Shown piece after piece: positions 1-35,333 of a stretch of 35,333 bases of DNA. The notes under the pieces are model-generated. The model did no database searches. It was given only the letters and a program-made list of their open reading frames with translations, and was not told the origin of the DNA. The position numbers and the translations under genes were made by a program. This DNA is from an uncultured Alphaproteobacteria bacterium (GTDB taxonomy: Bacteria > Pseudomonadota > Alphaproteobacteria > Geminicoccales > Geminicoccaceae): NCBI GenBank assembly GCA_937926445.1, contig CALBAK010000118.1, forward strand, positions 1 to 35,333, given 5' to 3'. Positions within the stretch are counted from its first letter, which is position 1, and each line of letters opens with the position of its first letter.

Positions 1-70
1 CGTCGTCGTCATTCTCGTCCGACTAGGCTTCGTCGTCGTCCTCATCAGGCGATCCGTGATCGTCGTCGTC
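1..70. repeat. cgt trinucleotide tracts encoding an acidic tail
   Basis: Several short runs of cgtcgtcgtc lie at 1-10, 31-40 and 61-70. On the minus strand, in the frame that ends at 23, they encode Asp-rich runs at the C-terminus of the Hint protein. They are simple coding microsatellite-like tracts, not a separate element. Confidence 0.5.
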
Positions 71-795
71 GCCGCCCGAGGAGGCGCCCCCGCCCCCTTG
101 TCGCGAACGAGCCGGCCGTCGGCGACGTAGGTGTGGTCGCCGTCGAGCCGCAGGTCGAAGAGCGGCAGATCCTCCGAACAGACCGCCGCCAGCAGCGAGA
201 CGACCTCGACCGCCTCCTCGACCGGCTCGGCCACCGTCGCGAGCGCGAGCGTACCGGCCGAAGAGGGGCCGCTCGCATCGACCAGGCGCAACGGTCGGTC
301 GCCGCGGACGAGCGGCCGCACCGGCAGCAGCGGGTTCTCGAGCGCGGTCGCCCCGGGATCGATCGCCCGCCAGCCGTCCGGCCCGAGGAAGGGGTGCTCG
401 ATGGTCACGAAGGGCCGCGAGCCGCTGATCGCCCGGAGCCGCGGGCGGCCGAGCCGGGTCCGCTCGACGCCGAGCACGGTGTCGATCCGCCCTCCCCGGC
501 CGCGCACCCGATCACCGACCCGCAGGCTCTCGATCGGTCGCGTCGAGCCGTCGGCCATCAGGACCTCGGTGCCGGCCCGAAAGCGGCATGTGTCCGCCCG
601 CGCGCTCTTGAGGACGAGGCCCCGGTCACCATCGAGCTGCACCGGTGCCGCCACCAGTGCCAGGGCGAGCGCCGAGGCCGGGGCCAGGAGGAGAAGCCGG
701 GCACGCCGGCGGCCGTGATCGTAAGAACGGGTCGTGGCTCCGCTGCGCAGGTCGTCGAACCGCGACGACGATCCGGCGCCGAGCCCGTTCCCCAC
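23..795 (-). CDS. Secreted Hint-domain (hedgehog/intein fold) protein, frameshifted C-terminus
   Basis: Read from a GTG near 795, the minus strand gives a short N-terminus, an arginine patch followed by a hydrophobic stretch that resembles a signal peptide or anchor, and then a Hint domain. The domain shows the Cys-containing block A (CRFRAGTEVLMADGS), then the IESLRVGDRV strand, a block-B-like TIEHPF, and a terminal LFDLRLDGDHTYVADG block. Hint domains self-process proteins or act as auto-cleaving modules; no C-terminal Asn/extein junction is visible. After VRDKG the frame stays open to the left edge of the window. A one-base change in the G runs opposite 87-97 would instead give an acidic Asp/Glu-rich tail ending in TAG at 23-25, which looks like the true end. 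It lies about 50 bp downstream of typA on the same strand. The start is uncertain (another GTG lies 18 bp upstream). The domain call is fairly sure; the function is unknown. Confidence 0.6.
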
Positions 796-848
796 TCGTG
801 GCAAAAGCGTCACAGGCCGAACCGTAGCCCGCTATCGTGGACAGCCAG

Positions 849-2672
849 TCAGGCGACCTCTTTCTGGCGAGCCGCCCGCCGCCTTGCGTGCGGGTCCAAG
901 AGCCGCTTGCGAAGCCGGATCGCCTTGGGGGTGACTTCGACGAGTTCGTCCTCGGCGATGAAGGCGATCGCCTTCTCGAGGGTCATCTCGACCGGCGGGG
1001 TCAACAGCACGTTGTCGTCCTTGCCGGCGGCACGGATGTTGGTGAGCTTCTTCTCGCGCAGCGGGTTGACCTCGAGGTCGTTGTCGCGGGTGTGCTCGCC
1101 CACGATCATCCCGCAATAGACCTTGTCGCCCGGCCGGACGAAGAGCGGCCCGCGCTCCTGCAGGTACCAAAGTGCATAGGCCACCGCCTCGCCTTGCTCG
1201 GTCGAGACGAGCACCCCCGTGTGCCGCTGCTGGATCGGCCCCTTCCAGGGCTCGAAGCCGGCGAAGGTCCGGTTGATCACCCCGGTGCCGCGGGTGTCGG
1301 TCAAGAACTCGCCGTGATAGCCGATCAGCGCCCGGGCGGGAGCCCTGAAGACGAGTCGCAGCTTGCCGGCCCCGGCGGGCTTCATCTCGAGGAGTTCGGC
1401 CTTGCGCTTCGAGAGCTTCTCGACGACCACGCCCGCGAATTCCTCGTCGAGGTCGATCACGACCTCTTCCACCGGCTCGAGCTTCCGCCCGCTCTCCGGG
1501 TCCTCGCGCAAGAGCACACGCGGGCGGCCGACGCAGAGCTCGTAGCCCTCGCGTCGCATCTGTTCGATCAGGATCGCCATCTGCAATTCGCCGCGGCCCT
1601 CGACCTCGAAGGCGTCCTTCTCGGCACTCGGCTTGACCCGGATGGCGACGTTGCCCTCGGCCTCGCGCAACAGGCGATCCCAGATCTGGCGGGAGGTTAC
1701 CTTGCTCCCGTCCTGGCCGGCATAGGGTCCGTCGTTGACCCGGAAGGTCATGGTGATGACAGGCGGGTCGATCGGCTGCGCCGGCAAGGGTGCTTCGACC
1801 GCCGGATCGCACAGCGTGTCGGCCACGGTGGCTTTCTCGAGGCCGGCCACGGCCACGATGTCGCCTGCCACCCCCTCCTCGATCGGCTGGCGGGAGAGGC
1901 CGCGAAAGGCCAGGAGCTTGGTCACCCGCGCGGTCTCGAGCGGCCTGCCGTCGCGGGCGATCGCCTTGATCGTGGCACCCGGGCGGATCCGGCCGCTGTC
2001 GATCCGGCCGGTGAGGATCCGGCCGAGATAGGGATCGGCCTCGAGGATCGAGACCAGGAGACGGAAGGGCCCGTTCGGATCGACCACGGGTGGAGGGGTG
2101 TGGGCGACGATCCGGGCGAAGAGCGGGCTCATGTCGAGGCGCGGGTCGGCCAGATCCTCGACCGCCCAGCCCTGCTTGGCCGAGGCGAAGAGGTGGGGGA
2201 AGTCGAGCTGGCGCTCGTCGGCGTCGAGTGCGGCGAAGAGATCGAAGACCTCGTTCAACACCTCTTCGGCGCGCTGGTCGGGCTTGTCGACCTTGTTGAT
2301 GACGACGATCGGCCGAAGCCCGCGCTGCAGCGCCTTGCCGAGCACGAACTTGGTCTGCGGCATCGGCCCTTCCGCGGCGTCGACGAGCAGCAGGCAGGAA
2401 TCGACCATGCCCAAGATGCGCTCGACCTCGCCGCCGAAATCGGCGTGGCCGGGTGTGTCGACGATGTTGATCCGGGTGTCGTTCCAGACGACGGAAGTGC
2501 ACTTGGCGAGGATCGTGATCCCGCGCTCGCGCTCGAGCTCGTTGGAATCGAGCGCTTGGTCGGGGACCTGCTGATTGTCGCGGAAAGTACCGGACTGCTG
2601 GAGGAGGCGATCCACGAGCGTCGTCTTGCCGTGGTCGACGTGCGCGATGATCGCGATGTTCCGCAGGTCCAT
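849..2672 (-). CDS. typA: TypA/BipA ribosome-associated translational GTPase
   Basis: The 607-residue product has the family's usual length. It starts [19 protein letters not shown], which carries the G1 P-loop (about residues 10-19). [11 protein letters not shown] (about 72-82, G3) and NKVDKP (about 126-131, G4) follow. Domain II, the EF-G-like domains III and V, and the TypA-specific C-terminal domain then run to a Lys/Arg-rich end. TypA/BipA is a cytoplasmic GTPase that binds the ribosome and is needed for ribosome assembly and growth under cold or stress. The ATG at 2672 was chosen because the conserved N-terminus begins there, although the frame stays open another 121 codons upstream; a weak GGAAG lies 5' of it. 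The cyclase gene is divergent across 109 bp. No damage is visible in this gene, unlike many others in the window. Confidence 0.95.
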
Positions 2673-2781
2673 GGGATCTTCCGGGAGAAACGGAGCAGAC
2701 GGGGCGGCCGCGCGCACGATATAAGGAGCTCGGCGGCGGGCGACAACGCGCCGGCGACGAGAACGGAGCGAACGGAAGAGG
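2673..2781. promoter_or_regulatory. Divergent promoter region between typA and the cyclase
   Basis: These 109 bp separate two divergently read genes and must hold both promoters unless transcription starts elsewhere. The only AT-rich patch is gatataag at 2719-2726, which can be read as a -10-like box on either strand. No clear -35 or operator is visible. Confidence 0.3.
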
Positions 2782-4644
2782 GTGAGAAGGCCGATCGCGT
2801 TGAGCACGTTGTTGGCCGCTGCTCTGGGCGCGGTCGTGCTCGCGGGCATCGCCGCAGCGGCGGGTATCGGCTGGCTCGTGAGCCGCGACCTCACGCAGGA
2901 CCTCTTGGGAGAACGTGCCGTGCGGGCGATCGAGCGGCTGGAGCGCGGCCTCCTGGAGCAACTCGAGCAGGCCGAGCACGACGTCCGAGCGCTCGCGGCG
3001 CTCGTCGAGGAGGGCCTCCTCGATCCCGCCGCCACGACCTCGGTGGAGGCCGTCTTGCGGGCACTCGTCCTCGGTCACACCGAGCTCACCGGTCTCGGAA
3101 TCGCGACCCCGGATCGTCGGGTACAGGCGGTCCTGCGGCGCGCGGACGACACCATCGAAACGTACGAGCAGGCGCCCGGCGTCGGCCGGGATCCGCAGCT
3201 CGAGCGCCGCTTGGCGCTCGCCGAGGCCGTCCCGGGCGTGGTCTGGGTCGAGCCGACCTTCGGCGGCCGGCTCGGCGAGGCGGTCTTGTTCGTCCTGCAC
3301 CCGGCCCGACGCAACGGCGAGCTGGTCGCCGCGGTGAGCGCCGGGATCACCGTGGGCCGGCTTTCCGCGCTCGTGGAGCATCTCGCCGGCAACAGCGGGA
3401 CCCGTCCGTTTCTCCTGCTCGGCCGCGACCGCGTGCTCGCCCATCCGCTCCTGCGCAAGACCAAGACCGCGACGCGCCGCGAGCCTCTCGCGCCGGTCGA
3501 GCGGTTTCCCGATCCGGCGCTGGCCGGCCTCGCCACCGGAGAGCCCGTGGCCGGCTTGAGCGGCACCGAAGCCCACGGCTTGCGGGTGGTCCGGGTGCGC
3601 CGGCCGGACGGTGGCAGCGAGTTCGTACTCTTCAAGGAGCTCTCGGGCTTCGGTCCGGCACCCTGGACGATCGGCCTGATCGAGCCCGAGGTGCTGATCG
3701 ACCCGCTCTTGATGCCGCTGCGGATCTTCGCCTTGGCCGCGATCGGGGTGGCGATCGTGGCGGTCGCGGCCGCGATCTTCCTGGGCCGGATGCTGGCCCG
3801 CCCGGTGAGCCGGGTGACCGCGGCGGTCGAGCGGGTCTCGAGCCTGGAGCTCGAGGCGGTCGAGCCTCTGCCGCCGAGTCGACTGGCCGAGCTCGACGCG
3901 CTCTCGCGCGCCTTCAACGCCATGCTCGCGACCTTGAACGCGTTCGCCACCTACGTGCCCAAGAGCCTCGTCCAGCGGCTCATCCGTGCCGGCCGGCCGG
4001 ATGCGGTACCCTCGCGCGAGCGCGATCTCGCGGTGATGTTCACCGACATCCAGGGGTTCACCGCGATCGCCGAGAGCCTCGCGCCGGGCGAGGTCGCGCG
4101 CCTGTTGAACGAGCATTTCGCGCTGCTCGCCCGCTGTGTGGAGGAGGAGGGCGGCACGGTCGACAAATATCTGGGCGACGGTATGCTGGCATTCTGGGGT
4201 GCGCCCGAGAAGATCAAGGACCGGGCGCTGCGGGCCTGCCGGAGCGCGATCGCGATCCGCCACGCGATCGCAGCCGACAACGCCCGCCGGCGCGCCCGCG
4301 GCGAGCCCCCCTTCCGGGTCCGGATCGGCCTGCACCGAGGTCCGGTCGTGGTCGGCAACATCGGTGCCCCGGGCAAGGTCGACTACACGGTGGTGGGCGA
4401 CACGGTGAACCTCGCCCAGAGGCTGATGGACCTCGCCCGCGCGCGCGTCGAGGGCGAGCAGGAGGTGGCGATCGTGGTGAGCGAGGCGATCGTGGCCGAG
4501 ACCGAGGCCGCCTTCCGCTTCGCCGAGATCGGCACCCTCTCGGCCCGTGGCCGCGAGCGGCCGGTGCGAGCCTTCGAGCTCGTGGGCGCGCTCGAACCCG
4601 GGACGTCGGCAGCGGAAAGACCGATCGCTGCCGCGGCCGAATGA
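2782..4644 (+). CDS. Class III adenylate/guanylate cyclase with periplasmic sensor and HAMP
   Basis: The 620-residue membrane protein has a first transmembrane segment at about 9-32, a large extracytoplasmic region (about 35-310) resembling a Cache-type sensor, a second transmembrane segment (about 313-336), a HAMP-like linker (about 337-388) and a C-terminal class III cyclase domain. The metal-binding aspartates appear in VMFTDIQGFT (Asp422) and YLGDGMLAFWG (Asp466). The base/ribose region reads VDYTVVGDTVNLAQRL (about 533-548). The enzyme makes a cyclic nucleotide in the cytoplasm in response to an outside signal; cAMP is the likelier product for this subfamily, but that is inferred. The GTG start at 2782 is preceded by GGAAGAG at very short spacing, so the true start could shift slightly. 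It stands alone, tail-to-tail with the slipin gene 10 bp away. Confidence 0.88.
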   Translation: MRRPIALSTLLAAALGAVVLAGIAAAAGIGWLVSRDLTQDLLGERAVRAIERLERGLLEQLEQAEHDVRALAALVEEGLLDPAATTSVEAVLRALVLGHTELTGLGIATPDRRVQAVLRRADDTIETYEQAPGVGRDPQLERRLALAEAVPGVVWVEPTFGGRLGEAVLFVLHPARRNGELVAAVSAGITVGRLSALVEHLAGNSGTRPFLLLGRDRVLAHPLLRKTKTATRREPLAPVERFPDPALAGLATGEPVAGLSGTEAHGLRVVRVRRPDGGSEFVLFKELSGFGPAPWTIGLIEPEVLIDPLLMPLRIFALAAIGVAIVAVAAAIFLGRMLARPVSRVTAAVERVSSLELEAVEPLPPSRLAELDALSRAFNAMLATLNAFATYVPKSLVQRLIRAGRPDAVPSRERDLAVMFTDIQGFTAIAESLAPGEVARLLNEHFALLARCVEEEGGTVDKYLGDGMLAFWGAPEKIKDRALRACRSAIAIRHAIAADNARRRARGEPPFRVRIGLHRGPVVVGNIGAPGKVDYTVVGDTVNLAQRLMDLARARVEGEQEVAIVVSEAIVAETEAAFRFAEIGTLSARGRERPVRAFELVGALEPGTSAAERPIAAAAE

Positions 4645-4654
4645 AACAGGCCGC

Positions 4655-5431
4655 TCAGCCCGCGGTCTTGCGGCGCCCGGCGAGCCCGGCCAGGAGGTCG
4701 CCCGGCAGCGGGAAGACGATGGTGTTCGACCGCTCGCTCGCGATCTGCAACAGCGTGCCGAGATAGCGCAATTGCATCGCCTCGGGCCGTTGGCTCAAGA
4801 TCTCGGCCGCCTGGGCGAGCTTCTCGGCCGCCTGCAGCTCGCCCTCGGCGTCGATCACCTTGGCCCGCCGCAAACGCTCTGCTTCGGCCTGTTTGGCGAT
4901 CGCGCGAATCATGTTCTCGTTGAGATCGACATGCTTGAGCTCGACGTTCGAGACCTTGATCCCCCAAGCATCGGTCTGGGCGTCGAGGATGCGCTGGATG
5001 TCGGCATTCAGCTTCTCCCGCTCGGCCAGCATCTCGTCGAGCTCGTGCTGGCCGAGGACCGAGCGCAGGGTGGTCTGGGCGAGCTGGCTCGTCGCCTCGT
5101 CGAAGTCGACCACGTTGATGATCGCCTTCTCGGGATCGAGAACGCGGTAATAGACGACGGCGTTGACCTTGACCGAGACGTTGTCCCGGCTGATCACGTC
5201 CTGGCTCGGCACGTCCAGCACCCGGGTCCTGAGGTCCACCCGGACGAGCTGTTGGACGAGCGGGATCACGATCACGAGCCCGGGCCCTTTCACCTTCCAG
5301 AAGCGGCCGAGCATGAACACCACGCCGCGCTCGTACTCGTGCAGGATTCGGAACGAATAGGCCAGGATCACGATCAGCACGACCAGCGGCAAGCCGGTCG
5401 CGATCAGGTCGGAAAGCAGCTCGATCCTCAC
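4655..5431 (-). CDS. Slipin/stomatin-like SPFH membrane protein
   Basis: The 258-residue protein has an N-terminal membrane segment (about 8-28) followed by an SPFH/band-7 domain ([17 protein letters not shown] and on), a coiled C-terminal region with REKLNADIQ and [17 protein letters not shown], and a hydrophobic tail ([14 protein letters not shown]). Slipins form oligomeric membrane scaffolds. In prokaryotes they are typically paired with an NfeD protease, which in Pyrococcus cleaves the stomatin C-terminal hydrophobic region. The GTG at 5429-5431 was chosen because its GTGA overlaps the stop of the upstream nfeD gene, a sign of translational coupling, and because the membrane segment then sits at the N-terminus. 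The frame extends upstream without homologous content. Function in membrane quality control is inferred from the pair. Confidence 0.9.
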
Positions 5432-6783
5432 GACGGCTTCTCCCGGATCGGCTCCACGGTGAGCACGAGGCCCTTGCGGGCGATCACCCGGACGGTCGTG
5501 CCCGGAAGCAGGAGCCGGTCGGCACGGGCTTCCCAAAGCTCGCCCCCGACGCGAACGCGGCCCCGCTCGCCCTGCCAGCCCACGACCTCCCCCTCGGCCC
5601 CGAGGATCGCCTCCGCGCCATAGACCACCCGCCGGCGCCGAGCTCCCATCGCCGCACCGAGCACGCCGACGAGCAGCAACCCGGAGACACCGGTGGCGGC
5701 GATCGCCACCGGCCAGGCGACCCGGAGATCGAAATCGGCCGCCGCCGGATCGAACAGGAAAAACGTGCCCGCCGCGAAAGCGACGAGCCCGCCCAGGCCC
5801 AGGATGCCGAGGCCCGGCGTGAAGGCCTCGGCCACCATGAGGGCGACACCGAGCAGTAGAAGGGCCACGCCGGCCATCTGCACCGGTAGGACGCTCAAGG
5901 CGGCGAGCGCCAGGAACAAGCTGATCCCACCCACGATGCCGGGGACGAACGTGCCCGGGTTCCAGAACTCGAACAGGATCCCGTAGACGCCGAGCAACAG
6001 CAGAACGAAGGCGATGTTGGGATCGGCGATCGCCTGGAGGACCCGCAGCCTGAGCCCGGGGTCGAGGGTCTCGACCGGCCGATCCGCGAGTTCGAGCACG
6101 CGCTCGCCCTCAGCCATCTTGACCGTCCGACCATGCGCCTTGGCGAGCAGCTCCTCGATCGTGCCGGCCAAGAGATCGACCACCCCGCGCGCGGCCGCCT
6201 CTTCGGCGGTCAAGGTCGCCGCCCGCTCCACCGCCGCCTCGGCCCATTCCGCGTCGCGGCCGCGGAGTTGGGCGAGGGCGCGCAGATACGCGATCGCATC
6301 GTTCAAGACCTTGCGCTCGGCGGCGTCCAGCGGTGCCGGCCGCTCGCCCTCACGGCCCGGCTCGCGCGGCGACTGCGGCGGGGCGCCGAGTGCGATCGGC
6401 GTGGCGGCCCCCAGATGCGTGCCCGGAGCCATCGCTGCGACGTGCGCGGCGTAGCTCAGATAAGTGCCAGCCGAAGCCGCCCGAGCACCCGCGGGTGCCA
6501 CCCAGAGGATCACCGGGGTGGCCGAGCCGAGGATAGCCTTGATCATCGTCCGGGTGGAGGTGACGAGGCCACCGGGCGTGTCGAGCCGAATCACGAGGGC
6601 GACGGCGTCGCGCGTGCGCGCTTCGGCGAGCGCCGCCTCGAGCTGCTCGCTGCTCGCCACGCCGATCACCCCGTCGATCGCGATCAAGAGCACGGGCCTC
6701 TGGCCCGCCAGCGCGCCCGGGGCGAGCAGCATCAGGACGAGCAGGACGAGGCTCGCGAGCCCGGCCCGAACGACCCCTCTCAC
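5428..6783 (-). CDS. NfeD-type membrane-bound ClpP-class serine protease
   Basis: The protein has an N-terminal hydrophobic signal, a ClpP-class protease domain (about 30-215), several transmembrane segments (about 255-400) and a C-terminal OB-fold NfeD domain ([15 protein letters not shown] onward). The catalytic serine is in RAASAGTYL (about Ser104) and the general-base lysine is probably in AERKVLNDA (about Lys158), matching the Ser-Lys dyad of the Pyrococcus 1510-N protease. The start is ambiguous. The GTG at 6783 has a GAGGA about 5 bp upstream; ATGs at 6789 and 6813 are in frame with poorer ribosome sites. The stop overlaps the slipin GTG by four bases, so the two form an operon. Likely role: cleavage of membrane proteins, including the partner slipin. 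Confidence 0.9.
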
Positions 6784-7058
6784 CGGCATCCTCGCGCGCC
6801 GCTTCTGCCACATGCTGACGAGATCAGCCGATCCGGCGGCCCTCGGCAAGGGGCCCCGGCCACAGCCGAGGCGACGATGGTCGCCCACGCCCGCTGGGGC
6901 GGCACCGGCGCTCGGCCGGCCGCGCGCGGCTCGGCGGCTTTCGTGCGGCCCGGTCGCACCGAGCCGAGACGGCGGCGGGACGCTCTCGCGATCCGCGCGC
7001 GGGGCTCCGCCCGCGGCTCCCCGATCGCGCGCGTCCCCGCCCCTCGCCTTTTCGCCGG
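6784..7058. other. Intergenic spacer with GC-rich imperfect hairpin
   Basis: This 275-bp spacer separates the SDR gene (upstream on the minus strand) and nfeD. No gene is seen. An imperfect GC-rich dyad near 6995-7035 (cgcgcgggg ... cccc then cgcgcg) could fold downstream of the SDR gene, but it has no T tract, so its role as a terminator is only a guess. Confidence 0.3.
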
Positions 7059-7790
7059 CTACATCACGATGCCGCCGTCGACGATGTGGATCGCCCCGGT
7101 GGTGAAGCTGCTCTCGTCAGAAGCGAGGTAGACTGCGAGCCAGCCCACTTCTTCGGGCGTGCCGAGCCGGCCCATCGGCTGGCGGGCGACGAAGGCCGCG
7201 CGCGCCTTCTCGTAGTCGCCCTGCGCGCGCATCCGCTCCTGGAGCGAGGGGGAATCGATGGTGCCCGGGCAGATCGCGTTGCAGCGGATGCCGCGGGTCA
7301 CGAAATCGGCGGCGATCGCCTTGGTGAGGCCGATCACGGCGGCCTTGCTCGTCCCGTAGACGAAGCGATTCGGCAGGCCCTTCACGCTCGAGGCGACGGA
7401 AGCGATGTTGACGATCGAGCCGCCTCCCTTGGCGAGCATCCCCGGCAGGACCGCCTTGGTCATCCGGTACATCGAGCGGACGTTGAGGTTCATCGTGAAA
7501 TCGAAATCGGCCTCGGAGCAGTCGAGAATCGTGCCGTGATGGACGAAGCCCGCGCAATTGGCGAGCACGTCGAACGGCCCGTGCGCCGCCACGATCGCCT
7601 CGATCGCCGCCGCATCGAGCACGTCGAGCCGTTCGACCCGGGCGACCGCGAGCCCCTCGAGCTTGGCGGGATCGACGTCGGTCGCCAGCACCTCGGCACC
7701 CTCGACCGCAAAGAGCGCGGCGACCGCCCGGCCGATCCCCTGCCCCGCCGCCGTGACGATCGCCTTCTTGCCTGCGAGCCTGCCCGCCAT
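7059..7790 (-). CDS. SDR-family NAD-dependent dehydrogenase (DHRS6 / 2-keto-3-deoxy-fuconate dehydrogenase type)
   Basis: The 243-residue classical SDR has the cofactor motif TAAGQGIG (13-20), Asp38 at the end of beta-2 (favouring NAD over NADP), NCAG (78-81), the active-site serine in NIASVASS (about 131), and Tyr145/Lys149 in YGTSK. The C-terminal half (RCNAICPGTIDSPSLQERM, then YLASDES) strongly recalls the DHRS6 group, which in bacteria includes 2-keto-3-deoxy-L-fuconate dehydrogenases. The ATG at 7790 follows GGGAGG at good spacing. A UxaA-type sugar-acid dehydratase lies 3.1 kb away beyond an IS element, so a former sugar-acid catabolic cluster is plausible. The exact substrate is inferred, and 3-hydroxybutyrate or hydroxyproline-type substrates remain possible. 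Confidence 0.85.
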   Translation of the reverse strand: MAGRLAGKKAIVTAAGQGIGRAVAALFAVEGAEVLATDVDPAKLEGLAVARVERLDVLDAAAIEAIVAAHGPFDVLANCAGFVHHGTILDCSEADFDFTMNLNVRSMYRMTKAVLPGMLAKGGGSIVNIASVASSVKGLPNRFVYGTSKAAVIGLTKAIAADFVTRGIRCNAICPGTIDSPSLQERMRAQGDYEKARAAFVARQPMGRLGTPEEVGWLAVYLASDESSFTTGAIHIVDGGIVM

Positions 7791-7838
7791 CGCCGCCTCC
7801 CGCCTTCCTTCGAGGCGGGCGCGAGTTAGGATGCGCCC

Positions 7839-8350
7839 GTGAAGAGCGTCAAGCCGCCCGCCCCGCAGGAGCCGGCCCCGTCCGCCGCGACCCTCGGCTC
7901 GGCCCGTTCGCCGGACCTCGCCGTGGCCGGCCTGTTGCTCGCGGTCCTGCTCCTGGGTCTGACGGGTTCACTCGTGCTCCTCGCCCGTTCCGCTGCCGAT
8001 CCGGGCCGAAGCGGCCGCTTCACCGCGCTCTTCCCCCCGGGCTGGAGCGCCGAGGCGCGGCTCGCGGCACTGGTGGCCGCCGATGTCCACCCCGGTGCGC
8101 GAGAGCTGGATCCCGGGGGCGGTCGAGCTCGAGGGTGAAGCGCTCGCGGTCGTCGGTCGGTTGCGGTCGACGGGTGCGCTCCTCGTGCTGGCCGGCCTGC
8201 CGAGCGATCTCTTGGCGGCAGGCGGCTGTTCCTCCGGTCCCCTCGGCCGCTTTCCCGACCGGCGGGCGCTGCACGAGCTCCCGGCGGGGCCGTTCCGAGA
8301 TCCGCTCAACCCGGGCGCTCGGCTTTTCCGCCACCGATGCCGCCCCGGCT
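7839..8350 (+). pseudogene. Small membrane protein of unknown function, frameshifted
   Basis: From a GTG at 7839 (AGGA about 7 bp upstream) the frame gives a Pro/Ala-rich N-terminus, one transmembrane helix (DLAVAGLLLAVLLLGL and on) and GRFTALFPPGWSAEARLAALVAADV. It then runs into low-complexity residues and stops at 8138. Around 8085-8095 the next frame takes over with VRESWIPGAVELEGEALAVVGRL and LLVLAGLPSDLLAAGGCSSG, which reads like the natural continuation. A one-base insertion is therefore likely. The distal end dissolves near 8350, before the IS630 element. I do not recognise the family. The gene is divergent from the SDR gene with a 48-bp spacer. The lesion could also be a sequencing error. 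Confidence 0.5.
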
Positions 8351-9343
8351 CAGATAGGATTCCGATCCCCGCAATCCCTGTTCCGAAGCAGCGTCCCATT
8401 CCCCGTTCTCGATACTGCTGGCAGAGCCGGTCTCCTGGGCGATCGAGCACATCGATGCCGGCGCAGCTATCGGGCGGAAGCTCGGGCCTCCCCGAGTCGA
8501 GCCATCCCGGATCGTCTTCGTCGATGCGCCGTCTGATCGAACTCGGGACACATTCGGCGCGGGCGGTATCGGCCGCCAGTGGATCGAATCCAACACTTGG
8601 TACCCTCGGCGGGCCGCGGCGATGATCGTGTCGGGGTCGGCGGTCCAGACGAAGGGCTTGGGGTTGTGGTTGTGCTCGGTGAGGTAGCGGTTGATCGCGG
8701 CCTGGAGGTCGACCAGGGAGTGGAACATGCCACGCTTCAGGCGGCGGTTGGTGAGCTTGGCGAAGAAGCCCTCGACGGCGTCGAGCCGCGAGGCCGAGGT
8801 GGGCGTGAAGTGGAACGTCCAGCGCGGGTGGCGGGCGAGCCAGGCGCGAACCTTGGGGTGCTTGTGGCTGGCGTAGTTGTCGAGGATGACGTGGACCAGC
8901 TTGCCGGCGGGCACCTTGGGCTCGATCGTGTTCAAGAAGCGCTGGAACTCCTGGTGCCGGTGCCGCTGCATGCACTGGCCGATGACCGTGCCGTCGAGCA
9001 CATTCAGGGCGGCGAACGGGGTCGTGGTGCCGTTGCGGATGTAGTCATGGGTCATCGTGCCGGCCCGGCCCTTCTTCATCGGCAGGCCGGGCTGGGTGCG
9101 GTCGAGGACCTGGATTTGGCTCTTCTCGTCGACCGACAGTACGACGGCGTGGGCCGGCGGGTCGATGTAGAGCCCCACGACATCGCGGACCTTGCCGGCG
9201 AACTGCGGATCACGGCTGAGCTTGAAGGTCCTCAGCCGGTGCGGCGCCAGACCGTGGGGGCGCCAGATCTTCTGCACCGTGCTGATCGCCACGCCCGTCA
9301 CCTTGGCCATCGCCCGGCCGGTCCAGTGCGTCGTCTCGCCCAT
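8306..9343 (-). CDS. IS630 transposase, catalytic DDE part, stop codon lost
   Basis: The frame begins [18 protein letters not shown] and contains all three DDE residues: Asp72 in LSVDEKSQ, Asp155 in VILDNYASH and Glu191 in DAVEGFF. The family protein normally ends ...QVLDSIH at the left inverted repeat. Here the expected TAG reads TGG (8576-8578), so the frame runs on 90 codons into flanking DNA and stops at 8306. The joint with the N-terminal part is a C6 tract that needs a +1 or -2 shift. Programmed frameshifting is known in some IS630 members, but an indel is equally possible. The residues beyond IHW are not transposase. Confidence 0.75.
8572..8588 (+). repeat. IS630 left terminal inverted repeat
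   Basis: The left end reads gccgccagtggatcgaa. It matches the reverse complement of 9704-9720 at 14 of 17 positions. The first mismatch (c at 8577, where the other end implies t) removes the TAG that would end the transposase inside the repeat. Confidence 0.7.
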
Positions 9344-9656
9344 GGGGGGCGCCCAGCGTCCGCTCGATCAGTTGCGCCACCGCCGCGGCCGGGACCGGCG
9401 CCTTGCCGGGCTTGCGCGTCCTGTCGCGCAGCAAGCCGTCGACGCCCGCCTCCATGAAGCGCCGCTGCCAGCGCCACACGGAGGGCTTGGACACCCCGGC
9501 CCGGCGCATGATCTCGGCAGTGCCGCAGCCTTCGGCCGTGGCGAGAACGATCCGCGCCCGCCAGACATGCTTCTGGGCGCTGTTCCGATCGGCCAGAACG
9601 GCCTCCAGCCGCTCCCGATCACCCGGCCCGAGCCGGACCTCGATAGAGGTTCGCAT
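9210..9656 (-). CDS. IS630 transposase, N-terminal part (helix-turn-helix frame)
   Basis: The frame starts [21 protein letters not shown] at 9656 and holds the helix-turn-helix DNA-binding region ([24 protein letters not shown], about residues 45-70), then [31 protein letters not shown]. At the run of six C (about 9345-9351) homology jumps to the next frame, and residues after GAPHGRDD are out-of-frame noise up to the stop at 9210. It binds the IS ends. An in-frame ATG 18 bp upstream is also possible. Alone it cannot transpose; it needs the catalytic part in the neighbouring frame. Confidence 0.75.
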
Positions 9657-9703
9657 GTCCGGATGATACAGCAAAGCCCGCGCCAGTGGAATCCTATGTA
9701 TCG

Positions 9704-9720
9704 TTCAGTCCACTAGCGGC
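9704..9720 (-). repeat. IS630 right terminal inverted repeat
   Basis: The right end reads ttcagtccactagcggc. Just inside it, cgccagtgga at 9681-9690 pairs with tccactagcg at 9709-9718 (one mismatch), so the end can form a stem-loop of about 10 bp. This inner copy also resembles the left end in direct orientation. Confidence 0.65.
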
Positions 9721-10896
9721 TTTTTTATTTATACTTTCTTCACCATGGCAGAGGACGGCTCGATGAGCCAGTGGGATCTGGCAGATCGATTTTGGTCGCA
9801 GTCCTTAATCACTTCTTGACGAGCTCGTCGACCGCAACCAGACAGCGGGCAAATCGAAGACCAGCATCGGATTCGCTATGTTCCGGCGCTGGGTACATGC
9901 CCGTGGCGAACAGTACGGCATCGCTCGACGCGCAAGTCGAGCAGTCTGGACCCTCGACCCGGTCCAGCCGAACCCCCGCCGCGCGGATCCGAGGGCACCT
10001 TCACCCTTCGTCGCCGGCCCGGCGAACCGCACGGACCCGGACGCCTCCAGGGCACTCGCGCCGCCAGTGCCCGTCCGAGCGAAGGTCCCGCGCCGGAACG
10101 TCAAAGGCGGCAGTTCGGGCTCGGCCGCCACCCGTGGCGATCGTAGCCGGCAGCCGCCCTTCTCGGGAGCTGCGCCTGCGTGCACCATGCGCCGGGCCGG
10201 CGCCCTCGGCTGTGCTCGCACGCCTCGGCCGAGCTGCCCGGCTCGGAGCGGGCTCGTCGGTTCGAAGCGGCGGCACGGCCGTAACCGGGTCGGCATCGCA
10301 CGGCTCGGAACCGGCCGGTGCCACAACGAATTCGGATGGCCCGAACTCGCCCGAGATCTCCCGGCTTTCGCGGCGATGCCGAGCTTTCGGGCCGAGGCGG
10401 ATCCTCCGACGGCGATGGCTCGCCCTCAAAGGCGGCTCGCGACGAAAGCGGGAAGCTGGAAAGCGGACGGTCCCGTTGCGGGCACTCGAGTCCCGAGACG
10501 CGCTCGCCCGTCGACTGGAAGGCCCTGTGGCCGAACGGCGCGCGCCGGGTTCGACACGACCGAGTTCCGACGATCCGATGCTTTCGGCACCGCCGATCTG
10601 CGCTCGCTGCGAAATGCCTTTCGCCTCCTCCCACGGCCAACGTTGGTTCCCGAAACGCACGAAGCATTCGCGGCTCTCGCGTCGTCTTCGCGAAGTGTCG
10701 GCATGCCTCGCCGCGACGATGGCGCACGTATCGATATTCATGGTTATAGTAAAGTTTTCTTGGAAAACTTTGAAGAAAGTCGCCGATGGACGCGTTTCGG
10801 GCAGTGATCCCTTCGCTCGAATGGATGTCGTAGCCGAGCCCCCGAAGGTCGAGAATCGAAGCTGCCGCTGCCCCCGCCCGGGCGGCGGCCACGCCC
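9721..10896. other. Gene-free stretch with an AT-rich start and a possible gene remnant
   Basis: Starting at the right IS end, ttttttatttatac (9721-9734) is strikingly AT-rich for this genome. An ATG at 9745 opens a 24-codon frame (MAEDGSMSQWDLADRFW ...) that stops at a TGA near 9820. A neighbouring frame then continues LDELVDRNQTAGKSKTSIGF to about residue RRASRAVW (near 9945), with less Arg-rich composition than the surroundings. This may be a frameshifted remnant, but no family is recognised. From about 9960 to 10896 all six frames are Arg/Ser/Pro-rich and uninformative, and I see no gene. Confidence 0.4.
10751..10771. repeat. Perfect AT-rich palindrome
   Basis: AAAGTTTTC, a three-base loop (ttg), then GAAAACTTT form a perfect 9-bp stem in an otherwise GC-rich stretch. 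It lies about 125 bp beyond the stop of the UxaA-type gene. Neither strand shows a T tract directly after it, so a terminator is not well supported; an operator-like or end-of-element role is possible. Confidence 0.5.
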
Positions 10897-12090
10897 TCAC
10901 GCCGCCCGTGGCAGGCAAGCCGGACCCGTGGGCTCGAACTGCTTGTAGCCCATGATGAACTCGCGATGGCCCAAAAGCTCGCTCTTGGTCCGCTCGCCCG
11001 AGGCCACGCGCTCGATCAGGGCGAGGATCTCGCGGCCCACCTCGTCGAGCGTGGCCCGCGCCTCGAGAATCCTCCCGGCGTCGACGTCCATGTCTTCTTC
11101 CATCCGCCGGTAGGTCGCCGGGTTGGCACAGACCTTGACGACGGGCGCGATCGCCGAGCCCACCACCGACCCGCGGCCGGTTGAGAACAGGATCACCTGG
11201 CTGCCGGAGGCGATCAGCTCGGCGATCTCCACGTTGTCGTTGATGTTGGGAAAGCCGAAGCGCGGCTCGCCGTCCGGCACCACGTCCATGAGGTAAAGTC
11301 CGCCCGTCGGTGGATAATCCCCCGGCTTGATTAGCCCCACGATCGGCGAGGATCCCGACTTGGCGTAAGCCCCCATCGACTTCTCCTCGATGGTAGTTAG
11401 TCCGCCCTCGGCATTACCCGGAGCGAAGGAGGATTGGCCGAGTACGCGATAATAGCGAGCCGCCTTGTCGACCGCCGCGACGATCGCTCGGCCGAGCTCG
11501 GGGGTGGCCGCCCGGCTCGCCATGTGCTGCTCGCAGCCGATGAGCTCGCCCGTCTCTTCGAAGATGCAGCGGGCCCCGGCCTGCACGAGAAGGTCGAAGC
11601 AGCGTCCCATGGCGGGATTGGCGGTGAGGCCCGAGGTCGCGTCCGACCCGCCGCAGATCGTGCCCACGGTGAGCTCGTCGAGCCCCATCGGTACGGGCGA
11701 CTGCGCCTTCAGGATCTCGAGGGCCTCCCGCACCCAGGCCCGACCGGCCTCGACCGTCTTCCGCGTGCCGCCCGCGGCCTGGATGACGAGGGTCTCGACC
11801 GGCCGGCCGCTCGCCTCGATGGCCGCCCGGAGCGCCGACCGGTCGAAGCTCTCGCAGCCGAGCGAGCAGAGCAATACGGCCCCCACGTTCGGATGAGTGC
11901 ACAGACGGCTCATGATGTCGAAGCCGTACTGGTTGCGATAGCAGCCAGGAAATCCGATGACGTGGACGTCCTCGTCCTCGAACGGCCGAGCGATCGTCTC
12001 GGCCGCGTGCCGCGCGCATTCCACCAGATACGCCACGGCAACCACGTTGCGGATGCCTTTGCGCCCGTCGCTCCGCAGCCAGCCCCGCAT
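10897..12090 (-). CDS. UxaA-family sugar-acid dehydratase (altronate/galactarate dehydratase large domain)
   Basis: The 397-residue protein begins MRGWLRSDGRKGIRN and has the conserved UxaA/GarD C-terminal-domain motifs: GFPGCYRNQYG (about 47-57), LLCSLGCES (about 73-81), GTICGGSDATSG and IGCEQHMASR. The conserved cysteines and acidic residues are expected to bind the metal. The family dehydrates aldonate or aldarate sugar acids (altronate, galactarate, fuconate-type). The N-terminal SAF domain found in full UxaA is absent; such split versions usually pair with a small SAF protein, and none is seen nearby. The ATG at 12090 was chosen for homology; a GTG at 12099 with better-spaced upstream purines is a credible alternative. 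The SDR gene beyond the IS may act in the same pathway. The exact substrate is not determinable. Confidence 0.85.
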   Translation of the reverse strand: MRGWLRSDGRKGIRNVVAVAYLVECARHAAETIARPFEDEDVHVIGFPGCYRNQYGFDIMSRLCTHPNVGAVLLCSLGCESFDRSALRAAIEASGRPVETLVIQAAGGTRKTVEAGRAWVREALEILKAQSPVPMGLDELTVGTICGGSDATSGLTANPAMGRCFDLLVQAGARCIFEETGELIGCEQHMASRAATPELGRAIVAAVDKAARYYRVLGQSSFAPGNAEGGLTTIEEKSMGAYAKSGSSPIVGLIKPGDYPPTGGLYLMDVVPDGEPRFGFPNINDNVEIAELIASGSQVILFSTGRGSVVGSAIAPVVKVCANPATYRRMEEDMDVDAGRILEARATLDEVGREILALIERVASGERTKSELLGHREFIMGYKQFEPTGPACLPRAA

Positions 12091-14737
12091 CCTCGTCACC
12101 CCGCTCGCCAACGAGGAGTCTCCCGCTGGGTTCACGCAGGGGATAGACCCGTGAGCGGGCCGGGTCGAGCGCGCTTCCCGCAGCCCTCCTACGCGACCCA
12201 CGGCGCGCGTCGTCCGGCCCGTCGTTCACGGATGCGGCTCCGCACCCCGCAGGGTCCTCCGACAGGTGACGGCATCTTTCCGCGAAGAGCGCCCGCCGCG
12301 GGCGACGTCGTCCGCACCCTTCGACTGCGCCCGTACCGCGCCTTCGGTCCGTGCACCGAAGCAGCGTCCGGAACAGAGCACTCGCGGCACGCTTTCCGAT
12401 CGCCCCCGACACCCCGTTGCCGCGCTCGGATCGTGGGGGCGAGTGGAGCGCCGCGCCGGACCCCTCGGCAGAGGCGCCGCACGACCGGCGAGCGAACCGC
12501 GCGATCGAGTTCCCTCGGCACGCTCGGCTCCTCCCGCCGTGCCGCCGGCCGGCCCAGCGCGATCGAGGCTTCCAACTGGCTTCTCCTCCTTCCGACCCGA
12601 AGCCTCAGACCACGAGCACATCGGCGCCACATCGAGCCAACTCGGTTGTCCAAACTCCTCGACTTGCATCTTCGCTCGCCGGACACGGCCGAGGGTCCGA
12701 AGCGGCCCACCACCGATCGCCGCACGTGGTTCCCCGCGCACCGGGTCCGGGTGCCGCCGCGTCACGAAATCGCCCATGCGCGGGCTGGGGTCGCGTGCAC
12801 CACGCCGCCACCCCGACCCTCCGCCGGGCGAACGCGCAGCGCCGACGCAAAGCTTCGACCGGCCGTCCCCGGCCTCGGCGAGACCGCCCTGGGCGATCGG
12901 TGGCGTCGATGCAGCCGTTCCCTGCTTTCGCAGCCTCGCCCGGCGGCCCGACGGATTGTGGTCGGGGTCACGACTCCACCACTCGGCTATCGCCGGCCGC
13001 TTCCGCGCCGGCCGACTGCGGCTGGCCGCTGTCGGCTCCAAGGGATTCGCTCGGCGCTCGACACGAGCCCGTCTCGCGCAGCAGCATCGTCACCGCGCCA
13101 CGGGATGGATCCAGGTGCCGACCCCCGGTCTCGAGCCGCTTCCGACCGGCCGGGCCGGCCGTCTCCCGGTTACGATAGTCACCGTGGTTGCCGTGCGATC
13201 CCGTTGCGAACGGAGCGGATGCCTCCGGCCCGGAGGGTCGTGGCGGGCGCAGTGACCCGGCCGCCCGCCGTCGCCGGCCGCCTCCCGCGGCGTGCGGAGC
13301 ACCATCGACCGTTCCCCCTCGGCTCGCCTCCGATCGCAGCAGCGGCGGTCGTCTGGGGGTCGGGCCGATCAGCGCGCGCCCCCTCGAGGCGGCCGTCCGC
13401 TCGGGCACGCGAAACGCGAGACCCCCGCCGCCGAGGCTGCGCCGCCCCGGTTCCCCGCCGCCACCCGCCCCGGGGCCGGCTCGTGACCCGATCGGTACGC
13501 ACGGGCTCGCGCGCCTGCTCCCGCGTCACCGGTCCGCCGACAGCGAACCCGGTCGTATCTTCGACATCGAGCTGGTCCGAAGTCCGCGGCCGTGACCTTG
13601 CGTGGGCCGCCCGAAGAACGAAGACTTCGGCGCCTGGAGCCTCGAGCCTGCAGAGCGAGTGCGAACCGGGTGGCTTTGCGGCTGAACGAGCTCATCGATC
13701 GGAAGAACCTCTCCGAGCAGATCGAAGTGTCGGCCCACTGCGATCCGGACAGCTGCACCTCTTCGGTCGACCAGATCGTCGTCCGACTCGCGGAAAGCGT
13801 TTTCGCGAGCATCGGAGCCGAGGGCTCACCGGCAGTGGGAGGTCGCGACCTCCCGACTCGAGATTAGAGAGCTCCTCGGCCCCCTACTTCGCCGAGCGCC
13901 CGCGAGCCGACTCGCTCGACGCTAGTCCCGAACCGCTCGCCGGCTCGAGCCGGCCAGCAAGGACGAGCAAGGAGATGCAGCCGGACTTTTGGCTTCCCGG
14001 GCTTCGGCTGGCTGTCCCTCGACGTTCGAGGCGGTGGCGGGCGACCCGCTCCCCGAGCCGGCCGTCTCGACTGGCAAAGGCTCGGCCCCGGCTCCGGCCG
14101 AGGAAGAACGTCGGGCCGTTCGGATCTGCTCTGCCATGCCGTGAGGCTGATCCCCGCGCGCAGCGAAACGGCGATCCGGCCCGCTGCCGATGCGGGCTAT
14201 GCGGTCGGGTCCCGCCCTCCCTCCCGGGAGGGCCGGGCGGCGGGTCCGCTCCGGCCCGGCGCGTACCCGCAGTGGCCGAAACGGAAAAAAACGGACCCGG
14301 TCGGTCGCGGCCGCCGGGAGCCGAAGGCCCCCCGCCGCGTCGGGCCGATCGACCATCGACAGGCGACCACAACTCGGCCGTCGGCGTCCGCCCGACAGCT
14401 CGCGGGGCGCGTCCATGCCGGGTGGCTCGTCGCTCGCCCACGCCGCCCACCGTCTGGTGAGCGTCTGGGCCGCCGTGGCCGGTTGTCGACAGGACACCAC
14501 GGCCCAGCGCGCAGCGGCTGCGATCGAACGGGAGGCGGCGGAGCGCGCTGCCTCGCGCCGTGCCCTCCGAGCCGGCGCATCCACGTCCCGGCGCCGACCG
14601 CAACGAGATCGTTTCGGCTCGGCCTTCGCACGGCGTGCCGGGTTCGACGGTGGCGCCGCGCGCCCACGTGCTTCTGGCCGCGGCTGCGGCCTCGTACGTA
14701 TCGAAAAGACCGGCCGACCCCCGGGAGACAGGCTCGA
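12091..14737. other. 2.6-kb gene-free GC-rich stretch
   Basis: All six frames are long because the DNA is GC-rich, but their translations are Arg/Pro/Ser/Ala-rich with no recognisable domain. No IS, tRNA or array is visible. The only segment with protein-like balance is a plus-strand frame at 13592-13867 ending LNELIDRKNLSEQIEVSAHC ... LPTRD. It has no convincing ribosome site or homology, and its complement is equally open. The stretch lies between the UxaA gene (start at 12090) and the end of the glycosyltransferase gene at 14738, so any promoter for UxaA must lie in its first few hundred bases. Confidence 0.5.
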
Positions 14738-15685
14738 TCAGGCGGCCGTCTTCATCGCCCGAATCCCCTGGCCGAGGAGATCGAGTTCCTCCCAGTCCGG
14801 CGTACGGGCCAGAACCTCGCGGGCATCGTGGCGAACGTGGTTGGCCCGCATCTCCGCCTCGAGCATGGCGTCCGTCACGACACCCGCCTTCATCGCGTCC
14901 TTCAGAAGCGCGAAGAACAGACGCTCCTGACGGGGGTCCGGATGCGGCTTGTACGTGCCCGAGTAGCGGTAGTGACCGAAGAGCGAGCGCTGCACCTTCT
15001 GGATCCAGCCCTTGGGAGACCAGAGCTTGAACTTGTCGGCCTCGACGAAATCGATGGGCAGCCCGGTCTTCCAGGGCTGCGTGTGGCGTTTCGTATTGTG
15101 GATGAGCTTGGTCTTCTCGTCGAGATGATCGAAATCGTTCCACTCGGGTTCGAACAAGCCGATCGTCGCCGGGTCTTCGTACTCGAGCTCGATCCAGCGA
15201 GCGTAGTCGCGCTCGCCCGTGAAAAGTTCGGCGAAATTCTGCTCGACCCTCCAGTGCTTCAGCTTCGCGCAGTCGAGCAGCATGCAGGAGGTGGCATAAT
15301 GGCCCGGAAGGTTCTCCTTGCCCGGCCGCTTGCGACAGAGAATGGCCTTGCCGCCCATGTCGCGCGTGAGCAGCTCCCGAACGTCGCCGACCGCGAAGAT
15401 GTCCGGATCGACGATCACCGCCCGCCCCTCGAAGCCCATCTGCTCGGGCGGCGCGAAGCGCAGCGGCGTGAAAGACTGCAGATCGTCCATCCGCCATTCG
15501 CGCCACTCGCTGCCCCGCTTGAACTTCCGGCCCTGGTGTGCCGCGAGGAACGGAAAGTCCCGCGTGTGAAGGATCTGGATATCGAGGGCCTCGGGATGTT
15601 TGCTGTTCCGCCGCATCGAGTGCGCCGAGACGAGGGCGCCGACATACTGCCGCTCGTTCGTATGGATGAACACAGCGAGCTTCAC
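14738..15685 (-). CDS. GT8-like glycosyltransferase (GT-A fold), substrate unknown
   Basis: The 315-residue soluble protein starts MKLAVFIHTNERQYVGALVSA, typical of GT-A nucleotide-sugar transferases of the GT8/GT24 style. It has a DxD motif in VIVDPDIFAVGD (Asp93/Asp95) that should bind the metal-nucleotide sugar. Later it has NDFDHLDEKTKLIHNTK and a His-containing tract compatible with the second metal ligand. It should transfer a sugar in the cytoplasm to an acceptor that cannot be named from sequence. The GTG start at 15685 has a perfect GGAGGAG at 5-bp spacing. It is divergent from argE with a 133-bp spacer and has no operon partner in view. The fold is likely; family placement is by motif only. 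Confidence 0.7.
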   Translation of the reverse strand: MKLAVFIHTNERQYVGALVSAHSMRRNSKHPEALDIQILHTRDFPFLAAHQGRKFKRGSEWREWRMDDLQSFTPLRFAPPEQMGFEGRAVIVDPDIFAVGDVRELLTRDMGGKAILCRKRPGKENLPGHYATSCMLLDCAKLKHWRVEQNFAELFTGERDYARWIELEYEDPATIGLFEPEWNDFDHLDEKTKLIHNTKRHTQPWKTGLPIDFVEADKFKLWSPKGWIQKVQRSLFGHYRYSGTYKPHPDPRQERLFFALLKDAMKAGVVTDAMLEAEMRANHVRHDAREVLARTPDWEELDLLGQGIRAMKTAA

Positions 15686-15818
15686 GCGCGCTCCTCCGGA
15701 TCGTGACCCTCGCTTGGCTAGCAGAGGCCGGTGCCCACGCCAAGTCGACCCCTGCTCGCGACTTGCCGACCGTGGCGGTCGGGCCTAACTCCGCCCGGGT
15801 GCCGTCCCGGAGCCCCGC
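15686..15818. promoter_or_regulatory. Divergent promoter region between glycosyltransferase and argE
   Basis: These 133 bp lie between two divergent starts. GGAGGAG serves the minus-strand gene and CGGAG serves argE. No clear -10/-35 pair or operator is visible. Confidence 0.3.
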
Positions 15819-16982
15819 ATGAGCCCGCCCCGCTGTCTGCCGATCCTCGAGACCCTCGTGGGCTTCGACACGGTGAGCCGCAACCCCAACCGACCCCTCG
15901 CCGACTGGGTCGAAGACTATCTCCGAAGGCTGGACGTGCCGGTCCACCGGGTCAGCGATCCGACCGGCCAGTGGGTCAATCTTTTCGCCACGATCGGTCC
16001 CCCGGACGTGCCCGGCTACGTGCTCTCCGGCCACACCGACGTCGTGCCGGTCGACGGCCAGCCCTGGAGCGCCGACCCGTTCCGTCTGCGGGTCGCCGAC
16101 GGTCGAGCCTTCGGCCGAGGTACGAGCGACATGAAGGGCTTCGACGCCTGCGTCCTGGCCATGGTGCCGGCCATGCTGGAGAGGCCGCTCACCAAGCCGA
16201 TCCACATCGCCCTCTCCTTCGACGAGGAAGTCGGCTGCAAAGGCGTGCGCCTCTTGATCGCCGAACTCGACCGGCTCTGCCCGGTGAAGCCCCTGGGCGT
16301 GATCGTGGGCGAGCCCACCGGCATGGAGGTGGTGATCGCCCACAAGGGCAAGGAGAGCTATCGCACGAGCGTCACCGGGACCCCGGCCCACTCCTCGCTC
16401 GCCCCGACCGCGGTCAACGCTGTCGAATGGGCGGCGGAGCTCGTCGTCCGGATCCGCGACATCGGCCGCAGGCTGGCCACGGAAGGCCCGTTCGACCCGC
16501 TCTTCGACGTCCCGCACTCGACCGCGCACGTGGGCCAGATCCACGGCGGCACGACCCTGAACATCGTCCCCGAGATCTGCTGGTTCGACTGGGAATTCCG
16601 GACCCTGCCCGAGGTGGATCTCGCGGCCCTCGTCGCAGAGGTGAAGGCCCACGCCGAAGCACGGATGCTGCCGGCGATGCGGAAGCTCGCCCCCGCTGTC
16701 GAGATCCGCTTCGACCAGACCACCGAGCTGCCGCCGGTCGACATCGCCGCCGACCACGCGCTGACGACGCTCACCAAGGCGCTCGCCGGCAAGAACGGCC
16801 ACCGAAAGGTGGCCTACGGAACGGAGGGTGGCCTCTTCCGCCGCGACGGCGGGATTCCGGCGATCGTCTGCGGCCCCGGTGACATCGCCCAGGCGCACAA
16901 ACCCGACGAGTTCGTCGAGCTCTCCCAGCTCGCCGCCTGCGAAACCTTCCTCGAGCGGCTGATCGCCCACTGCCGGGCCTGA
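15819..16982 (+). CDS. argE: Acetylornithine deacetylase (M20 metallopeptidase family)
   Basis: The 387-residue enzyme has the ArgE/DapE/M20 layout: SGHTDVVPVDG (His72, Asp74), GRGTSDMKGF (Asp104, bridging two zinc ions), SFDEEVGCKG (catalytic Glu136 and metal Glu137), GEPTGMEVV (Glu165) and a C-terminal QAHKPDEFV holding the last His ligand. A dimerisation (lid) domain is inserted at about 175-290. The motif spacing fits the ArgE subfamily, which removes the acetyl group from N-acetylornithine in cytoplasmic arginine synthesis; a related N-acyl-amino-acid hydrolase is the alternative. The ATG at 15819 follows CGGAG at 6-bp spacing. It is a single gene with no visible arg neighbours and appears undamaged. 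Confidence 0.9.
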   Translation: MSPPRCLPILETLVGFDTVSRNPNRPLADWVEDYLRRLDVPVHRVSDPTGQWVNLFATIGPPDVPGYVLSGHTDVVPVDGQPWSADPFRLRVADGRAFGRGTSDMKGFDACVLAMVPAMLERPLTKPIHIALSFDEEVGCKGVRLLIAELDRLCPVKPLGVIVGEPTGMEVVIAHKGKESYRTSVTGTPAHSSLAPTAVNAVEWAAELVVRIRDIGRRLATEGPFDPLFDVPHSTAHVGQIHGGTTLNIVPEICWFDWEFRTLPEVDLAALVAEVKAHAEARMLPAMRKLAPAVEIRFDQTTELPPVDIAADHALTTLTKALAGKNGHRKVAYGTEGGLFRRDGGIPAIVCGPGDIAQAHKPDEFVELSQLAACETFLERLIAHCRA

Positions 16983-17712
16983 TCCACCGGCTCCGTGTCC
17001 AGCGCCGGCTCGTCTCGCCTCGAGAAGAAGGCCCGCCTCGACGCGCCCGAGGACAGGCGCCAGGGCGTAAACCGATAGGCCGGCGAGCGTACCCACGAGG
17101 GAGACGAGAGTCGCCGCGAGCCGCACCCACCCCCGCAGCTCCGGCCGGGGCGAGCACGCGAACGTGCTCGTTTCCCGCGTGCGGCTCGCCGCGTGGTGCG
17201 GACGGCGCGGCACGGTACGGCCCGTCATGGCACGGATCGCCTTCCTGTCTTGCTCTCTCACCGACGCACGTCTCGGCGTCCGCCGCGAGCTTCGCCGGAA
17301 AAGGTTGAGAACAGGTTAACGACAGATTGGAGCATCGGCGCGCCCGCGTGCCGCGCCCGACCATCGTGGGCCTGGGCCGAGACGCGACCCGCGGCGACCG
17401 TGGGAGCGCGCGCCGGCCGGTGCAGGGCCGCGGCGATGGTGCGTCGGACGCGGGCCACCCTCGTCGCACGGGTCGGCTGTGCCCGATCCAGAAAACGAAC
17501 ACCGGACCGCTCGACCCAAGCCCCATCCCGAGGCCGGCCTGCTCAGCCGCGCCCGCATCGACACGGCCCTTGCCCCGGCCACGGCCGAACGGCTCCCCGC
17601 CCGAGCGGGGAACGCCCGCTTCGAGCGGCCGTCGCGGATCTTCGGTGAGGACGTCGCCGACCTCGCGGGCGCTGCGTCGCCGGCGATCCGCGCCGTCGCC
17701 GTCCGAGGCCGA
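16983..17712. other. 730-bp stretch without a recognised gene
   Basis: The stretch lies between argE and the end of the VOC gene. A minus-strand frame near 17228-17040 contains one hydrophobic run (VRLAATLVSLVGTLAGLSVY), but it continues antisense through argE without a stop, has no ribosome site worth naming, and is not called. No terminator with a T tract follows argE. Short repeats of ggcacgg occur at 17210-17235. Confidence 0.4.
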
Positions 17713-18252
17713 TCAGCCGGGCGGCGGCGCCGGGTACCAGACCTCGGGTTCGGGCATCGTGAAGTCCGCCGGGATGTCGAAAATCTCGAAGGTCGTGCTC
17801 GTCGCCTCTTCGGTGCCGAAATAGGCCCAGGGCACGATGCCCAGCCACTTTCCGGACTGGATACAGGCGAAGCCGCGGCTCTCGAACGAACGGACCCTAT
17901 CCGCCCAAGGGAGATCGCCGCAAGCGAAGGCCACGTGATGCACACCCTCCCCGTGCCGCTCGAGGAAGTCCTTGTAGATCGAGGGGCCCTCGAGGGGCTC
18001 GACGATCTCCCAGAACATTTGCCCGGTCCAGGCCATGCAGAGCTTGAACGTGAAACGCTCGGGCCTGCCCCGGTAGGTCATTTCCGTGCAGCTTTCGGGC
18101 CCGAAGGTGTAGACCCGCCAGGGGCCGATCCCGGCCTTCACCATGCCTGCCATCGTGCGGCGGTGGTCGCGGGTGACGACGCAGACCTGGATCGTCTCGG
18201 TGAGAAAGCTGTTCGACAGGGTCGTGGGCCCGGTGACACGGGGCTCGCTCAT
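17713..18252 (-). CDS. VOC-superfamily (glyoxalase-fold) protein
   Basis: The 179-residue protein starts MSEPRVTGPTTLSNSFLTETIQVCVVTRD. It has the paired beta-alpha-beta-beta-beta modules of the vicinal oxygen chelate fold, with GEGVHHVAFACGDL (about 120-133) supplying a likely His ligand and a late TTFEIFDI with the acidic ligand. It resembles the glyoxalase/methylmalonyl-CoA-epimerase-like branch. The family covers isomerases, dioxygenases and lyases that use a divalent metal, so the reaction cannot be fixed here. The ATG at 18252 follows GGGAGG at 5-bp spacing; the open frame upstream lacks homology. It is divergent from the first sugar-transport operon. A Trp/Pro-rich C-terminus (VWYPAPPPG) ends the protein. 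Confidence 0.75.
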   Translation of the reverse strand: MSEPRVTGPTTLSNSFLTETIQVCVVTRDHRRTMAGMVKAGIGPWRVYTFGPESCTEMTYRGRPERFTFKLCMAWTGQMFWEIVEPLEGPSIYKDFLERHGEGVHHVAFACGDLPWADRVRSFESRGFACIQSGKWLGIVPWAYFGTEEATSTTFEIFDIPADFTMPEPEVWYPAPPPG

Positions 18253-18427
18253 GGCCGCCTCCCTCGGCTCGTTCGACGGTCCGAGGGTAGGCCGTCGCGT
18301 CCTCGGCCGCCATCCCCGACCGCGCCCCGGCGCGGACCGCGCCTGCGGCCGCGACGATTGACCGCGGCGGAGCCGGCACAAAAGCTGCTTCGGAAGCCGC
18401 GTACAGGGTGCGGCGCGGGAGGAAACC
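18253..18427. promoter_or_regulatory. Divergent region between VOC gene and sugar-transport operon 1
   Basis: These 175 bp lie between divergent genes. At the operon side, GGGAGG (18417-18422) sits 5 bp before an ATC where an ATG is expected. No convincing promoter box is visible. Confidence 0.3.
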
Positions 18428-19718
18428 ATCCGGCACACGGGATCGAGCTGGTCGCGACGGGATCTCCTCGGTGTCTCGGTGGGGGCGCTCGCGGCGGCGA
18501 CGACGGGCTTCCACGGCCCGCGCCGCGCCTTCGCCCAGGCGGGGCCCTGGGCCGTGCCACCCGAGTCCGAGTTCGACGACGTCAATTTGGTTGTCTGGAC
18601 CTAGGGCGACATCTATACAAAGATCGAAAAAAACACCGATGACTGGGGTGTCACGGTCAATTTTACCACCTCTTCCTTCAACGACCATCCGACCGAGCTC
18701 ATGACGATGTTCGCGGGTGGCGAGACGATCGACGGCTCGCAGAGCTCGCCCTTCAGCTTCGCCAACTTCGTGATGCAAGGGCTGGTCGATCCACTCGACG
18801 GGCTGCCCGGGGCGGCCGACTACGCCGCCGACTTCACGAGCTTCACCAAGCAAGTGGCGATCCGGGGCGGCAAGCTCGTGGGCCTGCCCTATTTCTCGGC
18901 CGTCCTGGTCTGGAACTATCACCAGGACCTCATGGACAAGGCCAAGATGGAGCCGTTCCGGTCCTACGAGGAGCTCCTCGAACATTGCCGAGAGGCCAAG
19001 AAGGACGGCGTTTGCCAATATCCGATCCTCTGGGTCGCGGGCGCCGGGCTCGAGCAGCTGCCCGGCACCTGGTACCAGATGACCTGGAACAAGAGCGGCA
19101 CCTTCTTTGACAAGGACGGCAAGCACCAAGGAGGAGCTCACCGACCCGGAGAGCCTCGAGGTGCAGTTCACCGCCCGGGCCAAGGCCTTCGGTGCGGGCA
19201 AGAACCTCTACCGCGGGCCCAACCACCATGACGGGCTCAATGTCGCCAACGATCCCGCCCAGTCGCCGACCGCCGACAAGGCCAAGGTCCGGGGCTCGCC
19301 GGGCGACGGTCGGACGGTGGGGGTGACCCACGTCTACTTCCTGTGCACCGCCAACCGGGACAAGGGATGGGCCTGGAAACTGCTGCAATACCTGGGCGGG
19401 CGAACCAAGGACGGAAATTACACCCAAGCGGAGAACCTGGCGCGCGACGCCATGTTGGGCTCGGGCTACCAGTCGGTAATGGACAGCGAGGTGATCGGGA
19501 CCGGCTGGGCGCCGCGGGGTGACGTGCCGGCGATCCTGGAGATCTGGAAGAAGGCCACCTATCTCGGCGAGGTGGTCGACTCGATGTACTAGCCCTGGCA
19601 CTTCCCCTGGTCGGACCGCCTCGACATCGAGCTTCAGAAGTGCCTCACGGGCCAGATCACGGCCGATCAGGCCTGCGACAACCTCGTCGAGGCGATCGAC
19701 GAGGCGAAGCGCGCCTGA
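18428..19718 (+). pseudogene. Carbohydrate ABC transporter substrate-binding protein, operon 1 (decayed)
   Basis: The reading begins at ATC (18428-18430) in a good ribosome-site context and gives RHTGSSWSRRDLLGVSVGAL, a Tat signal with the twin Arg, followed by a family-1 solute-binding protein (ELMTMFAGGETIDG, then VGLPYFSAVLVWNYHQDLMDKA). Lesions are: start ATG to ATC; TAG at 18602-18604 where VVWT-Trp-GDIY is expected; a frameshift with apparent loss of some residues near 19125-19140; and TAG at 19590-19592 before PWHFPW. The last frame ends LVEAIDEAKRA at 19718. It once bound a sugar in the periplasm for the two permeases that follow. As it stands no full product can be made unless the lesions are read errors. 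Confidence 0.8.
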
Positions 19719-19736
19719 GCCGGCTGGGCGAACCCC

Positions 19737-20677
19737 GTGGCGAGCCGGAGCGAGCCGGCCGCGGCGGCGGCCCCGGCCCGTAGCCGCAGCCGCGAGCCGG
19801 CACCCGGCCGGCTCGCGCTCGTCATGAACCTGCCGACGCTTTCGACCATGGCGCACGTGCTGCCCTACCCGATCGGCTACGCCGCCTGGCTGAGCTTCAA
19901 TCGGGTGGGCCCGGCGCAGCTGCGCCGCGGCGAGTTCCCCTGGGCCGGCTCGACAATTACTTCCACTTGTTCAACGATTTTCTGTATTTGCTTTCGCTCA
20001 GGAATACCTTCGTCTTCGTGGCGATCGTGGTCGTGGCCGAGCTCGTGCTCGCCGTGGCGATCGGCCTCCTCATCAACCAGCAGGGGATCCGGACCTCGCG
20101 GATCACCCGCATCCTCATCCTCCTGCCCTAAGCCATCCCGCCGATCGCCAACGGCCTGATCCGGTCCTTCCTCTACTGTTTCCAGTTCGGTTTCTTGAAC
20201 CGCATTCTGTTCACCTTCGGGCTCATCGACCAGCCGATCGACTGGGCGGGTCATCCCGCGACCGCGCTCCATGCCGTGACCGTACCCTGTGTCTGCCGGA
20301 CCTTGCCGTTCGCCGTGCTGCTCGTCCACGCCGCGCTCCAGGGAATAGGTAGCGAGCTACACGAGGCGGCAGCCGTCGAAGGGGCCACCGCCTGGCAGCG
20401 CTTCCGCCACATCACGCTGCCGCTCCTGATCCCGATCATCGTCGTGATCCTCGTGCTGCGGACCTCCTTCGCCTTCACCGTCTTCGAGGAGATCCGGGTG
20501 ATCACCCACGGCAGGCCCGGTGATGCCACCTGGGTGGCCGGCTGGTACAGCTACAAAAAGGCCTTCGGGCCGCCGAACGACATCGGACTTGGGGCCGCCT
20601 GGGCCTGGGTCTTGGCGCTGATCGTGGGCGTATTCGCCATCGTCTACGTCGAGACGATCTACCGGCGGATCCTCTAG
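19737..20677 (+). pseudogene. MalF-like sugar ABC permease, operon 1 (decayed)
   Basis: A GTG at 19737 opens an Ala/Arg-rich leader and TM1 (VLPYPIGYAAWLSFNR). The frame shifts near 19950 to LDNYFHLFNDFLYLLSLRN and carries TAA at 20129-20131 in LLP-stop-AIPPIANGL, where Trp is usual. It then continues to the EAA loop (HEAAAVEGATAWQRFRHITLP), which docks the ATPase, and ends at TAG 20675-20677. Two further positions that are often Trp in homologues read Arg or Cys (GLIRSFLY, PCVCRTLPF). The membrane topology of six helices is otherwise recognisable. It follows the binding-protein gene by 18 bp and precedes the second permease by 3 bp, a normal operon order. Confidence 0.8.
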
Positions 20678-20680
20678 CCG

Positions 20681-21583
20681 ATGCTCGCCCCCGGCCCGGT
20701 AGCCCGCCTCTTCCTGCACTTCGCCGACCTTGCGGTGATAGCCTTCCCGCTCTTGCCGATCGCCGCCGTCACGCTCGGGGCATTGCAGGCCGAAAAACCC
20801 TGCAGACGGACACGCGAGCTCTTCTGCCGCCAGAATGGACGCTCGACAATTTCCGGTTGATCCTGTCGGGCGGCGAGCAGCGTGGTGCGATCTTCGAAAA
20901 GGTCACCAATCTGCCCGACAATGTCACGAAAATTCGCTATGCTTTCACCACCAGCACTGTAATCCCGTTCTCGGTGATGTTCCTTACGGTCACCATGGGC
21001 GCACTCTCGGCCTAGACGATCGTTCGATTGCGCTATCGCTGGACCCGTTGGCTTGTCAACGCGAGCCTGTTCGCCCGCTTCGTGCCGGCGATCACGCTCA
21101 TGATCCCGATCTACTTGGCTTTCCGCCAACTCGGACTCTTGAATTCGATCGCAGGTGCGATCGTGGCGCTGACGGGTTTTCTTTTACCTTATGCGATCCT
21201 GATCTCGGCGTCCTATTTCGACCAGATCTCGAAAGAGCTCGAGGACAGCGCCCGAATCGACGGTCGCTCGCGCTTCGGCGCCTTTTGGCGGGTGAGCCTG
21301 CCGCTCGCCGCGCCCGGGCTCGCCTCCTGAGCTGCCCTCGTCTTCGTCATCGCCTGGAACGAGCTGTCGATCCCCTCGTCTTCGTGAACGAGGCCGAGTT
21401 CATGACGGTACCGGTCGTCGTCGACAGACTCGTCGGCGATGTCCACGTCTTCTTCGACCTGACGATGGCTTCAACCTGACGATGGCGATCTGCCTCCTGG
21501 CACTCCTGCCCTCCGTGATCCTCGTCTCGTTGCTCCAGAAAGTCGTGGTCGCCGGGCTGCAGGTGGGTGGCGTGAAGGGGTGA
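20681..21583 (+). pseudogene. MalG-like sugar ABC permease, operon 1 (decayed)
   Basis: The gene starts MLAPGPVARLFLHFADLAVIAFPLLP at 20681. It shifts frame near 20790 (to TLQTDTRALLPPEWTLDNFRLIL) and has TAG at 21013-21015 in ALSA-stop-TIVRLRY. The EAA loop region (KELEDSARIDGRSRFGAFWRVSLPLAAPG) is read well, then TGA falls at 21328-21330. The frame shifts again near 21365 and near 21470, where acctgacgatggc is duplicated, and ends SLLQKVVVAGLQVGGVKG at 21583. The order of conserved blocks is intact, so this is a dead or misread copy of a sugar-importer inner-membrane subunit. No ATPase gene follows; a shared ATPase may have served both operons. Confidence 0.8.
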
Positions 21584-21903
21584 GGTGCCGTCGAAGACGG
21601 CGGCGACGGCCGGCGGCGCACGCGCGTTCACCTTTTCTTCATTTCTTCGCTCTAGACACTGCTCGCGAGAGACCAGGCCGCAGAGGTGGCGGGGCTCCGG
21701 CCCCGCCGAACCGGATGGAACCGGAGCCGACGATGTTGGGCGTACACGATCTTCACGGGTTCGCCGCGAACAGACCCTCCCGCCGTCGAGCAGTCCACAG
21801 AAGATCGGTGTCGGCGGGAATGAATCGGCAGCGTTCGCGTCTACTCCATCGGAGGCTGCCGAGCGCGGCCTCGCAGTCCGGAACCGCCAGCCAGGAGTTC
21901 ACA
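21584..21903. other. 320-bp leader region before the hydrolase gene
   Basis: No gene is seen. It may contain the hydrolase promoter, but no clear -10/-35 is visible. The stretch ctagacactg near 21652-21661 is one of the few less GC-rich spots. It ends with AGGAG (21893-21897), the ribosome site of the next gene. Confidence 0.4.
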
Positions 21904-22863
21904 ATGCGCGAAGGTACCGTGCGCAGCCTAGTCCGGCGTTGCGCCGCGATCACGGCCGTGGCGGCGACGCTCGGCGTCGTCGCGGCCGATCAGGCGGTGG
22001 CGCAGGCCTATTGGCGGAGCGGCATGAGCTGCCATTACGGCAACATGTTGTACACGCTCGAGATGTGGCGCGGTACGCCGTTCAGCGCCCTACACGGGTG
22101 GGCTCCCCAGGACACGTGGTCGAACATGCTGACCTTCTTCAGCAGTACGGTCGGGAGCGAATTCGCCGCCAAGCGTGGTAACGGGCGGGTACTGGCGATC
22201 AGCACCCCGCTCCTGACCTACGAGTCCAGAGGTCAGTTCGCCCAGTGCGCCGCTGGGGCCTTCGACAATCACTATCGCGGCATTGCCCAGAGACTCGTCT
22301 GGCGTGGAGCGACGGACGCCATCATCCGGCTCGGCTGGGAAGCGAACGGGAACTGGTTCCCCTGGTCGATCAACGGCAACTACAGCGGCTTCAAAGCTTG
22401 CTTCCGTCGCGCCGTCCAAGTTATGCGATCGGTCGTGCCCGGTCTCAAGATCGAGTGGTCGGTGAACCGCGAGTCGTGGAACGGAAAGTACCAGAACGTC
22501 GCTGCCAATGCCTATCCTGGCGACGACGTCGTCAACGTGATCGGCCTCTCCTTCTATGATCAGTGGCCTGCAGCGACCAGTGAATCGGTGTGGCAGTCCT
22601 CTTTCAAGCCCGAGCTCGACTTCTGGGCCAACTTCGCGCGAAGCCGGGGCAAACAGCTGGCCATCGGCGAATGGGGGTTGGGCAACAAGAGCGGTGGCGG
22701 CTTCGACAATCCGTTCTATATCCAGAAGATGCGCGAATTCTTCGCGCAGAACGCCGGCCTGATCGCCTACGAAGCCTACTTCAACTGTGAAGCTCAGAAT
22801 TTCCGGATCTATCCGGAGTGGAACAATCCGCGAGCTGCGCTGGCCTACAAGAACTTGTTCTGA
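21904..22863 (+). CDS. Secreted GH26-like glycoside hydrolase
   Basis: The 319-residue protein has a signal peptide (Arg patch, hydrophobic 15-28, likely cut after AVAQA near 35) and a TIM-barrel domain. IRLGWEANGNWFPW (Glu146) matches the acid/base motif of GH26 mannanase-type enzymes, and LAIGEWGL (Glu256) matches the strand with the nucleophile. Aromatic residues line the motif (WFPWSINGNY, WSVNRE, FYDQWP). It should cut a beta-linked polysaccharide outside the cytoplasm; mannan, glucan or an exopolysaccharide cannot be told apart. The ATG at 21904 follows AGGAG at 6-bp spacing. The gene is intact and full length although the transporter genes just upstream are broken. It may be independently expressed or recently acquired. 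Family placement is from motifs only. Confidence 0.75.
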   Translation: MREGTVRSLVRRCAAITAVAATLGVVAADQAVAQAYWRSGMSCHYGNMLYTLEMWRGTPFSALHGWAPQDTWSNMLTFFSSTVGSEFAAKRGNGRVLAISTPLLTYESRGQFAQCAAGAFDNHYRGIAQRLVWRGATDAIIRLGWEANGNWFPWSINGNYSGFKACFRRAVQVMRSVVPGLKIEWSVNRESWNGKYQNVAANAYPGDDVVNVIGLSFYDQWPAATSESVWQSSFKPELDFWANFARSRGKQLAIGEWGLGNKSGGGFDNPFYIQKMREFFAQNAGLIAYEAYFNCEAQNFRIYPEWNNPRAALAYKNLF

Positions 22864-24336
22864 AAGGCGCTCCGGTCGGAGGCACCAACCCACCCGGCGA
22901 ACGACCGCGTCGCCCGAGCGGCCGGTGGTCGCACCGCCGGATCCGAAGGGGTCGGTCCTCCGACCCGACACGTATGGGACCTCGAGGACGGGTGGCCACC
23001 GGTGGGGTCGGCTGGTCTCTGGCAACCGGCACGTGGGTACGGTCCGCGCTGCGAATCGCTACACGGCAGGCGTTCCTCCGAAATGCGCCTCGAGGGTTCG
23101 AAACGACTGCCGCCCGGCCTCGGCCGGTGCTTCGGTCGCACTTTCGAGGGAGCCCGTCCACCGGGCCACTGGCGCGCGTCGCCGCGACGGCCGAAAAGAC
23201 ACGGATCGATCGTCCGAGCCCGAGCCGGAACGCGGGTCGGTCCCTTTCGAGGAGTCGAGACGCCGATAGATATGTTTCGAAGCCCGGCCCTCGAAGACCC
23301 GACCGCTTCGGCTACGGCCCTTCGCCATCGAGCTCCGACACGTCGGAGCATGGACATCCGGAAGGTGGCCGGGTCCGCTTCGAGGTTTCGCCGAATTCGA
23401 GCATTCGCCGAAGACGTCGATGCCCGCGCCGGTCCCTCCCGTTAAGATCGGACGATCCGACCGGGACCTCCTCCTCGTGGAGCATATGCGACCGCGGACC
23501 CGGCCCAGCGGCCGGCAGGGCACTCCGTTCCGAACGGGGTCTCGAGACCGATGTCGAAGAATTCCGGGTGGATTCGAGGCCGCACCTGGCATGGCTCGAG
23601 GGCGGATCGTTTCCCGGCCCGCGCTCGCTCCTTCGGACCTCGACGACGGCAACACCTGGACCCGATGCGACGGGAAGAGCGGCGATCGCCCACCAGGTCG
23701 CGAGGTCCGACCGTGCCGCCCTCGGACGGCTCGGGCGCACCGAATGCGGGATCCGTTGATCGGCCCCGAACTTTCCTCTCGAGGGAAGAAGCTCGCAACG
23801 AAGGAAGCTCGCAGCCCGCGGTCGAAGCTGGAGATCCGAACTCGGCCAGCGGCGGGACGGCTCCCCGGTGCAGGGCGGAGCGGTGCCCGACAAGGTGACG
23901 GATCCGTTTCCGAAGCGAACTCGAGCGGAGGAGACTTCGTCACTTCCGCATCCTCGACCCGGGCAAGCCCGAGTGCGGGCCCCGACGAGGTCGAGTGCAC
24001 CGCCGTGTCGCTCGGAGCGGTTGCAGGACGAGCAACTCCGGGACACCGGGTCCGACCCGCCGAGGAGCAGAAGGCACCGGATCGATTTCGCCGAGCGGTC
24101 GACGGGCCCGCGGTCCCGTGCCGCCGCGATCGATTTTCGCTTCGCAGACCCGCCGCAATCCGGTGATCGGATCGTCATCGAACGGCCGGCGAGCCCCTCG
24201 ACGTCGGCGGCGCCATGGCGCTCGGGTCGAGTCGGGTTTCCGGTTTCTCCCGAGAAGTGTCGCCTCCGCACCCTGTCCAGGGGCGCGAGCCCGGTCGGCT
24301 CGCCGCCGCGGCCCGGCCGGCCCCGATTCGAGGGTC
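22864..24336. other. 1.5-kb gene-free GC-rich stretch
   Basis: Between the hydrolase stop and the MalK tail all frames give Arg/Ser/Pro-rich text with no family signature. Composition is rich in tcga and gatcg words, as in 12.1-14.7 kb. No repeats of useful length, IS ends or RNA genes were seen. It lies where two operons converge, so it may be fossil DNA. Confidence 0.5.
24285..24303 (-). terminator. Possible stem-loop after the MalK gene
   Basis: GCGAGCC, a 5-base loop, then GGCTCGC form a perfect 7-bp stem 33 bp beyond the stop of the sugar operon 2. No T tract follows, so factor-independent termination is uncertain. Confidence 0.3.
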
Positions 24337-25436
24337 TCACGCGGCCGGAGAAGCCCAGCGGCCCGTGCGGCGCAGGCCCGGGGCAGAGAGCACCGCCCTG
24401 CCGTGCGGGCCGAACAGATGGCAGGCCTCGATCGGGATCAGGATCCGCAGTCGCTCGCCCGCAACGACCGGGACGTCGCCGCCACTGCGGACGGTGAGCG
24501 GCCCAGCCTCGGTCTCGAGGTGCAGGTAGGACTCCGCACCCAGATGTTCGGCGAGCCGGACCCGGCCCGCCACTCCGGCCCCGTCGAACGAGCCGATCGC
24601 GAGATGCTCGGGCCGCACGCCGAGCGTGAGATCGGCGAAACCGAGCGCCGCATCGGGCATGGCCAAGAGATCGCCCGAGGCCAGCCGCACCCCGCCCTCG
24701 GCCGGCCGGACTTTCAGGAAATTCGTCTTGGGACTGCCGAGAAAGCCGGCGACGAACAGGTTGGCGGGGCGATGGTACAGCTCGAGCGGCCGGCCTGCTC
24801 GATCCGCCCCCCGGAGAGCACCACGATAAGGTGGGCCATTGTCGTGGCCTCGACCTGGTCGTGAGTGACGTAAATCATCGTGTTGCCGAGCCAGTCGTGG
24901 AGCGCCTTGAGTTCGATCCGCATCTGGACGCGGAGCTCCGCGTCGAGGTTCGAGAGCGGCTCGTCGAACAGGAACACCTCGGGCTCGCGGACCACCGCCC
25001 GGCCGATCGCCACCCGTTGCCGCTGGCCGCCCGAGAGCGCCTTGGGCCGACGGTCGAGGAGTTCCTCGATCCGAAGCATCCGCGCTGCCTCGGCGACAGG
25101 GCGGGCGATCTCGGCCTCGGGCGTCTTCAGGTTCTCGAGGCCGAAAGCGAGGTTCTGCCGCACCGTCATGTGCGGTTAGAGAGCATAGGACCGGAAGACC
25201 ATGGCGAGACCGCGGCGAGCCGCCGGGATCTCGTTGACCCGGACCCCGTCGATCCGGAGCTCGCCCGCGCTGATCGGCTCGAGACCGGCGATCGTGCGCA
25301 GGAGCGTCGACTTGCCGCAGCCGGAGGAGCCCACGAACACGCAGAAGGCATCCGAGGGAATCTCGAGTTCGACGCCGTGGATCACCTCGACGGTGCCGTA
25401 GCGTTTGACCATCCGATCGAGCTCGACGGTGGCCAT
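24337..25436 (-). pseudogene. MalK/UgpC-type sugar ABC transporter ATPase, operon 2 (decayed)
   Basis: The gene starts MATVELDRMVKRYGTVEVIHG at 25436. It has Walker A GSSGCGKST, signature [10 protein letters not shown], Walker B VFLFDEP and H-loop THDQ, then a C-terminal TOBE/regulatory domain with GVRPEHLAIG. Three faults are seen: the Q-loop reads VFRSYAL where VFQSYAL is the rule (ccg at 25191-25193); TAA occurs at 25176-25178 in SYAL-stop-PHMTV, where Tyr is normal; and a frameshift near 24790 separates IEQAGR from [11 protein letters not shown]. It would hydrolyse ATP for sugar import on the cytoplasmic face. Three separate faults in one gene make true decay more likely than a single read error. 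Confidence 0.8.
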
Positions 25437-25446
25437 CGAACGCGGC

Positions 25447-26479
25447 CCACTTGATCACGGTCGTGGCGATGCCGTTCGTGATGTAGCGTTGCAGGAAACC
25501 GAAGACGAGCGTTATCGGCAACAAAGTCAGCACCGTCATCGCCAGGAGATTACCCCATTGCGTGTGCATCTCGCCCTTGAAGGAGTTGAGGGCGACCTGG
25601 AGCGTGAACTGCTCCGACCGGGAAACCACAATCAACGGCAAAAGAAAGTCGTTCCAGCGCCACATCACCGCGAAGATAGCGAGGACGGCGAGCGCCGGGG
25701 CGGCGAGCAGAAACACGATCCGCCAGTAGATCTTCCATTCCGAGGCATTGTCCATCCTCGCCGCGTCGATCAGCTCGTCGGGGATCGTGAGCATGGATTG
25801 GCGGAGGAGGAAGACGCCGGTCGGGGTCGCCGTACCCGGCCAGATCACACCCCAGGGGGAATTCAACAGCCCGAGTTCGGAAACGACGAGGAAGACCGGC
25901 ACGAGTACCACGGTCGGTGGGATCAGGAGCGTCGCGATGGTGAGCACGAAAACCAAGTCACGGCCGCGGAAGTCGTATTTCGCGAGCGTATAGGCCGCCA
26001 TCGAATTGACGAGCAGCATGATCAGCGTGGCGGTCACGGTGATGAACACCGAGTTCCACAAATAGCGCAGGAAGTGAAAACGCTCGAAGAGGGCCGTGTA
26101 ATTCTCGTTGGCGAGGGAGAGGGCGCGGACCGGCTCGCGATCGGCGACGTCGACGCGGATCACCCGCTCGGGCGCGGCCGGATCGACCATCTGGGCCTGG
26201 ATGCCGATCCGGCGGAGTTGGGCCATCTCCGCGACCGCGCCGTCCGGCAGGCGGACGCGGAAGAGCGGCAGAGGCTCGGGATGGCCCGGCACGGTCACGG
26301 TCACCTGGCCGTAGGGCAGCGCCGAGGGCGGGAACTCCACGAGCTGGGCCTCGCTCTTGAAGGAGCACAGGACCACCCAGACGACGGGCCCGAACATCGA
26401 GGACGACGCCGAGCAAGAGATAGCCGTAAGCGAGCCGGTCGGTCCGATGCAGCCCGCCCTTACCGCGCGTGCGGGTCAA
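25447..26479 (-). pseudogene. MalG-like sugar ABC permease with periplasmic insert, operon 2 (frameshifted, stop lost)
   Basis: The likely start is TTG at 26479 (LTRTRGKGGLHRTDRLAYGYLLLGVVL). One extra base near 26400 puts MFGPVVWVVLCSFKSEAQL in the next frame. Between the first two membrane helices is a roughly 90-residue beta-rich insert (VTVTVPGHPEPLPLFRVRL ... ENYTALFERF), longer than in standard MalG. The EAA loop reads DELIDAARMDNASEWKIYWRIVFLLAAPA. The usual end (ITNGIATTVIK) is followed by TGG (25447-25449) instead of a stop, so the frame runs on through the ATPase region to 24337. It is an inner-membrane pore subunit. The product is probably not made correctly. Confidence 0.8.
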
Positions 26480-26509
26480 GAAAAATCGACGAGGCCCGGA
26501 GTGGCGGCA

Positions 26510-27433
26510 CTAGCCACGGTAGCTCGTCCGGTTCGCCCGGAGCTGGAGGAGGGTGAGGACCATGAGGAGGGCCGCGAGGAGGAGGGAGGCGAAAGCGGCG
26601 AGCCCGAAGAGCCGCGGCTGTACGGCGAAGCCCGTCTCGTAGATGTACTGGACGATCGGCATCGTGGCAGAACCCGGCCCGCCGCCCGTCAGGACGTGGA
26701 TCTCGTCGAAGGTCTGCACGCCCTTGATCAAGGCGAGCACGATCACGACCAGCATGATCGGCATCAGCGACGGCAGGGTGATCCGGGTGAGCTTGCGCCA
26801 GGGCGAGGCCGTATCCATCTCGGCCGCCTCGTAGACGTCCTTCGGGATCGCCTGCAGGCCGGCCAACAGGATGAGCGTGTAGAAGCCCGTGTGCGCCCAG
26901 ATCGAGACGAACACCACCCAGAAGAAGGACCAGCCCGCGTCCATGAGCCACAAGATCGGCTCGCCACCGAAGGCGGCGATAAAGGCATCGAGCACGCCCT
27001 CGCGCTGGAGGATCCACTTCCAGATCAGAGCCAAGACGACGGGATTCAACAGCACGGGGTAGAAGAAGACGCCGCGGAAGAAGCCGCGCCCCTTGATCTC
27101 GCGGTCGAGCACGAGGGCCGTGATCAGCGAGAACAAGACCATGAAACCGACCTGGAGGAGCACGAACCGGCCGGTGTTGAAGAGCGCGCGCCAGAAGAGG
27201 TCCTTCGAGCAGGTCGAGGGGTCCAGATAATCGCGGCAGTCGAGCAGGCTCGCGAAGTTCTCGAAACCGACGAAAGGCCGCTCGGTCGCCAGGACCGCGA
27301 GTCCACCGGTCGTGGCGTAGCCGAAGTTCAAAGCGATCGGCAAATAGGTCAAAATACCGAAGATCACGAGGTTGGGCGGGAGGAAGATCCAGGCGAAGCG
27401 GTTCCGGCCGATGCGGCGGTGCACGGCCACCAT
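26510..27433 (-). CDS. MalF-like sugar ABC permease, operon 2
   Basis: This is the only transporter gene of the two sugar systems that reads through intact. The protein (about 307 residues from ATG 27433) has an N-terminal helix WIFLPPNLVIFGILTYLPIALNF, further helices, and the EAA loop (KDVYEAAEMDTASPWRKLTRITLPSLMP) that contacts the ATPase. The frame extends 27 codons upstream of the chosen ATG and lacks a clear ribosome site there, so the start may differ. It ends at TAG 26510, about 30 bp before the MalG gene. It forms half of the membrane channel. With its binding protein, partner permease and ATPase all disrupted, it is probably non-functional in practice. Confidence 0.85.
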   Translation of the reverse strand: MVAVHRRIGRNRFAWIFLPPNLVIFGILTYLPIALNFGYATTGGLAVLATERPFVGFENFASLLDCRDYLDPSTCSKDLFWRALFNTGRFVLLQVGFMVLFSLITALVLDREIKGRGFFRGVFFYPVLLNPVVLALIWKWILQREGVLDAFIAAFGGEPILWLMDAGWSFFWVVFVSIWAHTGFYTLILLAGLQAIPKDVYEAAEMDTASPWRKLTRITLPSLMPIMLVVIVLALIKGVQTFDEIHVLTGGGPGSATMPIVQYIYETGFAVQPRLFGLAAFASLLLAALLMVLTLLQLRANRTSYRG

Positions 27434-27527
27434 CGGCCGGTCCACGAGATCGGCCAAAAAGTGGTGCGGGCGCAGGAGACGCGACCCCGGTACGGCCGGG
27501 GGCACCGGGCGCACTCGGCGGCCTCCC

Positions 27528-28788
27528 CTACTTCTTGGCCTGAGCCACGGCCTCGGCGATGTCGGTCTGGAGCTTGGCCATCGCCTCGTCGAAGGAGAGC
27601 GCCCACGATCGCCTGGGTGACCCGGGTCGTCGTGGCGTTGAACATCACCCGGTTCAACGGATAGTCCCGACAGGCGTAGGCCGCGGGCGCGATCTCGGCG
27701 ACCCGGCGGGCCCAGGCCTGGAGCGCCTTGCAGCCGGCCGGACCGGCGTCCTGATAGGCGAGTCCCTTGGCGGCGATGCCCTTGTGCGCGGGCACCTTCT
27801 TGGTGCGCTCGACGAGCTGCGCGTGGACCGGCTCGGAAGCGAAGAAGTCCAAGACCTTGGCGGCCGCCTGTGGGGCCGCGGTCCGCGTGAAGGCGACGAG
27901 TGCGGCGTCACCGGGCATCCCGCTGCAGGCCGCCGGGCCGCAGGGCGAGCCCACCACCTCCCAGTCGAAGGCGTCGCCGATCGCTTTCTCGAAGCGGCCG
28001 GTCTGCCAGCTGCCGGAATAGTAGTAGACGACTCGTCCGTTGATGAACTCCTGGGCGGCGTCCTGGTAGGCCGCACCGCCCTGGCTCACCCAGACGTCAC
28101 GGGCCATCGTGCCGTCCTTCATCCAGGCGACGAGCTTGGCCATGAGGGTCTTGAAGCCGTCGTCGACGAGCGCGGGTGTGCCGTCGGCGGCGAAGATCTC
28201 GGCGCCGTAAGAGATGGCGGGCCCGGCCACGCGGTGACCGGTGCGATCGATCGCCATCGGGAAGCGAGTCTGGGTGGCCTCGGCGACCTTGCGCGTGGCC
28301 TCTGCCCACTCGTCCCAGCTCGCCTGGGGCCCGGGCAGCTCGACCTTGGCCTGCTCGAAGAGCGTCCGGTTCACGAACCCGCCCGTGATCGTGAGCTGGG
28401 GCATCACGCCGTAGATGCCCTTGTCGGCGGAGCCGCTCCGGAACCAGGGCAGGGTGGCGGTGAAATTCTACTCCCAGTAAGCCGCGTTCACATAGGGTGC
28501 GATGTCGAGATAATACTTGCCGAGGCCACCCAGGTCCGTGACCCGGGCCAGATCCGGACCCTGGCCGGCGGCAAGTTGGACGGGCAGACGCTCGAGGATG
28601 GCCTCGTAGGGCACGGTGGCGACAGTGACCTTGATGTCCGGATTGGACTTGTGAAAGTCCTCGAGCAGGGCCTTGGCGACGTCGCACTCGTTGCCGTCCT
28701 GGTAGCACATGAAGCGCAGCTCGGTGGCCGCGGAGGCCGCCAGCACGCCGAGCGCGATCATCGCCGCACCGATCCACCGAACCCGCAT
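27528..28788 (-). pseudogene. Carbohydrate ABC transporter substrate-binding protein, operon 2 (amber and frameshift)
   Basis: The ATG at 28788 (GAAGG upstream) starts a Sec signal (MRVRWIGAAMIALGVLAASA), then a family-1 binding protein with ELRFMCYQDGNECDVAKALLEDFHKSNPDIKV. TAG at 28468-28470 interrupts AYWE-stop-NFTATLPWFR, where Gln or Lys is expected. The rest is open (GIYGVMPQLTITGGFVNRT to TTTRVTQAIVGA), and a frameshift near 27600 leads to SFDEAMAKLQTDIAEAVAQAKK, which ends at 27528. The periplasmic protein would deliver sugar to the following permeases. It comes after the two oxidoreductase genes, suggesting one transcript from about 31 kb. A single C-to-T change explains the TAG. Confidence 0.8.
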
Positions 28789-28856
28789 CCTCGCCTTCCC
28801 GCAGCCGGATCCCGGTCCGCCGATGGCCTGCCAGCGGCCGGCGACGGGACGATGAC

Positions 28857-29933
28857 TTAGGCCGGCAGCCAGCGCAACCACCCCCCATAGGCCGGGTGCG
28901 AGGCGCGCAGCGGCAGCTCGACCGCCTCGCGGGTGGCGGCGGCGTAATAGAGGGCGGTCGCGAGCTCGACCGACCGGCGCGCGTCGGCGAGCGTCACGGG
29001 CGGCTCCTCGCCCGTCTCGAGGCTCGCCGCGAGCTCGGCGAACAGGCCCTGGTAACCCTCTGGACCCGGCCGGAAATCCTCGAGCAGGCGCTTGACCTCG
29101 GCCGCGGTCTCGGGATCGCGGGGAACGAAGCGCCAGGGGTCGCCGGCCGGCCGGTACGGGGAGAGCGCGCTCTCGACCGTGAGATGGGCGAAGCAGAACC
29201 GCAGGCGGGTGATCTCCTCGGCCGAGCCGAGCGTCACCGAGAGGGTCACGAGCGTGCCGTCCGCCATCTCGAGACAGGCGGCGGCGCAGTCCTCGGTCTC
29301 GATGCAGTTGACTCGGGTGGCAATCGTCGCCTGGACCCGGCGGGCCGGACCCAGGACCTCGGTCAAGAGATCGTGGGCGTGGATCGCGTGGCTCACGAGC
29401 GCGCCGCCGAGCTCGCTGTCCTTCCGCCCGCGCCAGGGGACCCGATAATAGGCCGGGCCACGGTCCCAATGGGTCTCGACCGTGGCGACCAGGGGCCGCC
29501 CCGGCACACCCGCCTCGATCAGGCGCCAGAGTTTCCGGATGCCGTTCCCGAACCGATACTGGTAGACGGGGCAGACCACGCGCCCTCGGGCCTTGGCCAG
29601 GGCGGCGATGCCGTCGACCTCGGCGAGCGAGCCGGCGAGCGGCTTCTCGCAGACCACGTCCTTGCCCTGCTCGAGAGCGGCACGCACGGCCGGCGCGTGG
29701 AGCGAGGGCGGCAGGCAGATGTCGACCACGTCGACATCGTCGCGCGCCAGAACCCGCTCGAGCGAGCTCTCGACCTCGCTTCCGGGGGCGCGAGCGGCGA
29801 GCGCTCGCGCCCGGGCGAGATCCCGGTCGCAGATCACCCGCACCTCCCAGACGTCCTGGAGGAGCAGGAGCGCGTCGAGATGCTGGGCGCCGATCCCGGC
29901 GCCCACGACGGCGATCCGCCGTCTGCCGCTCAC
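28857..29933 (-). CDS. Gfo/Idh/MocA-family oxidoreductase, copy A
   Basis: The 358-residue protein has an N-terminal Rossmann fold (RRIAVVGAGIGAQH, 5-18) and the family's EKP signature in VCEKPLAG (Glu96-Lys97-Pro98), where the lysine contacts the nicotinamide. A C-terminal alpha/beta domain follows, with GGALVSHAIHAHDLL holding the catalytic-type histidines. The family oxidises or reduces sugars, inositols and related polyols with NAD(P). The GTG start at 29933 overlaps the upstream gene's stop by four bases (GTGA), so the two are probably translated together. It is followed 68 bp later by the sugar-binding protein gene, fitting a role in metabolising what that system imported. Substrate unknown. 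No damage seen. Confidence 0.88.
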   Translation of the reverse strand: MSGRRRIAVVGAGIGAQHLDALLLLQDVWEVRVICDRDLARARALAARAPGSEVESSLERVLARDDVDVVDICLPPSLHAPAVRAALEQGKDVVCEKPLAGSLAEVDGIAALAKARGRVVCPVYQYRFGNGIRKLWRLIEAGVPGRPLVATVETHWDRGPAYYRVPWRGRKDSELGGALVSHAIHAHDLLTEVLGPARRVQATIATRVNCIETEDCAAACLEMADGTLVTLSVTLGSAEEITRLRFCFAHLTVESALSPYRPAGDPWRFVPRDPETAAEVKRLLEDFRPGPEGYQGLFAELAASLETGEEPPVTLADARRSVELATALYYAAATREAVELPLRASHPAYGGWLRWLPA

Positions 29934-30961
29934 GGCACGGCCCCCTGGGCTTCCGCGAGCGCCTGGGCACGCAAGGCGAGCTCGGTGGCGGCGAAGGTGT
30001 GCGCCTGCGACATCGCCCGCTCGCTGCGCTCGAGCACGTCTTCCACGAGGAGGCGGTAATAGGGCAGCTCGGCATCGGCACAGTCGATCTTCCGCACGCC
30101 CTCGCGGTCGACCAGGAAGAGATGGTCGATGCCCGGGGCACCGCCGATGTCGACATATTTGCGGAGCTCGAGATAGCCCTCGGTGCCGAGCACGAAGAGC
30201 CGGCCGTCGCCCCAGGTCGGCAGCCCGTCCGGGGTGTACCAGTCGACCCGGAAATAGCCGCTCGCCCGGCCGGCGCGCAGCATCGCCTCACCGAAGTCCT
30301 GCAGGCCCGGATCGGCCGGGTTGGCGAGGTTGGCCACCCGTGCCGCCACCACGCTCGCTTCCCTGGCGCCGGTGAAGGCCAGGAACTGGTCGCACTGGTG
30401 ACTGCCGATGTCGGCGAGCACGCCGCCGTAGCGCCGCCGCTCGAAGAACCAGGCGGGCCTGAGATGCCGGTTGAGACGGTGCGGACCGAGGCCCGCGGTG
30501 TGGACGACCTCGCCGATCGCGCCCCCTCGCACGAGCTCGAGCGCGCGGGTCACGGCGCGGACCTCGAAGCGCTCGGAGAAGTTGACCGACCAGATCCGCC
30601 CGGTCTCGGCCTGGGTCCGGCGCAACGCCTCGAGCTGGTCCAGCGAGACGCAGCCCGGCTTGTCGCTCATCACGTCCTTGCCGTGCCGCATCGCCTCGAT
30701 GGCGATCGACGCGCGCTCGTCGTTGGGAGCCGCGGTCAGCACGAGCCGGACCTCGGGATCCTCGAGCAGGCGACGGCGGTCCTCGACCCGCGGGATGTCC
30801 GGGAAGCGCTCGCGGAAGCCGAACAAGGGCTGCGGCGTGCCCTCGGTCCAGAAGCCCTTGCAGCGGCAGCCGAGCTCGAGGAGCCGGCCGACCATCTCGT
30901 AGATGTGGCGATGATCGAGGCCGATCGCCGCGAACGCGATCGACGCGGGCTTCCTCCCCAC
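29930..30961 (-). CDS. Gfo/Idh/MocA-family oxidoreductase, copy B
   Basis: The 343-residue protein starts MGRKPASIAFAAIGLDHRHIYEM. Its Rossmann motif is divergent: LDHRH replaces the glycine-rich loop. The signature is SDKPGC (Asp100-Lys101-Pro102), the Asp variant of EKP. GGVLADIGSHQCDQFL (about 178-193) matches the family's substrate-side motif. It is the first gene of the sugar operon; the GTG start at 30961 has a purine-rich GAGGGGGAGA upstream. The two neighbouring family members differ strongly, so they probably act on different substrates or as sequential enzymes rather than being a recent duplication. The divergent loop may mean altered cofactor binding, which is inference. Role: sugar or polyol oxidation in the cytoplasm. 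Confidence 0.85.
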   Translation of the reverse strand: MGRKPASIAFAAIGLDHRHIYEMVGRLLELGCRCKGFWTEGTPQPLFGFRERFPDIPRVEDRRRLLEDPEVRLVLTAAPNDERASIAIEAMRHGKDVMSDKPGCVSLDQLEALRRTQAETGRIWSVNFSERFEVRAVTRALELVRGGAIGEVVHTAGLGPHRLNRHLRPAWFFERRRYGGVLADIGSHQCDQFLAFTGAREASVVAARVANLANPADPGLQDFGEAMLRAGRASGYFRVDWYTPDGLPTWGDGRLFVLGTEGYLELRKYVDIGGAPGIDHLFLVDREGVRKIDCADAELPYYRLLVEDVLERSERAMSQAHTFAATELALRAQALAEAQGAVP

Positions 30962-31043
30962 ATCCGTTCTCCCCCTCGGCGCCCGTACGGCCCGCCTTCT
31001 ACCAGTCCGGCCGCTCCCGCACAGTCCGCCTGCGCGCGCCGGC

Positions 31044-31508
31044 TCAGCGCGAATAGGTGCCGACGAGCTCGGTTCCGGCGATCACCTGCGGCTCGGCCGC
31101 GGCCAGGACCTCGCGGCAGCCGGGCCTGGCCCCGAGCGGCAGCGTCGCGACCGAGAGTGCCAGGAGCAGGAAGCGGTAGTGGTGCGTGCCGTGCCCCCTG
31201 GGCGGGCAGGGGCCGCCCCAACCGGGCTTGCGGAAATCGTTGATCGCCTGGCGCAACCGGCCGACCTTCTCGGCCTTGGCGAGGCCTTCGGGAAGGCTCG
31301 TCTGGTCGGAGGGGATGTCGAAGACCGCCCAGTGGTACCAGGTGCCGGCGGGCGCGTCGCGGTCCTCGCAGACGAGCACGAAGCTGCGGGTGCCGGGCGG
31401 CGCGCCGCTCCACGAAACGGGTGGGGACAGATCGGCGCCTTCGCAAGTGTGTCGGTCGGGAATCCGGCCGCCGGCCGGGAAGGCCGGGCTCGAGAGCCGC
31501 ATCGCCAT
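31044..31508 (-). CDS. YbhB/YbcL-family PEBP protein (Raf-kinase-inhibitor-like)
   Basis: The 154-residue protein starts MAMRLSSPAFPAGGRIPDRHTCEGADLSPP. It shows the PEBP ligand-site motifs DRDAPAGTWYHW (about 49-60, from the classical DPDAP pattern) and WGGPCPPRGHGTHHYRF (about 97-113), both in the expected order. No signal peptide is evident, so it is probably cytoplasmic. Bacterial members bind small anions or phospholipid-like ligands, but their role is poorly known. The ATG at 31508 follows GGAGAA at about 6-bp spacing. It stands between the sugar operon and an EamA remnant; its own promoter would lie in the 121-bp gap upstream. Family assignment is firm, function open. Confidence 0.88.
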   Translation of the reverse strand: MAMRLSSPAFPAGGRIPDRHTCEGADLSPPVSWSGAPPGTRSFVLVCEDRDAPAGTWYHWAVFDIPSDQTSLPEGLAKAEKVGRLRQAINDFRKPGWGGPCPPRGHGTHHYRFLLLALSVATLPLGARPGCREVLAAAEPQVIAGTELVGTYSR

Positions 31509-31629
31509 GGACGTTTCTCCCCGATCGGGCCGCGATCATGCCACGGCCGGCGGCGCGCGCCAGGGGGAGAGCCTCGGCCGGCGACCGCTCGCGGGCCGGC
31601 GAGCCCGTCGGTCAGCGCCTGACCCAGGA

Positions 31630-31884
31630 TCACGAGCCCACCGAGCCGCCGAGCCCGAGGCCGCCCAGGAGAGCCGCGGGCGCGAGATGCGCCCGGCGCC
31701 GGCCTCGGGCTTCGCCGATCGCGAGCGCGAGGAGGGCGACCGCGAGCCCGGCCACGAGCAGCCGCGAGGCGGCGAGCGGCAGCACCGACCAGTCCTCGAG
31801 CAGTCGGTCGGTGGCCGGAAAGGTGGTCGCCGAGACGAGCACGCTCGCCGCGGCGATCGCGTTCGCCCGCAACGCCCCGCTCAT
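31630..31884 (-). pseudogene. Truncated EamA/DMT-family transporter remnant
   Basis: The 84-codon frame starts MSGALRANAIAAASVLVSATTFPATDRLLEDW. It keeps the EamA first-helix and motif region (TTFPAT, then LPLAASRLLVAGLAVALLALAI), then stops at 31630 after GGLGLGGSVGS. A full member has about 280-300 residues and ten helices, so roughly three quarters is missing. The start ATG overlaps the stop of the upstream cyclotransferase-like gene (ATGA), showing a former operon. The 121 bp beyond, up to the PEBP gene, hold no continuation I can recognise. Confidence 0.6.
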
Positions 31885-32342
31885 GGCAGTTCGGCGCCGA
31901 TCAGATCCGCCCCGCGGCCGAGATAGAGCGGCTTGAAGCGGGTCTGCCAGGCGGCGAGCTCCCAAGCCTCCTCGGTCGGTCGGAGCAACCCCGGCACCGC
32001 CCGATAGACGAGTGCCGCGACCCGCTCGCCCGATCGTGTCTCGACCCTCACGAGCTCGAGCCGGTAGCCCGGCCCCTCGTAGGCATCGAGCCGGGCACGC
32101 TCCCGCCTGTCGCCGGTGCGCCAGAGCCGGCCCTCGACCCGGCCCGTGGGGTCGGGGACGAGCATGGGATAGCTCGCGCCTTGCACCCGCACGCGCCGGA
32201 ACCCCTTGAGCCGAGCCGGCTCGAGCTCGGCCGGATCGACCGGCCGGCCGATCACGAGCCCCAGGATCTCGGGGTCCATGAGCGTGCCGAAGAAGAAGAG
32301 CGGCAGCCAATCCTCGACGCGGCTGGGCTCGGGCACGGTCAC
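31881..32342 (-). CDS. Gamma-glutamylcyclotransferase-like (AIG2/GGCT fold) protein
   Basis: The 153-residue protein has the family's substrate loop FFFGTLMDPEI (about 16-26, usually YGTL/FGTL) and the likely catalytic glutamate in LDAYEGPGYRLELV (about Glu89). It ends FKPLYLGRGADLIGAELP. GGCT-fold enzymes cyclise gamma-glutamyl compounds to 5-oxoproline; many bacterial members are uncharacterised, so the reaction is only likely. The GTG at 32342 is chosen for the AGGGG about 6 bp upstream and for fit to the family length; the frame is open 35 codons further. It follows the binding-protein gene of the NMT1-type importer by 64 bp, across a strong stem-loop, and overlaps the EamA remnant by ATGA. 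Confidence 0.8.
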   Translation of the reverse strand: MTVPEPSRVEDWLPLFFFGTLMDPEILGLVIGRPVDPAELEPARLKGFRRVRVQGASYPMLVPDPTGRVEGRLWRTGDRRERARLDAYEGPGYRLELVRVETRSGERVAALVYRAVPGLLRPTEEAWELAAWQTRFKPLYLGRGADLIGAELP

Positions 32343-32369
32343 GATCGCCCCTGCGATCGGCCGCTCCGA

Positions 32370-32390
32370 GGTGGCCGGGAACCGGCCACC
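32370..32390 (-). terminator. Strong stem-loop between binding protein and cyclotransferase-like gene
   Basis: GGTGGCCGG, loop ttc (RNA sense), CCGGCCACC form a perfect 9-bp stem 17 bp past the binding-protein stop. There is no T tract. It may be a weak terminator or an RNA-stabilising hairpin that raises binding-protein mRNA over downstream genes. Confidence 0.4.
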
Positions 32391-32406
32391 CCGCCGTGAA
32401 GCCGGC

Positions 32407-33408
32407 TCACTTGGGCTGAGCGTTCCAGACCGCGTGCGTCCAGGCACCGGTCGGGGCCTTCGAGATCACCGGATCCGAACCGCCGGCCAGGAGCACCTTG
32501 ACGGTCCGCTCGTAGTCCTCGGGGTCGAGATAGCCGATTCCCTTGGAGCCACCCTTGTCGATCAGCTTGGCGATCTCGCCCATCATCCGCTTCTGGTGCT
32601 TCTCGGTCTGGGCACCCGTCGTGTCGTTGTCGAGCACGATCGTGGCCGCCTGGTCCTGGTGCTGGATTGCCCAGGCCCAGCCCTCCATCGAGGCCTTCAA
32701 GAAGCGCCCGAGCCGCTCCACGGCCTTGGGATCGGCGAGCGTGCGCTCGAGGGTGTAGAGCCCGTCCTCGAGCGTCGCCACCCCCTGGTCTTCGTACTTG
32801 AAGACGACGAGGTCCTCGGGCTTGTAGCCGGCATCGATGACCTGCCAGTACTCGTTGTAGGTCATCGTGCTGATGCAGTCGGCCTGCTTCTGCAAAAGCG
32901 GGTCGACGTTGAAGCCCTGCTTCAAGACCGTCACCCCGTCCGGCCCACCCTTGGTCGACAGCCCGAGCTGGCTCATCCAAGAGAGAAACGGATATTCGTT
33001 GCCGGCGAACCAGACGCCGAGTGTTCTGCCTTTGAAGTCGGTCTTCGGGTCCTTGATGCCGGTCTCCTTGCGACAGGTCAGCATCATGCCAGACTTCTTG
33101 AACACTTGTGCGATGTTGACGAGCGGTAGGCCCTTCTCGCGCGCGGCGAGGGCCGCCGGCATCCACTCGACGATCACGTCGGCGCCGCCGCCGGCGATCA
33201 CCTGCGGCGGAGCGATGTCCGGTCCGCCGGGCTTGATCGTCACATCCAGCCCGTATTTCTGGTAGATGCCCTTGTCCTTGGCGACAAAATAGCCCGCGAA
33301 CTGGGCTTGCGTCACCCATTTGAGCTGCAGGGTCATCTTGTCGGCCGCTCGGGCTTCGCCCGCCAGAAGCGCCAGCGCCGCCGCACCGGCCAGCCATACC
33401 GCTCGCAT
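32407..33408 (-). CDS. NMT1/THI5-type ABC transporter substrate-binding protein
   Basis: The 333-residue protein has a signal peptide (MRAVWLAGAAALALLAGEARA, cut near 22), then the NMT1/THI5 start LQLKWVTQAQFAGYFVAKDKG, typical of binding proteins for pyrimidine (HMP), riboflavin or nitrate/sulfonate-like ligands. Further landmarks are GLDVTIKPGGPDIAPPQVIAGG, CRKETGIKDPKTDFKGRT, and MTYNEYWQVIDAG near the middle. It binds a small ligand in the periplasm for the two permeases encoded just upstream on the same strand. The ATG at 33408 follows AGGAGG. The ligand cannot be named: no thi or rib genes and no riboswitch lie in view, since the operon start is beyond the right edge. Confidence 0.88.
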   Translation of the reverse strand: MRAVWLAGAAALALLAGEARAADKMTLQLKWVTQAQFAGYFVAKDKGIYQKYGLDVTIKPGGPDIAPPQVIAGGGADVIVEWMPAALAAREKGLPLVNIAQVFKKSGMMLTCRKETGIKDPKTDFKGRTLGVWFAGNEYPFLSWMSQLGLSTKGGPDGVTVLKQGFNVDPLLQKQADCISTMTYNEYWQVIDAGYKPEDLVVFKYEDQGVATLEDGLYTLERTLADPKAVERLGRFLKASMEGWAWAIQHQDQAATIVLDNDTTGAQTEKHQKRMMGEIAKLIDKGGSKGIGYLDPEDYERTVKVLLAGGSDPVISKAPTGAWTHAVWNAQPK

Positions 33409-33461
33409 CCTCGCCTCCTCTTTTCTGCGTTCGGCGGCGGCGGCCGGCCCCTCCGTCCGCC

Positions 33462-34607
33462 TCAGCCCGCCACCCGTCGAAACGAGGGATGCCAGAAGGT
33501 GAGCCGCCGTTCCAGAACCGCCAGAAGCCCGTAGGTGGCCGAACCCGAAACGGCGGCGACCGCGATCGTCGCCCAGACGAGGTCGAGCGCCATCTTCGCG
33601 ACCTCGGTCGAGATCCGAAAGCCCATGCCGACGATGGGGGTGCCGAAGAACTCGGCGACGATCGCCCCGATGAGCGCGAGCGTGCTGTTGATCTTCAAGG
33701 CGTTGAAGACGAAGGGCAGCGCGGTCGGCAGCCGCAGCTTCCAAAGGCTCGCGAGGTAGGAGGCTGCATAGGACCGCATCAGATCGAGTTCGAGCCTTCC
33801 CGCTGCTCGCAGCCCCTCGAGCGTGTTCACGAGCATCGGGAAGAAGGTCATGACGACGACGACCGCGGCCTTCGATTGCCAATCGAAGCCGAACCACATG
33901 ACGAGGATGGGGGCGATGCCGACGATCGGCAGGGCCGCGACGAGGTTGCCGAGCGGCAACAGACCGCGGGCGAGGAACGGGACCCGATCGGCCAGAAGCG
34001 CGACGGCGAAGCCGGCCGCACAGCCCATGGCCCAGCCCGGGATCACCGCCCGCACGAAGGTCTGGACGAAATCGGCCCGCAGGACGTCGGCATGCGCCAC
34101 GAGCGCCCGGCCGATCGCCGAGGGCGGCGGCAACAGCACGCCCGGGATGCCGAAGCCGCGGACCAGCAGCTCCCAGACATAGAGCACGCCCACCCCGAAC
34201 AGCCCCGGCACGAGGAGCGCCCCGGGCCCCTGCCGTGCGGTCGCCGCCGCCAAGAGCCCCATCGCCCGAAAGGCCGCGAGGAAGAGGGCCGCGAGCAGGA
34301 GCCAGATCCCGGGTCCGCGCGACCCCGGCGGGTCGGCGGGGTCGATCAGAAGGAGGGGCGCCGCCGAGACCAGGAGCACGGCGCCGGCAAGGGCGAGGCC
34401 CGGGAGGAGGCCCGTCTTCGCGCCGCGCGTCGCCGCGAGCACGACCACGAGCACGAGAACGAGCAGTAGTGCGAGCGGCCGGGCGAAGAACCAGCCGGCG
34501 GGGCCGATCGGCAGAAAGAGCGCCCCGACCGCCGCGATCAGCGCTCCCGTCCCGGCCTCGGCGCGCGCTTCGCCCGTCATCCGGTCGATCGCCTCGAACG
34601 CACTCAC
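33462..34607 (-). CDS. NMT1-system ABC permease with extra N-terminal membrane domain
   Basis: The 381-residue protein is about 130 residues longer than the usual SsuC/TauC-like permease. Residues 20-121 hold four extra hydrophobic segments (GALIAAVGALFLPIGPAGW, LALLLVLVLVVVL, LALAGAVLLVSAAPLLL and LLLAALFLAAF). The canonical part then starts near 132 (ELLVRGFGIPGVLLPPPSAIG) and has the coupling loop LMRSYAASYLASLWKLRLPTALPFVFNALKI. It forms half of the membrane channel. The GTG start at 34607 overlaps the upstream permease's stop (GTGA), so the pair is translationally coupled. The extension is in frame and undamaged, not a frameshift product. Its role is unknown. Confidence 0.88.
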   Translation of the reverse strand: MSAFEAIDRMTGEARAEAGTGALIAAVGALFLPIGPAGWFFARPLALLLVLVLVVVLAATRGAKTGLLPGLALAGAVLLVSAAPLLLIDPADPPGSRGPGIWLLLAALFLAAFRAMGLLAAATARQGPGALLVPGLFGVGVLYVWELLVRGFGIPGVLLPPPSAIGRALVAHADVLRADFVQTFVRAVIPGWAMGCAAGFAVALLADRVPFLARGLLPLGNLVAALPIVGIAPILVMWFGFDWQSKAAVVVVMTFFPMLVNTLEGLRAAGRLELDLMRSYAASYLASLWKLRLPTALPFVFNALKINSTLALIGAIVAEFFGTPIVGMGFRISTEVAKMALDLVWATIAVAAVSGSATYGLLAVLERRLTFWHPSFRRVAG

Positions 34608-35333
34608 GGGCCGCCTCCGAGCCGGCCACGCACCAGCCGCTCGGCGAGGCCCACGGCCGCCACCAACAGCGCCGCCAAGAGCGAGGCCATGACGAGGGCC
34701 GCCCAGATCTGCACCGTCTGGCCGTAATAGGAGCCGGTCAGAAGGCGCGCCCCGAGCCCGGCCACGGCCCCGGTCGGGAGCTCGCCCACGATCGCACCCA
34801 CGAGGGCGATCGAGACCGCCACTTTCAGGCTCGTGAAGAGGAACGGTAGCGAAGCCGGAAAGCGCAAATATCGCAGCACCTGCCGCGCATCGGCGTTCCA
34901 GGTCTTCATGAGCTCGAGCTGGATCGGCTCGGGCGAGCGTAGCCCCTTCACCATGCCGATCGTCACCGGGAAGAAGCAGAGATAGGTCGAGATCAGGGCT
35001 TTCGGCAGGAGCCCCGTGAGTCCCACGGCGGCGAGCACCACGACGATGATGGGCGCGATCGCCAGGATCGGCACGGTCTGCGAGGCGACGATCCAGGGCA
35101 GGAGCGCACGATCGAGGGTGGGGCTGTGGACGATCGCCACCGCGAGCGCGATGCCGAGGGCGGTGCCGAGGACGAAGCCCAGGAGTGTGGACGAGAGCGT
35201 GACCCCGGCATGGTAGAGGAGCGAGCGGCGCGAGCCGGCCGGCAGGTCGAGGACCGTCTTTTTCAGTTCGACCAGGATCTGGTGCGGGGCGGGCAGGACC
35301 GGCCGCTCCATGGCCCAGGCCTCGGCGACGAGC
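34604..35333 (-). CDS. NMT1-system ABC permease, 5' end beyond window
   Basis: At least 242 residues are seen. The frame is open to the right edge (LVAEAWAMERPVLPAPHQ), and the VLPAPHQILVEL segment matches the start of the periplasmic entry region of SsuC-like permeases, so a few tens of N-terminal residues are probably missing. Helices follow, and the coupling loop reads QLELMKTWNADARQVLRYLRFPASLPFLFTSLKV. It is the second channel subunit; having two different permeases implies a heterodimer. The ATPase gene is presumably upstream beyond the window. The stop overlaps the next gene by four bases. No fault seen. Confidence 0.88.
   Translation of the reverse strand, partial: LVAEAWAMERPVLPAPHQILVELKKTVLDLPAGSRRSLLYHAGVTLSSTLLGFVLGTALGIALAVAIVHSPTLDRALLPWIVASQTVPILAIAPIIVVVLAAVGLTGLLPKALISTYLCFFPVTIGMVKGLRSPEPIQLELMKTWNADARQVLRYLRFPASLPFLFTSLKVAVSIALVGAIVGELPTGAVAGLGARLLTGSYYGQTVQIWAALVMASLLAALLVAAVGLAERLVRGRLGGGP

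Follow-up and report, generated by a model that had tools for sequence, protein, structure and literature searches.

The window analysed here is a 35,333-nucleotide stretch of DNA from an uncultured bacterium of the Geminicoccaceae, and on its + strand, at 18428-21583, lie three consecutive ABC-transporter gene remnants in the order binding protein, MalF-like permease, MalG-like permease (operon 1). Five in-frame stop codons interrupt these genes, and the question they raise is what kind of mutation put them there. An earlier note on this DNA had proposed that all five fall where tryptophan is likely, that each can arise from TGG by a G-to-A change, and that a dead operon has thus been subject to directional transition mutation. 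The analysis below leads us to regard operon 1, with high confidence, as a decaying (pseudogenised) ABC sugar-uptake operon of one Geminicoccaceae species that has come apart through ordinary, undirected mutation.

Intact orthologues and ancestral function

Homologues were sought among the proteins of 96 genomes (the source genome and 95 relatives), together with a scan of genome contigs. An orthologous operon with open frames is found in three of the six genomes of the genus, all three being Geminicoccaceae metagenome-assembled genomes: L021 (AP024683.1, KatS3mg117; genome G005), L022 (JAILZQ010000034.1; G004) and L023 (JANWZN010000060.1; G002). Like operon 1, these congener operons run binding protein, MalF-like, MalG-like, and their aligned pieces are about 80-82% identical to it in DNA sequence. 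They differ from it in that their frames are open, whereas the window copy has stops, frameshifts and a lost start. In the congeners G001 and G003, for each of which 40 candidates were scored, the search for operon 1 remnants returned short DNA matches only. In the source genome, the protein search turned up no close second copy: the next best among the matches listed is a 37% paralogue (35 of 43 candidates scored). At the DNA level, the 40 of 363 candidates scored there included no further long match to operon 1.

The intact L023 copies encode an SBP_bac_1 (PF01547) binding protein and two BPD_transp_1 (PF00528) permeases, as do CUT1-type carbohydrate ABC importers (MalFGK / UgpAEC type), which we take to be the ancestral class of operon 1. 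A further likeness to that class is that the ATPase orthologue adjoining the operon in L021 exceeds the NCBIfam UgpC subfamily cut-off. The window copy, unlike working CUT1 importers, is broken. Against the NCBIfam models, the binding protein and the permeases score far below every listed cut-off; the best models for the permeases are UgpA, MalF, GlcU and MalG, all under cut-off. Among binding proteins of solved structure, the nearest in sequence include maltose-type ones and one for sulfoquinovosyl-glycerol (best E 4.7e-7). No substrate is assigned to operon 1, the curated models being under cut-off for both the binding protein and the permeases.

Lesions in operon 1

Alignment with the three intact congener operons shows that every one of the three genes carries frame-destroying lesions. 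The SBP_bac_1 sugar-binding protein pseudogene (18428-19718, +; PF01547 in the intact L023 copy) has lost its ATG, the start codon position now reading ATC; it carries stops at 18602 and 19590, a 3-nt deletion at 18633/18634 and a 56-nt deletion at 19126/19127. The MalF/UgpA-type permease pseudogene (19737-20677, +; PF00528) has a stop at 20129 and a 1-nt deletion near 19946, and the MalG-type permease pseudogene (20681-21583, +; PF00528) has stops at 21013 and 21328 and 1-nt deletions near 20796 and 21378. A near-exact 17-bp tandem duplication in the MalG-like pseudogene, near 21451-21468 within the segment 21435-21470, is absent from the three congeners.

The pattern of substitution points the same way as these lesions. 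Of the 219 window-specific substitutions in operon 1, 123 fall at codon positions 1+2; for the three congeners combined the figure is 99 of 335 (Fisher p = 7e-10). This excess indicates relaxed selection on the window's lineage. The pieces between lesions nevertheless retain about 76-87% identity to the congener proteins, so the decay is recent, and some of the window-specific changes are older than it. The part of the earlier note that spoke of a dead operon is therefore well supported, by the start loss, the frameshifts, the stops and the relaxed codon-position pattern alike, and a working transporter is presumably no longer made from operon 1.

Pseudogenes of transport operons are a general phenomenon in bacteria, typically showing a mixture of stops, small indels and a relaxed replacement rate. 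Operon 1 resembles them in all of these respects, and we saw no notable difference. In a literature search combining Geminicoccaceae with pseudogene, the titles and abstract openings returned were those of unrelated work only.

Residues replaced at the five stops

Stops and tryptophan codons were counted at gap-free aligned codons only, with gapped codons (including those of the 56-nt deletion) excluded; in the congener frame, the five stops are the only ones among such codons. All five are present in the sequence as the earlier note had described them, and all five do interrupt conserved blocks. The residue that each replaces, however, is rarely the one proposed. The congeners agree on the residue in every case: TAG at 18602-18604 stands in place of Tyr (TAC in all three), TAG at 19590-19592 in place of Gln (CAG in all three), TAA at 20129-20131 in place of Tyr (TAC, TAC and TAT), and TGA at 21328-21330 in place of Cys (TGT, TGT and TGC). 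Only TAG at 21013-21015 replaces Trp (TGG in all three). Among the three sequence contexts put forward as customary tryptophan sites, LSA-TIVRL is indeed one, while VVWT-GDIY and LLP-AIPPI have Tyr. A G-to-A change thus accounts for one stop of the five, that at 21013, and a C-to-T change for another; the remaining three are transversions.

At 32 gap-free positions of operon 1 all three congeners have a Trp codon. The window keeps TGG at 25 of these, and seven have changed, to CGG (four times), CTG, TGC and TAG (once each). This rate of change (7/32) may be set against that of the other conserved residues (106/889), giving a weak Trp excess (Fisher p = 0.10). It had also been claimed that other usual Trp sites in the MalF-like gene have changed. 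Three of its ten conserved gap-free sites have in fact done so, but not by G-to-A: two became CGG, by T-to-C, and one became TGC, by G-to-C.

Mutation spectrum

A substitution was called window-specific where the three congeners agree and the window departs from them (n = 219). It was polarised where the base of the congeners also occurs in at least 70% of 10 outgroup operons, a filter that kept 155 and dropped 64 of the 219. The outgroups were 10 of 12 loci (L024-L035), L031 and L033 being left out of the spectrum. The 155 polarised changes comprise C>T 34, T>C 20, G>C 19, C>G 18, A>G 18 and G>A 17, with the rarer types C>A 10, G>T 7, A>C 4, T>G 4, T>A 3 and A>T 1.

There is no G-to-A excess in these polarised changes, either over C>T or over AT>GC transitions per site. 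Per ancestral site, G>A (17/562 G) is lower than C>T (34/643 C; p = 0.06), and over all codon positions the GC>AT rate (68/1205) equals the AT>GC rate (46/803; p = 1.0). Directional transition mutation, as proposed from the stops, accordingly finds no counterpart in the spectrum. Changes at codon positions 1+2 should mostly postdate the loss of function; of the 89 polarised changes there, 6 are G>A. These positions lean slightly GC-ward (AT>GC 45/802, GC>AT 31/777), opposite to the proposed direction. At codon position 3, GC>AT stands at 37/428, with ancestral A/T nearly absent there for comparison.

The spectrum also gives an expectation for the stops themselves. Applied to the three congener sequences, with rates estimated from operon 1 itself, it predicts 6.4-6.7 stops, with Trp codons supplying 32-33%, Gln codons 28% and Tyr codons 17-20%. 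Since 32-33% are expected at Trp, five stops with one at Trp are a chance outcome.

Weighing the alternatives

The idea that directional G-to-A (transition) mutation turned Trp codons into stops throughout operon 1 can call on the stop at 21013, where TGG did become TAG, and on the weak excess of changed Trp codons noted above. Against these stand the four stops that are not at Trp and the three that are transversions, the G>A rate that falls below C>T per site, the equality of GC>AT and AT>GC, the small share of G>A at codon positions 1+2, where AT>GC is above GC>AT, and the changed Trp codons, which mostly took other routes. With homologues lacking Trp at four of five stops and G-to-A not enriched, we reject this explanation and would give it almost no credence. 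Nor is there appreciable merit in supposing that readthrough or recoding of the stops keeps the operon functional. The stops do lie in otherwise conserved blocks, but all three stop codons are used, replacing four different residues, and readthrough would mend neither the frameshifts nor the lost start.

A somewhat better case, albeit still an improbable one, can be made for sequencing or assembly errors having created the lesions in a living operon, given that the assembly is a draft of 120 contigs and that single-base indels could by themselves be errors. On the other hand, the codon position 1+2 excess across operon 1, the 56-nt deletion and the 17-bp duplication are not error-like, and several neighbouring genes are open in one frame: a PEBP-like gene at 31.0 kb, an M20 peptidase gene at 15.8 kb and a galactarate/altronate dehydratase gene at 10.9 kb (names taken from congener proteins). 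Likewise, 81 of the 85 permease-domain matches in the source genome are without an internal stop. The lesions of operon 1 thus appear to belong to the organism, not to the assembly.

Undirected decay of operon 1, the reading that we favor, would have begun with selection on the transporter ceasing. Undirected mutations would then have built up, with transitions and transversions both ways and small deletions, together with a single larger deletion and a single short tandem duplication. The five stops would be a random draw from codons that lie one step from a stop. The significance of all this beyond annotation is small, and the claim of unusual mutation is removed; what operon 1 offers is a recent loss with intact copies in the genus, and so a clean if modest case of pseudogene decay without direction in a GC-rich genome.

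Lesions in operon 2 and in other permease loci

A second sugar transporter operon (operon 2) lies at 24.4-28.9 kb (24370-28860) on the - strand, convergent with operon 1, and it too carries lesions, called here against two congeners. Its UgpC/MalK-type ATPase gene (24370-25436, -), whose L021 orthologue is the one above the UgpC cut-off, has a 4-nt deletion near 24791 that shifts roughly the final 40% of the gene out of frame. The MalG-type permease gene (25447-26514, -) has two insertions, one of 2 nt near 26486 and one of 1 nt near 26402, and its stop codon position (25449-25447) reads TGG. The MalF-type permease gene (26510-27484, -) has no indel. In the binding protein gene (-; approximate ends 27559-28860; PF01547 in the congener), a 2-nt deletion near 27601 alters the C-terminus.

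Substitutions bear on operon 2 less evenly than on operon 1. Among the operon 2 genes, only the MalF-like one has significantly more of its window-specific substitutions at codon positions 1+2 (51/105 vs 22/98, p = 1.3e-4); no significant excess is seen in the ATPase (p = 0.89), MalG-like (p = 0.14) or binding protein (p = 0.42) genes, nor in the PEBP-like gene taken as a control (14/40 vs 12/50, p = 0.35). For the ATPase, MalG-like and binding protein genes, the evidence of decay is therefore the indels and the lost stop, as the substitutions give no support.

Across the source genome, PF00528 matches with an internal stop number 4 of 85, vs 0 of 90 in G005 and 0 of 86 in G004 (Fisher p = 0.011, a weak result in that two of the four are the operon 1 permeases themselves). 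Two peptide permease loci elsewhere in the same genome, L057 (G000:C65:52300-55000) and L058 (G000:C34:15200-17700), contain internal stops and indels; we call them Dpp-like from their sequence, not from a family search. In an exploratory comparison with one congener each, the stops in their presumed true frames replace Tyr, Trp and Tyr; the scan took in wrong frames as well, and the tally leaves out at least one further L058 stop.

With both sugar operons of the window and the two Dpp-like permease loci lesioned, it is conceivable that a parallel loss of several ABC operons for solute uptake is under way in the species, a suggestion that we advance tentatively and would put at somewhat less than an even chance. 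If true, such parallel loss of ABC importers would represent an early stage of a change of diet within a small genus.

Between the two operons of the window lies an open gene (21784-22860, +) with a weak Glyco_hydro_26 match. It occupies the same place in L022 (G004) and is absent in L021 (G005), where the two operons directly adjoin.
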